Positions 1 to 64,000 of a stretch of DNA of 64,000 nt are shown piece after piece. Where the stretch lies: NCBI GenBank assembly GCA_905182575.1, contig CAJJCA010000011.1:1-64000 (forward strand), read 5' to 3'. The position numbers and the translations under genes were made by a program. The notes beneath the pieces were generated by a model, which was given only the letters and a program-made list of their open reading frames with translations, had not been told where the DNA came from and did no database searches. Source of the DNA: an uncultured Flavobacteriaceae bacterium. GTDB taxonomy: Bacteria; Bacteroidota; Bacteroidia; Flavobacteriales; Flavobacteriaceae. How positions within the stretch are numbered: the stretch's first letter is position 1; each line of letters opens with the position of its first letter.

Positions 1-14
1 GCCACAAACATTTG

Positions 15-22
15 TATTTTTG
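15..22 (+). promoter_or_regulatory. Candidate Bacteroidota -7 element (TATTTTTG) before lpd
   Basis: The octamer matches the TAnnTTTG -7 consensus of Bacteroidota and lies 21 bases before the lpd ATG. The partner -33 TTG would fall outside the window, so only half the promoter can be judged. Confidence 0.35.
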
Positions 23-43
23 AATCAAATAAAAAATAAGATT

Positions 44-1445
44 ATGCAATCTTTTGACGTTGCCGTTGTTGGATCAGGACCTGGAGGCTATGTAGCCGCA
101 ATCAGATGTGCTCAGTTGGGCATGAAAACAGCATTAATAGAAAAATATAAAACCTTAGGAGGAACTTGCTTGAATGTAGGTTGTATTCCCTCAAAATCTC
201 TTCTAGACTCTTCTCATCATTATGAGGATGCAGTGAAGCATTTCGATGGACATGGAATAGAAATTCCCGGAGAAATAAAAGTTAATCTTGAGAAAATGAT
301 TTCCCGGAAGGCAGCTGTTGTAGAACAGACCACAAAGGGAATTGACTTTTTGATGGATAAAAATAAAATCACTGTATTTCAAGGATTGGGCTCTTTTAAG
401 GATGCAACAACCTTGACCATTAAGGGGGATCAAGAGCTAGAAATTACTGCAAAAAACATCATCATAGCAACTGGATCAAAACCAGGGAGTTTGCCTTTCA
501 TAACACTTGATAAAGAAAGAGTTATTACCTCAACAGAAGCTTTAAAACTTAAAGAAATTCCAAAGCACTTGGTTGTAGTGGGTGGAGGTGTAATTGGATT
601 AGAGTTGGGTCAGGTTTACCGTCGATTGGGTGCCGAGGTTTCTGTAATAGAATATGCAGACAGGATAACTCCTGTTATGGATGCCGCACTTTCAAAAGAA
701 TTGATGAAAGTGATGAAAAAACAAAAAGTTAAGTTTTACTTATCCCATCAAGTAAGCAATGTTACCCAGAAATGGAAACCTTGTAACGGTTCTGGCAAAA
801 GATGCCAAAGGCAACGAAGTTTCTTTTGAAGGAGACTATTGTCTTGTATCCGTTGGCAGACGTCCTTATACAGACAATTTAAATGCAGAAGCAGCGGGTG
901 TGAAAATCACCGATCGTGGACAAGTTGAGGTGAACGATCACATGCAAACTACTGCACCGAATGTCTATGCCATTGGAGATGTTGTTCGTGGTGCAATGTT
1001 GGCGCATAAGGCTGAAGAAGAAGGAGTGATGGTTGCTGAAATACTTGCAGGTCAAAAGCCTCATATTGATTATAATTTAATTCCAAACGTTATTTACACT
1101 TGGCCGGAAGTCGCTGCTGTTGGGAAAACAGAAGAACAATTAAAAAGTGCTGGTATAAATTATAAAAGCGGTCAATTCCCAATGCGTGCGCTGGGACGTT
1201 CCAGAGCCAGTGGAGACTTAGATGGTTTTGTTAAAATACTTGCCGATGCGACTACCGATGAGGTTTTAGGTGTTCATATGATTGGCGCACGAGCTGCCGA
1301 TCTAATCGCCGAAGCTGTTACCGCAATGGAATTTAGAGCTTCAGCCGAAGACATTGCAAGAATGAGTCACTCGCATCCTACCTATGCCGAAGCAGTCAAA
1401 GAAGCCGCGCTTGCAGCTACTGGAGATCGCGCTCTGCACATGTAA
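44..1445 (+). CDS. lpd: Dihydrolipoyl dehydrogenase (E3), frame interrupted once
   Basis: This FAD flavoenzyme reoxidises dihydrolipoyl groups of the 2-oxoacid dehydrogenase and glycine-cleavage complexes with NAD+. Visible in order are the FAD-binding GSGPGGYVA, the redox disulfide site GGTCLNVGCIPSK, the NAD-binding GGGVIGLELG, and the C-terminal catalytic HSHPTYAE. The ORF track starts at a TTG at 20, but the family N-terminus begins at the ATG at 44 (MQSFDVAVVG). The reading frame moves by +1 at about 762-770: the first ORF diverges after VSNVT, and the second frame resumes at RNGNLVTV with no loss of family sequence. An extra C in ACCCAG would explain it. The product is certain; the break is probably a sequence error. 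Confidence 0.93.
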
Positions 1446-1470
1446 TGAGTTTCTGAAATTGTGAAAATAT

Positions 1471-1498
1471 AAAGGCGTTGGTTTATTCCAATGCCTTT
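1471..1498. terminator. Hairpin between convergent lpd and argH
   Basis: AAAGGCGTTGG pairs with CCAATGCCTTT across a TTTATT loop, with one G-T pair. It lies between lpd and argH and overlaps the last codons of argH. The flanks are T-rich on both strands but without a long uninterrupted T-run, so bidirectional termination is likely rather than certain. Confidence 0.6.
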
Positions 1499-2766
1499 AT
1501 CATTTTGTCTTTTATTTTATCCAAAGATAAATTACCCAAACTCCCAATATGGGTGTGATCCAAATCGCGCTTTGGAGAATAATTTCCATCAGCGATATCA
1601 CTTCCCATTTTTCGGTAGGCATCTCTAAAAGGCATTCCTTCTTTTACCCATTCGTTGAGGGTGTCAACACTAAACACATAATCGTATTTTGAATCTTTAA
1701 GGATGTCTTTTCTGATTTGAATTTCTTTTAAACTAAAAGTAAAAATATCCAAGCAACTTTTTATTTCCTGAATCGCGTCAATGATTGGACCCTTTGCCAA
1801 TTGCATTTCCCTGTGATACCCTCCTGGGAGATTTGAGCTCAATAGCGCCAATTGATTAGGAAGCCCTTGTAGTAAATTACATTTCCCTCTAATCAATTCA
1901 AAAACATCTGGATTTTTCTTATGCGGCATGATGCTCGATCCCGTTGTCAAATTGTCGGGAAAAGTAATGAAATTAAACTCTTGACTCATGTACAAACAGA
2001 TGTCCATTGCAAGCTTTGCAAGTGTTGCTGAAACACCAGCGATACCTGTTGCTGTGATTTTTTCTGCCTTACCTCTGCTCATTTGGGCTGCCATAACATT
2101 GTACTTCAAGTCAGAAAACGCCATTAGCTGAGTGGTTTCTTCCCTGTCAATAGGAAACGAGGAGCCATAGCCTGCGGCACTTCCCATAGGATTTTGATCC
2201 ACTATTTTTTGAGCAGCATTAAGAAGCGTTAAATCATCAATTAAACTTTCTGCATAAGCAGAAAACCATAAACCAAAGGAGCTGGGCATGGCCACCTGAA
2301 AGTGAGTGTAGCCTGGCATTAAATCATTTTGGTGATTTTCAGCGAGTTCCATTAGAAGGTTGAAAAACTCAAGTGATAAAGATTTTATTTCACTTATTTC
2401 CTTTTTTAGATAAAGATGAATTGCAACTAAAACCTGATCGTTTCTCGATCTGGCGGTATGAATTTTTTTACCTAGGTCTCCTAGTTTTTCGGTTAACACA
2501 AACTCAATCTTAGAATGCATGTCTTCGAAATCATCTTCTATTACAAAGTTGCTTGCTTCAGCCAAAGTTTTTAAAGCCTCGAGTTCTGTAGTTAATGTTT
2601 GCGATTCTTTTTCAGTTAATAATCCTATTTTGGACAACATTTTTGCATGCGCAATGGAAGCCGTACAATCATATGCTGCCAAAACAAGGTCATATTCACG
2701 GTCTCTACCGACAGTAAAGTGATCTATTTTTTCATGTGCCGATTGTTTTTTTTGCCAAAGTTTCAT
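1483..2766 (-). CDS. argH: Argininosuccinate lyase
   Basis: This is the last step of arginine synthesis: argininosuccinate to arginine plus fumarate, as a cytosolic tetramer of the aspartase/fumarase superfamily. The 427-residue protein shows the three superfamily signatures: HTARSRNDQ at about 103-111, PGYTHFQ at 151-157, and the flexible catalytic loop GSSIMPHKKNPD at 276-287 with the serine base. It is uninterrupted, starts at ATG, and is the promoter-distal gene of the minus-strand arg operon, 17 bases after argE. Length is slightly short compared with the enterobacterial enzyme (about 457), as is usual for this phylum. Confidence 0.95.
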   Translation of the reverse strand: MKLWQKKQSAHEKIDHFTVGRDREYDLVLAAYDCTASIAHAKMLSKIGLLTEKESQTLTTELEALKTLAEASNFVIEDDFEDMHSKIEFVLTEKLGDLGKKIHTARSRNDQVLVAIHLYLKKEISEIKSLSLEFFNLLMELAENHQNDLMPGYTHFQVAMPSSFGLWFSAYAESLIDDLTLLNAAQKIVDQNPMGSAAGYGSSFPIDREETTQLMAFSDLKYNVMAAQMSRGKAEKITATGIAGVSATLAKLAMDICLYMSQEFNFITFPDNLTTGSSIMPHKKNPDVFELIRGKCNLLQGLPNQLALLSSNLPGGYHREMQLAKGPIIDAIQEIKSCLDIFTFSLKEIQIRKDILKDSKYDYVFSVDTLNEWVKEGMPFRDAYRKMGSDIADGNYSPKRDLDHTHIGSLGNLSLDKIKDKMIKALE

Positions 2767-2783
2767 GCTTTCTTTATTATTTT

Positions 2784-3842
2784 TTATAAAATTTCTCCTA
2801 ATAACTCAATATAAATATCAATGGCCTCCTCAATCTCATTAACAAAAATATATTCATCTGCTGTGTGAGATCTGGTGGACAATCCCGGTCCCATTTTTAG
2901 AGAAGGACAGTCCAGTGCTGCTTGATCAGAAAGTGTAGGAGATCCATAGGTGGTTCTACCTAATTTAATTCCGGATTGAATCAATTCATGGTGGACATCA
3001 ATAGAAGAGGACCCCAATCTCAATGACCTGGGAGTTAATTTACAAGGGGCTTCTTTAATTAATATTTCAGCAGCTTCCTCGTTGGTGTATTTATCATTTA
3101 CTCTTACGTCAACAACAATATTTACTTTTGCTGGAATGACATTGTGTTCTTTCCCTGCTTCAACTTGCGTTACGGTCACCTTAACGGGGCCTAGGAAATC
3201 TGATTTTTTATCAAAAGAAAAATCTCCAAACCACTCCAAAACTTTAGGTAACTTCATAATGGCACTGTCATTGTTTTGATGTGCAGCATGACTTGCAGTT
3301 CCTTCGATAACTCCATCAAAAACAATCAAACCTTTTTCAGCTATTGCCATTTGCATTTCCGTAGGTTCACCCACGATGGCCAGATCTATCTTGGGGAGTT
3401 TAGACAATAATCCTCTCAAACTATTTTCCCCAGCAGTTTCTTCCTCTGCACTTGCTGCGATGAGGAGATTGTATTTTAATTCTTTATGATTGTAGTAATG
3501 GGTAAATAAAGCGATTAAGGAAACCAATGCCCCTCCCGCATCGTTACTTCCCAATCCATAGAGTTTCCCATCAATAACTTCTGCTTTGTAGGGGTCTCTT
3601 GTGTAAGCGGCATTGGGTTTCACGGTGTCATGGTGGGAATTTAAAAGGAGGGTGGGTTTACTCGAATCATAATATTTATTTAAAGCCCAAACGTTATTTC
3701 CATCTCTATTAAACTTTACTTCATTCAGCACAAACCATTGCTCGATTCTATCAGCAGTTTTATTCTCAGCGCTCGAAAACGACTGAATACCGATTAAATC
3801 CTTTAACAATGCAATTGCTTTTTCTGTCAACTCATTTTTCAT
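2784..3842 (-). CDS. argE: M20 family N-acyl-ornithine deacylase (ArgE-like)
   Basis: This zinc amidohydrolase of the M20 peptidase family removes the acyl group from N-acyl-ornithine or N-acyl-citrulline. Metal-site motifs are visible: LLNSHHDTVKP (His/Asp), GLGSNDAGGA (bridging Asp), SAEEETAGENS (catalytic and ligand Glu), GEPTEMQM, and the late His in STRSHTADEY. It is 352 residues and sits one base after argB in the arg operon. Because the carbamoyltransferase of this operon acts on acylated ornithine, this enzyme most likely acts on acyl-citrulline. Whether the acyl group is acetyl or succinyl cannot be read from this protein alone. Confidence 0.88.
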   Translation of the reverse strand: MKNELTEKAIALLKDLIGIQSFSSAENKTADRIEQWFVLNEVKFNRDGNNVWALNKYYDSSKPTLLLNSHHDTVKPNAAYTRDPYKAEVIDGKLYGLGSNDAGGALVSLIALFTHYYNHKELKYNLLIAASAEEETAGENSLRGLLSKLPKIDLAIVGEPTEMQMAIAEKGLIVFDGVIEGTASHAAHQNNDSAIMKLPKVLEWFGDFSFDKKSDFLGPVKVTVTQVEAGKEHNVIPAKVNIVVDVRVNDKYTNEEAAEILIKEAPCKLTPRSLRLGSSSIDVHHELIQSGIKLGRTTYGSPTLSDQAALDCPSLKMGPGLSTRSHTADEYIFVNEIEEAIDIYIELLGEIL

Positions 3843-3843
3843 A

Positions 3844-4617
3844 TTATAATATCAAGGTAGTATGATTGTCATTTCCATTAATCATTTTTGGGGAGCCAAT
3901 TTTAACCATTTTCACGCCATTACTTAACGCATCAAAACAATTGTCAATTTTAGGAATCATTCCTGCATTGATGATTCCTTTTGATTTGAGGTCAGCATAG
4001 TTTGACGGCTGAATGGACTCAATGACACTTTGCTCGTCTTCAATGGATCTGAGTACTCCGTTTTTTTCAAAACAATACCACAAAGATACTTCAAAATGTT
4101 TAGACAAAGCTTTTGCAATTGATGCTGCAATCGTGTCTGCATTGGTGTTTAGTAACTGCCCTTTTTCATCATGAGATATGGCACAACATACAGGGTTGAG
4201 CCCATTGTTTATAAGTAATTGAAATAGGTTTTCATTAACAGCAGTAATGTCTCCAACAAAACCATAATCTATTTTATCAACAGGTCTTTTTACGGCCGAT
4301 ATCGCGTTGCCGTCTGCTCCAGAAAGTCCGATCGAGTTACAGTTCAAAGCTTGTAGTTGGGCTACAATATTCTTGTTGATTTTACCACCATAAAGCATGG
4401 TGATGATTTCTAAGTTGGCAGCATCTGTGATTCTTCTGCCTTCTATCATTTGAACAGGAACATCAAGTTGATGTGCCATTTCGGTGGCTTTTTTTCCGCC
4501 TCCATGGACCAAAATTTTTAATCCCTCAAGCACTGAGAAATCTTTTAAGAAAGAAGCTAAAACTTTAGCGTCTTCAATGACATTTCCACCAATTTTGACA
4601 ACCGAAAGCTTATCCAT
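3844..4617 (-). CDS. argB: N-acetyl(acyl)glutamate kinase
   Basis: It phosphorylates the gamma-carboxyl of N-acylglutamate, the second step of arginine synthesis. The amino-acid-kinase fold is recognisable from the N-terminal VVKIGGNVIED (phosphate-binding lysine and glycines) and LVHGGGKKATEMA (substrate loop). The 257-residue length fits non-arginine-inhibited ArgB forms, which lack the N-terminal helix of feedback-inhibited enzymes. Its start overlaps the 3' end of argF' by 8 bases, suggesting translational coupling. Confidence 0.93.
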   Translation of the reverse strand: MDKLSVVKIGGNVIEDAKVLASFLKDFSVLEGLKILVHGGGKKATEMAHQLDVPVQMIEGRRITDAANLEIITMLYGGKINKNIVAQLQALNCNSIGLSGADGNAISAVKRPVDKIDYGFVGDITAVNENLFQLLINNGLNPVCCAISHDEKGQLLNTNADTIAASIAKALSKHFEVSLWYCFEKNGVLRSIEDEQSVIESIQPSNYADLKSKGIINAGMIPKIDNCFDALSNGVKMVKIGSPKMINGNDNHTTLIL

Positions 4618-5557
4618 TTTCCAAAAGTTGTTTTAAGACGGCTTGTGCCGCATAAGTTCTGTTTTCTGACTGTTTTATAACCAAAGAATTTGGGCTGTCC
4701 AATACACCATCAGCCGCTACAATGTTCCTTCTTATCGGAAGGCAATGCATAAACTTTCCATTGTTTGTCAATTCCATTTTTTCTTGAGTAAGCATCCATT
4801 CATCATCGGTTCTGAGTATTTGTCCATATTTTTCATAAGAACACCAATTCTTTGCATACACAAAGTCAGCTCCTTTTAATGCTTCTTCCTGGTTGGTGAC
4901 ACATTTAATTCCTTTAGTAATTTCAGGATTCAATGCGTAACCCTCCGGATGCGCAATTACAAAATCTGCCTCCATGTAGTTCATCATTTTTGTAAATGAA
5001 TTTCCAACGGCATGGGGAAGTGCTTTTGGATGCGGCGCCCATGTCAAAACGACTTTGGGTCTATGAATGGTTTGGTGTTCTGTAATTGTAATGGCATCTG
5101 CCAATCCTTGCAAAGGATGCGCAGTAGCACTTTCCATGTTGATAATGGGTACACTCGCATATTTGGCAAAGCTTTTTAATACAATTTCAGCCTCATCTTT
5201 TTCCTTATCCGTAAGTGAAGCAAATGCTCGAATGGCAACCATATCGCAATACTGAGAAACTACTGCAGCAGCTTCTTTTACGTGTTCCGACCTGAGTCCA
5301 CTCATTTTGGTTCCATCCTCAAATTCTAGCGCCCAAGCTTCATTACTGAAATTCATAACCATGGTATGAACCCCCAAGTTTTGAGCAGCTTTTTGAGTGC
5401 TCAACCGAGTTCTTAAACTGGGATTAAAGAACAACATCCCCAAAGTCTTACCCTTTCCAATGGAATCAAATCTAGTAGCATCTTTTTTTAATTCAATTGC
5501 GCTGGCAAGTGTTTTATTAAAATCTGGTAAATCTGCTAAGGTGATAAAATGCTTCAT
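4610..5557 (-). CDS. argF': N-succinyl/N-acetylornithine carbamoyltransferase (ArgF')
   Basis: It transfers a carbamoyl group to an N-acylated ornithine, the variant step used by Bacteroidota and Xanthomonas in place of ordinary ornithine transcarbamylase. The carbamoyl-phosphate site reads FFNPSLRTRLS (residues about 43-53), followed by AWALEFEDGTKMSGLRSEH and later HCLPIRRN. In this family, as I remember it, the residue before EH at about position 90 decides substrate: Glu92 in Xanthomonas acetylornithine enzymes, Pro90 in Bacteroides succinylornithine enzymes. Here it is Ser90, which lacks the Glu and therefore favours succinylornithine. It overlaps argD by 4 and argB by 8 bases. Confidence 0.92.
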   Translation of the reverse strand: MKHFITLADLPDFNKTLASAIELKKDATRFDSIGKGKTLGMLFFNPSLRTRLSTQKAAQNLGVHTMVMNFSNEAWALEFEDGTKMSGLRSEHVKEAAAVVSQYCDMVAIRAFASLTDKEKDEAEIVLKSFAKYASVPIINMESATAHPLQGLADAITITEHQTIHRPKVVLTWAPHPKALPHAVGNSFTKMMNYMEADFVIAHPEGYALNPEITKGIKCVTNQEEALKGADFVYAKNWCSYEKYGQILRTDDEWMLTQEKMELTNNGKFMHCLPIRRNIVAADGVLDSPNSLVIKQSENRTYAAQAVLKQLLENG

Positions 5558-6675
5558 AATAATTCTTCTAATGCTTCAAAAAGTTGATCAAAATGCGCCT
5601 TTTGAACGGTCAAAGGAGGTAAGATTCTCAATACGTTCTTATTGCTACTTCCTCCAGTAAAAATATGTTTTTCATAAATAAGCCTTTTTCTAAGTGGTCC
5701 CACTTCAAAGTCAAATTCCAAGCCCAGCATGAGTCCTCTTCCCTTTATTTTAACGCCATTTAACTTTTTGGCAAGTGATCTAAAATAGGCTTCCATGGTT
5801 TTGGCATGGTTTTGTAAGTTTTCATTTTTGAGAATATCCAAAACAGCAATTGAGGCAACACAGGCCAAGTGATTTCCTCCAAATGTTGTACCGAGCATCC
5901 CGTATTTGGCCTTTATGTCAGGATGCACCAAAATACCTCCAATTGGAAAACCATTTCCCATTCCTTTGGCCATTGTGATGATGTGCGGTTGAATGTTGTT
6001 TTTTTGAAAAGCAAAGAAAGTCCCAGATCTTGAAAATCCAGATTGAACCTCGTCAGCGATTAAACAGGTATTGTATTGATTGCACAAACTTTCCATTTGA
6101 AAAACAAAATCATCTTCAGGCATGTCGAGCCCTCCGACCCCTTGAATGGGTTCGAAAATGACAGCACAAACATCTCCTTTTTTTAGTTCTTCCTCCAGCG
6201 CTTGCGAATCATTGAAAGCCAAAAATGTAACTTCTTGTTGCTGGTTTAACGGTGCATTAATATTTCTGTTGTCCGTCGCGGCAACCGCGGCACTGGTTCT
6301 TCCATGAAAAGCATTTTTAAATGCAATCACTCTTTTTTTTCCTGTCTGAAAGGAAGCCAGTTTCAAGGCATTTTCATTGGCTTCGGCACCCGAACTACAC
6401 AAGAACATTTGATAGTCGTGTAAACAAGAATGATTCCCAATTTTATCTGCCAATTCTTGCTGCAAAGGGTTGATAATTGCATTGGAATAAAAGGCGATTT
6501 TATGCAGTTGTTTTTCAAGTTGCTCCACATAATGCGGATGACCATGGCCTACCGAAATGACCGCATGACCTCCATAGAGATCAAGGTATTCGGTCCCTTT
6601 CTCATCATAGACATGAACATCTTTAGCCCTTACTGGACAGACATCGTACAAAGGATATACATCAAATAATTTCAT
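5554..6675 (-). CDS. argD: N-acylornithine aminotransferase
   Basis: This PLP-dependent class III aminotransferase converts N-acylglutamate semialdehyde to N-acylornithine. Seen are CSSGAEANENALKLA (phosphate cup), the DEVQSGF cofactor-contact motif, and the Schiff-base lysine in TMAKGMGNGFPIGG. The protein is 373 residues, shorter than enteric ArgD (about 406), as is common for the phylum. Its start overlaps the end of the proC-like gene in an ATGA arrangement and its end overlaps argF' by 4 bases. Other class III aminotransferases share these motifs, but the operon position makes ArgD by far the best reading. Confidence 0.93.
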   Translation of the reverse strand: MKLFDVYPLYDVCPVRAKDVHVYDEKGTEYLDLYGGHAVISVGHGHPHYVEQLEKQLHKIAFYSNAIINPLQQELADKIGNHSCLHDYQMFLCSSGAEANENALKLASFQTGKKRVIAFKNAFHGRTSAAVAATDNRNINAPLNQQQEVTFLAFNDSQALEEELKKGDVCAVIFEPIQGVGGLDMPEDDFVFQMESLCNQYNTCLIADEVQSGFSRSGTFFAFQKNNIQPHIITMAKGMGNGFPIGGILVHPDIKAKYGMLGTTFGGNHLACVASIAVLDILKNENLQNHAKTMEAYFRSLAKKLNGVKIKGRGLMLGLEFDFEVGPLRKRLIYEKHIFTGGSSNKNVLRILPPLTVQKAHFDQLFEALEELL

Positions 6676-7466
6676 TGAATTTTTATTTCATTTATTTTTT
6701 CAAAGGAGGCCATCAAACCTTTAATCAACGAAGAACTCAGCCCTTGGTGTTCCATTTCGTTTAACCCGGTGATGGTACAGCCTTTTGGGGTAGTAACCTT
6801 GTCAATTTCTTTTTCAGGATGCGAGTTGGTTTCGATAAGAAGACTTGCTGCCCCTAGCGCTGTATGCATGGACATCTGCATCGATTCATCGGCGTCAAAT
6901 CCCATTTGAACACCACCTTGCGTGGTCGCCCTGATTAACCTCATCCAGAAGGCAATTCCACTGGCACAAATCACCGTTGCTGCTTGCATTCTGTCTTCTT
7001 CAATTTTTATTGTCGTACCCAGTCCATTAAAAATGGCTTCTGCGATGGCAATTCTTTTTTCTCCGACCACATTTGAACACAAGCAAGTCATTGATTTCCC
7101 AACCGAAATAGCTGTATTCGGCATGCTTCGAATAATTGGGTATTTAGCATCTAATTTATCTTCCATTCTTCCGATACTGAAACCAGTTATTGCAGAAATA
7201 AGCACGTGCTTATCATTTAATACCTCTTTAATGTCATCCAAGATGGAATCAAATTGTGAAGGTTGTACCGTAAAAATGATAATGTCAGAATTTTTCACAG
7301 CTTCTTTGTTGTCAGATGTGATTTTAACATTGTTGTATTCTTTCCAGTTTTCAATTGAACTGAGGTCTCTTTTTGTGAGGTAAAGTGAAGTGTAAGTATT
7401 GTTATAAACCAATCCTTTGGCAATACTTAAACCTAAATTCCCTGACCCTATGATGGCTATTTTCAT
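6672..7466 (-). CDS. proC: Pyrroline-5-carboxylate reductase
   Basis: It reduces 1-pyrroline-5-carboxylate to proline with NAD(P)H. The N-terminus carries the Rossmann loop AIIGSGNLGLSIAKGL; then MPNTAISVGKSM, the family's substrate-domain motif; and near the C-terminus the P5CR signature region TTPKGCTITGLNEME. It is 264 residues. Its place between argC and argD links proline and arginine synthesis in one transcript and is consistent with flavobacterial arg operons. It overlaps argD by 4 bases and follows argC by 21. Confidence 0.92.
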   Translation of the reverse strand: MKIAIIGSGNLGLSIAKGLVYNNTYTSLYLTKRDLSSIENWKEYNNVKITSDNKEAVKNSDIIIFTVQPSQFDSILDDIKEVLNDKHVLISAITGFSIGRMEDKLDAKYPIIRSMPNTAISVGKSMTCLCSNVVGEKRIAIAEAIFNGLGTTIKIEEDRMQAATVICASGIAFWMRLIRATTQGGVQMGFDADESMQMSMHTALGAASLLIETNSHPEKEIDKVTTPKGCTITGLNEMEHQGLSSSLIKGLMASFEKINEIKIQ

Positions 7467-7487
7467 AATTATTATTTTATTAATATT

Positions 7488-8447
7488 TTAAAATATACTT
7501 GCTTTTAATCTTAAACCCAAATCTTCCTCCCAACCCATGATGAGGTTCAGATTCTGAATGGCTTGACCAGATGCTCCTTTAATGAGGTTGTCTATCACAG
7601 AGGTAATTAATAATTGATCTTCAAACTGGTGCAAATGAATAGCACAATTATTGGTATTAATGACTTGTTTTAACGCAACTTCATTTTCTGATACGTGCGT
7701 AAAAGGATGTGATTTATAAAAATCCTTATAAATGGTTTTTGCGTCTTCTAAATTTCCATCAAAGAAAGTATAGCAACTGGCAAAAATTCCTCTGGTAAAA
7801 TCACCTCTTTGCGGGAGGAAATATAGCTTAGGATTGTCTAAGGTTTCACCTATTTCTCCCAAATGTTGGTGGGTAAAAGGCTTGTACCAAGACAAGTTGT
7901 TGTTTCTCCAACTAAAATGGGAACTTGCACTTAAACCAACGCCTGCTCCTGTACTTCCAGTGGTGGCATTTATATGAACTGGGTTGGTGATCATGCCCTT
8001 TCTTGCCAAAGGTAATAATGCCAGCTGAATAGCTGTAGCAAAACAACCCGGATTCGCAATGGCAGTCGCCTTTTCTATGGTCTCTCTTTGTAATTCTGGA
8101 AGCCCGTAAACAAAATTATAACCTTGAAAAGAAGCATCATTTTTTAATCTAAAATCATTGCTTAAATCAATAATGATTGTTGCTTCCGAAAATTTATTTT
8201 CTTTTAAAAACCCTGCCGATTTTCCATGACCTACACACAAGAAAACCACATCAACTGCTGGGTTAATCTTATCTGTAAAATTAGGAGTTTCTGTCCCCAA
8301 TAAATCAACATGTGTGTCATGTAGTGGTGTACCGGGTCGGGTGGTGCTGTAGATAAAATCTAACTCCAAAGCAGGGTGGTGTAGCACCAATCTGATTAGC
8401 TCTCCGCCTGTATACCCTGAACCTCCTATTATTCCAACTTTTTTCAT
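7488..8447 (-). CDS. argC: N-acetyl(acyl)-gamma-glutamyl-phosphate reductase
   Basis: It reduces N-acylglutamyl phosphate to the semialdehyde with NADPH. The N-terminal GIIGGSGYTGGELIRL binds NADP; the catalytic cysteine is in AIANPGCFATAIQLALLPL; and TGSTGAGVGLS is the conserved segment after it. The 319-residue length is normal for the short type. The start codon abuts the argG stop, and the order argG-argC-proC-argD is continuous on the minus strand. Confidence 0.94.
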   Translation of the reverse strand: MKKVGIIGGSGYTGGELIRLVLHHPALELDFIYSTTRPGTPLHDTHVDLLGTETPNFTDKINPAVDVVFLCVGHGKSAGFLKENKFSEATIIIDLSNDFRLKNDASFQGYNFVYGLPELQRETIEKATAIANPGCFATAIQLALLPLARKGMITNPVHINATTGSTGAGVGLSASSHFSWRNNNLSWYKPFTHQHLGEIGETLDNPKLYFLPQRGDFTRGIFASCYTFFDGNLEDAKTIYKDFYKSHPFTHVSENEVALKQVINTNNCAIHLHQFEDQLLITSVIDNLIKGASGQAIQNLNLIMGWEEDLGLRLKASIF

Positions 8448-9634
8448 TATTTATTATTTACGTGTTGGTAAATTTTATTTTGATTCGAAATGATCTTGAT
8501 AAAGCCTTTTGCATCGTCTGCGGTCCAACCTTTGTTCATTTCTCCATAACTGCCAAAAGAGGCGTTCATCAAATCGTGTGGAGAATCGATTCCCTCCAAT
8601 TCAAATCGATAGGGGTGAAGGGTTACCATTACCCTTCCAGTTACATTTTCCTGACTGCTCGTTAAAAAGGCTTCTAAATCTCTCATTACTGGATCAAGAT
8701 ATTGCCCCTCGTGAAGTAACATTCCATAGAAACTACCGGACTGTTCTTTTTGAAACAACTGCCATTTGCTGAGCGTATGTTTTTCTAAAAGGTGGTGTGC
8801 TTTTATAATGATTAAAGGTGCAGCGGCTTCAAAACCTACTCTTCCTTTAATTCCAATAATTGTATCTCCTACATGAATTTCTCTTCCAATTCCAAACTGC
8901 TTAGCTAGTTCTTGTAGTGCCATGATATTGTTAACGGCAGTGTCTTTTTTCCCATTTAAACCAACCAGTTCCCCTTTTTCAAAATTAAGGGTCACTTTTT
9001 CAGGAGTATTTTTTTGAACCTGACTAGGATAGGCCGATTCAGGTAAGCTTTTATCTGATGTTAAGGTCTCTTTTCCTCCCACACTTGTTCCCCAAAGACC
9101 TTGGTTGATTGAATACTGAGCTTTTTCCCAAGCCATTTCGACTCCTTGTTCTTTTAGGTATTCGATTTCAGCTTCTCTCGAGAGTTGTTGATCTCTGATG
9201 GGCGTAATGATTTCTATCCCTGGGGCTAATACCTGAAAAATCAAATCAAACCGTACCTGGTCATTTCCAGCTCCAGTGCTTCCATGAGCAATGGCGTCTG
9301 CTTTTATTTCTTTTGCATAAGCGATTATTTCGAGTGCCTGAACGATCCTCTCTGCGCTTACGGAAAGTGGATAGGTTCCATTTTTAAGTACGTTTCCAAA
9401 AACCAAGTATTTCACGACTTTGGAATAAAAAGATTTCAAAGCGTCGATTGATTTATAAGAAAAAGCACCCATTTTTAGCGCTTTGGCTTCCATGGTTTTA
9501 ATTTCATCAGAAGAAAACCCTCCTGTATTTACACTCACCGCGTGAATGTCAAATCCTTCTTGTGATAGTTTTTTAAGGCAATAGGAAGTGTCTAAACCTC
9601 CACTGTATGCCAGTACCAATGTTTTATTCGCCAT
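8447..9634 (-). CDS. argG: Argininosuccinate synthase
   Basis: It joins citrulline and aspartate using ATP. The N-terminal PP-loop LAYSGGLDTSYCLKKL identifies it at once, followed by AHGSTGAGNDQVRFD and TPIRDQQLSREAEIEYL typical of ArgG. The protein is 395 residues and uninterrupted. It is the second gene of the arg operon; its ATG lies 11 bases inside the upstream acetyltransferase gene. Confidence 0.95.
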   Translation of the reverse strand: MANKTLVLAYSGGLDTSYCLKKLSQEGFDIHAVSVNTGGFSSDEIKTMEAKALKMGAFSYKSIDALKSFYSKVVKYLVFGNVLKNGTYPLSVSAERIVQALEIIAYAKEIKADAIAHGSTGAGNDQVRFDLIFQVLAPGIEIITPIRDQQLSREAEIEYLKEQGVEMAWEKAQYSINQGLWGTSVGGKETLTSDKSLPESAYPSQVQKNTPEKVTLNFEKGELVGLNGKKDTAVNNIMALQELAKQFGIGREIHVGDTIIGIKGRVGFEAAAPLIIIKAHHLLEKHTLSKWQLFQKEQSGSFYGMLLHEGQYLDPVMRDLEAFLTSSQENVTGRVMVTLHPYRFELEGIDSPHDLMNASFGSYGEMNKGWTADDAKGFIKIISNQNKIYQHVNNK

Positions 9635-10184
9635 TTGAATTATTTTTCAATTTATTTTTATCTTTTTGAGGATCATAAAGCATGCCTGTGCAAAGACACA
9701 TACTTCTTTCTGTACGGGTCAATACGTCATAGTTCTTGCAGGTCTGACAGCCTTTCCAGAAATCCGGATCATCGGTTAATTCAGAAAAGGAAACAGGTTT
9801 ATAACCCAGTTCATAGTTGATATTCATCACCGCCATTCCAGTAGTGATTCCAAATATTTTTGCGTCGGCATATTTTTTTTTTGAAAGCCTAAATACCCTT
9901 TGTTTAATTTTTTTAGCAAAAAGTTTTCCCCTGTGGTCTGGGTTCACGATCAAGCCCGAATGCGCAACATATTTTCCATGCCCCCAGACTTCGATGTAGC
10001 AAAATCCAGCAAATTGATCATTGTCTAATGCAATAATCGCATTTCCAGATTCCATTTTTTTACTGATGTATTCAGCGCTTCTCCTGGCAATACCAGTTCC
10101 TCTGACTTTTGCCGATTCACCGATACAAACGCTAATCGCCTTTGAGTGTTTAATATGTCTTGAGTTGGCAATAATAATTTCCAT
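9624..10184 (-). CDS. GNAT acyltransferase heading the arg operon (likely acylglutamate formation)
   Basis: This GNAT-family acyltransferase of about 186 residues is the first gene of the arg operon. The acyl-CoA binding region reads SGLIVNPDHRGKLFAKKIKQ, matching the GNAT motif A (xxxRGxG/A). The C-terminal part has four cysteines in the pattern CQTCKNYD...CLC, perhaps a metal site. Position suggests that it supplies N-acylglutamate, the committed substrate, since no argA or argJ is in the operon. Whether it uses acetyl-CoA or succinyl-CoA is unknown. The ORF track starts at TTG 10193; I prefer the ATG at 10184 (MEIIIANSRH). Confidence 0.8.
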   Translation of the reverse strand: MEIIIANSRHIKHSKAISVCIGESAKVRGTGIARRSAEYISKKMESGNAIIALDNDQFAGFCYIEVWGHGKYVAHSGLIVNPDHRGKLFAKKIKQRVFRLSKKKYADAKIFGITTGMAVMNINYELGYKPVSFSELTDDPDFWKGCQTCKNYDVLTRTERSMCLCTGMLYDPQKDKNKLKNNSNGE

Positions 10185-10235
10185 TATTGACAAATTTAAA
10201 AAAGTTTAAAAAAAATAGAAAGATTCTTGGAAAAC

Positions 10236-10325
10236 GAGACTGGGCGCACCTGAGTCTCATACTTTATATGATACCCACTAGGGGCGACGGTTACGACGCG
10301 GAAAGCGCAACGGAGCGATTGGTGA
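10236..10325. other. GC-rich patch with nested inverted repeats between arg operon and tilS
   Basis: This segment stands out from its very AT-rich surroundings. GAGACT (10236-10241) pairs with AGTCTC (10253-10258); TCATA/TATGA (10257-10271) makes an overlapping alternative; and CGC-GGAAA-GCG forms a small stem further on. It has no ORF. It could be a leader RNA of the arg operon (minus), a small RNA, or a remnant of foreign DNA. I recognise no known riboswitch class in it. The remaining bases up to 10469 are AT-rich and without visible features. Confidence 0.35.
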
Positions 10326-10469
10326 AACAATATTTAAGATTATATTATTGGTCATAACGGTACAAATTTCAACATTTATTTTTGTTTTTCAAAAAAAATC
10401 GACACAAAAGAAATAGTAGGTTGGTTTTGGATTTATTTTTATTGGGATGAATTATAGTTATTTCTTCTC

Positions 10470-10477
10470 TAAATTTG
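10470..10477 (+). promoter_or_regulatory. Candidate -7 element (TAAATTTG) of tilS
   Basis: It is a perfect TAnnTTTG match ending 4 bases before the tilS ATG, which would give a leaderless or nearly leaderless transcript. A TTG lies 25 bases further upstream, a looser spacing than usual for the -33 element. Confidence 0.4.
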
Positions 10478-10481
10478 CAAA

Positions 10482-11789
10482 ATGTTACTCGAGTTTCAAG
10501 CCCATATTAAAAGTTTAGGAATCTCCCGAAGTGATTCCATTCTACTCACGGTTAGTGGAGGGCTTGACAGCGTAGTAATGTCAGATTTGTTTTTTAAGAG
10601 TAAATTAAATTTTGGAATTGCACATTGTAATTTTAATCTAAGAGGAGTTGAAAGTGATAAAGATGCGACTTTTGTCCGAAAATTATCCGAACAATTTAAC
10701 TGTAAGTTTTTTGAAACCACTTTTAACACCAAGGTTCACATGGAAAAGCATAAGCTTTCTACTCAGTTGGCTGCTAGAGAATTACGCTATCAATGGTTTG
10801 AAGAAATAAGGGTTGCAAATGATTATTCTAAAATTGCAACTGGCCACCACCTCAATGACAGCTTAGAAACATTTCTGATCAACCTATCACGGGGATCAGG
10901 TCTCAAAGGACTTTTGGGGATTCCTGAGCAAACGAATACGCTTTTAAGACCGCTCTTGCCTTTTTCAAGGGAGATGATTTTAAATTATGCTCAAAAACAC
11001 CAATTGGAATGGAGGGAAGACAGCTCGAATGCAACTTTAGATTATTTAAGGAATCAATTGCGACATGAGGTAATTCCAGAATTAATAAAAGTTCAGCCAC
11101 AATTTTTAGAGGGTTTCAAAACTTCACTGTTAAACCTCAATTCAACTCGTATTGCCTTTGACCAACTTGTAAATGATTTTAAAGAAAAATATTTTTTAAT
11201 CGATAAAGAATTAATTTATATCTCAATCGAATCATTAATTTCAATTCAATCTAACGATGCCTTGTGGTATGAACTTTTTCGAGCATATGGTTTCCCAGAC
11301 CTTGCAAGTCTGAAAGCTTTAGTTTCTGCTCAATCGGGTAAGTTTTTAGAATCGGATACCCATCGGGTTTTAAAAGATCGAGATCAATTAATTATTTCTG
11401 TTAAAAAAGAATTTGATAAATCGGAATCTTATTTTGTTCTGGAGGAAACTCAAGAAATTACGGTTCCATTAAACCTGAAGTTTGAACAAAATAATTCTGT
11501 GAATTCTCCAAACAACAAAACTGCTTTTTTGAAATTAGATAAAATTAAATTCCCTTTAAAAATAAGAAAGTGGGAAGAGGGCGACCATTTTTTTCCTTCT
11601 GGGATGAGGGGCAAGAAATTGATGAGCAAATTTTTTAAAGACCAAAAATTTTCTAAAATTCAAAAGGAAAATCAGTGGCTTTTATGTTCTGAAAATCAAA
11701 TCATATGGGTCATTGGCCATCGATGTGACGATGGTTATATTTCACCCTCAGCCTATAAAAACAACCTCAAAATCACTTTAATAGATTAA
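10482..11789 (+). CDS. tilS: tRNA(Ile)-lysidine synthase
   Basis: It attaches lysine to C34 of the tRNA-Ile with CAU anticodon so that it reads AUA. The PP-loop ATPase motif TVSGGLDSVV is at about residues 23-32; GIAHCNFNLRG and TGHHLNDSLETFLINLSRGSG are the conserved N-type ATPase segments. The C-terminal domain (KFPLKIRKWEEGDHFFPSGM, then KKLMSKFFKDQK) is the TilS substrate-binding tail. It is 435 residues, uninterrupted, and normally essential. It is divergent from the arg operon and 10 bases before dsbD. Confidence 0.94.
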   Translation: MLLEFQAHIKSLGISRSDSILLTVSGGLDSVVMSDLFFKSKLNFGIAHCNFNLRGVESDKDATFVRKLSEQFNCKFFETTFNTKVHMEKHKLSTQLAARELRYQWFEEIRVANDYSKIATGHHLNDSLETFLINLSRGSGLKGLLGIPEQTNTLLRPLLPFSREMILNYAQKHQLEWREDSSNATLDYLRNQLRHEVIPELIKVQPQFLEGFKTSLLNLNSTRIAFDQLVNDFKEKYFLIDKELIYISIESLISIQSNDALWYELFRAYGFPDLASLKALVSAQSGKFLESDTHRVLKDRDQLIISVKKEFDKSESYFVLEETQEITVPLNLKFEQNNSVNSPNNKTAFLKLDKIKFPLKIRKWEEGDHFFPSGMRGKKLMSKFFKDQKFSKIQKENQWLLCSENQIIWVIGHRCDDGYISPSAYKNNLKITLID

Positions 11790-11799
11790 CTTATTTCAA

Positions 11800-13757
11800 A
11801 TGAGAAATTTACTACTACTTTACACGATTCTGTTTGCAACAATACTTAAGGCTCAAGAGCCTGTGACCTGGGTGACGGGGTTTGAGAAAGTATCAAACAC
11901 CGAATATGTTTTGAGTTTTGAGGCGTCAATTATCGAAAATTGGCACCTCTATGCGCTCGATTTACCAGAAGATGGTCCATTGCCAACAGAATTTGTTTTT
12001 AAAAATGAAGGGGTTAGCTTATGAATTGGTCGGGGCGATCACAGCGAGTGAAAGCATCACTGAATTTGATCCTATTTTTGAAATGGAGCTTTCTTATTTT
12101 GATAAAAAAGTATCCTTCCGTCAACGAATCCGATTGCTTAAACCCGATACCAGTCAAATTACGGGAGAAATCAATTACCAAGCCTGTGATGATAAAGTCT
12201 GTATTTTTAGGGAAGAATCTTTTGATTTTAATCTGTCCTCCGATATAAAAACCCATTGCAGAAAAAACATACACGCGGCAAGTAAATTAAAATCAGAAAA
12301 ATTAAAGATTAACTTTAAAGACAAATCGCTACTCGATCAAAACACGAATAAGGGAGCGGGGAGTGGTTATTTTAATTTGTTCTTATTGGGTTTTCTTGGT
12401 GGAATTATTGCTTTGCTCACTCCCTGTGTTTTCCCCATGATTCCGCTCACGGTTTCTTTTTTCTTAAAACAAGCGACTAGAAAACAAGGAGTGATCAGAG
12501 CGGTTCTTTATGGATTCTTTATATTGATTATCTATTTGATTTTAAGTTTGCCCTTCCATTTTCTCGACGCGGTAGATCCACAAATATTAAATAATATAGC
12601 GACGAATATCGTCTTAAACGTCGTCTTCTTTTTGGTGTTTATCTTTTTCGCTTTTTCCTTTTTTGGATATTACGAATTAACCTTACCCAGTGGATGGGGC
12701 AATCGGTCGGACACAGCAGCATCAGGTGGTGTTGTCTTGGGAATCTTTTTTATGGCACTCACTTTGGCAATCGTTTCGTTTTCTTGCACGGGTCCAATTT
12801 TAGGGTCATTACTTGCAAGTTCTTTGTCTTCTGACGCGGGGGCGATGCAACTGACAGTTGGGATGGGTGGTTTTGGCGCAGCATTGGCTTTGCCATTTGC
12901 CTTATTTGCCGTTTTCCCCAATGCACTCCAATCGATTCCTAAATCGGGGGGATGGATGACCAAAATCAAAGTGATTTTAGGCTTTCTAGAATTGGCACTG
13001 GCTTTAAAATTCCTTTCGAATGCTGACTTGGTTGGACATTGGGGACTTTTAAAAAGAGAAATATTTATAGGCATTTGGTTAATCATTTCCCTATTGCTAT
13101 TTCTTTATTTGATGGGTTGGCTTAGGTTTCCGCATGACGCTAAAGGAGAAAAAATTAAACCCATTCAAAGAATACTGGCTGTTTTGGCTTTAATTTTTTC
13201 GGTTTATCTCGGTTCAGGATTAGGGAAGGATCAAAAGGGACAATTGTCCTTACTTAGTGGTTTTCCACCTCCAGTTTTTTACAGTATCTATGAATTAGAA
13301 AGCGATTGTCCTTTGGCTTTAAATTGCTTTAAGGATTTTGAAGCAGGACAGCAATATGCCTTAAAAACTAACAAACCCATATTGCTTGATTTTACAGGTT
13401 GGGCATGTGTGAATTGCCGAAAAATGGAAGAAAATGTTTGGTCGAAAGGAGAGGTTTATCGAATGCTCAAAGATGAATTCATCATCATTTCTCTATACAT
13501 CGATGACCGAACGGAGTTGGCCTGAAACCTATCAATTTGATTTCCAATATCCCAATGGAAGGATCAAGACCATCAATACCATAGGGGAGAAGTGGGCGAC
13601 ATTTCAAAGCTTAAATTTTGAGAGTGCCTCTCAACCTTTTTATGTCCTAATGAGTCCGGACAATGTTTTGCTCAATCAGCCCATTCAATATACCGACAAG
13701 GTGACCTATGAAAACTGGTTAAAGCAAGGATTACAGAAGTTTAAAACCCTAAAGTAG
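11800..13757 (+). CDS. dsbD: Thiol:disulfide interchange protein DsbD-like, frame interrupted twice
   Basis: This membrane protein carries electrons from cytoplasmic thioredoxin to the periplasm. It begins with a signal peptide (MRNLLLLYTILFATILKAQ), then a DsbD-alpha/DsbC-like domain with the cysteine pair in ACDDKVCIF, eight or so membrane segments including TPCVFPMIPLTVSFF and SFSCTGPILG, and a C-terminal thioredoxin domain with WACVNCRKME. Two +1 breaks split it: near 12010-12016 (GGGG for GGG restores NEGLAYELVG) and at 13519-13520 (GG for G restores DDRTELPETYQF). All three segments are well conserved, so a complete protein of about 650 residues is likely encoded in the true sequence. 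Confidence 0.88.
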
Positions 13758-13841
13758 CGGTTTTACAGTGTTTATGAATCAGGTTTTGAGCTGGTATTTA
13801 ATATTTCATTATATTTAAATACTAATTCTTATCAATTCTTT

Positions 13842-14006
13842 ATGTTAATTTCTGTCTATGGAAGCGCTGTCTTTGGCGTGGATGCTCAACTCATTAACAT
13901 TGAAGTCAATATTGACGTTGGAATCGGTTACCATTTGGTCGGTTTACCCGATAATGCGGTGAGAGAAAGTAATTTTAGAATCGCTGCTGCCCTATAAAAT
14001 ATTGGC
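13842..14006 (+). pseudogene. 5' remnant of a YifB/ComM-type Mg-chelatase AAA gene
   Basis: From the ATG at 13842 the translation MLISVYGSAVFGVDAQLINI... GIGYHLVGLPDNAVRESNFRIAAAL is the typical N-terminus of the YifB/ComM family. It meets an in-frame TAA at 13995 exactly where Gln (CAA) is expected, and nothing else of the roughly 510-residue protein follows. It is therefore a truncated remnant of about 50 codons, unlike the frame-broken genes elsewhere that continue in another frame. Confidence 0.8.
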
Positions 14007-14308
14007 ACTATTACTTTTATACATCCAGATTATGTGTTTGAAAGTTATTATGATGGAAGCTCAGAGTATAATAATACTATGCTTTACCGACTTTTGTTAA
14101 AGCGAACAAACACTTATCGAGTGTTCAAAGTCGTGCTGATGTCGATGCGGTGGGAAGATGGAATGTTTTTGAAAACATTCGCACCTACCAAGAAAAAGTT
14201 TAGGAATTGTATTTACACACCATTGCGCAAGAAAAAGAAATTGAGGCTTTAAAAGTTGAAAATATACATTATCAGAAAACAATGAAAACCATTTTAGAGC
14301 GATTGTAA
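14007..14308 (+). pseudogene. 3' remnant of a surface/tail-fibre-like protein with coiled-coil end
   Basis: The translation ITFIHPDYVFESYYDG and, after a frame change, VQSRADVDAVGRWNVFENI... then ELYLHTIAQEKEIEALKVEN resembles the C-terminal region of flavobacterial tail-fibre or endosialidase-chaperone-like surface proteins, which end in a short coiled coil. A TAG at the expected Gln codon in EKV(Q)ELYLHTI and at least one frame change make it a dead fragment. The middle part (HLPG region) is missing. Family assignment is from memory of such tails and is tentative. The bases 14309-14521 after it hold nothing I can identify. Confidence 0.55.
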
Positions 14309-14521
14309 TTATTAAAAGACAAAAAGTAATTTTTAAATTGTTACTAGAATAAAAAATTCACTCTTTCTTGAGGGGATTTTTTTATGTATTCAATTGGTTT
14401 TAAATTCAACGGTTATGGATAAATATAAAAATTCATTTTGAATCGTTTAAAGACAAATCTAAAAACTCCAGGCTGAGGAATCACTAGATAAAAAATGACC
14501 TTATTCTTAGTAGATCAATGA

Positions 14522-15250
14522 TTACAATTCTTTGTAAACTTCTTCAAAAGGAACGCGAAAACGCTCGCCATAAACCCCTTCAGGTTTTCTGATGCCACAA
14601 CCAATGATCATGCTGATTTCTGCGCCAGCTGGAAGTTTAAGTAGTTTTTTCACCTGTTTGGAATCAAATCCCTCCATGGGGCAGGTGTCATAACCATGGC
14701 CGGCCATACTGACCATGAAATTTTGAGCGGCGAGTGCAGCACTTTTGTGACCTACGACGCGTAAATCGCTTGCGTTGACTTCCCGGTAGGTTGTTTTGGA
14801 TAGCCCTTTAATTCCCATTACTAATTTGTTCAAAAATCCACGAAATGGATTTCCTCCTTTGTATAATTGGGGGATAATCTCTTGATAGTAACCCAACGCT
14901 TTCTTTTGAGTATCGGGATCGACAATGTTCTTTTTGAGGAATCCTTTTTTTATGTACTCAATGTTGGCTGCTACCCTTTGTTGCCAAAGATCTCTCCTGA
15001 CGACAACTATAACCAATTGTTGCGCAGTTCTTGCAGCGGGTTGGTTGAAGCATGTTTTTGCAACAAGTTTACATTTTTCTTCGGAGGTGATGTGATGAAA
15101 TTCCCACAATTGCAGGTTGCTACTGGAAGGAGCCAGGTGGGCTTGCTCAAGACAATTCTTGACAGTTCCTGTAATTACTTTTTCCTTGTCATCGAAAATC
15201 CTAACGGATCTTCTGTATACAATGGCTTCACTTACTTTTTTTTCTGACAT
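14522..15250 (-). CDS. Nitroreductase family protein
   Basis: It is an FMN-dependent oxidoreductase of the nitroreductase fold, 242 residues, uninterrupted. The N-terminal IVYRRSVRIFDD is the FMN-phosphate contact (RRSxR), followed by QAHLAPSSSNLQLWEFHHI, also typical of FMN binding, and the late MIIGCGIRKPEG. Substrate cannot be inferred; members reduce nitroaromatics, quinones or enones. It overlaps the stop of the upstream aldehyde dehydrogenase by one base, so the two are likely co-transcribed. Confidence 0.85.
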   Translation of the reverse strand: MSEKKVSEAIVYRRSVRIFDDKEKVITGTVKNCLEQAHLAPSSSNLQLWEFHHITSEEKCKLVAKTCFNQPAARTAQQLVIVVVRRDLWQQRVAANIEYIKKGFLKKNIVDPDTQKKALGYYQEIIPQLYKGGNPFRGFLNKLVMGIKGLSKTTYREVNASDLRVVGHKSAALAAQNFMVSMAGHGYDTCPMEGFDSKQVKKLLKLPAGAEISMIIGCGIRKPEGVYGERFRVPFEEVYKEL

Positions 15251-16645
15251 TAAAGATTTTTAATTAAAAATTTTAGAAAGGATAATGACTTGGGGTAGGG
15301 GGCATAGCGACCAGGGATATCAAACCAAAAGCTGCGTTTTACGACAGGCTTTTTATGTGTAAATAACGCTAAGCTGTGTTTTCCGTGATAAGCGCCCATT
15401 CCGCTGTTGCCAATCCCGCCAAAAGGAAGATTATCATTGGCAAAATGGATGATAGAATCATTGGCGACTCCGCCGCCAAACGAATACTTGCTAAACAAGC
15501 TGTTGATGAATTTATTCTTTTTTGAAAACACATAAAACGCCAAAGGCCGCTCGCGATTTTGAAGGATTTCATGCAAATGCTGTTCTGATTCATAGCTCAC
15601 TATGGGAAGGATAGGTCCAAAAACTTCCTCTTTCATAAGCGGACTGTCTAGCTCCGGTTCATCAACAATTGTTGGGCCAAAGTAAAGGTTGTCTTCTTCT
15701 ACATTACCACCGAAAACAATGTTTTGGCTATGAAGATAATCTTTCAAACGGTTCAAATGTTTTTCATGAATGATCCTACCGTAATCCGCAGATAGGGATT
15801 GATCTTCCCCATAGGCCTTTTGGATTTCTTTTATGATTTGTTGGGTAAGCTCAGCTTTAATTTTTTTATCCACCAGAAGGAAGTCAGGCGCAATACAAGT
15901 CTGCCCACAATTGAGGAATTTTCCCCAAACAATTCTTTTTGCGGTCATCTTAATCGGTGCACTTGCATCGACAATACATGGGCTTTTTCCTCCCAACTCC
16001 AAAGTAGTGGGCGTTAAGTGTTACAGCTGCTGCTTTTGCAACAATTTTTCCGATAGAAGTGCTTCCAGTAAAAAAGATATAATCCCAACGTTTTTTCAAT
16101 AAGGCCGTCGCCATTAAAACATTTCCTTCCAGAACGGTTACATGTTCTGGTTCAAAAACTTCAGCGATGATTTCATTGATTATTTTGGCGGTGTTTGGTG
16201 CAAATTCAGAAGGTTTTACAACCACAGTATTTCCTGCAGCAACAGCACCTACCAATGGGGTGATGGCCAGTTGAAAAGGATAATTCCATGGACTGATAAG
16301 TAACGTTTTACCAAAAGGCTCAGGAATAATATAATCACGAGAAGGAAAGTTTAATAAACTACTTTGGACACGTTGCGGCCGGTTCCAACTGGGCAATAGT
16401 CGGATCATTTTTCTTATTTCCTTTTCTACAAAAATTGTCTCAGAAGTCATGGACTCGAAGCTAGATTTTCTAAGGTCTTTAAAAAGGGCTTGGTGAATCT
16501 CTTTTTCCTTTTGAATAATTGTTTTGAGTAACTTTTTAAGTTTTTCAACCCGGAAAGCACTGGACAAAGTTATTTGGGAAGAAAAAAACACAGCTTGTTT
16601 CTTGTGTATTAAATCGACGGTATTTTCTATGTTGATTTCTTCCAT
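15250..16645 (-). CDS. Aldehyde dehydrogenase (ALDH3-like), frame interrupted once
   Basis: This NAD(P)-dependent aldehyde dehydrogenase of about 465 residues is close to the coniferyl/fatty aldehyde (class 3) group. Visible are LLISPWNYPFQL, AGNTVVVKPSEFAPNT, FFTGSTSIGKI, the catalytic glutamate in LELGGKSP and the nucleophilic cysteine in NCGQTCIAPDF, plus NLPFGGIGNSGMGAYHG near the end. The frame shifts by +1 near 16014-16017: removing one A from ACTTAACG on the coding strand gives VTLTPTTLELGGKSP. Both halves are strongly conserved, so sequence error is more likely than decay. Confidence 0.88.
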
Positions 16646-16857
16646 TATTTTCTAATTCTTTTTTTGTTTTGAAATCAAAGATAATCTAATCGAATTTCTT
16701 AGAAAATTTTATTCTTTGAATGTGTGGTTAAAAACCAATTAAAACGTTATAAATCAATTGATTGAATAAGCTTGTTTTGTTTTGAACATAATGTATAATA
16801 ACATATTAATAAACACTTATTTATTGACTCAAATTAAATTCGTATTAAATTAATAGA

Positions 16858-18535
16858 ATGGAGCTTAATAAATTCAGTAAAAGAGTTACGCAAGATACCA
16901 CACAGCCTGCTGCGCAAGCGATGTTACATGCAATCGGAATGACCGATGAGGACTTTAAAAAACCTTTGATTGGAATTGCAAGTACAGGCTATGAGGGGAA
17001 TCCTTGTAACATGCACCTGAATGATCTTTCGGTTCATGTGAAAGCTGGTATAGCCCCTCATGATATGTTGGGTTTAATTTTTAATACTATTGGAGTTAGT
17101 GATGGAATTTCCATGGGAACTCCTGGAATGCGATTTTCGCTGCCTTCAAGAGACATTATTGCGGATTCGATTGAAACTGTGGTTCAGGCCATGTCCTACG
17201 ATGGAGTTGTTACGGTAGTGGGCTGTGACAAAAATATGCCAGGTGCATTAATTGCGATGCTTCGTCTGAATCGTCCTTCCATATTAGTTTACGGAGGGAC
17301 TATTGCTGCTGGTTGTCACAAAGACAAAGAGCTTGATGTTGTATCGGCTTTCGAAGCATGGGGAGAAAAAGTAGCCGGTGTTATTGACGAAAAAGAATAT
17401 AAAGAGGTTATTCGTAACGCATGCCCTGGAGCAGGAGCTTGCGGTGGAATGTACACAGCAAACACTATGGCTTCTGCTATAGAAGTACTTGGGATGGCAT
17501 TGCCATACAATTCGTCAAACCCTGCTGTAAGTGACCAGAAAATAGAAGAATGTAAGGCTTTGGGGCCTGCGATGAAAAACCTTTTGGAAAAGGACATCAA
17601 ACCCCTTGATATTGTTACAAAAAAATCATTGGAAAACGCATTGCGCTTGATCACAGTATTGGGAGGGTCTACAAATGCAGTATTGCATTTTCTGGCCATA
17701 GCCAAAGCAGCTGACATTGATTTAACCATTGATGATTTTCAAAGAATAAGTGATTCGACTCCATTTCTTAGCTGACTTAAAGCCAAGTGGAAAATACTTA
17801 ATGAAAGACCTTCATAATATCGGAGGAGTTCCAGCAGTATTGAAGTTTATGCTTGAGAATGATATGCTACATGGCGATTGTTTAACTGTTACAGGTAAGA
17901 CCCTTGCTGAGAATTTGGCATCGGTACCGAGCTTAAAAGATAATCAAGATTTGTTTAGACCTATTGAAAGACCAATAAAAAATAGTGGACATATAAGAAT
18001 TTTAAAAGGGAATTTAGCTACCGGAGGCTCGGTTGCTAAAATAACAGGTAAGGAAGGTTTACGTTTTGTTGGTCCTGCCAGAGTTTTCAATGGAGAATAT
18101 GACGCTAATGACGGAATTCGTGCAGGAAAAGTAAAGAAAGGCGATGTGGTCGTCATTCGTTATGAAGGTCCAAAAGGAGGCCCAGGGATGCCAGAAATGT
18201 TGAAACCTACTGCTGCAATTATGGGTGCTGGTCTTGGAAAAGATGTCGCCCTTATTACGGATGGTAGATTTTCAGGAGGAACTCACGGATTTGTCGTAGG
18301 ACACATTGTTCCTGAAGCCCAAGAAGGAGGTTCGATCGGACTTTTGGAAGACGGGGATGTTATCACGATTGATGCCGAAACCAATACTTTGAGTGTTGAT
18401 TTGTCTGATGCTGAGATTGAAACTAGGAAAACCAAATGGGTACAACCCGCATATAAATTTACTAAGGGAGTATTATTTAAATACATTAAAAGTGTTGCTA
18501 CAGCTTCAGAAGGTTGTGTAACTGATACCGAATAA
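16858..18535 (+). CDS. ilvD: Dihydroxy-acid dehydratase, frame interrupted once
   Basis: It dehydrates the dihydroxy acids in valine and isoleucine synthesis using an Fe-S cluster. The cluster cysteines are in [17 protein letters not shown] and [16 protein letters not shown]; late motifs include [12 protein letters not shown] and [16 protein letters not shown] +1 break at about 17767-17772 separates ...DSTPFL from [11 protein letters not shown]: the sequence reads CTT-AGC-TGA where CTT-GCT (or CTA-GCT) is expected. The full protein would be about 558 residues. It heads the ilvD-B-N-C cluster, and the 3-base gap to ilvB argues for one transcript. Confidence 0.93.
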
Positions 18536-18537
18536 AA

Positions 18538-20268
18538 ATGAAAACAACGGAGAATAAAATTTCTGATAACCCAACGAAGGGAATCAAAATAAGCGGAGCC
18601 GAAGCAGTTATCCGCTGTCTTTTGGCAGAAGGGGTTGACTTGATTTACGGTTATCCTGGGGGAGCAATTATGCCCATCTACGATGAATTGTATAAGTTTC
18701 AAGAGGAGCTTCAACATGTTTTAACGAGACACGAACAAGGAGCAACTCATGCGGCTCAAGGATTTGCTCGAACTTCAGGTAAAGTGGGAGTTGCCATGGC
18801 TACTTCTGGCCCTGGTGCAACCAACTTGGTCACCGGAATTGCAGATGCTCAAATAGATTCTACACCGATGGTTTGTATCACGGGACAAGTAGGATCTCAT
18901 TTATTGGGTTCTGACGCTTTTCAAGAAACTGACATCATTGGTATTTCAACGCCAGTGACCAAATGGAATTGCCAAATAACGAAAGCAAGCGAAATTCCAT
19001 CGGTTATGGCTAAGGCATTTTACATCGCGCGTTCAGGCCGTCCAGGACCAGTTTTGATAGACATCACAAAAGACGCTCAGTTTGATACTTTTGATTTTTC
19101 TTATGAAAAATGCACTGGAATAAGAAGTTATAAACCTGTTCCAGAAATTGAACCGACTTCTAATGTAATACCTGCTGAAGCAATTAATAATGCTAAAAGA
19201 CCTTTTATTATATGGGGACAAGGAGTTATTCTTGGAAATGCTGAACAAGAGTTTAAAGATTTTGTTGAGAAATCTGGTATTCCTGCTGCATGGACCATTC
19301 TTGGACTTTCTGCTTTGCCAACGGCACATCCACTCAATGTAGGAATGGTCGGAATGCATGGGAATTATGGACCAAACATGCTCACCAACGAATGTGATTT
19401 GTTAATCGCCATCGGGATGCGTTTTGATGATCGAGTAACTGGAGATCTTAATACTTATGCAAAGCAAGCCAAAGTCATTCATTTTGAAATAGACCCTGCT
19501 GAGGTAAATAAAAATGTAAAAGCAGACATTCCAGTAATGGGAAGTTGTAAAGACAGCTTGGCTGCAATTTTATCTTTGATAAAAAACAATACCCATGAAA
19601 AATGGATCAATCGCTTTGATGAATATATGAAAATAAAGTGGAAAAGGTTATTGACAAAGACCTGAATCCGACAAAAGAAGGATTGACCATGGGAGAGGCC
19701 ATAATGGCAATAAACAAACATACCAAAGGGGATGCTGTGATCGTAACTGATGTAGGGCAACACCAAATGGTTGCCTGTCGATATGCAGAATTTGTTCGGT
19801 CTAAGAGTAACGTGACTTCTGGAGGTCTTGGAACAATGGGCTTTGCCCTTCCCTGCAGCAATAGGTGCTAAAATGGGAGCTCCTGAAAGAGAGGTCGTTG
19901 CCGTGATTGGTGATGGAGGTTATCAGATGACGATTCAAGAATTGGGAACCATTTTTCAAACCCAAACTGCAGTAAAAATTGTTGTTTTAAACAATGATTT
20001 CCTCGGAATGGTAAGACAATGGCAACAGATGTTTTTTGAAAAAAGATATGCTTCCACTGAAATGGTAAACCCTAATTTTGTGGCCATTGCAAAAGGCTAT
20101 CATTTGGAGGCTAAAAAAGTTGATAAAAGAGAAGATCTTGATGCTGCTGTTGCGGAAATGATCGCTTCAGATAAACCTTATTTTTTAGAAATATGTGTTG
20201 AGAAAGAAGCCAATGTATTCCCAATGATTCCAGCTGGCGCATCAGTCTCAGAAATACGTCTTAATTAA
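18538..20268 (+). CDS. ilvB: Acetolactate synthase large subunit, frame interrupted twice
   Basis: This TPP enzyme condenses two pyruvates, or pyruvate and 2-oxobutyrate. The N-terminal [15 protein letters not shown] and [15 protein letters not shown] hold the cofactor-activating glutamate; DDRVTGD is in the FAD/middle domain; and [12 protein letters not shown] with [13 protein letters not shown] binds TPP-Mg. The frame changes at about 19629-19631 (-1; a base is missing after DEYM before [11 protein letters not shown]) and at 19851-19853 (+1; CCC for CC restores [12 protein letters not shown]). The two shifts cancel, so both ends share one frame. About 576 residues are expected. Confidence 0.93.
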
Positions 20269-20275
20269 TTATATT

Positions 20276-20809
20276 GTGAAAAACAACAACACTTACACCA
20301 TATCGATCTATTCTGAAAACAATGTCGGTTTGTTAAACCGAATTTCAGCTATATTTTTAAAACGACACATTAATATAGAAAGCTTTTCAACTTCTCTTTC
20401 AGAGATTAAGAATGTTTTCCGCTTTGTTATTGTCGTTGAATTAGAAGAGGAAAAGGTGAAAAAACTCATCCAGCAAATTGAAAAACAGGTTGATGTTATA
20501 AAGGCTTATTACCATACTGATGAGGAAACGATTTTTCAGGAATCAGCATTGTTTAAAGTTCAATCCAGATCACTTTTTGAAGAACGACACATCCAAAACG
20601 TAATTAAGGACAGCCATGCAAATATTGTTGTGGTTACTCCCGAGTTTTTTGTCATCGAAAAAACAGGCTTTCGTGAAGAAACAGAAAAACTACGCAATGA
20701 TTTAGCTCCTTTTGGACTGCTTCAGTTTGTTCGTTCGGGAAGAATTTCGGTAACCAAATCTAAAATGGGAATCTCAGATATTTTGAATACTTTTAAAAAA
20801 GATAATTAA
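20276..20809 (+). CDS. ilvN: Acetolactate synthase small (regulatory) subunit
   Basis: It is the ACT-domain regulatory partner of IlvB that confers valine feedback control. The N-terminal ACT domain reads YTISIYSENNVGLLNRISAI (family: xxVxNxxGVLxRxxxxF), followed by a second, C-terminal domain; 177 residues in total. It starts with GTG 7 bases after the ilvB stop and is uninterrupted. Position and size make the call firm. Confidence 0.92.
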   Translation: MKNNNTYTISIYSENNVGLLNRISAIFLKRHINIESFSTSLSEIKNVFRFVIVVELEEEKVKKLIQQIEKQVDVIKAYYHTDEETIFQESALFKVQSRSLFEERHIQNVIKDSHANIVVVTPEFFVIEKTGFREETEKLRNDLAPFGLLQFVRSGRISVTKSKMGISDILNTFKKDN

Positions 20810-20828
20810 CGATTAAATCAATAAAATA

Positions 20829-22304
20829 ATGACGAATTATTTCAATCAACTTTCACTAAGAGAACAACTACATCAACTGGCTCAATGCCGTTTTATGGAT
20901 CCTTCTGAATTCGAGAACGGTATCGAAGCCCTAAAAGGTAAAAAAATTGTAATTGTTGGATGCGGAGCTCAGGGATTAAACCAGGGGTTAAACATGCGTG
21001 ACTCAGGACTTGACATCAGTTATACCCTTCGTCAAGGGGCAATTGATCAAAAAAGAGCTTCTTACCAAAACGCAGTAGACAATAAGTTTTCTGTTGGAAC
21101 CTATGAAGAAATGATTCCTAGCGCAGATCTTGTGATCAATTTAACGCCAGACAAAAATCATACTCCAGTGGTTAAAGCAATTGTTCCTTTAATGAAGCAA
21201 GGGGCTACACTTTCTTATTCCCATGGATTTAATATCGTTGAGGAAGGAATGACTATTAGGGAGGATTTGACCGTAATCATGGTTGCACCCAAATGTCCTG
21301 GTTCTGAAGTAAGAGAAGAATATTTAAGAGGTTTTGGAGTACCCACATTAATCGCTGTTCATCCAGAGAATGATCCTCAGGATCAAGGGTTCGAATATGC
21401 AAAAGCTTATGCTGTAGCAACGGGAGGTCATCGTGCAGGTGTTTTAGAATCTTCTTTTGTAGCTGAAGTTAAGTCAGATTTAATGGGAGAACAAACCATT
21501 CTTTGTGGTGTTCTTCAAACAGGCTCAATTCTTTCTTTTGACAAAATGATTGAAAAAGGAATAGATCCTACTTATGCTGCTAAATTAATCCAATATGGTT
21601 GGGAAACTATCACCGAAGCACTAAAACACGGTGGTATCACAAACATGATGGATCGCCTTTCTAACCCTGCTAAAATCAAGGCTTTCGAACTTTCGGAAGA
21701 GTTAAAACAAATACTTACTCCGTTATTTCAGAAGCACATGGATGATATTATGTCAGGACACTTTTCTAAAACCATGATGGAAGATTGGGCCAATGATGAT
21801 AAAAACCTATTGACTTGGAGAGCCGCTACTGGCCAAACTGCTTTCGAAAAGACAGTAGTTACAGAAAAAGAAATATCAGATCAGGAATATTTTGATCACG
21901 GGGTATTGATGGTTGCTTTTGTTCGCGCTGGAGTTGAATTGGCTTTTGACACGATGGTAGCTGCTGGGATTAAAGAAGAGTCAGCATATTATGAGTCTTT
22001 GCACGAAACACCATTAATTGCGAATACAATTGCAAGAAAAAAACTTTTTGAAATGAACCGAGTCATTTCTGATACTGCCGAATATGGCTGTTATCTTTTC
22101 GATCATGCTGCAAAGCCGCTTTTAGAAGACTTTATGAAGGGCATTGATACTGACGTTATTGGTACTGCTTTTGCTGAAGGAAAAGGAAATGGTGCTGATA
22201 ATCGTGACTTAATTGATGTTAACGAAATTATTCGTTACCATCCAGTTGAGATGATTGGTTATGAATTGAGAGAGTCGATGACTGACATGAAAAAAATAAT
22301 ATAA
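20829..22304 (+). CDS. ilvC: Ketol-acid reductoisomerase (class II, long form)
   Basis: It isomerises and reduces acetolactate or acetohydroxybutyrate with NADPH and Mg. At 491 residues it is the long, E. coli-like class II enzyme with a duplicated C-terminal knotted domain. Seen are the Rossmann loop [34 protein letters not shown], and the metal-ligand segments [15 protein letters not shown]. It follows ilvN by 19 bases. Threonine deaminase, which often accompanies ilvC in related genomes, is not next to it. Confidence 0.95.
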
Positions 22305-22409
22305 CCCATTACTAATAATTAAATTTTTAATTATATTAAAATCGTAAAATCAAATTTTGAATAGAGAAAACAGGTCTTAACTTCAGTTTTCTTTTTTATT
22401 TATAAGCTT

Positions 22410-24009
22410 ATGACAATGAAAATGAATCAAGTTCCTAAACAATTTCAAGTTACTCCTATCCATTCAAAGGATTACTTGGTTAACGGAGAAATCAAATCAT
22501 GGAAAGGACCTTCTTCTGAAGTTTTTTCAACTATTCAGACAGAAAACGAGTCGGGAGAAATGGTTCCTACATTTCTGGGAACAATTCCTGACATGGAGTC
22601 CGAAACTGCTTTGGAAGCATTAGATGCCGCAAATAAAGCATTTGATCGTGGTAAAGGACTTTGGCCGACCATGAAAGTTAAAGAACGTTTGACCTGTTTA
22701 GAAAAATTTGCAGGTAAAATGAAAGAGCATCGCGAAGAGGTCGTAAAACTTTTAATGTGGGAAATCGGGAAATCCTTAGGGGACTCACAAAAGGAATTTG
22801 ATCGTACCATTGATTACATCTATGATACCGTAGAGGCTTATAAAAAACTTGATCATCGCAGTGCAAAGTTTGAAAAAGAAGGAGGAATCCATGCACATAT
22901 TCGTCGTGGTCCATTAGGAGTAGTGTTATGTTTGGGTCCTTATAACTATCCACTGAATGAGACTTTTTGTCTATTAATTCCTGCCATTATTATGGGGAAT
23001 ACAGCCATATTTAAACCTGCAAAACACGGTGTATTACTAATTACACCATTGTTGAAAGCTTTCCAAGAAAGTTTTCCAGCCTGGAGTTGTAAATATTGTT
23101 TTTGGTAGAGGTAGAAAAATAGCTCAGCCGATTATGAAAACTGGAGTTATAGACGTTTTGGCTCTAATTGGACATAGTACTTCAGCAGTTGCTTTACAAG
23201 ATGAGCATCCTAGAAAAAATAAATTGAGATTGGTTTTAGGCTTGGAGGCTAAGAACCCGGGAATTATTCTTCCTGATGCTGATTTAGATCACACCATCAA
23301 AGAATGCATTTCAGGAACATTATCATTTAACGGACAACGGTGTACTGCACTGAAAGTGCTCTATGTACACGAATCTTTAGTTGATGAATTTAACACTAAG
23401 TTTTCTGCCGCTGTTGATGCTTTGAAATATGGTTTGCCATGGGAAGAAGGTTCATTTTTAACTCCACTTCCTGAACCTTCAAAACCAGCCTATATAAAAG
23501 GACTTATTGATGATGCGGTTTCAAAAGGCGCCAAAGTCATGAACAAAAAGGGCGGGCAACAGTCCGTAAATTACTCTTATCCTGCAGTGCTTTATCCCGT
23601 TGACGAGAGCATGAATGTATATAAAGAAGAACAATTTGGTCCTGTAATACCGATCATTGCTTATAAAGATATTAACGAGCCTTTGGATGCGATGGCAGCT
23701 TCAGACTACGGTCAGCAAGTGAGTCTTTTCGGAAGAGATGTAAGAAAAATCGGACCACTGATCGATATTTTATCGAACTTAGTTTGTCGTGTGAATCTAA
23801 ACAGTGCTTGCCAGAGAGGCCCTGATGTTTATCCATTTGCAGGAAGAAAGAACTCTGCTGTTGGAACCTTAAGTGTTTTTGATGCACTGCGTTCTTTTTC
23901 CATAAGAACTTTTGTTGCTTCTAAGGACAACCCTTACAACAATGAGATTTTGGAAAACCTATTAAATTCAAAGGAATCTAATTTTGTTTCAACAGATTAT
24001 TTGTTGTAA
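22410..24009 (+). CDS. gapN: NADP-dependent glyceraldehyde-3-phosphate dehydrogenase-like (GapN), frame interrupted once
   Basis: This aldehyde dehydrogenase superfamily enzyme probably oxidises glyceraldehyde-3-phosphate to 3-phosphoglycerate, giving NADPH without ATP. Motifs are [30 protein letters not shown], the glutamate segment [10 protein letters not shown] and the catalytic cysteine in [10 protein letters not shown]; the C-terminus has [17 protein letters not shown], typical of GapN. A +1 break near 23076-23082 separates LLKAFQESF from [14 protein letters not shown]; one extra C explains it. About 532 residues are expected. The exact substrate is inferred from the GapN-like sequence, not shown. 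It lies 105 bases after ilvC. Confidence 0.82.
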
Positions 24010-24017
24010 TATCAAGT

Positions 24018-25610
24018 TTATTTTGAATTGTAAACTTTTTGCATAAAGTTTTTTCCCTTCATCAAGGAGGCAGTTATTACGCCCGAAAATAGTGCGCCTC
24101 CAACTCCTGCAGTTACGATATCTTGGCCTGTCAGGTAGAAGTTTTTGATTGAAGTTCGAGGTTTTAAGAATTTCTGTCTAAAACGCTGAGGTGTATGATC
24201 AATGCCATAGATTTCACCTTTCTTATAATTCACAAAATTTTGCGTTGTTAAAGGAGTAGAAAGTTCGTAGACATCGATATTGTTTTCCAGGTGGGGAAGT
24301 TGAATAAATAGTGCTTCAAGTAAACGTTTGCTTATTTTTTCTTTAAAAGCTTCATATTCAGCCCCGCGTTTCATCCATTTAGAACCTTGCCATTCCGCAA
24401 CCAATTCGTAGGGGAGTAGTGTAATGATGTCTATCGTACTCTTGTTTGGATACCGCTCAGACCAAGTGGGGTCTTTAGCTGAAGGAAAGGAAATATATAC
24501 CACAGGAAAAGCGGCTTGATTGTCTTTTAGATAGTTGGCCACACATTGATCATGGTCTCCTTTTTCTGGATAAATCCAAAAGTTAGTTTTTGGTAGTTTT
24601 AATTCCTTTGGGCTTCCATTTAAACCAATATAAAGACTGACATGAGCTACAGAAGGATTGATTTTTTTAAGCTGTTTTCTGAGCTGATGTTTTTCTACAA
24701 TATGCTCTGGAATTAGTTTTTCATAGGTGTTAAAAATACCTGTCCCACTGACTATTTTTTCAGCATAAAAACTTTTTCCATCTTTTATTTTCACTCCTAT
24801 TGCTTTATTGTTTTCAATGATGACTTCTTGCACCTCGGCATTAGTCAAAATTGTTCCTGAAGCAGCTTCAATGACAGGGTCAATGGTTTTTAATATTTGA
24901 GAGGATCCTCCCACTGGAAAGCTTCCTCCACTAAAATAGTGTTTCACTACCGATGCATGCATCGCAAAACTACTTTGTCTCGGGGGCAAACCATAGTCCC
25001 CATATTGACCGGTCAAGACCTTTATTAATTCTTGATTATCAGTGATGGATTCTAAAACTTCTTGAGTTGTCTGATCGGCATATTTTAAGTAGTCTTTTCG
25101 CATTCGCCTCCCCATAAAAAAATTTACAATGGCTGGAAGCGCTTTGGCGCTATAAAACTTACCCATGTATTTGTTAGAAAGAAAAATAAGTTCTACATAT
25201 TTTTTAATCGCTTCTTTTTCTACTGGAAAATATTCAAATAATTGTTTTTGAAAATTATCAACTCCTTTGACTAAATCATAGGTTTTGTTTCCAATAATAA
25301 TGCGATCATAAACTTCGCCCATGTCCGCCCATTCTAATTTTCTATTGGTGACATAATCAAAGAGTTTTTTAATGGCGCTGTTCGGTCTTTGCACTTCTCC
25401 GATGTAATGAATTCCAACATCCCATTCATACCCTTTTCTAGTGAATACATGCGTAAATCCACCCGCAGTATAATGTCTTTCTAATACAAGAACCTTTTCA
25501 CCTTCTTTTGCCAGCAAAGCAGCTACTGTGAGTCCCCCAATACCAGATCCAATGACGATGGTATCATACTTTTTTTCTAATTCATGTTTTCTTTTATAAG
25601 ACTGTATCAT
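24018..25610 (-). CDS. FAD-dependent RetSat/CrtI-like oxidoreductase
   Basis: It is a 530-residue flavoprotein of the phytoene-desaturase superfamily, nearest to the all-trans-retinol 13,14-reductase type. The FAD loop VIGSGIGGLTVAALLAKEG and VLERHYTAGGFTHVF are at the N-terminus; the family C-terminal motif appears as FYLTGQDIVTAGVGGALFSG. It probably acts on carotenoid or another polyisoprenoid, but no other carotenoid gene is nearby, so substrate is unknown. It converges on gapN with only 8 bases between, and is the last gene of the run beginning at the cupin. Confidence 0.8.
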   Translation of the reverse strand: MIQSYKRKHELEKKYDTIVIGSGIGGLTVAALLAKEGEKVLVLERHYTAGGFTHVFTRKGYEWDVGIHYIGEVQRPNSAIKKLFDYVTNRKLEWADMGEVYDRIIIGNKTYDLVKGVDNFQKQLFEYFPVEKEAIKKYVELIFLSNKYMGKFYSAKALPAIVNFFMGRRMRKDYLKYADQTTQEVLESITDNQELIKVLTGQYGDYGLPPRQSSFAMHASVVKHYFSGGSFPVGGSSQILKTIDPVIEAASGTILTNAEVQEVIIENNKAIGVKIKDGKSFYAEKIVSGTGIFNTYEKLIPEHIVEKHQLRKQLKKINPSVAHVSLYIGLNGSPKELKLPKTNFWIYPEKGDHDQCVANYLKDNQAAFPVVYISFPSAKDPTWSERYPNKSTIDIITLLPYELVAEWQGSKWMKRGAEYEAFKEKISKRLLEALFIQLPHLENNIDVYELSTPLTTQNFVNYKKGEIYGIDHTPQRFRQKFLKPRTSIKNFYLTGQDIVTAGVGGALFSGVITASLMKGKNFMQKVYNSK

Positions 25611-25631
25611 TTGCTTTTGATTGAAATGTCC

Positions 25632-26417
25632 TTAAAGATCGTATAAGTTTGACCTTCTATTTTTAATTAAATCATTAAAAGCATTGATTTGCTTGTTGTT
25701 GGCCTCTTTTTCATCGATTTCTATAATTCCTACCCCGACTTTGTCTTCAGTTGCAGTGGTAAGAGTTTTTCCATTCCAAGAAGTAATTTGACTCTTCCCC
25801 GTAAAACTAAATTCATCACCTCCTCTAAGTTCATTTCCGATTCTATTGGCGGTTACTGCAAAGATTCTATTTTCTAAACAGCGCGTAATCATGGCACTTT
25901 GACAATGGGGAAGGACTAGATTTGAAGGGTGGGCTAGCACTTGCATTCCCTGAAGCGCAAGCGATCGACATGTTTCAGGAAAAATCCAATCGAAACAGAT
26001 CATAACACCGATTTTCACACCATCAATTTTATAGACTTTAGGCGCTTCATCACCAGGAGTAAACCATAAATTCTCACGATTAAAAAGATGAATTTTTTTA
26101 TAAGTATCAATCACTTTTCCCTTTGAAACAATTAGAAGAGCATTATATACTTTGTCATCTTCTAACTCTATAAACCCTCCAATTACTGTGCCTTCAATCT
26201 GTAACGAGATTTCTTTTAAATAAGTTGCAGTTGCTCCATCTTTTTTTTCGGCAAGGTTTTTCGCTTCTTCTGCAGAAGTGAAGGTATAGCCCGTGGCAAA
26301 TAATTCAGGGAGCACCAAAAGGTCAGTCTTAATGGATTTAATTAGTTGACGTACGTCTTCAAAATTCTTTTTTTTTTCGCCGAATATGGGATCGTTTTGA
26401 AGGTAGCCTATTTTCAT
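25632..26417 (-). CDS. Nitrilase-superfamily amidohydrolase
   Basis: This carbon-nitrogen hydrolase has the Glu-Lys-Cys triad: LLVLPELFATGY, TYKKIHLFNREN and VGVMICFDWIFPE (written here as GVMICFDWIFPE in the protein). It has 261 residues. The best match by eye is the omega-amidase/N-carbamoyl amidase group, for example removing an amide from a dicarboxylic monoamide or carbamoyl amine. It is 8 bases after the fucosidase gene and 21 bases before the RetSat-like gene, so it is probably in the same transcript, without an obvious functional link. Confidence 0.82.
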   Translation of the reverse strand: MKIGYLQNDPIFGEKKKNFEDVRQLIKSIKTDLLVLPELFATGYTFTSAEEAKNLAEKKDGATATYLKEISLQIEGTVIGGFIELEDDKVYNALLIVSKGKVIDTYKKIHLFNRENLWFTPGDEAPKVYKIDGVKIGVMICFDWIFPETCRSLALQGMQVLAHPSNLVLPHCQSAMITRCLENRIFAVTANRIGNELRGGDEFSFTGKSQITSWNGKTLTTATEDKVGVGIIEIDEKEANNKQINAFNDLIKNRRSNLYDL

Positions 26418-26425
26418 ATTACATT

Positions 26426-28246
26426 TTATTTGAGACTTAAAAAAGCTTCGTTACCTGATTTTTCTTTAACGAAAGCCGTAGCCTTTACCTCCCCTGTTTT
26501 TAAACTAAATGGAGCTGTATATCGCTTTGAGTTTTTAGAGGGAGTGCTTCCGTCGATTGTATAACGAATTTCGATGTCTCCATTAATATTTAGAATTGTG
26601 TTTTCTCCATGGGGTTTCCATTTGAACTCATGTTTTTTTGGAGCAATTATTACCTGCCCTATTGAATCTATTTCGATAGCGATTTCTGGAGGAATCGGTT
26701 GGTAATAGTGCGCTTTAACTATTGATATTGCGGGGGTATTTCTTGATTCTAAAACTCGAAATCTGAATTTATTGGTTTCAATTTCTGGAAAACGAAGGAT
26801 TCTTTTATACCCAATATTCGTTGCCGAAGCGATTTCTTTCCATTTGTTACCTACCCATGCATCTAGGGCATGTTTCTCTATCCTTTCACTGTGCGTGGTG
26901 ATGGCCTCTTGAATGACAAACCTGTTGGTCACAATTGGTTTTTTTGTTGTTATTATTACTTCTTTAGTGCCATCAATTAATAAAAAACTATTTTCATTTT
27001 TATCCAAAATTTCATTTGGCCCAGTTGCTCCTTCAAGTAAATTTTCGGTGTAGGTTGATTTTATTCTTCTTCCGGATTCGATTAAAGCTTCCACATCACG
27101 TGGTGAAAAACGTCCTTCTCGATTTGGGGGAATATTCATGATTAAAGTGGCATTGCCACCAACCGATCTTTCGTAAATATCAAAAACATCATCTGCATTT
27201 CTAACCTTTTGCTCGTCATCATTTCTATAAAACCAACCTTCACGAATGGAGGTGTCAACTTCCCCTTGTTGGTAATGAAGAAACTTTCCTTGATAAAGTT
27301 TTTCTCGGCTTCCAAGGTCGATATTTGTGAAATCAGCAAAGGAATTCATCTCGTTAGGATCTTCTTGATAGGGAATAACATTCCATTCCGTTTCGCGAGT
27401 AATACCAGCTTCATTTCCACACCATCTAACATCTTGTTTGCCAAAAACAACTGCTTCGGGAGCCAGTTCGCTTATTAGTTCCTTCCACGCCAGGTAGTTA
27501 TATTTTTGTCCTCCTTTTCTTTTTGGATGTGCACCGTCTAGCCACACTTCATGAATAGGACCATATTCTGTTAATAATTCAAAAAGCTGGTTAAGATAAT
27601 ATTCATTGTAATCATCCGCCTTAAACTTGAAAGTTCTTTTGTCTTTAAATGGGCGGCCTTCCACAACTCTGGGAATAACTCTTTCATTATATTTACTGAG
27701 GTTTCCATACAGTCCTTCTTTATTTTCAATTTGATACAAGTCTGCAGGGGAAAGGTAAATCCCCAATTTCAACCCATATTTTTCACAAGATTCAGACAAT
27801 TCTTTCAACACGTCTCCTTTGCCGTTTTTGAAGGGAGAGGACATCACCCCATGCTTGGTGTAACGACTTTGAAACAAAACAAATCCATCGTGATGCTTGG
27901 CGGTAAAAACGACCATTTTCATTCCCGCCGATTTCATGGTTTTGCACCATTGATCAGTATCTAGATTTTGCAGGTTGAATATTTCAGGATTTTCTATTCC
28001 GCTTCCCCATTCTTTTTTTGAAAAGATGTTGGGGCCAAAGTGAATAAACGCCATGTATTCAGTTTTCAATGCCTCGAATTGATTTGGTGTTGGAATGACA
28101 TGGGTCGCCTTTTTGAGGATCATCTCATTTGTATCTGTCGCTTCGATGGCTATGGTACTTTCTTGCTTCATTTCGATTCCTGCGGTGGTATTACAGGAAT
28201 AAATTAAAAGAAATAATGAGACAAATAGACTATTTTTAATTTTCAT
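26426..28246 (-). CDS. Alpha-L-fucosidase, GH29, lipoprotein
   Basis: It is an exo-acting glycosidase releasing alpha-linked fucose. I chose the ATG at 28246 rather than the TTG at 28270 because it places a lipoprotein signal peptide (MKIKNSLFVSLFLLIYSCN, lipobox YSC) at the N-terminus. The GH29 catalytic domain shows MAFIHFGPNIFSKKEWG, FTAKHHDGFVLFQSRYTKH and the nucleophile region HEVWLDGAHPK. Downstream there is a discoidin-like region and a C-terminal chitobiase-type domain with IRYTIDGSTPS. About 606 residues. It follows the GH20 gene by 20 bases, so the two probably strip fucose and N-acetylhexosamine from the same glycan in the periplasm. Confidence 0.9.
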   Translation of the reverse strand: MKIKNSLFVSLFLLIYSCNTTAGIEMKQESTIAIEATDTNEMILKKATHVIPTPNQFEALKTEYMAFIHFGPNIFSKKEWGSGIENPEIFNLQNLDTDQWCKTMKSAGMKMVVFTAKHHDGFVLFQSRYTKHGVMSSPFKNGKGDVLKELSESCEKYGLKLGIYLSPADLYQIENKEGLYGNLSKYNERVIPRVVEGRPFKDKRTFKFKADDYNEYYLNQLFELLTEYGPIHEVWLDGAHPKRKGGQKYNYLAWKELISELAPEAVVFGKQDVRWCGNEAGITRETEWNVIPYQEDPNEMNSFADFTNIDLGSREKLYQGKFLHYQQGEVDTSIREGWFYRNDDEQKVRNADDVFDIYERSVGGNATLIMNIPPNREGRFSPRDVEALIESGRRIKSTYTENLLEGATGPNEILDKNENSFLLIDGTKEVIITTKKPIVTNRFVIQEAITTHSERIEKHALDAWVGNKWKEIASATNIGYKRILRFPEIETNKFRFRVLESRNTPAISIVKAHYYQPIPPEIAIEIDSIGQVIIAPKKHEFKWKPHGENTILNINGDIEIRYTIDGSTPSKNSKRYTAPFSLKTGEVKATAFVKEKSGNEAFLSLK

Positions 28247-28266
28247 AATTAGGGTTTTACTATGAG

Positions 28267-30381
28267 TCAAAATAATTCTTCTTCTATTTTTTCAAGCATT
28301 AGCATTTCAACATGAAATTGCCAATCGAAAGACGTTGACTGATTCGCTAAATGGGAATGATGGTCTTGATCTAAAATATAGTTTTCAGATTTGGTTAGAA
28401 TTCGGGTCTTTGCATAAGTTTTTTCTAGCTCATTTCTTATCGAGCCAAACTCCTCAACCAATTGCTTTAATTTATCAAGATATAGTGAGGCTTGCTCTTT
28501 GTTTTTCGCCTCATCATAATTTTTGAGTGAAATTAGCAGCACATTGCTATAACGTACGAGATTATTGACCTGCTCATAAACCTCAAGGGTAAAGTTGTTT
28601 CTCTTGGCTTGGCTCTTCGTGAACTTTATTTTTAAAGCAATTATATCACAAGTCAATAAGTTTAGTTGGGCCTTATTTAAAAGATCCTTATACTTCTCAC
28701 TCCATTTTCCCTTATTTTCTTTGTTGGGTAGCTCAATTAATAAATCCTCTGAAGGTTGGTTGCTTTTTTTTATTTTATTTCGATCAAACCCATCTAGGAG
28801 CATGTTCTTCCAAAAGGCAACTGGCGCTTCTAATTGATCGATAAAGGCATGTTCCTTATTTGCCACTTCATAAGAAAACTCCCTTTGTCTGTAGGCAGAC
28901 TTAATGGCTTCTTTGGTTCTGTTTTCTCCTGACCAAGAATAGGCGGAAAAAGCGATTATTCCACGCATATACAATTCAAAATGAGGCGAATCGTCATCCC
29001 AGAGGGTAAGTAATAAACCACTGAGATTGTTTTCAATAGAAGACAAAGTAAATGTTTTTATGTTGTCCATATTGCTTTCTTCTTGTGGCATCAAAACCCA
29101 GCGAGTTTGTCCAGCCGTTGCTCCCATTACTTGAAATCCTTTTTCAGAAAACCATTCCATTGTTTTTGAATTTCCAATGGATTGGGAGGCACTATAATTC
29201 CAGCGCATGTAGATGCAATTCTTAGGAAAAAGGTGTAAGAATTCTTCTAATTTATACTGGTTTTCTTCCCAAACTTTATCGACTGCTGCTTGTGTCATTT
29301 CTGGTTTGAACATGGGATCATAAACCCCGGCATATTTTAGCGGCATGTCATCCCAAAAAATAGGAATTCTATTATTGTCAGCAGCAAATTTACAGACTTT
29401 ATTGAGCCATATCAATTGCAGTTCCAATGATGTTTTACCACTTCCCCTTCCGGTGGTGTGCACTTCATCACCTCCCACGTGGAAGTATTTCCCATGGGGG
29501 GTCGCTTTTATAGCATCGCGGTACAAATCAAACTGAAGTTCATAGGTTCTGGGATCTAAGGGGTTGAAAGCCCAATCGTTTTCAGGGTCATCCCGAAGGT
29601 CCTTATATTTTTCGTGTTTTAAAATAAATGAGGCATGTCCTAGCCCTTGAACTAGCGGACTGATTTGGATATTTCTTGCGTGAGCATATTCACTCAGTTT
29701 TTTCCATTCGGCAACACTCAACGCTTCTCTAGTTCCAATCAATGGTTGCCGTTCATATATGATTTTATCTTCAAACTCTATTATGATTCCATTGATTTTA
29801 TATTTTTTCAATTTGTCCATCAAATCATAATAATAGGAAACCGTCTCTCTGTGGTGCTTGATGTCTAGTTGAATGGCGCGAAAGGCGAGTAGGGGGTAGT
29901 CTTTGATTTTGCAGATGGGAAGCGCAACGTTTTGATCTTTGGCATCTTCCATGAGCTGTTCTAAAGTAGAAAAGCCATAAAGCAAGCCCGCTTGATCTTT
30001 GGCTGTAATCACAATCTGATTGGTAGAGATTTCGAGCTGATAACCTTCAGGACGTATATCCAAATTGCTTTCTATTGAAAAGCGAATTTGTGCACCCTTT
30101 GAATCTTTTGCTTCAAGAATTTTTCCAAGCAGTGGACCATTTTCAGGGAGCGCCTCCTTATTTGAAGCGTAATAAAACTTGAGATCGCTGTACTTTAAAT
30201 CACTAACTCCAGTGATCGAAAACTCTTGTGGATGGGGCAATAACTTAAAATCACCCATTTTACTAGACTGGGAATCACAATTTATAAATGTGAATAAAAT
30301 TGCAACAAGTAGCAGGGTTTTTATTTTTTTTATGAGCTGGTTTAGGTTGGGGTTAAATAATAAATATGAATCAAATTTCAT
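28267..30381 (-). CDS. GH20 beta-N-acetylhexosaminidase-like lipoprotein
   Basis: This 704-residue protein has a signal peptide ending in a lipobox (LLLVAILFTFINC). A GH20b-type N-terminal domain is followed by the barrel, with the catalytic Asp-Glu pair in YFHVGGDEVHTTG and the preceding LAFRAIQLDIKHHRETVSYYY typical of the family. It would release terminal N-acetylglucosamine or N-acetylgalactosamine by the substrate-assisted mechanism. The C-terminal about 200 residues are helical and without a domain I recognise. A shorter start inside the long N-terminus (MKFDSYLLFNPNLNQLIKK) is possible. Confidence 0.88.
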   Translation of the reverse strand: MKFDSYLLFNPNLNQLIKKIKTLLLVAILFTFINCDSQSSKMGDFKLLPHPQEFSITGVSDLKYSDLKFYYASNKEALPENGPLLGKILEAKDSKGAQIRFSIESNLDIRPEGYQLEISTNQIVITAKDQAGLLYGFSTLEQLMEDAKDQNVALPICKIKDYPLLAFRAIQLDIKHHRETVSYYYDLMDKLKKYKINGIIIEFEDKIIYERQPLIGTREALSVAEWKKLSEYAHARNIQISPLVQGLGHASFILKHEKYKDLRDDPENDWAFNPLDPRTYELQFDLYRDAIKATPHGKYFHVGGDEVHTTGRGSGKTSLELQLIWLNKVCKFAADNNRIPIFWDDMPLKYAGVYDPMFKPEMTQAAVDKVWEENQYKLEEFLHLFPKNCIYMRWNYSASQSIGNSKTMEWFSEKGFQVMGATAGQTRWVLMPQEESNMDNIKTFTLSSIENNLSGLLLTLWDDDSPHFELYMRGIIAFSAYSWSGENRTKEAIKSAYRQREFSYEVANKEHAFIDQLEAPVAFWKNMLLDGFDRNKIKKSNQPSEDLLIELPNKENKGKWSEKYKDLLNKAQLNLLTCDIIALKIKFTKSQAKRNNFTLEVYEQVNNLVRYSNVLLISLKNYDEAKNKEQASLYLDKLKQLVEEFGSIRNELEKTYAKTRILTKSENYILDQDHHSHLANQSTSFDWQFHVEMLMLEKIEEELF

Positions 30382-30404
30382 AAATAAGTAGAGCTTTAAA
30401 TTTT

Positions 30405-30752
30405 TTAATGAGAGCGCTTTAAGAAATCTTCTCGAATCGGGGAGAACCCATCGATGAGTTTTACGAATTCTGTTAAGGTTTGTATGGAATGGTTTAGGTT
30501 GGATTCAACTTTAAAAACATCTCCTTCACTGAGGAGGTATTCTCGGTCTTCAACAAATAATTTTAGTTTGCCAGCGGCAACATAAGAGATTTGTTCGTGG
30601 GGGTGATTGTGAGGAGGGTCAGGCATCTCCATAGGGCCATTCGAAAACTCAATAACGGTAAACATTAAGTCTTTTAAATAAATAACCTTTCTGTTAATAT
30701 TGGGGTTTGTTTCTAGCTTTTCAAAACCTTCTTCGTGTTTTACGACTTCCAT
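30405..30752 (-). CDS. Small cupin-domain protein
   Basis: A 115-residue single-domain cupin. The metal-site motif is PPHNHPHEQISYVAAG (pattern HxH...E) with the later histidine in SNLNHSIQ. Such proteins near carbohydrate-degradation genes often act on unsaturated or keto sugar products or serve as small sugar binders or isomerases, but no reaction can be assigned here. It is the first gene of the run cupin-GH20-GH29-amidase-RetSat on the minus strand, with 23 bases to the GH20 gene. Confidence 0.8.
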   Translation of the reverse strand: MEVVKHEEGFEKLETNPNINRKVIYLKDLMFTVIEFSNGPMEMPDPPHNHPHEQISYVAAGKLKLFVEDREYLLSEGDVFKVESNLNHSIQTLTEFVKLIDGFSPIREDFLKRSH

Positions 30753-31320
30753 AAAAAATAAATTAATGCAAAATTTACGAAAAACTATTTAAATCTATAC
30801 TTTACGATGGGGATAAATTAACACTTAATTTTATCTCCGTTGAATGTATCAATGGTTTTTAGGCCCCATAAATTCATTTAACACATAACATTACTGTCTT
30901 TTCGAGTAATTGTATAAAAAATACCCGGCTATAAAACCGTTTGCTAAACCATAAATTAAAGAATGTACTTTAGAAATATAAACATATATTTCCTTTTTAG
31001 GGTTTTACCTCAATGGCTATAAAGTCAAATGACTCCTCACTGCATCCGCATACCTCCAACATCCATATATCCGGATGTGTTGTTATCAACAATTACATGC
31101 GAATTTGTCAAGAGTAAAAACCCAGCCACTTTGCTCATTTCTAATCGTGTGTCTGGCGACGATGCACCTGCAAATAGAATATAAGTGCTTCAAAATATTT
31201 TTAAATTATCTATGTTCTGTTTTTTTTAAACATTTTAAAAAAGAACTCTGTCTAAATTTTCTTACAAATCTAAAAGAACTTTGTGAATATTGGGTTTCTG
31301 ATTTTGATTGGAAAATGCAC
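30753..31320. other. 568-base gene-poor gap with a possible decayed ORF
   Basis: No convincing gene is present. The ORF-track entry at 31075 (plus) is cysteine/leucine-rich low-quality sequence that runs into the HI0933 gene and looks random. On the minus strand, a 50-codon open stretch from about 31189 to the TGA at 31037 reads FAGASSPDTRLEMSKVAGFL...TNSHVIVDNNTSGYMDVGG; this has coding-like composition but no start and no recognised family, so it may be the end of a decayed gene. The rest is AT-rich. Confidence 0.35.
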
Positions 31321-32544
31321 TCAAGCAAGCTTGCCCGCAATGAAGCCAGTGCTCCAAGCTGCTTGGAAATTATAACCTCCAGTTATTGCGTCAACATCTA
31401 TGACTTCACCAGCGAAATAGAGATTCGGGACTATTTTGCTTTTTAGTGTGTTTAGGTCAACATCGGCAAGCGAAACGCCACCACAGGTAACAAACTCTTC
31501 TTTGAAAGTTGTTTTTCCTGCTACTTTAAATTTATGCTGCGTAAGCAGTGTGATCAATTGGCGACTTTTTTTCTTCCCCAATTCTTTCCAGCTTCTCGAT
31601 ACAGGGATGTCACAGGTGACAACCAAATGCTTCCACAAACGCTGGGGGAGGGGAAATGATTTGTGGTTGATCACTTTCTTTTGAGGATTTATTTCGATAA
31701 AAGCTTGCAGCTTTTCAAAGAGCAGTTCTGTATTGGATTCATTCAGCCAATTGACTTGAACCTCAAACTGATATTCTTTGTCGCTCAATGCTCTTGCTCC
31801 AAAAGAAGAAGCTTTGAGGATGGCTGGACCACTCATTCCCCAATGGGTGATGAGCAATGGCCCTTGGGTTAGTATTTTAGTTCCACTTATTCTCACCTGT
31901 GCCTCTTCAACAGCAATCCCCATCAATGCTGTGATTGGTTCCTTGGGCATGTTAAAAGTAAAAAGTGAAGGTACTGGCGGAATGATTTCGTGTCCCAAAT
32001 TTTTTAACCAATCAAAGCTTTTAAGCTTTGGGCTTCCGCCTGTTGCTACAATTACGGAGTCGAAGGACTTGGATTTTTCATTATCGTTAAATTGGAGTAT
32101 CCATTTTTCATCTATTCGTTTTAGACTTTTGATGTGGGAGCTGCGTTTAAGGTTTACGCCTAGTTTTTCAATTGCTTCCATCAAACAATCTATGATACTT
32201 TGTGACTGATTGGAAACCGGAAAAATCCTTTGATCAGCTTCGGTATTTAAGGGCACTCCACGCTTTTCAAACCAATTTTTAGTGTCTTGTGTCGAAAATT
32301 GATGTAGTATTTTTTTAAGTTTTTTACCTCCCCTAGGATAGGACAAGCAGAGCGAATTGATGTCTGTATTGCCATTGGTCACATTACAGCGACCACCACC
32401 AGATACTTTTACCTTAGCCAGTACATTACTGGTTTTTTCAAAGAGAATAACTTCTGCTTCAGGGTGGTGTGTTTTAGCGGAAATCGCTGCGAAAAATCCT
32501 GCAGCACCTCCGCCCAATACCGCTATGTTTTTTTTAACCTCCAT
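31321..32544 (-). CDS. HI0933/YhiN-family flavoprotein
   Basis: A 407-residue FAD-dependent oxidoreductase of the HI0933 (aminoacetone oxidase-like) family. The dinucleotide site is AVLGGGAAGFFAAISAK; KVKVSGGGRCNVTNG is the family hallmark; and the C-terminus has FAGEVIDVDAITGGYNFQAAWSTG. The cellular substrate of this family is not established. It stands alone, 67 bases downstream of leuB's 3' end, in the same orientation. Uninterrupted. Confidence 0.87.
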   Translation of the reverse strand: MEVKKNIAVLGGGAAGFFAAISAKTHHPEAEVILFEKTSNVLAKVKVSGGGRCNVTNGNTDINSLCLSYPRGGKKLKKILHQFSTQDTKNWFEKRGVPLNTEADQRIFPVSNQSQSIIDCLMEAIEKLGVNLKRSSHIKSLKRIDEKWILQFNDNEKSKSFDSVIVATGGSPKLKSFDWLKNLGHEIIPPVPSLFTFNMPKEPITALMGIAVEEAQVRISGTKILTQGPLLITHWGMSGPAILKASSFGARALSDKEYQFEVQVNWLNESNTELLFEKLQAFIEINPQKKVINHKSFPLPQRLWKHLVVTCDIPVSRSWKELGKKKSRQLITLLTQHKFKVAGKTTFKEEFVTCGGVSLADVDLNTLKSKIVPNLYFAGEVIDVDAITGGYNFQAAWSTGFIAGKLA

Positions 32545-32611
32545 CTGTTCGAAGGTAGGGTTTTAACCTGCCAAACTTTTAATTCCAAATAATATAAAAA
32601 ATTAAAAAATA

Positions 32612-33676
32612 TTATTTTATTTGACTGGCTAAATAATCTCCAACTTCACTGGTTTTATAGGCTTTATCATTCCCTTCAACCAAGTCTTCTGTGACAATGC
32701 CTTCTTCGAGCGATTGATCGACAATTTTTCGAATCAAGGCCCCTTCTTCATGTAAACCAAATGCCATTTCAAACATCATTGCTGCAGACAAAACTGTGGC
32801 CAGTGGATTGGCGATGTCTTTACCCGTAGCTTGAGGAAAAGATCCGTGAATGGGCTCGAATAGACCAATTTTAGATCCAACAGATGCAGAGGGCATCAAA
32901 CCCATTGAACCTGAGATAACTGAAGCTTCGTCGGTGAGAATGTCACCAAAAAGGTTTTCAGTAATCAATACGTCATAACTGTTTGGCCATTGCACCAAAC
33001 GCATGGCAACGGCATCGACAAATTCATAAGCAACTTCAACTTCTGGATAATCCTTTTCCATCAATTGAACAGTTTCTCTCCACAGTCGAGAACTTTCCAA
33101 AACGTTTGCCTTGTCTACACAGCATAATTTTTTAGATCGGGTCATGGCCAATTCAAAACCTTTTTTAGCCAACCGTTGTATTTCACTTCGGGTATAAGTA
33201 CAAGTGTCAAAGGCGGTGTTGCCATCATCTTTTCTTCCTCGTTCTCCAAAATAAATTCCACCCGTTAATTCTCTTAAAAAAACCAAATCTGTTCCCTCAA
33301 TTCGTTCTCTTTTTAAGGGAGACTTGTCAATTAATGACGGGAAAGTAAAAGTCGGGCGTACATTAGCAAATAGCCCTAATTTTTGACGCATTTTTAAAAG
33401 TCCTTGTTCGGGTCTTACTTTTGCAGAAGGGTCATTGTCAAAACGTGGATGTCCGATGGCGCCAAATAAAACAGCGTCAGAGGCCAAACATACTTCATGA
33501 GTACTGTCTGGATAAGGTTCTCCCACCGCATCAATAGCTACAGCACCAGTCAATGCAGGCATCCATTCGATTTGATGATCAAATTTTTTAGCAATTGCAT
33601 CGGATACTTTAACTGCTTGATCGATTACTTCTGGACCAATACCGTCTCCGGCCAATAAGGCAATTTTTAATTTCAT
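32612..33676 (-). CDS. leuB: 3-isopropylmalate dehydrogenase
   Basis: It oxidises and decarboxylates 3-isopropylmalate (and 3-methylmalate in the citramalate route) with NAD+. The 354-residue protein shows LLAGDGIGPEVIDQ, LTGGIYFGERGRKDDG, and the metal/NAD signature NLFGDILTDEASVISGSMGLMPSASVG. It is the last gene of the leu operon, 10 bases after the cimA-like gene. Uninterrupted. Confidence 0.95.
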   Translation of the reverse strand: MKLKIALLAGDGIGPEVIDQAVKVSDAIAKKFDHQIEWMPALTGAVAIDAVGEPYPDSTHEVCLASDAVLFGAIGHPRFDNDPSAKVRPEQGLLKMRQKLGLFANVRPTFTFPSLIDKSPLKRERIEGTDLVFLRELTGGIYFGERGRKDDGNTAFDTCTYTRSEIQRLAKKGFELAMTRSKKLCCVDKANVLESSRLWRETVQLMEKDYPEVEVAYEFVDAVAMRLVQWPNSYDVLITENLFGDILTDEASVISGSMGLMPSASVGSKIGLFEPIHGSFPQATGKDIANPLATVLSAAMMFEMAFGLHEEGALIRKIVDQSLEEGIVTEDLVEGNDKAYKTSEVGDYLASQIK

Positions 33677-33686
33677 ATGTCGTTAA

Positions 33687-35207
33687 TTAATTTAATTTGA
33701 CGTTTAGCATTTTTTCAGTTGCCTTGATGGCAGCTACGGTTTGATCAGAATCTAAACCACGTGTGGTGAACTCCTTAGTACTACTTTTCCAGGTAACAAA
33801 AGTTTCACACAAAGCATCCGAATTACTTCCCGGTGGAATACGAACCGCGTAGTCAACCAAAAGAGGTAATTCTAATTTTTTCTTTTTATAAATTATTTTT
33901 AAGGCCCTCATAAAAGCATCAAATTGTCCATCTCCTGAGGCACTTGCTTCCATGATTTCTCCATCGATTTCTAGAGAGATTGTCGTGTTGGGTTGAAGTC
34001 CCTTGGAATGTGTAAGTGCATAGGATTTAACCAATACTCTTTCTTCCATGGCACTATTGAGAACGTCCGATATTATATAAGGGAGATCCTCTGTTGTGAC
34101 CCTTTCTTTTTTATCTCCCAACTCAATGATGCGTTGGGTGACCTTTTTTACTTCATCATCATTAAGTGTAACGCCTAATTTTTGAAGGTTTTTCTGAATG
34201 TTCGCTTTACCAGAGGTTTTTCCTAGAGCATATTCTCTCGTTCTACCAAAACGTTCTGGTAATAGGTTGTTGAAATAGAGGTTCTTCTTCTTGTCACCGT
34301 CGGCGTGGATTCCAGCAGTTTGAGTGAAAACATTTTCACCCACGATAGGTTTGTTCGCTGGGACGATAAAACCTGTAAAAGTAGAAACCAACTTGCTCAC
34401 CTTATGCAGTGCGGTTTCATTAATGTTTATTTTAATTTCGGGTAAAAAATCTTTGATGTTGGCCACCGCACTCGCCATTGGTGTATTTCCAGCGCGCTCT
34501 CCCATTCCATTGATGGTGAGATGCAATCCATGACATCCAGCTCTCAAGGCCTCCATACTATTGGCGACACTTAGGTCATAATCATTGTGACCATGAAAAT
34601 CGAAATGTAATTCGGGAAACTTAGAAACGATTTCAGAAACAAATTTAAAAGTCTCCAAATGAGTGAGGATCCCTAAAGTATCGGGTAGCAATACCCTTTT
34701 GATTGGTTGTGTGGCAATGAAAGATAAATATTCGTCGACATAGGCCCTGGAGTTTCGCATACCATTGCTCCAATCTTCCAAATAAACATTGGTGGTAATG
34801 CCTTCTCTTTCTGCTTCTAAAACATTGTCCTCAATTTCTTTGAAATGTTGATCAGGTGTTTTTTTAAGCTGATGTGTCAGGTGGTTTAAAGACCCTTTTG
34901 TTAATAAATTCTGAACTTTTGCACCAGAATCTTTTAACCAATTTAAGGAGGTTCCTTGGTCTACAAAAGTTAAGATTTCAATGCGATCCAACAGTGATTT
35001 GCTTTTGGCCCAAGCAGCAATTTCTTTTACCGAATTCAATTCTCCCTCAGAGACTCTTGCCGAGGCAATCTCAATGCGATCTACTTTTAACTCTTCTAAT
35101 AATAACTTAGAAAGTGTTAGTTTTTCAGCTACAGAAAACGACACCCCTGAGGTTTGTTCGCCATCCCTAAGCGTGGTGTCCATGATTTCAATAGTTCTTT
35201 TTTTCAT
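33687..35207 (-). CDS. cimA: Citramalate synthase of the Leptospira type (LeuA-like)
   Basis: It belongs to the isopropylmalate/citramalate synthase family: [16 protein letters not shown] at the start, FHGHNDYDLSVANSMEA for the metal site, TQTAGIHADGDKKKNL in the linker and a C-terminal LeuA allosteric domain ending VAAIKATEKMLN; 506 residues. As I recall the Leptospira interrogans citramalate synthase, this protein matches it closely (for example VDRIEIASARVSEGEL, NLLTKGSLNHL and NVYLEDWSNG). Its pyruvate-pocket residues Leu81, Leu104 and Tyr144 correspond here, with a constant offset of 2, to Leu79, Leu102 and Tyr142. That supports acetyl-CoA plus pyruvate to citramalate. Automated annotation would call it 2-isopropylmalate synthase. 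A separate leuA starts this operon. Confidence 0.8.
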   Translation of the reverse strand: MKKRTIEIMDTTLRDGEQTSGVSFSVAEKLTLSKLLLEELKVDRIEIASARVSEGELNSVKEIAAWAKSKSLLDRIEILTFVDQGTSLNWLKDSGAKVQNLLTKGSLNHLTHQLKKTPDQHFKEIEDNVLEAEREGITTNVYLEDWSNGMRNSRAYVDEYLSFIATQPIKRVLLPDTLGILTHLETFKFVSEIVSKFPELHFDFHGHNDYDLSVANSMEALRAGCHGLHLTINGMGERAGNTPMASAVANIKDFLPEIKININETALHKVSKLVSTFTGFIVPANKPIVGENVFTQTAGIHADGDKKKNLYFNNLLPERFGRTREYALGKTSGKANIQKNLQKLGVTLNDDEVKKVTQRIIELGDKKERVTTEDLPYIISDVLNSAMEERVLVKSYALTHSKGLQPNTTISLEIDGEIMEASASGDGQFDAFMRALKIIYKKKKLELPLLVDYAVRIPPGSNSDALCETFVTWKSSTKEFTTRGLDSDQTVAAIKATEKMLNVKLN

Positions 35208-35229
35208 CGCAAGGTTTGAGAAAGAAAGT

Positions 35230-35827
35230 TTAGAGTGGAGTATTTTTAGAAAATTCTTTGATTTCTTCTTTTACAGCTAAGAAGATAGTCGATATCGTCA
35301 AAACCATTCAACATGTTTTCTTTTTTATAAGGGTTGATGTCAAAATTTTCAGATTCTCCAGTAGTGTCAAGAGTAACCTTTTGATTTTCTAGATCAATCG
35401 TAATTGAGGTTTTTGGATCAGCATTGACCGCTTCAAACATTTTGGCTGAAAATTCTGCAGATACTTGAACTGGTAAAACACCAATGTTTAAACAATTATT
35501 TCTGAAAATATCCGCAAAGAAACTTGAAATAACGCATCGAAAACCATAATCATAGATCGCCCAAGCAGCATGTTCTCTTGAGGATCCGGAGCCAAAGTTT
35601 TTTTCTCCTAATAAAATTTGTCCACTGAACTTGGCGTTATTGAGAACAAAATCTTCTTTAGGACTGTCATCATTATTGTATCTCCAGTCACGAAATAAGT
35701 TGTCTCCAAAACCAATGCGCTCTGTCGCTTTTAAAAATCGAGCAGGAATGATTTGATCAGTATCTACGTTTTCGATTGGAAGTGGAACTGCTGTACTTGT
35801 TAGTACCTTAAATTTATCGTAAGCCAT
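35230..35827 (-). CDS. leuD: 3-isopropylmalate dehydratase small subunit, frame interrupted near its end
   Basis: It is the swivelling small subunit of isopropylmalate isomerase. The N-terminal [28 protein letters not shown] and [31 protein letters not shown] are diagnostic. The ORF track ends it at 35246 with a basic tail, but a +1 shift at about 35274-35282 (CTT-AGC-TGT where CTT-GCT-GTA is expected) restores the family end [17 protein letters not shown] and moves the stop to 35230. It follows leuC by 3 bases. Confidence 0.92.
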
Positions 35828-35830
35828 TTA

Positions 35831-37228
35831 TTAATTTATTAACGTTCTTGGATCAGTTACTTTTCCTGTTACTGCAGCCGCTGCTGCCATGATTGGACTT
35901 GCCAATAGGGTTCTAGAGCCAGGTCCTTGTCGTCCTTCAAAATTTCTGTTTGATGTGCTAACAGCATATTTTCCAGTAGGAACTTTGTCATCATTCATTG
36001 CCAAACAAGCTGAGCATCCTGGTTCGCGAAGTTCAAAGCCAGATTCCTTAAGGATATCTAATAAACCTTCTTCTTCAATTGCCTTTTCTACTTTATGCGA
36101 TCCAGGAACCAACCAAGCGGTTACATTGGATGCTTTCTTTCGACCTTTAACGATTTCTGTAAAAGCCCTAAAATCTTCAATTCTACCGTTGGTACAACTT
36201 CCTAAAAACACAAAGTCAATTTCTTTACCGATCATTGTATCCCCTTCTTCATATCCCATGTAGTTCAATGACTTTTTGTAAGTGGCTGCTCCACCGTCGA
36301 TGGATTCTGCCATTGGGATGCCTTTCGAAATTCCAATCCCCATTCCAGGGTTTGTTCCGTAAGTAATCATCGGTTCTATAGAATTCCCATCGAAAACAAG
36401 TTCTTGGTCAAACACAGCATCCGCATCGGTCTTAAGATCTGACCAATATTCCATTGCTTTGTCCCAGTTTTCACCCTTAGGCGTAAACTCTCTGTCTTTT
36501 ATGTATTCAAATGTTTTTTCGTCTGGAGCAATCATTCCACCTCTGGCACCCATTTCGATACTGAGGTTGCAGACGGTCATTCTTCCTTCCATACTCATTT
36601 CATTAAAAACTTCTCCAGCATACTCCACAAAATAACCTGTGGCACCTGAGGTAGATAATTGTGAAATAATGAAAAGCGCCACATCTTTTGGGCCAACTCC
36701 TTTTTCAAGAGATCCCTTGATGGTGATGCGCATTTTTTTTGGTTTGGGTTGCAAAATACATTGCGTCGATAAAACCATTTCTACTTCCGAAGTTCCAATT
36801 CCAAAAGCAATCGCACCAAAAGCACCATGAGTTGAAGTGTGTGAATCTCCACATACGATCGTTGCACCTGGGAGGGTAATTCCATATTCAGGCCCTACCA
36901 CGTGTACAATACCGTTTTTTTCGTGACCCAATCCCCAATAAGAAATACCATGCGCTGTCGCATTTTTTTCTAAGGCGTCCAATTGTTTTGCGGACAAAGG
37001 ATCTGCAACGGGCAGGTGTTGATTGATGGTTGGCGTGTTGTGATCCGCTGTTGCGAAAGTACGCTCAGGATACAATACGCTAATGTTTCTGTTGTCTAAT
37101 CCCAAAAAAGCTACAGGACTGGTAACCTCGTGTACCATGTGGCGATCGATGAACAAGACATCGGGTCCATCTTTTATTTGTTGGACCACGTGGGAATCCC
37201 AAACTTTATCAAAAAGTGTTTTTTTCAT
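35831..37228 (-). CDS. leuC: 3-isopropylmalate dehydratase large subunit
   Basis: It is the aconitase-family Fe-S subunit interconverting 2- and 3-isopropylmalate; it also processes citramalate. The cluster cysteines are in [12 protein letters not shown] and [34 protein letters not shown] is the family signature. It is 465 residues and uninterrupted, and lies between leuA (21 bases) and leuD in the operon. Confidence 0.95.
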
Positions 37229-37249
37229 TTGTTTTAAAATAATTGTTTT

Positions 37250-38402
37250 TTAGAATCCGCAGGATTCAATAATTTCAGGAATGTCTTCATCACTGACCTC
37301 TTTTTGTTGATCAGCAACTTTTAAAAACTGTTCATATACTTTATCTAGTTGAAGTTTATCTAATTCAAAACCAATATTTTTGGCGCGGTAGGCCAATGCT
37401 GCTCTTCCGCTTCTGGCAGTTAAAACAATCGCAGACTCGGTTACTCCGACATCTAGGGGTCATTATTTCATAAGTTTCTCTTCTCTTGATCACGCCGTCT
37501 TGATGAATGCCTGAACTGTGTGCAAAAGCATTGGCGCCAACCACTGCTTTGTTGGGCTGAACTGGCATACCCATGCTGTCAGAAACCAATTGGCTTGTTG
37601 AGTATAGCAATTTGGAATTAATTCGAGTGTCTAAATTTAAACTGTCGTGTTGCTTCATAATCATTACAACTTCCTCTAAAGAAGTGTTTCCAGCGCGCTC
37701 CCCAATTCCATTGATGGTACATTCAATTTGTCTTGCACCATTAATGATTCCAGCAATCGAATTTGCAGTCGCCATCCCCAAGTCATTGTGGCAATGACAT
37801 GAAAGGACGGCTTTGTCAATTCCAGTAACGTTTTCTTTTAAATATTTAATTTTTGCACCATATTCTTCTGGCAAACAATAGCCAGTGGTGTCTGGAATAT
37901 TTAGAACAGTTGCCCCCGCCTTAATGACAGCTTCGCATACCCTGGCAAGAAACTCGTTATCAGTTCGTCCGGCATCTTCCGCATAAAACTCTACATCCTC
38001 AACAAAAGTTTTGGCATAGCTCACTGCAGCTACTGCACGTTCGATGATTTTTTCTCTATCAGAATTGAATTTGTATTTGATGTGGGAGTCTGAAGTTCCA
38101 ATTCCTGTGTGAATTCGAGAAAGTTTGGCGTGCTTAAGCGCTTCTGCTGCAACCTCAATATCTTTCTTCACAGCTCGAGTCAATCCACAAACTCTTGCAT
38201 TTTTAATCAGCTTTGAAATTTGTACCACAGAATCGAAGTCACCAGGACTTGAAACTGGAAATCCTGCCTCTAGTATGTCAACACCCAAAAAATCAAGGCG
38301 TTCTGCAATGATAAGTTTGTTTTTGGTGTCTAATTTACAACCTGGCACTTGTTCTCCATCTCTTAAGGTAGTGTCGAAAATTTGGACGTATTCGTTGTTC
38401 AT
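37250..38402 (-). CDS. leuA: 2-isopropylmalate synthase, frame interrupted once
   Basis: It condenses acetyl-CoA with 2-oxoisovalerate, the entry to leucine. Motifs: [17 protein letters not shown], the metal site [15 protein letters not shown] and [15 protein letters not shown]. The track ORF ends at 37365 with an unrelated tail. At about 37455 a +1 shift at CCT-AGA-TGT gives [20 protein letters not shown] and then a family-like end down to ESCGF with a stop at 37250. With one base removed, one residue of the usual TPEDVG is missing, so two missing bases is the alternative. About 384 residues, without the regulatory domain that the cimA-like gene has. Confidence 0.9.
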
Positions 38403-38489
38403 TTGCGGTACTCGGATATTAATTTAAACTAAATTATAATGAAATATGAAATAGTGGGGTTATATTAATATTTTTATTACAATATTCTA

Positions 38490-38497
38490 TACATTTG
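38490..38497 (+). promoter_or_regulatory. Candidate -7 element (TACATTTG) before the 38549 gene
   Basis: It is a TAnnTTTG match in the divergent region between leuA and the hypothetical gene at 38549, 51 bases before that ATG. No clear -33 TTG is at the standard spacing, so support is limited. Confidence 0.3.
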
Positions 38498-38548
38498 TTT
38501 TCCATTTAAGTCGTTATAAAACAATAGATTAAACCAGATTTTACTACA

Positions 38549-40115
38549 ATGATTAATGAACAAAAAGACAACTTATTTCAGCTGATAAAATCGCTCACAA
38601 AATCTGAAAAGCGTCAATTTAAACTTTACGTAGGCCGAATGGGGTCTAACAACGACGCAAAATTCCTGAGCCTTTTTAATCTTTTGGACAAGTTAGAGAA
38701 GTATAGTGAAACCGCAATCCTTAAAAAAGGAATTGTTTCTAAGCAACAAGTTGTCTAATTTGAAAGCCCATTTGTTCAAACAGATATTAATTAGTTTACG
38801 GCTCAACCCAATTCATCAAAACATTCGAATCCAGATCAGAGAGCAAATGGATTTTGCTGCCATTTTATATCAAAAAGGATTGTATAAATTGAGTCTAAAG
38901 ATCTTAGACAAAGCAAAAATGCTTGCCCTTAAAAACGAAGAAAAATATTCTGCTTTTGATATTGTGGAGTTTGAAAAGTTAATAGAGTCTCAATACATCA
39001 CAAGAAGTCTAACCAACCGGGCGCAAGAATTGATTAAGGAAGCTGATTTCCTTAGAACGCAAAACGACTTGGCCAGTAAGCTTTCTAATTTATCCCTTTT
39101 ACTTTATGAGCGTTTGATCAAAACAGGCTATGCCAAAAGTGATCAGGAGTTTAGAGAGATCACTAAGTTTTTTTATGAAAAAATGCCGACAATGGAGGTT
39201 GAAAAACTTGGGTTTAGAGAAAAACTTTGGTACTACAAAGCACATGTCTGGTATAGTTTTTTGGTTCAAGATTTTTTATCATCCTTTAAATATGCCTCTA
39301 AGTGGGTTACTATGTTTGATGAAAAGCCAGAAATGATTTTGATTCATCCCGTTTTTTATCTCAAAGGGAATAATTTTTTAATGGAGTCCTTGGCCCTTAT
39401 CAAGTATCCTGAGAAGTTTAAGATTACCCTTCGAAATATGCTTGGAAAAATCAATTCTTTAGAGTTTTCTAAGAATGAAAACCTTGCAGGCTTAAGCTTC
39501 TTGTATTATTACTTTATTGGGCATACTGAATTTCTTCAAGGAAATTTTGAAGGAGAACTTGCGATACTTCCTGAAGTGACAAAAGGGATTGAAGATTTTA
39601 GAAATCAGATTGATCCGCACCACATCATGATGTTTTATTATAAAATTGCTTGTCTGTATTTTGGCTCAGGAGACAATGAAAATTGCATCGTTTATCTGAA
39701 CAAAATTATAAGTGACAAACACCTGAAAATGCGAGAAGATCTTCTATGCTTTACTAGAATTTTAAATGTCGTAGCGCATTATGAAGCAGGATTTGATTAT
39801 CATTTAGAAAACCATTTGAGAGAAACCTATAAGTATCTGATTAAAATGGACGATTTGCATGAAGTTCAAAAAGCAATGATGCGATTTGTCAGGAGCTTGG
39901 GTGATATTTATCCGCACGAATTGAAAGCCGCTTTTGTTAAATTACACAAGGAGTTAAAGCAATATGAAGAAGATCCTTACGAACGAAGGGCCTTTTTATA
40001 TCTAGACATTTTGTCTTGGTTGGAAAGTAAAATCGAAAACCGCTCAATTGGAGAGATTATTAGAGAAAAAGCAAAAGTAATTAATCGGAAAGAACGAAAT
40101 TCCATTCCGGTTTAG
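38549..40115 (+). CDS. Conserved flavobacterial helical-repeat protein of unknown function, frame interrupted once
   Basis: The reconstructed product has about 521 residues. It begins MINEQKDNLFQLIKSLTKSEKRQFKLYVGR and continues with helical, TPR-like segments (for example YQKGLYKLSLKILDKAKMLALKNEEKY). I know such proteins as conserved hypotheticals in Flavobacteriaceae but know no function. A +1 break at about 38748-38753 (CAA-GTT-GTC) joins KKGIVSKQQ to SNLKAHLFKQILISLRL. No signal peptide or membrane segment is seen. It is divergent from leuA and overlaps the convergent RluA-type gene by 35 bases. Confidence 0.8.
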
Positions 40116-40739
40116 AAGGGGGAGGAGCAATGATTTCTATCCTTTCCTTCGAAATAGGATGACTTACCGTCAGTGACCTTGCGTGAAGATCAATACTCCC
40201 GTCCGGATTGCTTCTTTTAGCGCCGTATTTTAAATCTCCTTTGATGGGATGTCCCAATGCGCAGAGCTGACTTCTTATTTGGTGGTGACGGCCTGTTTCT
40301 AATGTGATTTCAAGTAACAAATAACGGTCTAATTCTTTTCTTTTGTTATAATGAAGAATTGCTTTTTTAGTATTGGTTTGCTCCTCATCGAATGCAAAAG
40401 ACTTATTCATTTTTTGATTTCTCCTGAGCCAATGAGTCAAAGTCCCTTTTTTAGATTTGAAGGTTTTGTTGACAAGCGCCCAATAGACTTTTTGAACATT
40501 TCATTTAATCTTTTCAGTGATTTTGAAGTTTTTGTAAAAATGATAACTCCGCTAGTTGGTCTATCTAACCTGTGAGTTATTCCTAAAAATACATTTCCTG
40601 GTTTATTGTATTTTTTTTTGATGTAGGCTTTGACTTTATCCGCTAACGGGACATCGCCTGTTTTATCTCCCTGAACCAAATCTCCTGAAGGTTTGTTAAT
40701 TGCAATAAGATGATTGTCTTCGAAAAGAATGTTGAGCAA
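40081..40739 (-). CDS. RluA-family pseudouridine synthase, frame interrupted once
   Basis: It isomerises uridine in rRNA or tRNA. The N-terminal part has INKPSGDLVQ and the catalytic aspartate in GITHRLDRPTSGVIIFTKT; the C-terminal part has LLEITLETGRHHQIRSQLCALGHPIKGDLKYGAKR. A -1 break at about 40484-40490 separates NEMFKKS from YWALVNKTFKSKKGTLTHW; one missing base explains it. About 219 residues, without an S4 domain. The modified position cannot be inferred. Its 5' end is 14 bases after the end of panB. Confidence 0.87.
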
Positions 40740-40753
40740 AATAGGAGGTTTTT

Positions 40754-41574
40754 TTAATATTGTTCTTTGTCGTTCGGAAAGTCATTACTTTTAACATCCA
40801 AAGGTGAAGGCTTGAATAGCTTGACTGATTTTGGTATTTAGATCTAAATAACGTCTCAAAAAGCGTGGACTGAATTCTGTACTCATTCCCAACATGTCAT
40901 GAAGCACCAAAACCTGACCATCCACTTCATTCCCCGCGCCGATTCCAATGATTGGAATGTTGACTTCTCTTGCCACTTTGCAGCGAGTTTAGCAGGAATT
41001 TTTTCTAAAACAATACCAAAACAACCAATTTCTTCAAGCATCTTTGAATCTTCGACGAGTTGTTTCGCTTCACTTTCTTTTTTGGCTCTTACGGTGTAAG
41101 TTCCAAATTTATAGATCGACTGTGGCGTAAGTCCCAAATGTCCCATCACCGGAATTCCAGCCTGTAGAATTCTTACGATAGATTCTTTAATTTGACTTCC
41201 GCCTTCAAGTTTTACTGCATGCGCTCCTGCTTCTTTCATGATCCGTATTGCAGATCGAAGCGCTTCTTTAGAATCAGATTGATAAGATCCAAAAGGTAAA
41301 TCGACAACGACTAAAGCGCGCTCAACCCCCCGTATGACACCAGAGGCGTGGTAAATCATTTGATCTAAAGTTATGGGTAGCGTCGTTTCATGACCTGCCA
41401 TCACATTGGAAGCCGAATCGCCAACCAATATAATGTCAATTCCAGCCTTGTCTACAATACCCGCTAGGGTGAAGTCATAGGCAGTAAGCATTGCGATTTT
41501 TTCGCCTCTCTGCTTCATCTTTCAGACAAACTATTTGTCGTTATACGGGTATAATCTTTGGCCACTTTTGACAT
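40754..41574 (-). CDS. panB: 3-methyl-2-oxobutanoate hydroxymethyltransferase, frame interrupted three times
   Basis: First step of pantothenate synthesis: it adds a hydroxymethyl group from methylene-THF to 2-oxoisovalerate (from the ilv pathway). Signatures: [48 protein letters not shown] and [23 protein letters not shown]. Three breaks are needed: near 41515-41524 (-1) joins the true start [18 protein letters not shown] to MKQRGEKI; near 40976-40980 (-1) joins AKLAAK to VAREVNIP; near 40798 (+1) restores the tail [14 protein letters not shown] and the stop at 40754. That density in 820 bases of an otherwise perfect family sequence points to base-calling errors. Confidence 0.9.
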
Positions 41575-41644
41575 ATTTAAATTTTTATAAAAGTATGTTG
41601 TTTTTTTAAAACCTATAACTTTTATCAAATTTATGAATTTTAAA

Positions 41645-41700
41645 TACATTTGGCATATGACAAGCTGTCAGGAATGTTTTATTGGCACAATGCTTGAATA
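41645..41700 (+). promoter_or_regulatory. dnaK upstream control region: TACATTTG, TGACA-TGTCA palindrome, TTGGCAC...TTGA
   Basis: Three elements are stacked before dnaK: TACATTTG (41645-41652, a TAnnTTTG match on the plus strand), the perfect palindrome TGACAAGCTGTCA (41658-41670), and TTGGCACAATGCTTGA (41682-41697). The last resembles a sigma54 -24/-12 pair, although the second base of the -12 GC is A. The arrangement looks like a stress-regulated promoter; which element starts transcription is not known. Confidence 0.45.
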
Positions 41701-41729
41701 GTATGGTTAAAATAAAATTGATTTAAATT

Positions 41730-43649
41730 ATGAGTAAAATAATAGGAATAGATTTAGGAACAACAAATTCATGTGTTTCTGTAATGGAAGGGAATGAACC
41801 CGTAGTAATTCCTAATTCCGAAGGAAAAAGAACAACTCCATCAGTAATTGCTTTTGTTGAAGGTGGTGAAATCAAAGTAGGAGATCCTGCAAAACGTCAG
41901 GCAGTAACTAACCCAACTAAAACCATAGCCTCTATCAAAAGGTTTATGGGAAATAAGTTTTCCGAATCTAAAAATGACACGAAAACAGTTGCATATAAAG
42001 TAGTGAAAGGAGATAATGATACCCCACGTGTCGATATTGATGGTCGTTTGTATACGCCTCAAGAGTTATCTGCACGTGTTTTAATGAAAATGAAAAAGAC
42101 GGCAGAAGAATTTTTAGGTCAGGATGTCACCGAAGCTGTGATTACTGTTCCAGCTTACTTTAATGATGCTCAACGTCAAGCAACTAAAGAAGCAGGAGAA
42201 ATTTCTGGTCTTAAAGTTCAAAGAATTATCAACGAGCCTACGGCAGCAGCTTTGGCTTTTGGTTTGGATAAAAAAAGTGGTGGAGACAGTAAAATTGCTG
42301 TTTATGACCTCGGAGGAGGAACTTTTGATATTTCTATCCTAGAATTGGGAGATGGCGTATTTGAAGTTCTTTCTACCAATGGTGATACACACCTTGGGGG
42401 AGATGATTTTGATCAAGTATTGATCGACTTCTTGGCAGATGATTTTAAAAAGACCGAACAAATCGACCTTAGAGAAGATCCAATGGCATTGCAACGTCTA
42501 AAAGAGGCTGCTGAAAAAGCAAAAATCGAATTGTCTTCTTCTGCGCAGACAGAAATAAACTTACCCTATGTTACGGCTACGGCTTCTGGGCCTAAGCACT
42601 TGGTTACGACATTAACACGTGCAAAATTCGAACAACTTTCTGACGAATTTGTAAAGCGTTCTATGGCGCCAGTCAAGAAAGCTTTGGAAGACGCAGGACT
42701 TTCTACCTCTGATATTGATGAAGTTATTTTAGTAGGAGGTTCAACTCGTATTCCAATCATCCAATCTGAGGTAGAAAAATTCTTTGGTAAAAAACCTTCG
42801 AAAGGAGTTAATCCTGATGAAGTTGTTGCCATTGGTGCAGCTATTCAAGGAGGAGTACTTTCTGGAGATGTCAAAGATGTCTTGTTGCTTGATGTAACAC
42901 CACTTTCATTAGGAATTGAAACTATGGGAAGTGTGATGACCAAGTTGATTGAGTCTAACACAACCATTCCTACAAAAAAATCACAAGTTTTTTCTACAGC
43001 GGCAGACAATCAGCCTTCAGTAGAGATTCATGTTTTACAGGGAGAAAGATCAATGGCATCTGACAACAATACAATCGGACGTTTTCATTTGGATGGAATT
43101 CCACCCGCTCCTAGAGGAACACCTCAAATTGAAGTTACTTTTGATATTGACGCCAATGGAATCATAAAAGTAAGTGCTTCTGATAAAGCATCTGGAAAAT
43201 CCCAAGACATTCGTATTGAGGCTTCTTCAGGCTTAACAGATGAAGAAATTCAAAAGATGAAGCAAGAAGCAGAAGCTAATGCCGATGCTGATAAGAAAGC
43301 CAAAGAAGAGGTAGACAAACTCAACTCTGCAGATCAAATGATTTTTCAAACTGAAAAACAGTTGAGTGAATTTGGAGAAAAGCTTTCTGCAGATAAAAAA
43401 GCACCTATCGAATCCTCTTTGGAAGAGCTTAAAAAAGCTCATGAATCTAAAGACCTGGCTTTGATTGATGCTGCTCTTGAGAAAATCAATGAAGCATGGA
43501 AAAATGCTTCTGAAGAAATGTATAAGGCTCAAGCTGAATCGCAGCAAGGAGCTGCTGGTCAAGCGCCACCAGAAGGGGAAGCAGAAAGTGCTAACGCTGC
43601 TGGCGGAGATGACGTTCAGGATGTTGATTTTGAAGAGGTTAAAGAATAA
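41730..43649 (+). CDS. dnaK: Chaperone DnaK (Hsp70)
   Basis: This ATP-dependent Hsp70 chaperone folds and protects cytosolic proteins with DnaJ and GrpE. The nucleotide domain starts [18 protein letters not shown], then [26 protein letters not shown] and [13 protein letters not shown]; the interdomain linker region [15 protein letters not shown] precedes the substrate domain. It ends with a Gly/Ala/Glu-rich tail and DVDFEEVKE. It has 639 residues and is uninterrupted. dnaJ and grpE are not adjacent. A strong terminator follows. Confidence 0.97.
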
Positions 43650-43671
43650 CAAGTTGAATATTTATTAAACA

Positions 43672-43711
43672 AAAACCTTCTGCTTAACTTAATCGGAAGG
43701 TTTTGTTTTTT
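43672..43711 (+). terminator. Intrinsic terminator after dnaK
   Basis: AAAACCTTC pairs with GAAGGTTTT around a 15-base loop, followed by GTTTTTT. It lies 22 bases after the dnaK stop and just before menI, so it probably separates dnaK from the men operon. Confidence 0.75.
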
Positions 43712-43723
43712 AAGGAAATTAAT

Positions 43724-44140
43724 ATGGACAAAGAGCAAGTTTTAAAATATTGTAATGCAATTTGCGACAATACTTTAATGGAGACACTCGGGATCGAGTT
43801 TGTTGATGCTGGTGAGGACTTCTTAACAGCTCGAATGGAGGTTACTGCTAAAGTTCATCAGCCAGATGGTGTTCTTCACGGTGGAGCTACTGTCGCTTTA
43901 GCTGAAACGGTTGGGAGTGCTGCCGTTTTTGTTTTAAACAAAGATCCAAACCTTACAACACGGGGAATTGAAATCTCTGCCAATCACTTGAAAGGCGTAA
44001 AAGAAGGTTTTGTTTACGCAAGAGCGACACCCATTCACAATGGAAAAACCATCCAGCTTTGGGAAATTAGAGTTACCGATGATGAAAAGAATCTTATCTC
44101 AATATGTAAATTAACTACCCTGACCCGCGCTCAAAAATAA
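43724..44140 (+). CDS. menI: Hotdog-fold thioesterase, likely DHNA-CoA hydrolase
   Basis: A 138-residue PaaI/YdiI-type thioesterase. The hotdog signature is QPDGVLHGGATVALAETVGSAA, with the catalytic acidic residue in the Ala-Leu-Ala-Glu helix, and GIEISANHLKG follows. I use the ATG at 43724 (MDKEQVLKY) with AAGGAA just upstream, not the TTG at 43703. Being first of the menaquinone run and touching menF, it most likely hydrolyses 1,4-dihydroxy-2-naphthoyl-CoA between MenB and MenA. PaaI-like activity on other acyl-CoAs remains possible. Confidence 0.82.
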   Translation: MDKEQVLKYCNAICDNTLMETLGIEFVDAGEDFLTARMEVTAKVHQPDGVLHGGATVALAETVGSAAVFVLNKDPNLTTRGIEISANHLKGVKEGFVYARATPIHNGKTIQLWEIRVTDDEKNLISICKLTTLTRAQK

Positions 44141-45185
44141 ATGAAAGAGAGAGAACTGAAGCGCGATTTTCAAAACCTTTGGCAAGGACAAAAACCTTTT
44201 GTTTTTTTTAGAGCACCCAACGCTAACTCGGTTCATTGCTTTTTTCAAAAAGACAGTCAATTATTCAAAACTTTTGATTTTAAGATTAACGGCTTTCTCA
44301 TGGGTTCTTTTATCATGGAATCTGAAACTGCTTATATTCCTTCCGATTATCAAAAGGAGTATTCTTTCAATCCTACTTTAGTTTCCGTTCAACCTTTTCC
44401 TTTAGAAGAATCAGAAAAGGATAAGCAAGCGTTTGTTGACTTGGTAAATAAAACCAAGACAGCCATCAATTCGGGGCTTCTGAAAAAGTTAGTGCTTTCA
44501 AGAAAAATAGAAATTAAAAAAAAAATACATCCATTTGGATCATTCAATAACCTATTACATTTGTACCCTCAAGCGATGGTTTATTTTTGGCACCATCCAA
44601 TAGCGGGAATGTGGATAGGTGCTAGTCCAGAACGACTTTTTGGAATCGATGAATACGGGTTGAAAACGATGTCATTAGCAGGGACTTTACCTTTCAATTC
44701 TAAAGAAATTTACCATTGGGGAGCAAAAGAGAAATTAGAGCAAGAATTGGTTACCCAGAGTATTAAAAAAGTTTTAGCTGATTTATTTAAAGAAGAAGAC
44801 ATTGAATGTTCTGAATACTTACACTAAAAGAGCAGGAAACCTTGTGCACTTGTGTAATGATATTTCTGTTAACAGGGCAAATGTGAGCGTTGAAAGAATG
44901 ATTAAAAATCTTCATCCCACGCCAGCGGTTGGAGGTATTCCCAAGCAAGAGGGGTTAGATTTTATTGCTTCTAATGAGAAGTTTGACAGACAGTATTACA
45001 GTGGATGCATGGGAGATGTTGATCTTCTTGGAGAGTGTAATTTGTATGTCAATTTGCGTTGTGCTCAGCTTAAAAAAGAAAGCATTTCACTTTATGTAGG
45101 TGCTGGTATTACTGCTGAAAGTGATGCAGAACAAGAATGGGAAGAAACCCAAAATAAAGCACAAACAATTCTTCAAGCACTTTGA
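44141..45185 (+). CDS. menF: Isochorismate synthase, frame interrupted once
   Basis: It converts chorismate to isochorismate, entering menaquinone synthesis. The chorismate-binding domain shows KKLVLSRKIEI, WIGASPERLFGID, MSLAGTLPF, and after the break AGNLVHLCNDIS, LHPTPAVGGIPKQEGLDFI and the last motif YSGCMGDVD. A +1 break around 44810-44818 separates EEDIECSE from TYTKRAGNLVHL. The reconstructed length is about 348 residues, short as usual for Bacteroidota MenF. Salvage or siderophore isochorismate synthases look alike; the men context decides. Confidence 0.9.
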
Positions 45186-45225
45186 AATTTACTGCGACTG
45201 AAGGGGAATTACGCCCCGTGTTTTG

Positions 45226-45233
45226 TACTTTTG
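45226..45233 (+). promoter_or_regulatory. Candidate -7 element (TACTTTTG) before menD
   Basis: It is a TAnnTTTG match ending 7 bases before the menD ATG at 45241, suggesting an internal, nearly leaderless start of transcription within the men cluster. No -33 TTG is at usual spacing. Confidence 0.3.
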
Positions 45234-45240
45234 TAATCCA

Positions 45241-47020
45241 ATGTCGAAACGCAAAGTAATCTATCCTGCAATTCCATTAGCCCAAACTGTGGTGCGCTTG
45301 TGCGCATTAAAAAAAATCAAACACATTGTTATTTCTGCGGGTTCAAGAAATGCTCCATTGACCAATGGATTTGTTGAAGATGATTTCTTTAAAACTTACA
45401 GCATTGTCGATGAACGCGCTGCCGCATTTTTTGCGCTTGGAATCGCCCAACAATTAAAATCCCCTGTGGCTTTGGTGTGTACTTCTGGTTCTGCTTTATT
45501 GAATTTTTATCCCGCAATTGCGGAAGCCTATTACAGTGATATTCCTTTGGTTATTTTATCTGCAGATCCTTTGTAGTACAGAATTGATATTGGTGATGGT
45601 CAAACTATTCGTCAAACAGGAGTTTTTGAGCCACATTTGGAAGCTACAGCGTATTTGAAACCTGATGTTTCTCATGCTACAGCTAGCTTATTGAATAATC
45701 CGCTACAAAAGGAAATTAATCCTAAAAGTACTCCACAGGAAATTGCTGAGCAGCAACTAAAAATTCAACAGGATAACGCAAATGCGATTACCAAAACACT
45801 CGATATTGCTTTTACAAAAAGTGGCCCTGTGCATTTAAATATTCCCTTGGAAGAACCATTGTATGGGATGACCGAGATGGCTGTTCCCATTAGTGTTCCA
45901 TCGCTTAAGATGCCTAAAAATGTTGTTTCTGAGAAAGATTTAGATCAGTTTAAAAATAAATGGAGGAAGGCGAAGAAGAAGATGGTATTGGTGGGCGTTT
46001 TATCACCCGATAGCATTGATAAAAAAATTTTTAATTTGATTTGTGACGATCCTAGTGTGGTAGTGCTAACCGAAAAAACTTCCAATCTAAATCACTCGAT
46101 GATTATAAATTCTATTGATACTTTGATGGCTCCTATAGAAGCATTAGAGAAAGAGAAGAAAATCTTTTTGCAACCCGACATTTTGCTCACCTTCGGAGGA
46201 ATGGTTGTGTCAAAAAAGATTAAATATTTTTTAATTAGACAATACCCCGAAGCGCATTGGCATGTTGATTCTAAAAAGGCCTATGACACTTATTATTGCT
46301 TAAAGAAACATTGTTTATTGCAGCCTAATGATTTTTTAAAAGCGTTTTATTCCGAAGAGTACAGTCCAGTCTCTTCTTATCGAGATGAGGTTTTAAAGTA
46401 TTACAACAAGTTTGGCGCGCGCGGTCAGCAATGGCTGAAAACCCAAGCTTTTTCAGATTTAAAAGTATTTGAGAAAATAGCATTAAAATTACCAAACTCA
46501 TTGCAATTACAACTCGCAAATAGCTCTACCATTCGCTATGCCCAGTTGTTTGACTTGCCCAATGAAACTTCTGTTTTTTGTAATCGTGGAACAAGTGGAA
46601 TTGATGGAAGTACATCAACTGCTGTTGGCGCAGCTCAAATTTCAAAAACCCCAACTTTATTAATCACCGGTGATCTGAGTTTTTTTTATGATTTGAATGG
46701 TCTTTGGAATAATTATATTCCGAACGACTTTAGAATTCTACTTATCAATAATTCAGGGGGAGGGATTTTTAGAATCTTACCAGGGGAAAAAGACAGCACC
46801 TAAATATGATACTTATTTTGAAACCATCCACCAGCGCAATGCAAAATCGATTGCAAAAGCTTTTGGTTTTGAATATAAGTCTACTCGATCTATGTTTGGC
46901 TTAAATCTAAAATTGAATTCTTTTTTCAAAGCCTCTTCTCGTCCTAAAATTTTAGAAATTTACACCCCTAGAAAATTGAATGACCAGATACTGCTAGATT
47001 ATTTTAAATCAATGGTTTAA
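45241..47020 (+). CDS. menD: SEPHCHC synthase MenD, one in-frame stop and one frame break
   Basis: This TPP enzyme joins isochorismate and 2-oxoglutarate. The start MSKRKVIYPAIPLAQTVVRLCA and VISAGSRNAPLT, VDERAAAFFALG (catalytic Glu) and ALVCTSGSALLNFYPAIAEAYY are family sequence; late GTSGIDGSTSTAVGAA and GDLSFFYDLNGLWN bind TPP. A TAG at 45574 sits where homologues read ADRPxYRIDIGDGQT, with the two codons before it also altered. A +1 break at 46787-46792 joins RILPGEK to TAPKYDTYFETIH. About 592 residues are expected. The stop is the only nonsense change in an otherwise well-conserved gene of this cluster. Confidence 0.9.
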
Positions 47021-47103
47021 AAATAAGAATTAATTCGCTGTAATTGATTCTCGACATGACCTTTCAATTTTGAATAAATCCGTATTTTTACAAAAAAAAT
47101 ACT

Positions 47104-47920
47104 GTGAGAAAATGGACATCAATAAAGACCCATAGCGATATTCTTTTTGAATTTTGCAATGGAGTCGCAAAAATAACGATTAACCGACCGGAAGTATATA
47201 ACGCATTTCGTCCTGAAACCAACAATCAAATGTTGGAAGCTCTTGAGGTGTGTAGAGAGCGAAATGACATCGATGTTGTTGTTTTAACAGGTGCTGGCGA
47301 AAAAGCTTTTTGTAGTGGGGGAGATCAAAATGTAAAAGGAGTTGGAGGCTATGTAGGTGAAGATGGAGTTCCTAGACTTAATGTTCTTGACGTCCATAAA
47401 CGCATTCGTGAAATGCCAAAACCTGTGATCGCAATGGTGAATGGTTATGCCATCGGTGGCGGTCATGTACTTCATGTCGTCTGTGATTTAACCCTTAGCG
47501 AGTGAAAACGCGATCTTTGGACAAACGGGTCCTAAGGTTGGTAGTTTTGACGGAGGATTTGGATCTTCCTACTTAGCGCGCCATGTAGGTCAGAAAAAGG
47601 CACGTGAAATTTGGTTTTTGTGTAAGCAGTATTCAGCTAAAGAAGCGGAAGATATGGGGATGGTAAACAAGGTAGTGCCGCTAGATAAATTAGAAGACAC
47701 CGTGATGGAGTGGTGCGAAATGATGCAAAAGAGAAGTCCTTTGGCTTTGCGAATGATTAAGCGAAGTTTGAACGCTGAATTGGATGGTCAGCATGGCTTG
47801 ATGCAACTTGCAGGTGATGCAACTTTAATGTATTATCTTATGGAAGAAGCACAGGAGGGAAAACGGGCTTTCCTCGAAAAAAGAGATCCTGATTTTAAGC
47901 AATACCCCAAATTTCCTTAA
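47104..47920 (+). CDS. menB: 1,4-Dihydroxy-2-naphthoyl-CoA synthase, frame interrupted once
   Basis: This crotonase-fold enzyme cyclises O-succinylbenzoyl-CoA. It begins at GTG with [22 protein letters not shown]; the oxyanion region is [11 protein letters not shown], then [21 protein letters not shown]. MenB-specific sequence follows the break: [34 protein letters not shown] in parts. The +1 break at 47494-47500 again reads CTT-AGC where CTT-GCG is expected. About 272 residues. It begins 83 bases after menD. Confidence 0.92.
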
Positions 47921-47929
47921 ACCTTTTGT

Positions 47930-48837
47930 TTGAAAAATAATATAAAAATTTGGCTACAAGCTGCCCGATTAAGAACCCTTCCATTGTCTGTGTCTGGAAT
48001 CATTATGGGAAATGCTTTGGCGTTAAATCACAATGATTTTTCCTTTATAATTTTTCTGTTATCTATTTTGACCGCAATCGCTTTTCAAATAGTTTCTAAC
48101 TTTGCAAATGATTATGGAGATGGAATTAAAGGCACAGACAATGAGGAAAGAATTGGTCCAAAAAGGGTTTTACAGCAGGGGCTTTTGACCTTGGAAAACC
48201 TAAAAAGGGGAATATTCGTTTCCGTGGTTGTATCTATTATACTTTCAATTACCCTTATCTATGAATCACTGGGAGTTAATAAACTCTTGTTTTCAGTTTT
48301 ATTTATTTTATTAGCGATTGGAGCTGTGGCTGCTGCTATCAAATATACCGTTGGAACGAACCCTTATGGTTATTCTGGTTTAGGAGATCTTTTTGTTTTT
48401 ATCTTTTTTGGATGGGTCAGCGTTATTGGGTCTTATTTCCTTCAGATTAATTCCATCGATCTGTCCATAATTCTTTTTGCTACCTCAGTTGGACTTCTCA
48501 GTGTCGCAGTTTTAAATTTGAATAATATGCGTGATATTGAAAACGATTTTAATTCCTCTAAAATTACACTGGCCGTCCGTTTGGGAAGTGATAAATCATA
48601 GATTTTGGACTTTTACTGATAGTAATTGCTATTATTTTATTTTTCATTGGAATTGGGGAGCAGCCCTTATTAATCAAAACAATTTATACACTCGTTTTCG
48701 TTCCTTTATTTTTACATCTATATTGTGTTTTTAATGTAAAAGATCCGAAGCAGTTTGATCCTGAATTAAAAAAACTTGCGCTAACCATATTCTTTATTTC
48801 AATTGTATTTTTTGTCACTTCATATCTCAATCGATGA
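47930..48837 (+). CDS. menA: 1,4-Dihydroxy-2-naphthoate polyprenyltransferase, frame interrupted once
   Basis: This UbiA-family membrane protein attaches the polyprenyl tail to DHNA. It starts at TTG (KNNIKIWLQAARLRTLPLSVSG), has the first aspartate motif NFANDYGDGIKGTDNEER and the second region NNMRDIENDF, and about eight membrane helices. A -1 break at 48598-48601 produces TAG; one missing base restores YDFGLLLIVIAIILFFIGIG and the rest of the last helices to SYLNR, with the stop at 48835-48837. This overlaps the menC ATG, as expected for coupled genes. About 302 residues. Confidence 0.9.
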
Positions 48838-49850
48838 AAGCTAGCTACGAGAAATATATTCTAAAATTTAAACGTCCCTCAGGAACCTCAAGAGGCCTGC
48901 TCAAAGAAAAAGAAACCTGGTTTTTAAAGCTAACGGATAAGGACCAATTCGGTATAGGCGAATGCGGCATGTTTAGAGGGTTAAGTGTTGATGATCGTCC
49001 AGATTTTGAAGATCGACTCCATGAACTTTGTCATTTAATTAATGAGAATCAGAACATTCCCCCAGACTTTTTAAAAGAATTTCCAGCGATTCAAATGGGA
49101 TATGAAACGGCATTACTTTCATTTAATGCTAAAAATACATTTGAATTATTTCCATCAAAGTTTACGAGAGGTGAGGAGGACATTCCAATAAATGGATTGG
49201 TCTGGATGGGTGATCTAACTTTTATGAAAGAACAAATCAGCGAAAAAATAGCACAGGGGTTTAGGTGCATTAAATTAAAAATTGGTGCCTTAGATTTTGA
49301 AAATGAAATTGAATTATTGAAAGGAATTCGTTCCTCATTTTCTAAGGAAAAGTTGATTTTAAGAGTTGATGCAAATGGAGCATTTCAGCGGTCAGATATT
49401 ATGGATAAACTAAAAAAATTATCTGATTTAGGAATTCATTCCATAGAACAACCCATTGCGGCGAATCAACAAGAAGTAATGCGAGAAGTTTGTGCTATAA
49501 CTCCTTTGCCTATTGCCTTAGATGAGGAGTTAATTGGTTGTTTTGATAAAGCAGATCGTGCAGCATTACTCGATAAAATTAAACCACAATATATCATACT
49601 TAAACCGACACTTTTAGGCGGTTTTAAGTCTTGTGAAGAGTGGATAGAATTGGCTGAAGCTAGATCAATAGGTTGGTGGATCACTAGCGCACTTGAAAGC
49701 AATCTGGGCTTAAATGCAATTGCCCAATGGACCTATAATTTAGAACCTCATTCGTTTCAAGGTCTTGGAACAGGGGGCTTGTTTACCAATAACATTGAAG
49801 CTCCTTTGGAAGTTGATTCAGGTTATCTTAAATTTAATACCCAAGCTTAA
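48834..49850 (+). CDS. menC: o-Succinylbenzoate synthase
   Basis: This enolase-superfamily enzyme dehydrates SHCHC to o-succinylbenzoate. The acid-base lysines are in CIKLKIG and YIILKPTLLGG; metal ligands are in LRVDANGAFQ, SIEQPIA and IALDEELIG. It has 338 residues and is uninterrupted. It overlaps the end of menA by 4 bases (ATGA). N-acylamino-acid racemases are close relatives, but its neighbours make MenC clear. Confidence 0.93.
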   Translation: MKASYEKYILKFKRPSGTSRGLLKEKETWFLKLTDKDQFGIGECGMFRGLSVDDRPDFEDRLHELCHLINENQNIPPDFLKEFPAIQMGYETALLSFNAKNTFELFPSKFTRGEEDIPINGLVWMGDLTFMKEQISEKIAQGFRCIKLKIGALDFENEIELLKGIRSSFSKEKLILRVDANGAFQRSDIMDKLKKLSDLGIHSIEQPIAANQQEVMREVCAITPLPIALDEELIGCFDKADRAALLDKIKPQYIILKPTLLGGFKSCEEWIELAEARSIGWWITSALESNLGLNAIAQWTYNLEPHSFQGLGTGGLFTNNIEAPLEVDSGYLKFNTQA

Positions 49851-49871
49851 TTGGAATCTTAATATTTAACC

Positions 49872-50774
49872 ATGTTTATAGAACAAATTAATCTTGAAAA
49901 AAAAGATTTCGTCAAATACATTGCCGGTTCTGTAGCAGTTATTTTTTTTAATATCTTAGGACAAATTCCATTAACACTTTATGTTTTATCTCAAGGAATT
50001 GATTCCAAAGCTTTTGAAGATCAATATCAACTTTTAGGTTCGTTCCCTTCCAATACAACTTTATTTTTAATACTAATCCCCTTTGCAGTCAGTTTGGTTG
50101 GTTTATGGTTGGTCGTTGAGAAGCAATTAGGCAAGCCTTTTAAAACAATAATCACAACAAGAAATAAAATTGATAGTTCCGCATTTTATTTTCCTTCCTT
50201 TTATGGGGAGGTGTCTCAGCTGCTTTTATCATTATTAGTTATTTTCTATCTCCCACAGATTTTGTTTGGAATTTTAAGCCCGTTCCTTTTTTGATTTTGT
50301 TTCTTATTAGTGTTGTGATGATTCCGCTTCAAACTTCTGCTGAAGAACTTTTTTTTAGAGGTTATTTATTGCAAGGCTTTGGCGTTATTTTCAGAAACCG
50401 ATGGCTTCCGCTGATTACAACTTCTATAATTTTTGGTATGTTACATATTTGGAATCCTGAAGTTGACAAATTGGGGGTTAACTTGATTTGGTATTATATT
50501 GGCACAGGTTTGTTTCTTGGGGTCATAACGCTGATGGATGAGGGACTCGAATTGGCATTGGGTTTTCACGCTGCAAATAATTTAGTAACTGCGCTTTTGG
50601 TAACAGCCTCTTGGACTTCCTTCCAAACAGATTATATTAATTGATAATTCTGAACCCTCATTAATAAAAGAGTTATTAATTACATTTCTTGTGGTTTATC
50701 CAATATTGATCTTTCTTTTTTCAAGAAAATATGGATGGAAAAACTGGAAGCAAAACTTAACAGCTAAATTCTAA
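49872..50774 (+). CDS. CPBP (CAAX-type) intramembrane protease, frame interrupted twice
   Basis: This polytopic membrane protein of about 300 residues carries the Rce1/CPBP motifs: AEELFFRGYLLQG (EExxxR), IFGMLHIWNPE (FxxxH) and FHAANNLV (HxxxN). Two breaks split it: near 50176-50182 (-1), after which FLLWGGVSAAFIIISYFLSPTDF runs into the next ORF, and near 50638-50643 (+1), restoring DNSEPSLIKELLITFLVVYPILIFLF and the stop TAA that shares a base with the menE ATG. It sits inside the men cluster, though no role in quinone synthesis is known to me. Confidence 0.85.
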
Positions 50775-51848
50775 TGGCGATACCCCACCATACTAAAATA
50801 CACAACCGGTTTCAACTCAATGGTTATTCATTTACTCCCGACGAACTTAAGATGATTGGCTATGACTTTATCAAAGAAGGTGATTATTATGAAAGGGCTT
50901 TAGGGGAATTCATCATGGACTGGATGGACAATGCAGATTGGATTAATGTTAAAACTTCTGGATCTACTGGAGCGCCAAAAGAAATTAGGTTGTCCAAACA
51001 GTCCATGGTTGCTTCTGCCATCAAAACAGGTGATTTTTTTAAAATAGGAATTGGCGATACTGCATTACACTGTCTGCCGACCGATTTTATTGCTGGAAAA
51101 ATGATGCTTGTCAGGGCAATGATTTTGGGACTTTCCTTAGATTTAAAACCGCCCAGTTTAAAACCGCTTAAAGACAGTAATCGAGAATATGATTTCGCAG
51201 CCATGATCCCTCTGCAAACTCAAAATTCAATGAATAAAATCAGAAATATTAAAACATTGATTGTTGGAGGAGCTTCCATTTCCACCGAATTACATTCAGC
51301 ACTGGTTGCCAATCACGACCATTGTTTTGAGACCTATGGAATGACGGAAACCATCACCCATATTGCGGTCTCTAAGCTTTCCATTCCAAAGCAACCTTTT
51401 ACAGCGCTTCCAGGGGTTCAAGTATCAGTTAATGCTGAAGGATGTTTATTAATTGATGCTCCTCACGTCACGGAGGACACCATAACAACTAATGATTTGG
51501 TTGATTTGATCGATGATAAAAGCTTTACTTTTAAAGGAAGGAAAGACAATGTGATTAATTCTGGTGGCTTTAAGATTTTCCCTGAAACGGTTGAGACAAA
51601 ATTAAGCTCAGCAATTAAAAATCCCTTCTTTATGTCTGGCTTCCCTGATGATACATTGGGCTATAAATTGGTTCGTGATAATTGAAGGAAATGTTTCTCA
51701 AACAGATCAAATCAATTCAAAAATCCAATCTTGCGATGCCTTGGACAAGTTCGAGGTGCCAAAGTCCTTAGTTTTTGTTAATAAAATTGAGACCAAAAAC
51801 GGAAAAATTTTAAGAGAACTTACCCTCAAAATCAACAAGCTTATTTAA
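50774..51848 (+). CDS. menE: o-Succinylbenzoate-CoA ligase, frame interrupted once
   Basis: This ANL-superfamily adenylating enzyme activates o-succinylbenzoate with ATP and CoA. It has the P-loop VKTSGSTGAPKEIRLSK, CFETYGMTETITHIA, FKGRKDNVINSGGFKIFPE and the C-terminal lysine region KNGKILRELT. It is only about 358 residues, the short form typical of Bacteroidota MenE, which lacks much of the N-terminal subdomain. A +1 break at 51671-51675 (GTT-CGT) joins DTLGYKLV to VIIEGNVSQTD. It ends the men run and overlaps the convergent carboxylase gene by 4 bases. Confidence 0.9.
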
Positions 51849-53473
51849 ACTTGTAAAACACCCATGTTGAATTTCTTTTTAATTGGAGCATGGTTTGCCG
51901 CCGCAATTCCAAGACTAATCCATTTACGAGTTTCTAAAGGATTGATTACTGCATCTGTCCATAGCCTTGCTGCCGCATAATAGGCATGCGTTTGTTTTTC
52001 ATATTTGGACTTAATTTTATCCAAAAGTTGCCTTTCTTTTTTAGGATCTATAATTTTTCCCTCTTTTTTAAGTTTAGACTTTTCAATCTGCAACAAGACC
52101 TGAGCCGCTTGCTCTCCACCCATAACTGCCATTTTTGAACCGGGCCACGAAATAATTAGCCTCGGATCATAGGCTTTGCCACACATGGCATAATTGCCCG
52201 CACCATTTGAATTTCCAACAATTACGGTAAACTTTGGAACCACCGAATTCGCGACAGCATTGACCATTTTCGCCCCATCTTTAACAATCCCTCCGTGTTC
52301 GGCCTTACTGCCAACCATAAATCCTGTTACATCTTGTAGGAAGACTAAAGGGATTTTTCTTTGATTACAATTGGCCACAAACCGTGTCGATTTATCCGCT
52401 GAATCACTATAGATGACCCCCCCGAACTGCAACTCTCCTTTTTTGTTTTTAACCATTTGCCTTTGATTGGCAATAATTCCAACTGCCCAGCCATCAATTC
52501 GCGCATAAGCTGTGATGATTGTTTTCCCATAATCCGCTTTATACTCATCAATGGATCCTTCGTCAACCAAGCGGTTGATGATCTCATAGGAATCATAAGG
52601 AAGGGTTTTGTTATTCGGCAATAATTCTAAAATTTCTTCAATTTTAGCCATTGGATTTTTAGGTTCAATTCTATTAAAACCAGCTTTTGGATCATCACCA
52701 ATTTTTTCAATTAATGCTCGAATTCGTGATAAAGCATCTCGGTCGTCTATTGCTTTATAATCGGTCACTCCGCTTATTTCAGAATGGGTTGTTGCTCCTC
52801 CCAAAGTTTCGTTGTCTATTTTTTCACCAATTGCCGCTTTGACCAAATAGCTGCCTGCTAAAAAAATACTGGCAGTTTTATCGACAATGATCGCTTCATC
52901 AGACATGATGGGTAAATAGGCACCCCCCGCAACGCAACTGCCCATGATGGCTGAGATCTGAACAATACCCTCGCTGCTCATCTGAGCATTATTTCTAAAG
53001 ATTCTTCCAAAATGTTCTTTGTCAGGAAAAATCTCATCTTGCATGGGAAGAAAAACACCCGCACTGTCAACGAGGTATATAATTGGAATTTTATTTTCCA
53101 TAGCAATTTCCTGTGCTCTGAGGTTTTTTTTGGCCGTTATTGGAAACCAAGCTCCTGCTTTTACCGAAGCATCATTGGCAACAACGACACAAAGTTTTTT
53201 TGAAACATAACCCATCATTACAATAACTCCTCCTGCAGGACATCCCCCTTCTTTTGCATACATTTCGTAACCTGCCATTGCACCTATTTCGATAGCAACA
53301 GTTGGGTCATCTAACAAAAAAGAAACCCGTTCTCTGGCGGTCATTTTACCCTGCTTCCTGATTTTTTCTAAACGGGCTTTTCCACCGCCTAATTTTATTG
53401 CAGCAATTCTTTGATTAAGCTCAGAGAGTAATAACTTGTTTTTATCTTTATTTTTTTCCAATTCTAAACTCAT
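51845..53473 (-). CDS. Acyl-CoA carboxylase carboxyltransferase (beta) subunit
   Basis: It is the carboxyltransferase half of a biotin-dependent acyl-CoA carboxylase; 542 residues, uninterrupted. N- and C-lobes both carry crotonase-like motifs: MTARERVSFLLDD, IIYLVDSAGVFLPMQDE, GSCVAGGAYLPIMSDE, then LVFLQDVTGFMVG and VGNSNGAGNYAMCGKAYDPR. The sequence style (with FGRIFRNNAQMSSEGI) is closest to methylcrotonyl-CoA carboxylase beta, implying leucine degradation, but propionyl- or geranyl-CoA forms are similar. The biotin-carrying alpha subunit is not in the window. Confidence 0.87.
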   Translation of the reverse strand: MSLELEKNKDKNKLLLSELNQRIAAIKLGGGKARLEKIRKQGKMTARERVSFLLDDPTVAIEIGAMAGYEMYAKEGGCPAGGVIVMMGYVSKKLCVVVANDASVKAGAWFPITAKKNLRAQEIAMENKIPIIYLVDSAGVFLPMQDEIFPDKEHFGRIFRNNAQMSSEGIVQISAIMGSCVAGGAYLPIMSDEAIIVDKTASIFLAGSYLVKAAIGEKIDNETLGGATTHSEISGVTDYKAIDDRDALSRIRALIEKIGDDPKAGFNRIEPKNPMAKIEEILELLPNNKTLPYDSYEIINRLVDEGSIDEYKADYGKTIITAYARIDGWAVGIIANQRQMVKNKKGELQFGGVIYSDSADKSTRFVANCNQRKIPLVFLQDVTGFMVGSKAEHGGIVKDGAKMVNAVANSVVPKFTVIVGNSNGAGNYAMCGKAYDPRLIISWPGSKMAVMGGEQAAQVLLQIEKSKLKKEGKIIDPKKERQLLDKIKSKYEKQTHAYYAAARLWTDAVINPLETRKWISLGIAAANHAPIKKKFNMGVLQV

Positions 53474-53680
53474 GTGAAGGAATCTGTTTTTTATTTACTA
53501 AAATAAGAATTCTTTAATGTTTTATAATAGCTAAACTAAGGACATTTTTTTTGATATCGTAATTAAAAAAATCGATATTTGTATGCCCAGTGATGGGATG
53601 CTTTATTCAAGGATATTTAGAGCTACATCAATTATTTTTTTATATAGCATGATACTATTTAACTCTATAAATCAATCAAA

Positions 53681-55375
53681 ATGGCAGACGATAATAAAGT
53701 GATTTTTTCTATGTCTGGAGTCACAAAGACTTACCAGTCATCAAATCAACCCGTTCTAAAAGGAATCTATTTGAGTTTCTTCTATGGTGCGAAAATCGGA
53801 ATCTTAGGTCTTAATGGTTCTGGAAAATCAACTTTGCTTAAAATCATCGCTGGATTAGATAAAAACTATCAAGGGGATGTTGTCTTCTCACCGGGCTACT
53901 CTGTTGGTTTTTTGGAACAAGAGCCACAGATGGATCCTAATAAAACAGTTTTGGAAATTGTTAAGGAAGGCGTTTCTGAAACAGTTGCTATTTTGGATGA
54001 ATACAACAATATAAATGATCAATTTGGTTTGCCTGAGGTTTATGAAGATGCAGATAAAATGCAAAAACTCATGGATCGACAGGCCAAGCTCCAAGATGAG
54101 ATTGACGCACGGAATGCATGGGAATTAGATACACAACTAGAAATTGCAATGGATGCTTTGCGAACTCCTGATGGTGATTCTAAAATTGAATTCTTGTCTG
54201 GTGGAGAAAAAAGACGTGTTGCATTGTGTAGGTTGTTGTTAAGAAAGCCAGACATCTTGCTTTTGGATGAACCAACCAACCACTTGGATGCAGAATCCGT
54301 TCACTGGTTAGAGCACCATTTGGCACAATACAAAGGAACTGTAATTGCAGTTACACACGACCGTTATTTCCTAGATAATGTTGCAGGTTGGATTTTAGAG
54401 TTGGATCGTGGGGAAGGTATTCCATGGAAAGGAAATTATTCTTCATGGTTAGATCAAAAATCAAAACGATTGGCACAGGAGCAAAAGCACGCTTCCAAAC
54501 GCCAGAAAACTCTAGAACGTGAATTGGAATGGGTAAGAATGGCTCCTAAAGGAAGACAGTCCAAACAGAAAGCGCGTTTGTCAAATTATGACAAGCTGAT
54601 GAGCCAAGATCAAAAGCAAGTCGATGAAAAATTAGAAATTTTTATTCCTAATGGTCCTCGTTTAGGAACCAATGTAATAGAAGCTTCTCATGTTGCGAAA
54701 TCATTTGGAGAAAAATTATTGTATGATGATTTGAATTTCACTTTACCTCAAGCTGGAATTGTGGGAGTTATTGGTGCTAACGGTGCTGGTAAATCTACTG
54801 TGTTTAGAATGATAATGGGAGAAGAAACTGTTGATGGTGGCAATTTTTCCGTTGGTGAGACAGTAAAACTGGCTTATGTGGATCAGTCGCATTCCAATAT
54901 TGACCCTGAAAAAAGTATTTGGCAGAACTTTAGTGACGAACAAGAGCTAATTATGTTGGGAGGTCAACAAATCAATTCTCGTGCTTTTTTAAGCCGTTTT
55001 AACTTTAGTGGAAGTGAGCAAAACAAAAAAGTATCAGCACTTTCTGGAGGGGAGCGAAATCGTTTGCATTTGGCCATGACACTCAAGGAAGAAGGGAATG
55101 TCCTTTTGTTAGATGAGCCCACCAATGATTTGGATGTGAATACGCTTCGTGCCTTGGAGGAGGGGCTAGAAAACTTTGCAGGTTGTGCAGTAGTAATTTC
55201 TCACGACCGTTGGTTTTTAGATCGTATCTGCACTCACATTCTTGCTTTTGAAGGAGATTCTCAAGTTTACTTTTTCGAGGGATCTTATTCTGACTATGAA
55301 GAAAATAAAAAGAAACGATTGGGTCAAGACTTAATGCCTAAAAGAATAAAATATAGAAAGCTATCTCGCAACTAG
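53681..55375 (+). CDS. ettA: ABC-F protein, energy-dependent translational throttle EttA
   Basis: A soluble tandem-ATPase ABC-F protein that binds the ribosomal E site and gates elongation by ATP/ADP ratio. Both ATP sites are complete: [30 protein letters not shown] and [17 protein letters not shown]; then [27 protein letters not shown] and [14 protein letters not shown]. The linker ([25 protein letters not shown]) is the EttA type. 564 residues with no membrane segments. It stands alone, preceded by a 207-base AT-rich gap. Confidence 0.93.
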
Positions 55376-55473
55376 TCGAATCTCTTCCTAATTTAAAAGA
55401 AAAAACTTCTAGTGACAATTGTTATTCCTAATAGAATTCAACACAAAAAACCACCAGAGGATATTCATTAGAA

Positions 55474-56868
55474 TTACTTTTCGCCAATCATGTCTTCGGG
55501 TTTAACCCATTGATCAAATTCTTCAGAAGTAAGATACCCTAACGCCAAAGCTGAGGCTTTGAGGGTTGATCCTTCTGCATGCGCTTTGTTGGCTATTTCT
55601 GCGGCTTTATAGTATCCGATTTTAGTATTTAACGCGGTAACCAGCATCAAGGAGTTGTTGACCAATTCATCAATTCTATCTTGATTCGCTTCGATTCCTA
55701 TGACGCAGTTGTTAGTGAAACTTACACAGGCATCACCAATGAGTTGCGCAGATTGAATGATGTTAGCTGCCATAACCGGCTTAAAAACGTTCAATTCATA
55801 ATGCCCTTGCATTCCTCCAATACTAATGGCTACATCATTTCCCATAACTTGGGCACAAACCATGGTCATCGCTTCGCATTGTGTAGGATTTACTTTTCCT
55901 GGCATGATTGAGCTTCCAGGTTCATTGGCAGGAATAACTATTTCACCAATTCCAGATCTTGGTCCTGAGGAAAGTAATCGAATGTCATTTGCGATTTTAT
56001 TTAAAGAAACAGCCAATTGCTTTAAGGCCCCATGCGATTCAACAACTCCGTCATGTGCCGCCAAAGCTTCGAATTTATTTTCGGCGGTTATAAATGGAAG
56101 TTTAGTGAATTCTGCAATGTGTTTAGCAACATTTTCTGAATAGCCTTTTGGAGTGTTAATTCCAGTTCCTACTGCTGTTCCTCCCAAAGCCAACTCAGAT
56201 AAATGTTCGAGTGTATTTCTTAACGCTTTAACCCCATGATCCAATTGAGACACATAACCAGAAAATTCTTGACCTAGGGTTAGGGGAGTGGCGTCCATCA
56301 AATGAGTTCGACCAATTTTAACTACTTTACTAAAATCCTTTGACTTTTGATTTAAAGCATCTCTTAGCTTTTGAACCCCCGGTATAGTATTTTCTATGAT
56401 TTTTTTATAAGCAGCAATGTGCATTCCAGTAGGGAAAGTGTCATTCGAAGATTGTGACTTATTAACATCATCGTTTGGGGCAAGGGTTTTTTCTCCTTCT
56501 CCCAGCTTATTTCCAGCAAGCACATGTGCTCGATTTGCAATAACTTCGTTGACGTTCATGTTGCTTTGAGTTCCCGAACCTGTTTGCCAAATAACCAATG
56601 GAAATTGATCATTAAGTTTCCCTGCAATTATTTCATCACACACAAGGGCAATCAAATCTCTTTTTTCGATCGGGAGTATACCTGCTTCGTGATTGGTGAA
56701 AGCAGCGGCTTTTTTTAAATAGGCAAAACCATAAATAATTTCTAAAGGCATTGAAGCAGTTGCCCCAATCTTAAAATTAGCTCTTGATCTTTCCGTCTGT
56801 GCACCCCAATAGACGTCATGAGGTACCTTTACTTCCCCTAGTGTATCTTTCTCAATTCTATATTTCAT
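55474..56868 (-). CDS. fumC: Fumarate hydratase class II
   Basis: It is the iron-independent fumarase of the TCA cycle: fumarate plus water to malate. Signatures are the start [51 protein letters not shown] and the catalytic loop [15 protein letters not shown]. The track begins at TTG 56886; the ATG at 56868 ([11 protein letters not shown]) matches the family start, giving 464 residues. Uninterrupted and apparently monocistronic. Confidence 0.94.
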
Positions 56869-56889
56869 TTCCTTGATTTTATGCAATTA

Positions 56890-56897
56890 CAAAAATA
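56890..56897 (-). promoter_or_regulatory. Candidate -7 element (TATTTTTG) of fumC
   Basis: On the minus strand it is a TAnnTTTG match 21 bases before the fumC ATG, the same distance as seen for lpd. The -33 position has no clear TTG. Confidence 0.3.
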
Positions 56898-56988
56898 GTT
56901 CCTTTTTAAATAAAAATGTTGAAATATTTTTCAAGATCTTAAACTTCTGAAAGATAATATATGTAATTTTACTTCAGATTATAACGAT

Positions 56989-57162
56989 ATGTTTGAATTT
57001 GATCAATATTTAGGTTTCCTTGCTTTCTTATCCATTTTAACCCTTGGTTTTTGGTTAATGATTTTTCTACTCACCTTTGTAATTCCTTACTGGTTGATTG
57101 GTGCGTTAAAAGAATTTCTTAAAGAAAGAAAAGAAAATAAGTCAAAAGAACTTTCTAACTAG
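56989..57162 (+). CDS. 57-residue single- or double-pass membrane protein
   Basis: This is below the ORF-track limit. The reading frame MFEFDQYLGFLAFLSILTLGFWLMIFLLTFVIPYW... is a long hydrophobic stretch of about 35 residues, then a charged tail (LKEFLKERKENKSKELSN) that would lie in the cytosol. The composition and the clean fit between fumC (divergent) and the TonB receptor (convergent, 4-base overlap of the stop codons) argue for a real gene. I do not know a function. Confidence 0.6.
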   Translation: MFEFDQYLGFLAFLSILTLGFWLMIFLLTFVIPYWLIGALKEFLKERKENKSKELSN

Positions 57163-59651
57163 AAAGCGACATCCCCTCCTTGTTCCCCACTTCCTTGATT
57201 CCCTTGGCGAGAACTTTTCTGTTCTTTTTTCTGGTTTAGACGGTAGGTAGCAGATAAAATGAAAGTCGGAGTTCCTCTTCTGTAAATTCCATAATTCCTA
57301 AAAGTATTGGTGGTAGTTACGGACTCTCTCATTCCTGTATTGAAAAGATCACTTACACGAAAAGAAATAGTTCCCTTATCCTTAAAGACATCTTTGCTTA
57401 AAGCCCCTGAGACATAGAGCATCGGCTCTGATCTTGATTGCGCAGTAATTCTAGGCCCTGAGTAATAGACTCTCATTTGCCAGTCAATGTCACCGGGTAA
57501 AGTGATTTTACTGTTAACTCTCGAAAACCAACTCAGGTTGGTGGCATCAAGACTTTCTCCTTTGTATTCCCCAATAGTCTCGGAATTATATAAATTAAAA
57601 TTAGCAAAGAACCTTGATTTCCTAGAAGGGGAGTAGCTCAAAGTAAACTCAACACCAGTTCTATTGTTTTCCGCAAGATTTATTGGATTCCTTATGATTA
57701 TTGGAACTTCTACAAGTGGATTGGTTGCATCATTCGGATTATTTGGATCTCCACTTATAACTGCAGTTTTTCCACTTTCTTCTCCTACAAAAGTAAACAC
57801 ACTTGTAGCTTTTTGTAAATACACAGAACCGTTTAAAGTAAATTTATCCCATCTTTTGAGATAGCCCAAATCTATTGTGTTTGAATAGCTCGGGTTCAGG
57901 TCTGCATTCCCTTGAAAAAAATTAGCGACACTGCTTCTTGAAGGAAAAGGATTTAAATATCTTCCTCTTGGTCTTGATATTCTTCGGCTGTACCCTAAAA
58001 TGATACTTTCAGTTTCCTTAAACTCGTAAGATAGATTTACTGTAGGAAAAAATTCTGTATAGTTTTTTTGATTGTAATCATTGGTACTCCTTTGATCAAC
58101 AGTGATTTTTGAGTCTTCCATTCTTAAACCAAATAGAAATGAAAAATCTTTCATCTTTTTTCCATATTGAGTGTACAATGCGTTTATATGTTCCTTGTAA
58201 ATCAATTCATTAGACAAGTCATTGTCTAAATTAAATTGATTGTTGTCAAAAAGATAAACATTATAGTCTGTTCCTTGATTTGAAAAACTTCCTCTGTATC
58301 CAAATTCAAATTGAGTCTCTTTATCAATTGGCAACACATAATCTGCTTGAAATAAAATCCTTTTTTCACTTTGATATTCAATGAGCTTTTCAAAACTCTT
58401 TTGACTAATCACCGGAATAAGCGAACTGTTTTCTATGTTTGCCGATTCATTCTCATCACTTTCTTCGTATTGAAATGTGGCTGTAATCTTTTGACCCTCT
58501 TCGTCTAATTCGGAATCGAAATTGATGTTAAATTGATGGGATTTGTCATCATCTTCTTCCAACTCAATTCTGTCGGATTGCGTGATGATTGACCTGTTCT
58601 GATCAAATTCTTTAATTTCATTTTTCGTATAATCATCCCCACCTTCAGTTCTGATAAAACCCCCTAAGATTAAAGATGTTTTTTCTTTTAAGTAAATTTC
58701 TACACCCAAACTTGAGAAAATACTATTATTTTCTCTTTCAGGCCGTCTTATTTCCTCTAGAAACGTACTCGGATCTGTTCCATTAAAATACTCATTATCA
58801 TTAAACACTTTCCCAATCGAAAGACTGTTGTTTGTCGAATTGGTTGTGAAAATATTAAATTTTTCTTTTCTTAAATTAACAGTAGCTGAACCCCCATATC
58901 TTCTGGGAAACCCACCGTTAATTGTGAAATTACCATTGAGACCAAGCAGTTCTTGTTTTTTCAAGATTATGTTAAGTATCCCTGCAGTTCCTTCGGCACC
59001 ATACCTTGCAGAAGGAGAGGTTATTACTTCAACCTTCTCAATAGACTCCGCAGGCAATTGTTGTAATCCTTGAGGTCCTGAAATCCCAACCAGTCCAGAA
59101 GGTTTTCCATTGATTAGTATCCTGACATTGTCATTGCCTCTTAGGGCAACGTTTCCTTCAACATCTACGGAAACCGACGGTACATTGTCCAAAACATCAG
59201 CAACGCTACCTCCTCTGACGGTTAGATCTTTTCCGACGTTGTATATTCTTTTGTCCAACCGAATTTCAACTTCAGTTTTTTCTGCCATCACTTCAACTCC
59301 TTCGAGCAAGTTTTCAGAAATCAGTAAACTGATCTGCCCAAAATCTTTGGAGGCTTTCAATTCAACTTTGGATAAGGTATAAGGCTCAAAACCAATGTAT
59401 TCTATTTTTATGTCATAAACTCCAGGAAAAATACTTAATGAAAATTTTCCATTCGCACCTGTAAGTCCTCCTTGCACCTGATTGGGTCTCTTATCACTCA
59501 ATAAGCTGATTGTGGTATATTCCAAAGGTTGTTGGGTTTCCTTGTCAATTACGATTCCATTAATAGTGATTTTGGAAGGAGTTTTACCTTGCTGTCCATA
59601 AGATTGAGAAATACAAACGAGTAGAAAGAGAATAGGAAATAGTTTTATCAT
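57159..59651 (-). CDS. TonB-dependent outer-membrane receptor with carboxypeptidase-regulatory-like N-domain
   Basis: An 830-residue outer-membrane protein. A signal peptide (MIKLFPILFLLVCISQSYGQ) precedes a CarboxypepD_reg-like domain (NGIVIDKETQQPLEYTTISL...), then a plug with SVADVLDNVPSVSVDVEGNVALRGNDNVRILINGKP split around it, and SARYGAEGTAGILNIILKK. The rest is a beta-barrel ending in GDVAF with aromatic terminus. It is the non-SusC type without SusD partner, commonly linked to metal, peptide or unknown ligands. Uninterrupted; no ligand can be inferred. Confidence 0.88.
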   Translation of the reverse strand: MIKLFPILFLLVCISQSYGQQGKTPSKITINGIVIDKETQQPLEYTTISLLSDKRPNQVQGGLTGANGKFSLSIFPGVYDIKIEYIGFEPYTLSKVELKASKDFGQISLLISENLLEGVEVMAEKTEVEIRLDKRIYNVGKDLTVRGGSVADVLDNVPSVSVDVEGNVALRGNDNVRILINGKPSGLVGISGPQGLQQLPAESIEKVEVITSPSARYGAEGTAGILNIILKKQELLGLNGNFTINGGFPRRYGGSATVNLRKEKFNIFTTNSTNNSLSIGKVFNDNEYFNGTDPSTFLEEIRRPERENNSIFSSLGVEIYLKEKTSLILGGFIRTEGGDDYTKNEIKEFDQNRSIITQSDRIELEEDDDKSHQFNINFDSELDEEGQKITATFQYEESDENESANIENSSLIPVISQKSFEKLIEYQSEKRILFQADYVLPIDKETQFEFGYRGSFSNQGTDYNVYLFDNNQFNLDNDLSNELIYKEHINALYTQYGKKMKDFSFLFGLRMEDSKITVDQRSTNDYNQKNYTEFFPTVNLSYEFKETESIILGYSRRISRPRGRYLNPFPSRSSVANFFQGNADLNPSYSNTIDLGYLKRWDKFTLNGSVYLQKATSVFTFVGEESGKTAVISGDPNNPNDATNPLVEVPIIIRNPINLAENNRTGVEFTLSYSPSRKSRFFANFNLYNSETIGEYKGESLDATNLSWFSRVNSKITLPGDIDWQMRVYYSGPRITAQSRSEPMLYVSGALSKDVFKDKGTISFRVSDLFNTGMRESVTTTNTFRNYGIYRRGTPTFILSATYRLNQKKEQKSSRQGNQGSGEQGGDVAF

Positions 59652-59694
59652 TTTAAGGCTGTTTGCTTAATAGACTAAGAATAAATATTAAGGT

Positions 59695-60040
59695 TTAATT
59701 AACTTTTAAAAATTCAACTAAATTTTCAAGAGGTCTAGCAATAACACCAGTGTCATTGGAAATAACGATTGGTCTTTCAATTAACTTTGGATATTTAACA
59801 AGGACTATTAAAAAAGCTGCCAAGGTTCTTGTTTTTAAATTCAGTTTTCCATAGTGTCTCATTTTTTCTTAAAACCTCAGAAGGTTTCTTCCCCACTTTC
59901 GTTAAGATATCAGATAGTTCTTTTTCGTTGAGATTATCTTCGAGGTATTTTCTAGTAAAATTGATATTATTCTCTTCATGCTTTTGAATAGCCTCTCTTG
60001 ACTTTCGACATCTCGGATTGTGGTAAATGGTGATTTCCAT
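59695..60040 (-). CDS. ArsC/Spx-family arsenate-reductase-like protein, frame interrupted once
   Basis: A thioredoxin-fold protein of about 114 residues: ITIYHNPRCRKSREAIQ contains the single redox cysteine of the ArsC/YffB group, followed by KKPSEVLRKNE. The track ORF ends at 59795; removing one A from the A6 run at 59811-59816 restores LIVLVKYPKLIERPIVISND and GVIARPLENLVEFL with a stop at 59695. Many flavobacteria carry this gene outside any ars operon, so true arsenate reduction is uncertain. Confidence 0.82.
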
Positions 60041-60053
60041 GATTGTATAAAAT

Positions 60054-60086
60054 TAAAAAACCCATCCTTCTTAGGGATGGGTTTTT
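60054..60086 (-). terminator. Intrinsic terminator of thrS-infC-rpmI-rplT
   Basis: CCCATCC pairs with GGATGGG around a 7-base loop. Read on the minus strand it is followed by TTTTTT and lies 17 bases after the rplT stop. It would also act weakly on the other strand because of TTTTT after the plus-strand stem. Confidence 0.8.
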
Positions 60087-60102
60087 AACGAGTATGTTGT
60101 TT

Positions 60103-60447
60103 TTATTTAATTTTGTCGACCACTGCTTTGAATGCGTCGGGGCTGTTTGCTGCCAAATCAGCAAGAACTTTTCTGTTCAGTTCAATGTTGTTGGCTTTTA
60201 CTTTACCCATGAATTGGCTGTAAGACATTCCATGAATCCTAGCTCCGGCATTGATACGTGTAATCCAAAGAGATCTAAAGTTTCGCTTTTTGGTTTTACG
60301 GTCACGGTAGGCATAAAGCATTGCTTTTTCTACTGCGTTTTTTGCTACAGTCCAAACGTTCTTTCTTCTACCGAAGAACCCTTTGGCTTGTTTAAATATT
60401 TTTTTTCTACGTGCTCTTGAAGCAACTGAGTTTACTGATCTTGGCAT
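60103..60447 (-). CDS. rplT: 50S ribosomal protein L20
   Basis: An early-assembly large-subunit protein that binds 23S rRNA. The 114-residue sequence starts [36 protein letters not shown] with the basic N-terminal helix, and has [21 protein letters not shown], the family core. Uninterrupted. It is the last gene of the conserved thrS-infC-rpmI-rplT order; in many bacteria L20 also represses this operon. Confidence 0.97.
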
Positions 60448-60537
60448 TTGTTTTTGTTTTTTTGATATTGGCGGTTAATTAAAACACTTTATGAGCCGAA
60501 TATCAGGGTTATAAATTAATCTTGAACCGGTTTTAAA

Positions 60538-60736
60538 TTACTTTAATCTTAGTTGTGTTTTGATATTACTAAGATCGCTATCACTAACCAAAGCCAGAAT
60601 GTGTAAGTTTTAACTTGCGTTTCTTTGATTTTTTGGTCAAAATGTGACTTTTAAAAGCGTGCTTTCTTTTAATTTTACCAGTACCAGTAAGCTTAAATCG
60701 CTTTTTGGCACTAGACTTTGTTTTCATTTTAGGCAT
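60538..60736 (-). CDS. rpmI: 50S ribosomal protein L35, frame interrupted once (absent from ORF track)
   Basis: The minus strand from ATG 60736 reads [20 protein letters not shown] then [22 protein letters not shown], the L35 consensus. The frame would stop after THSGFG; removing one A of the AAA at 60589-60593 gives [21 protein letters not shown] with a stop at 60538 and exactly 65 residues, the normal L35 length. The break hides the gene from the ORF track. It sits between infC and rplT as expected. Confidence 0.93.
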
Positions 60737-60765
60737 TTTTGCTTTTTATTTGATTTATACTCGTG

Positions 60766-61320
60766 TTACTTCTTTTTTGGTGCGATAAACATAATCATTC
60801 GTTTTCCTTCAAGCTGAGGCATTTGTTCAACTTTCCCTAATTCTTCGAGATCTTGAGCCAATCGGAGTAATAAAATTTGTCCTTGCTCTTTAAAAACGAT
60901 TGATCGTCCTTTAAAAAACACAAAAGCTTTAAGTTTTGCGCCTTCGCTTAAGAATTTTTCCGCGTGCTTCTTTTTAAATTCATAATCATGTTCATCAGTT
61001 TGAGGTCCAAAACGGATCTCCTTGATGATCACCTTAGTGGCTTTAGACTTCATTGATTTCTCACGCTTCTTTTGCTCATAGAGAAATTTTTTGTAGTCCA
61101 ATATTTTACAAACTGGAGGAGAAGCTTTTGGAGATATCTCCGCTAAGTCTAATTCTAGTTCTTCAGCTAAAGCTAGTGCTTTAGGTAGTTGATAAACCCC
61201 AATCTCAACATTATCTCCTACCAAGCGTATTTCTTGTGCAGTAATTTTTTCATTGATTCGGTGGGGATTTTCTTTAAAAATCCTCGCTGGTTTATTTGAT
61301 CTTCTTCTACGTATTGCTAT
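60766..61320 (-). CDS. infC: Translation initiation factor IF-3, no standard start codon in frame
   Basis: IF-3 checks the start codon and keeps 30S free. Family sequence runs from [25 protein letters not shown] through [32 protein letters not shown] to [20 protein letters not shown]. The track's start (61224) is an internal TTG, because the preceding conserved codons are open and coding. No ATG, GTG or TTG precedes them in frame: the likely start is ATA at 61320 (IAIRRRR...), with an in-frame TAA at 61333-61335. Alternatively, one extra C at 61323-61324 hides an ATG at 61330 (MAGIAIRRRR). Escherichia coli infC starts with AUU and is autoregulated through it. Confidence 0.92.
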
Positions 61321-61336
61321 GGCCTGCCATTTTTAA

Positions 61337-63280
61337 TTAATATTCAAAGTTAGAAATACTTTTTGATATCTCTTTATTTATGATTTCCACAAAGCTTTTT
61401 GTCTCCATAACCCCCATATCACCCTCGTGGTGTTTTCTTACTGAAACGTTATCCGATTCTGCTTCTTTTTCCCCTATAATCAGCATGAATGGCACTTTGC
61501 TCATTTCTGCTTCCCGAATTTTTTTGCCAATTGTTTCATTCCGGTTGTCTATGAACGCGCGAATTTCGTGATTTTCCAAGAAACTTAAAACTTTTTTCGC
61601 GTATTTTTCATGTTTTTCGCTCACACACAAAATACTTACCTGATTTGGAGAGAGCCATAAAGGAAAATTTCCTCCAGTATGTTCTAATAAAATAGCAACA
61701 AACCTCTCTAAACTTCCAAAAGGTGCGCGATGAATCATTACGGGTCTGTGCAACTCATTGTCACTTCCCTTGTAGTTGAGTTCAAACCTTTCTGGTAGGT
61801 TATAATCTACCTGAATGGTTCCTAATTGCCATTTCCTTCCCAATGCGTCCTTGACCATAAAGTCAAGTTTTGGGCCATAAAAAGCGGCTTCGCCCTCTTC
61901 GATTATAAAATTCAGTTTCTTTTCTTTAGCCGCTGAAATAATTGCTGCTTCGGCCAATTCCCAATTTTTTGTATTTCCAATGTATTTTTCAGGTTTTTTA
62001 GGATCACGAATCGAAACCTGTGCTTCGAAGTTGTCAAAGCCTAATGATCCGAAAACATAAAGTACCAGATCAATAACATTTTTAAATTCCTGATCTAACT
62101 GATCTGGTGTACAAAATATATGAGCATCATCTTGAGTAAATCCCCTAACTCTTGTTAATCCATGAAGTTCTCCACTTTGTTCGTAACGATATACTGTTCC
62201 AAATTCCGCAAAACGTTTTGGTAATTCTTTATAACTCCAAGGTCTCGAATTGTAAATTTCGCAGTGGTGTGGACAATTCATTGGTTTTAAAAGGAAAGTT
62301 TCTCCTTCTGACGGAGTTTCGATAGGTTGAAAGCTATCCTCACCATATTTCTCATAATGCCCAGAAGTCATATACAGTTCCTTGCTCCCTATGTGAGGCG
62401 TTATGACCTGCTCATAACCTGCTTTTTTCTGAGCGACTTTAAGGAAATCCTCTAATATTACGTAAAGCAGCACCTTTTGGCAACCACAGTGGCAATCCCA
62501 GTCCTACTTTTTTTGAAAAAGTAAAAAGTTCAAGTTCTTTACCTAATTTCCTATGATCTCTCTTTTTTGCTTCTTCAAGCAATTCGAGATACTCTATTAA
62601 TTCTTTTTGTTTTGGAAATGAAATACCATAGATACGCGTCAGTTGTTTGTTTTTCTCATCCCCACGCCAGTAAGCTCCGGCTACGCTTAGTAGTTTTATG
62701 GCTTTTATGAAACCAGTATTTGGAATGTGTCCTCCACGACAAAGATCAGTGAAGTCAGCATGATCACAGAAAGTGATCGTTCCATCTTCTAGGTTCTCTA
62801 TAAGTTCAACTTTGTAAGGATTTCCTTCCTTTTTGTAAAAATCAAGTGCTTCTTGTTTTGAAGCAGCTCTCATTTTAAATTCAAATTTTTGACGAGAAAA
62901 TTCAATGAACTTTTTTTCTAGACTGACAAGGTCTTTTTCTGATAAAGATTCAGATCCAAAATCAGCATCATAATAAAATCCGTTTTCAATTGCAGGACCT
63001 ATCGTTAGTTTCGCTTCGGGATATAACGCCAAAATTGATTGCGCTAAAACGTGAGCAGAAGAATGCCAAAAACTCATTTTTCCTTGCTTATCATTCCAAG
63101 TGTGAGTTGCAAATCACCATCTTCTTGAAGTGGTGTGGCAGTTTCAACCGTTTGATTGTTGAACTTTGCAGAAAGTACGTTTCTAGCCAAACCTTCACTA
63201 ATGTCTTTTGCAACATCCAAGACGGTTGTTCCTTTAGCATAGCTTCGTGTTGATGAATCAGGAAATTTTACTTCAATCAT
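61337..63280 (-). CDS. thrS: Threonyl-tRNA synthetase, frame interrupted twice
   Basis: It charges tRNA-Thr and edits Ser-tRNA-Thr. The N-terminal TGS domain starts at ATG 63280 ([17 protein letters not shown]); the editing domain has [12 protein letters not shown] and the zinc residues in [16 protein letters not shown]; the class II core has [21 protein letters not shown] and [17 protein letters not shown]; the anticodon domain ends it. The first break, near 63090-63096 (-1), joins LQLTL to [15 protein letters not shown]. The second, near 62458 (ATT-AGA), is +1 with one residue lost or -2. About 646 residues. Essential gene, so errors are the natural reading. Confidence 0.93.
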
Positions 63281-63343
63281 AATTGATAAAAATCTGTGCA
63301 AAGATAGTTGTATGAAGTAAGCGACACAATTTCTTTTTTGATT

Positions 63344-63568
63344 TTAATTTTTTCTATTACCAAGCAGTCCGTTTAGTAATGTTTTAATCCCCCAGAAACC
63401 ATAGAAAATAGAAGCAATACAGATTATCCCTCCAATGATGCAAACTGGCCAGAAATAGGGGTGTCCTTCGTTTTTAAACGCTTGATGAAGTACAACGGGG
63501 CCTATAAAGCAAAGCACAATAAATATGCTCATTCTTTTAAGTCCTTTCTGTAAATCTTCGGTGTTCAT
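63344..63568 (-). CDS. 74-residue membrane protein (possibly DUF6095)
   Basis: Two membrane segments, FIVLCFIGPVVLHQAF and PVCIIGGIICIASIFYGFWGI, with basic ends. The layout and the FIGPVVLHQAFKNEGHPYFWPV region look like the flavobacterial DUF6095 family as I remember it, which is often next to murQ. Function unknown. Its ATG overlaps the reconstructed stop codon of murQ (ATGA), so the two are probably cotranslated. Confidence 0.72.
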   Translation of the reverse strand: MNTEDLQKGLKRMSIFIVLCFIGPVVLHQAFKNEGHPYFWPVCIIGGIICIASIFYGFWGIKTLLNGLLGNRKN

Positions 63569-64000
63569 TTGTGGTTCTTAATTGCAGCTCTTATGCTTTT
63601 GTGTTCCTCTAAAAGTCGGATGGATGTTTTAAGATCAATATTTAATTCATTTAATTAGAATTCGAGCAGCACGATCTTCTAGTTTGTCATTGGTGATTTG
63701 AATATCAATCATTTTATTTCCTTTGACCCTTCCAAATCTGATCATACTCGCCGTAGTGATCATGTTTAAAATCAATTTTTGAGCCGTTCCGGATTTCATC
63801 CTTGAACTTCCAGTTAAAAATTCTGGACCTACGACCACCTCAATCGGGTAGTCAGAACATTCTGTCAAAGGACTTCCCGGATTTGAAGTAATGCAACCCG
63901 TCTTGATATTATTTTTTTGACATTCTTTAAGTGCTGATATTACATAGGGTGTTGTTCCAGAGGCAGCAATTCCAATAACAAAATCTTGCTCGTTGGGCTT
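63565..64000 (-). CDS. murQ: N-acetylmuramic acid 6-phosphate etherase, 3' part, frame interrupted once
   Basis: It cleaves the lactyl ether of MurNAc-6-phosphate during cell-wall recycling. The 5' part lies beyond the window. Seen are IGIAASGTTPYV (sugar-phosphate loop of the SIS domain), TSNPGSPL and the diagnostic EFLTGSSRMKSGTAQKLILNM, then DKLEDRAARIL. The track stops at 63647 with TGA; removing one T there restores ELNIDLKTSIRLLEEHKSI and IRAAIKNHK, with a stop overlapping the next gene's ATG at 63565-63568. Confidence 0.92.

Follow-up and report, generated by a model that had tools for sequence, protein, structure and literature searches.

Succinyl and acetyl routes to arginine

Most Bacteroidota make arginine through succinyl intermediates, in a pathway that includes a GNAT protein and an ArgE-like enzyme (GapMind 2020, PMC7311316). 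The pathway genes are described in Bacteroides thetaiotaomicron, and mutant fitness data come from that species, Echinicola and Pedobacter (PMC7311316). The same work treats the GNAT BT3761 as the probable N-succinylglutamate synthase and the M20 enzyme BT3549 as the candidate N-succinylcitrulline desuccinylase (PMC7311316); a second study named the Bacteroidota GNAT ArgA2 (PMC9026213). GapMind's marker for the route is position 90 of the carbamoyltransferase, where Ser is named as succinyl-specifying and where 61 of 69 Bacteroidetes have S, P, A or V (PMC7311316). A family review lists Glu92, Asn185 and Lys302 as the discriminating positions of the N-acetylornithine enzyme (AOTCase); at these sites the N-succinylornithine enzyme (SOTCase) has A/S/P/V/Q, P and V/I/E, respectively (PMC4581275). 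Single mutants are described as having one specificity switched to the other, with no broadening (PMC7311316).

We analysed a window of 64,000 nucleotides, the whole stretch of flavobacterial DNA under study, which contains a carbamoyltransferase gene that we call argF'. Its nearest described counterparts are the SOTCases of B. fragilis and B. thetaiotaomicron (1js1, 2fg6/2fg7; BT3717), which resemble it in their catalytic residues, small residue 90, Pro181, and pathway and operon partners, but have Pro90, Arg178 and Ile at the Lys302 site where argF' has Ser, Lys and Val. The Xanthomonas campestris AOTCase (3kzc) shares the knotted-class fold by homology, and its E92S mutant (3l05) carries the same Ser at the specificity site; unlike argF', the wild type has Glu92, Asn185 and Lys302, a fused NAGS/NAGK and acetylated intermediates. 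We conclude, from sequence comparison, that argF' very probably encodes an anabolic SOTCase of the knotted class, inside a nine-gene arginine operon that probably runs on succinylated intermediates. The succinyl inference, with residue 90 as its marker, is already known for Bacteroidota and is not new.

A nine-gene arginine operon

Nine co-directional genes, all on the minus strand, run from 10193 down to 1483 in the order GNAT, argG, argC, proC, argD, argF', argB, argE-like, argH, and either overlap or lie no more than about 20 bases apart. The first, at 9624–10193, encodes a GNAT of the ArgA2 type (Pfam Acetyltransf_1, 6.2e-5), a probable N-succinylglutamate synthase, whose relatives found by tblastn, at 52–61% identity, are in Bacteroides, Persicobacter and Bernardetia. 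Profile matches above cut-off were obtained for argG (argininosuccinate synthase, 8447–9634; TIGR00032, 285.5 bits), argC (N-acyl-gamma-glutamyl-phosphate reductase, 7488–8447; TIGR01850, 298 bits), proC (pyrroline-5-carboxylate reductase, 6672–7466; TIGR00112, 209 bits), argB (probable N-succinylglutamate kinase, 3844–4617; TIGR00761, 196 bits) and argH (argininosuccinate lyase, 1483–2766; TIGR00838, 339 bits). The argD product (acylornithine aminotransferase, 5554–6675) matched Aminotran_3 and scored 343 bits with TIGR00707, below the curated cut-off of 410. The argE-like gene (2784–3842) encodes an M20 deacylase, a probable N-succinylcitrulline desuccinylase, which aligns by phmmer (4.3e-104) over almost its entire length with the solved structure 3ct9, which we take to be BT3549. 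Thus both the GNAT and a BT3549-like deacylase are in the operon, and the gene set is that published for B. thetaiotaomicron. The Bacteroidota succinyl pathway as described (PMC7311316; ArgA2 in PMC9026213) has the same GNAT, ArgB, ArgC, ArgD, SOTCase, M20 desuccinylase, ArgG and ArgH; here, by comparison, they form one tight operon that includes proC, in a flavobacterial draft genome.

Although proC lies within the operon, neither a proA above cut-off nor a clear proB was found in this genome, which is 1.97 Mb in size and about 71% complete; 11 of 81 flavobacterial loci, many of them Lutibacter, have proBA near the operon. A search of the same genome for ArgJ gave no match. Such absences are weak evidence at this level of completeness. 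Only two carbamoyltransferase-domain proteins were present in the genome, the argF' product and PyrB, the latter named from its sequence.

Elsewhere in the window, a dihydrolipoyl dehydrogenase gene (20–1445, plus strand) is split into two overlapping open reading frames in different frames, 20–829 and 759–1445, a frameshift that is either real or an assembly error. A DsbD-like gene (region 11918–13757, plus strand) appears to be a second frameshift of this draft genome, its reading frame 11918–13525 being seemingly carried on in another frame by 13434–13757.

Specificity residues of the carbamoyltransferase

The argF' reading frame (4610–5557, minus strand) starts with ATG, encodes 315 amino acids and has no internal stops; the opposite, plus strand is stop-rich. 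Three B. fragilis SOTCase sequences were by far its top PDB matches, at about 339 bits (phmmer E-values of 1.5e-100 to 1js1/2g7m and 2.1e-100 to 2fg6), as against about 211 bits for the Xanthomonas AOTCase in its wild-type form, which the E92S mutant 3l05 outscored. The product has the transcarbamylase motifs SLRT (SxRT), HPLQ (HPxQ) and HCLP (HxLP), as well as APHPKALP, the knotted-class proline-rich loop. With the ornithine carbamoyltransferase (OTCase) profile TIGR00658 it reached only 144.8 bits, under the cut-off of 280.85.

Residue 90 is Ser, in the context KMSGLRSEHV, encoded at 5288–5290 on the minus strand, codon 90 from the ATG at 5557. Residues 1–241 align with B. fragilis 1js1/2fg6 free of gaps, so Ser90 corresponds exactly to Pro90 of the B. 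fragilis SOTCase, and the engineered Ser of 3l05 falls in the same column, which holds Glu92 in the wild-type Xanthomonas enzyme. A separate MAFFT alignment placed Pro of Bacteroides finegoldii and Glu of Xanthomonas sacchari in that column. The two methods therefore agree with the original prediction, which had set this Ser opposite Bacteroides Pro90 and Xanthomonas Glu92, and neither gives argF' a Glu at this site. The sequence, the alignments and the operon are direct observations. The rule used in that prediction, that small residues in place of the Glu make a succinyl enzyme, also holds: Ser, Pro, Ala or Val at site 90 makes the enzyme specific for the succinyl substrate (PMC4581275, PMC7311316).

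All three members of the AOTCase triad were sought and none was present; argF' has Ser90 at the Glu92 site, Pro181 at the Asn185 site and Val280 at the Lys302 site. Because each is of the succinyl type, the reading of a succinyl substrate is well supported. Of the residues that anchor the succinyl group in B. fragilis (His176, Arg178, Arg278), argF' has His176, Lys178 and Arg276, and it also has Glu142 and Lys236, substrate residues common to both enzyme types. Glu142, His176, Lys236 and Arg276 were invariant in all 222 surveyed loci. Lys178 is a conservative change from the B. fragilis Arg and is the residue of the Xanthomonas acetyl enzyme. We considered it as a sign of an acetyl enzyme and set it aside, since most of the loci surveyed in the phylum (182 of 222) likewise have Lys and residue 178 thus discriminates poorly.

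We infer the substrate of argF' from homology and from the published mutants. In the proposed scheme, the GNAT would transfer a succinyl group onto glutamate, ArgB would phosphorylate N-succinylglutamate, ArgC would reduce the phosphorylated product, and ArgD would transaminate the product of ArgC to N-succinylornithine. The SOTCase would then carbamoylate N-succinylornithine to N-succinylcitrulline, from which the argE-like M20 enzyme would strip the succinyl group, leaving ArgG and ArgH to complete arginine. Ser90 would leave the space that Glu92 occupies in the acetyl enzyme, so that the succinyl arm could enter, and its carboxylate would be held by the basic residues His176, Lys178 and Arg276.

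For each of the other operon enzymes, the acyl group handled is assigned more weakly. The claim that the whole operon works on succinylated intermediates fits the genetic data published for three Bacteroidota, the closeness of the argE-like protein to 3ct9 and an extra Arg in ArgB (below). Its ArgE part needs correction: the deacylase should act after carbamoylation, on N-succinylcitrulline, and not on N-succinylornithine.

Residue 90 across Bacteroidota

We surveyed 222 loci, combining close relatives with a phylum-wide sample; as our own sequence was counted twice, these represent 220 orthologs. Residue 90 was Ser in 111, Ala in 59, Val in 36, Thr in 5, Pro in 4, Gln in 3, Gly in 1 and Ile in 1, and Glu was found in none of the 220. 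A first survey, of close relatives, had Ser or Ala in 111 of 111 loci, showing that Ser90 is no chance occurrence. With Ser or Ala fixed in close relatives, Ser90 is ordinary for the lineage and not specific to this genome; the lack of Glu in the 220 orthologs favors the succinyl assignment.

There is an apparent coupling, in these sequences, between the specificity sites 90 and Lys302: of the 36 sequences with Val90, 30 have Glu at the second site, where Ser90, Ala90 or Pro90 is nearly always accompanied by Val or Ile. Three loci of one family (L110, L122 and L129, from large genomes of 6.4–7.2 Mb) combine succinyl-type Ala90 with an acetyl-type residue, Lys, at the Lys302 site. Lineages further removed within the phylum (L178–L185 and L198–L227) have Ala, Val, Thr, Pro or Gln at site 90 and keep the ArgB Arg described below; no GNAT match was found in the stretches examined for these loci, some of which were short.

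Column scans of ArgB and ArgC

If the whole operon runs on succinyl intermediates, the acyl pocket of its ArgB should differ from that of acetyl-type ArgB. We aligned 207 Bacteroidota ArgB sequences with a small set of 11 from outside the phylum: E. coli, Xanthomonas (a bifunctional-type kinase), Ilyobacter, Sinorhizobium, Leptospira, Monoglobus, Streptomyces, Collinsella, Qipengyuania, Acetoanaerobium and Methylobacterium. At a cut-off of our choosing (the same residue in more than 90% of the Bacteroidota sequences and a different one in at least 70% of the others), a single column emerged, that of Arg61. Inside Bacteroidota it holds 206 R and 1 K; outside, 8 L, 1 N, 1 H and 1 Q. The single Lys (GKRIT) is at locus L128, which is also the sole locus with Gly90 in its carbamoyltransferase. 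Looser cut-offs gave three more columns, none bringing charge into Bacteroidota. Arg61 corresponds to Leu65 in E. coli numbering, within the acyl-substrate loop, and adjoins Arg66, a known substrate-binding residue.

It is quite possible, if slightly on the doubtful side, that Arg61 binds the succinyl carboxylate. We hold just as tentatively the fuller proposal, that in doing so it serves as the specificity switch of an N-succinylglutamate kinase, the ArgB counterpart of position 90. As judged by the column scan, Arg61 supports the succinyl pathway independently of argF', and it is a candidate marker of N-succinylglutamate kinase with one phylum as its basis. Since Bacteroidota share ancestry, it could mark lineage and not substrate. 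Our paper search, whose reach did not include the B. fragilis ArgB thesis that GapMind cites, found no account of ArgB Arg61.

A similar scan of ArgC gave several differences between Bacteroidota and outside sequences. Of 140 Bacteroidota sequences, 137 have HQH in place of the catalytic HRH motif, with Gln at residue 194, and 132 have Arg in place of Leu at the nearby residue 214. The HRH motif binds the substrate phosphate and carbonyl, so both changes could relate to phosphate binding and not to the acyl group, and Gln194 and Arg214 were not counted as support for the succinyl pathway.

Alternative substrates and annotation

The product of argF' might be bifunctional, with useful rates on both acyl-ornithines, the first enzyme of the pathway setting the acyl group. 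A small residue 90 alone is no bar to the smaller substrate, and Lys178 and a GNAT of putative acyl specificity leave room for this. We nonetheless consider it quite improbable, because the published single mutants are described as switching specificity and not as widening it (PMC7311316), and because small residues at site 90 and ArgB Arg61 are kept phylum-wide, suggesting a single acyl group.

Automatic annotation names an N-acetylornithine carbamoyltransferase, this being the label of the NCBIfam equivalog PRK04523, which argF' matches at 319.5 bits, above its cut-off of 288; public records carry similar acetylornithine-type names on Bacteroides and Parabacteroides proteins. A relative of the Bacteroidota GNAT, Cabys_1732, has been reported, from unpublished data, as an N-acetylglutamate synthase. 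That argF' is such an enzyme, in an operon with acetylated intermediates, is nevertheless very improbable: this match, Cabys_1732 and Lys178 favor it, but each of the three discriminating residues is that of a succinyl enzyme, the same acetylornithine name is borne by a Bacteroides protein that has Pro at the site, and ArgB has Arg61, which none of the acetyl-type kinases in our set has.

Under the favored assignment of argF' as a SOTCase, the N-acetylornithine carbamoyltransferase label is probably wrong throughout Bacteroidota. The analysis indicates as much for the argF' product and for related proteins phylum-wide, and brings this flavobacterial lineage under the succinyl assignment. If the ArgB marker is true, the acyl group could be read from a second gene, even in drafts that lack the carbamoyltransferase, and a genome could be typed as acetyl or succinyl from two enzymes, by a single residue in each.

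Follow-up and report, generated by a model that had tools for sequence, protein, structure and literature searches.

A putative Leptospira-type citramalate synthase in place of threonine deaminase in a marine member of the Flavobacteriaceae

Within a 64,000-nucleotide stretch of DNA from an uncultured Flavobacteriaceae bacterium (here called the window), the gene at positions 33687 to 35207 on the minus strand very probably encodes a Leptospira-type (R)-citramalate synthase (CimA) that feeds isoleucine synthesis via leuCD and leuB, replacing threonine deaminase. The original prediction of such an enzyme is supported by family assignment, phylogeny, pocket and regulatory residues, operon context, the absence of ilvA, and co-occurrence across genomes, with the genome evidence providing the main and stronger support, outweighing the residues. 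Substrate, stereochemistry, inhibition by isoleucine, and action of leuCD and leuB on both C5 and C7 intermediates are all predictions. In the proposed pathway, CimA would condense acetyl-CoA with pyruvate to form (R)-citramalate, LeuCD would convert citramalate to 3-methylmalate, and LeuB would oxidize and decarboxylate 3-methylmalate to 2-oxobutyrate, which the ilvBNCD products would convert toward isoleucine. Isoleucine would probably be sensed by the C-terminal domain of CimA, a single leuC would be common to the leucine and isoleucine pathways, and CimA would take the place of threonine deaminase as the 2-oxobutyrate source in this lineage. The enzyme and the pathway are already known from Leptospira and others; in the citramalate route of Aquifex and other organisms, the later steps use the enzymes of leucine synthesis (PMC3917532), the same pathway logic as proposed here.

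The open reading frame occupies exactly these positions, starts with ATG, and encodes 506 amino acids with no internal stop. A TIM-barrel catalytic part (approximately residues 5 to 324), a linker with subdomains, and an isoleucine-type regulatory domain (approximately residues 393 to 503) reproduce the full domain layout of the L. interrogans enzyme (LiCMS; catalytic structures 3BLE, 3BLF, and 3BLI and regulatory structures 3F6G and 3F6H). The best match in a phmmer search of PDB sequences was 3BLE, the LiCMS catalytic domain (E value of 9.4e-122, query residues 5 to 324), followed by homocitrate synthase (1.3e-43) and 2-isopropylmalate synthase (IPMS) (1.2e-39), and the C terminus matched 3F6G, the LiCMS regulatory domain with isoleucine (6.4e-26). 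When an AlphaFold model of moderate confidence (pLDDT of 71.9, with residues 288 to 335 of low confidence) was used in a fold search, the three LiCMS catalytic structures ranked first at 55 to 56% identity, and the isoleucine-bound regulatory domain (3F6G/3F6H) was matched at 46% identity. The near end-to-end alignment with L. interrogans CimA that had been claimed is thus borne out for both halves of the protein, at 55% identity for the catalytic part and 46% for the isoleucine-binding domain.

The top NCBIfam model for the protein was NF042433 (CimA), at 680 bits versus 313 bits for the best IPMS model. The curated NF042433 cutoff of 950 bits was not reached by this protein or in any of the Bacteroidota genomes searched, so this threshold excludes the whole Bacteroidota branch and says nothing about function; it seems to be tuned to Leptospira and to be genus specific rather than functional. 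By its sequence, the protein is classed as a putative LiCMS-type synthase lying outside the exact NF042433 equivalog model. Scores also fell below the cutoffs of the LeuA models (270 versus 598.7 bits for TIGR00973 and 288 versus 532 bits for NF002086) and of the TIGR00977 citramalate synthase model (142 versus 450 bits). A maximum-likelihood tree placed the window protein and 3BLE in one 17-row clade with support of 100/100, and long LeuA, short LeuA, and TIGR00977-like citramalate synthases all fell outside it. The superfamily also includes homocitrate and methylthioalkylmalate synthases, and a related acyltransferase for another 2-oxo acid, for example, a homocitrate or 2-ethylmalate synthase, could be imagined at this locus. 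However, homocitrate synthases scored far lower (153 versus 410 bits) and the linkage to leuCDB and ilv genes suits citramalate, making this the least probable of the alternatives, with almost no weight.

Three residues, Leu79, Leu102, and Tyr142, had been put forward as evidence for a pyruvate pocket. In the sequence alignment with LiCMS and LeuA on which the pocket assignment is based, these residues align without gaps to L81, L104, and Y144 of LiCMS, and all three were invariant in 86 of 86 Flavobacteriaceae sequences compared. All named LiCMS pocket residues are present in the window protein, and we take their roles to be those that the original prediction describes for LiCMS. As pocket evidence, the trio is weaker than was first claimed, which independent genome evidence offsets: the alignment to the LiCMS positions stands, but Y142 does not discriminate, being shared with the short Flavobacteriaceae LeuA. 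Tyr142 was rejected as evidence for a citramalate synthase because Tyr also occupies this column in LeuA from the same type of operon (other IPMS enzymes have Ser or Phe). At the L102 column, the local LeuA has Gly and long LeuA has Phe, and the L79 column is variable in LeuA.

Judged from the alignment, better discriminants than Y142 are N100, L102, a three-residue insert (W146-S147-N148), and the isoleucine pocket residues of the regulatory domain. Asn100 is replaced by His in every LeuA compared, the insert is LiCMS-like and absent from the LeuA sequences compared, and these two features divide LiCMS-type proteins from LeuA cleanly; N100, L102, the insert, and F81 are all LiCMS-like and different in every LeuA compared. 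LeuA proteins in the short form (3EEG from Cytophaga hutchinsonii and the leuA product of this operon) and the long form (3RMJ) share the fold, the Zn-binding His pair, and the catalytic Arg/Asp/Glu with the window protein, in which the Zn and catalytic residues R14, D15, E144, T177, H205, and H207 are retained. Identity to LeuA is approximately 31%, however, and LeuA has His for N100, Gly or Phe for L102, and no WSN insert. The LeuA hallmarks, a conserved HT(F/G) strand that holds the His of the substrate site and a Ser/Ala-rich strand before E-D, are missing, and at these strands the window protein has N100-L101-L102 and Y142-L143-E144-D145-W146.

Nine residues, which we take to form the isoleucine site of LiCMS and whose LiCMS numbering agrees with the 3F6G sequence, were compared in the regulatory domain. 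The window protein matches LiCMS at five of them (D, L, Y, I, and Q) and departs from it at four, with F, S, C, and S in place of Y430, T464, V468, and P493; the Y/F, T/S, and V/C substitutions are rated as similar. LeuA has V, S, G, T, and I/V at five of these columns, and long LeuA is unlike LiCMS at most of them. These residues bear on the possibility that the gene encodes a second, feedback-regulated IPMS that adds leucine control beside an unregulated short leuA, as would fit a member of the same superfamily in the same operon as leuA, given that true regulated LeuA carries a C-terminal regulatory domain and that such a domain is missing from the LeuA encoded here. We regard this as highly unlikely: the window protein branches with LiCMS rather than LeuA, N100 replaces the IPMS His, a bulky L102 is found where the local LeuA has Gly, the regulatory residues are of the LiCMS isoleucine type, the distribution of cimA complements that of ilvA, and an adjoining second leuB would be left unexplained.

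The putative citramalate synthase gene lies in a co-directional cluster on the minus strand, comprising a short leuA without a regulatory domain (37259 to 38402), leuC, encoding the isomerase large subunit (35831 to 37228; single copy in the genome), leuD, encoding the isopropylmalate/citramalate isomerase small subunit (35246 to 35827), cimA, and leuB (32612 to 33676; 354 amino acids and the sole leuB found in this genome). The leuC, leuD, and leuB products exceeded the cutoffs of TIGR00170, TIGR00171, and TIGR00169, respectively. An operon with a dedicated leuA, leuC, leuD, and leuB around cimA had been claimed, and this arrangement was found, but the leuA frame is broken near 37455 in the assembly (frames 37452 to 38402 and 37259 to 37459). 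No Rfam match to an RNA leader or riboswitch was found near the operons.

The broken leuA leaves cimA as the only intact family member in this assembly, which raises the possibility of a bifunctional synthase using both pyruvate and 2-oxoisovalerate, especially in the window genome. A congener represented by a 99%-complete metagenome-assembled genome (G018; completeness is only 71% for the window genome) argues against this. Its CimA is 98% identical to that of the window, and its leuA is intact at 384 amino acids, as it is in all other carriers searched. Breaks of this kind also affect ilvD, ilvB, and other window genes that are whole in the congener, with cimA unaffected. The break in leuA is therefore taken to be an assembly or sequencing error, and the frameshifts of the window are likely to be indel errors of this assembly rather than gene decay. 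With invariant, LiCMS-like pocket residues as well, there is little reason to favor a bifunctional enzyme, and its probability is slight. A true leuA pseudogene was considered and is unlikely on the same grounds. Other window reading frames split by frameshifts and whole in the congener are those at 22410 to 24009 and 15250 to 16645, and genes at 11918 to 13757, 40081 to 40739, and 40883 to 41518 (DsbD-like thiol-disulfide interchange, pseudouridine synthase-like, and panB-like) also seem split or shortened.

The remaining genes for isoleucine synthesis from 2-oxobutyrate lie on the plus strand, in the order ilvD (16858 to 18535), ilvB (18538 to 20268), ilvN, encoding the acetolactate synthase small subunit (20276 to 20809), and ilvC (20829 to 22304). 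Both ilvD and ilvB are split by frameshifts here and intact in the congener, at 558 and 576 amino acids. The downstream neighbor of ilvC is an aldehyde dehydrogenase gene (22410 onwards), not ilvA, which directly follows ilvC in some of the relatives that have it (for example, G010). Relatives with ilvA give a match of approximately 1e-180, and searches for THD1-type threonine deaminase gave no E value below 9e-19 for the window genome or below 4e-18 for the congener. In the congener, contig 14 contains ilvDBNC, all intact and in the same arrangement as in the window, with no ilvA, and contig 10 contains an intact leuA-leuC-leuD-cimA-leuB operon.

A broader sample of 121 Flavobacteriaceae genomes, of which 120 had a completeness of 90% or more, was scored for cimA (more than 600 bits) and for THD1-type ilvA above its cutoff, together with LeuA and IlvC. 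Among the 90 genomes with both LeuA and IlvC, 31 carried cimA and ilvA, 22 carried cimA only, 35 carried ilvA only, and 2 carried neither. Under independence, 9.9 genomes with neither gene would be expected (Fisher's P value of 9e-5, which is too small since the genomes are related). None of the 121 genomes encoded cimA without LeuA or IlvC. The two genomes with neither gene (G099 and G107) have complete ilvDBNC and leuACDB, showing that some further 2-oxobutyrate source exists in the family, and the absence of ilvA alone is therefore no proof of a citramalate route. A cystathionine lyase/synthase-like gene is located near the leu cluster in G107.

Gene order around cimA was highly conserved, with leuC-leuD-cimA-leuB found in 61 of 61 loci that had 3 kb or more of flank in both directions. 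At these loci, leuA was inside the cluster in only 8 cases, and ilvCNB often followed the cluster in convergent orientation. All 10 inspected genomes without cimA had the order leuA-leuC-leuD-leuB. Two leuB genes were present in 40 of 53 cimA carriers versus 0 of 37 noncarriers (P value of 2e-14 before allowing for kinship), and leuC never exceeded one copy in the 89 genomes in which it was detected. One leuB of two-copy carriers adjoins cimA and the other adjoins leuA; in ten such genomes checked by coordinates, leuA directly adjoined its leuB, and leuC adjoined cimA. Most Flavobacteriaceae carriers thus share only leuC between the two pathways and have leuB twice, one beside each synthase, unlike the Aquifex-type route with shared LeuCDB.

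The two LeuB proteins form separate clades (split support of 100/99), one linked to cimA (LeuB1; approximately 351 to 357 amino acids) and one linked to leuA (LeuB2; approximately 372 amino acids), with several fixed residue differences between them, including at loci L141 to L160 and in other two-copy genomes. The window LeuB falls in the cimA-linked clade and, in contrast to two-leuB carriers, is the only LeuB type in its lineage. In seven genomes, including that of the window and all approximately 1.7 to 2.2 Mb in size, leuA lies within the cassette and a lone LeuB must cover both pathways; for the window, LeuB1 would oxidize both methylmalate and isopropylmalate. The two-copy genomes are most simply explained if leuCD and leuB arrived as part of the cassette, making the former leuCD copies between leuA and leuB2 dispensable but not leuB2 itself. 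Retention of leuB2 in this situation suggests that one LeuB enzyme cannot fully substitute for the other. We give an even chance to a fuller scheme in which leuCD-cimA-leuB is an isoleucine cassette of the Flavobacteriaceae with a LeuB paralogue specialized for 3-methylmalate, leuA-leuB2 serves leucine with only LeuCD in common, and in small-genome lineages like that of the window leuA joined the cassette, leuB2 was lost, and a single isoleucine-type LeuB serves both.

A full-text literature search of an incomplete collection found no description of this gene, its cassette, or a second leuB in Flavobacteriaceae, and the cassette, most often equipped with a second leuB of its own, seems to be undescribed, although the enzyme type is already known. 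Annotation pipelines easily name such genes as leucine enzymes, making genomes appear isoleucine auxotrophic or incomplete. If the citramalate reading is true, this marine bacterium builds isoleucine without threonine deaminase, and with cimA but no threonine deaminase in about a quarter (22 of 90) of the sampled Flavobacteriaceae genomes that are leucine prototrophic, marine community models of amino acid dependence would need to be altered. The second leuB linked to cimA also offers a natural pair for studying how a dehydrogenase splits two nearly identical substrates.

Beyond the Flavobacteriaceae, a phylum sample included 15 leuA-bearing genomes from other families of the same class, of which 2 had both cimA and ilvA, 4 had cimA only, 8 had ilvA only, and 1 had neither. 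No LiCMS-type synthase was found in the other Bacteroidota classes of this sample. At loci L123 to L125 from these classes, a TIGR00977-like citramalate synthase gene lies within a few kilobases of a long leuA. This enzyme presumably catalyzes the same reaction but belongs to a separate clade with other pocket residues, and the window protein scores 142 bits against its model versus 680 bits against the LiCMS model, making the two analogous members of different subfamilies. Adoption of the citramalate route thus seems to have involved two distinct types of synthase.
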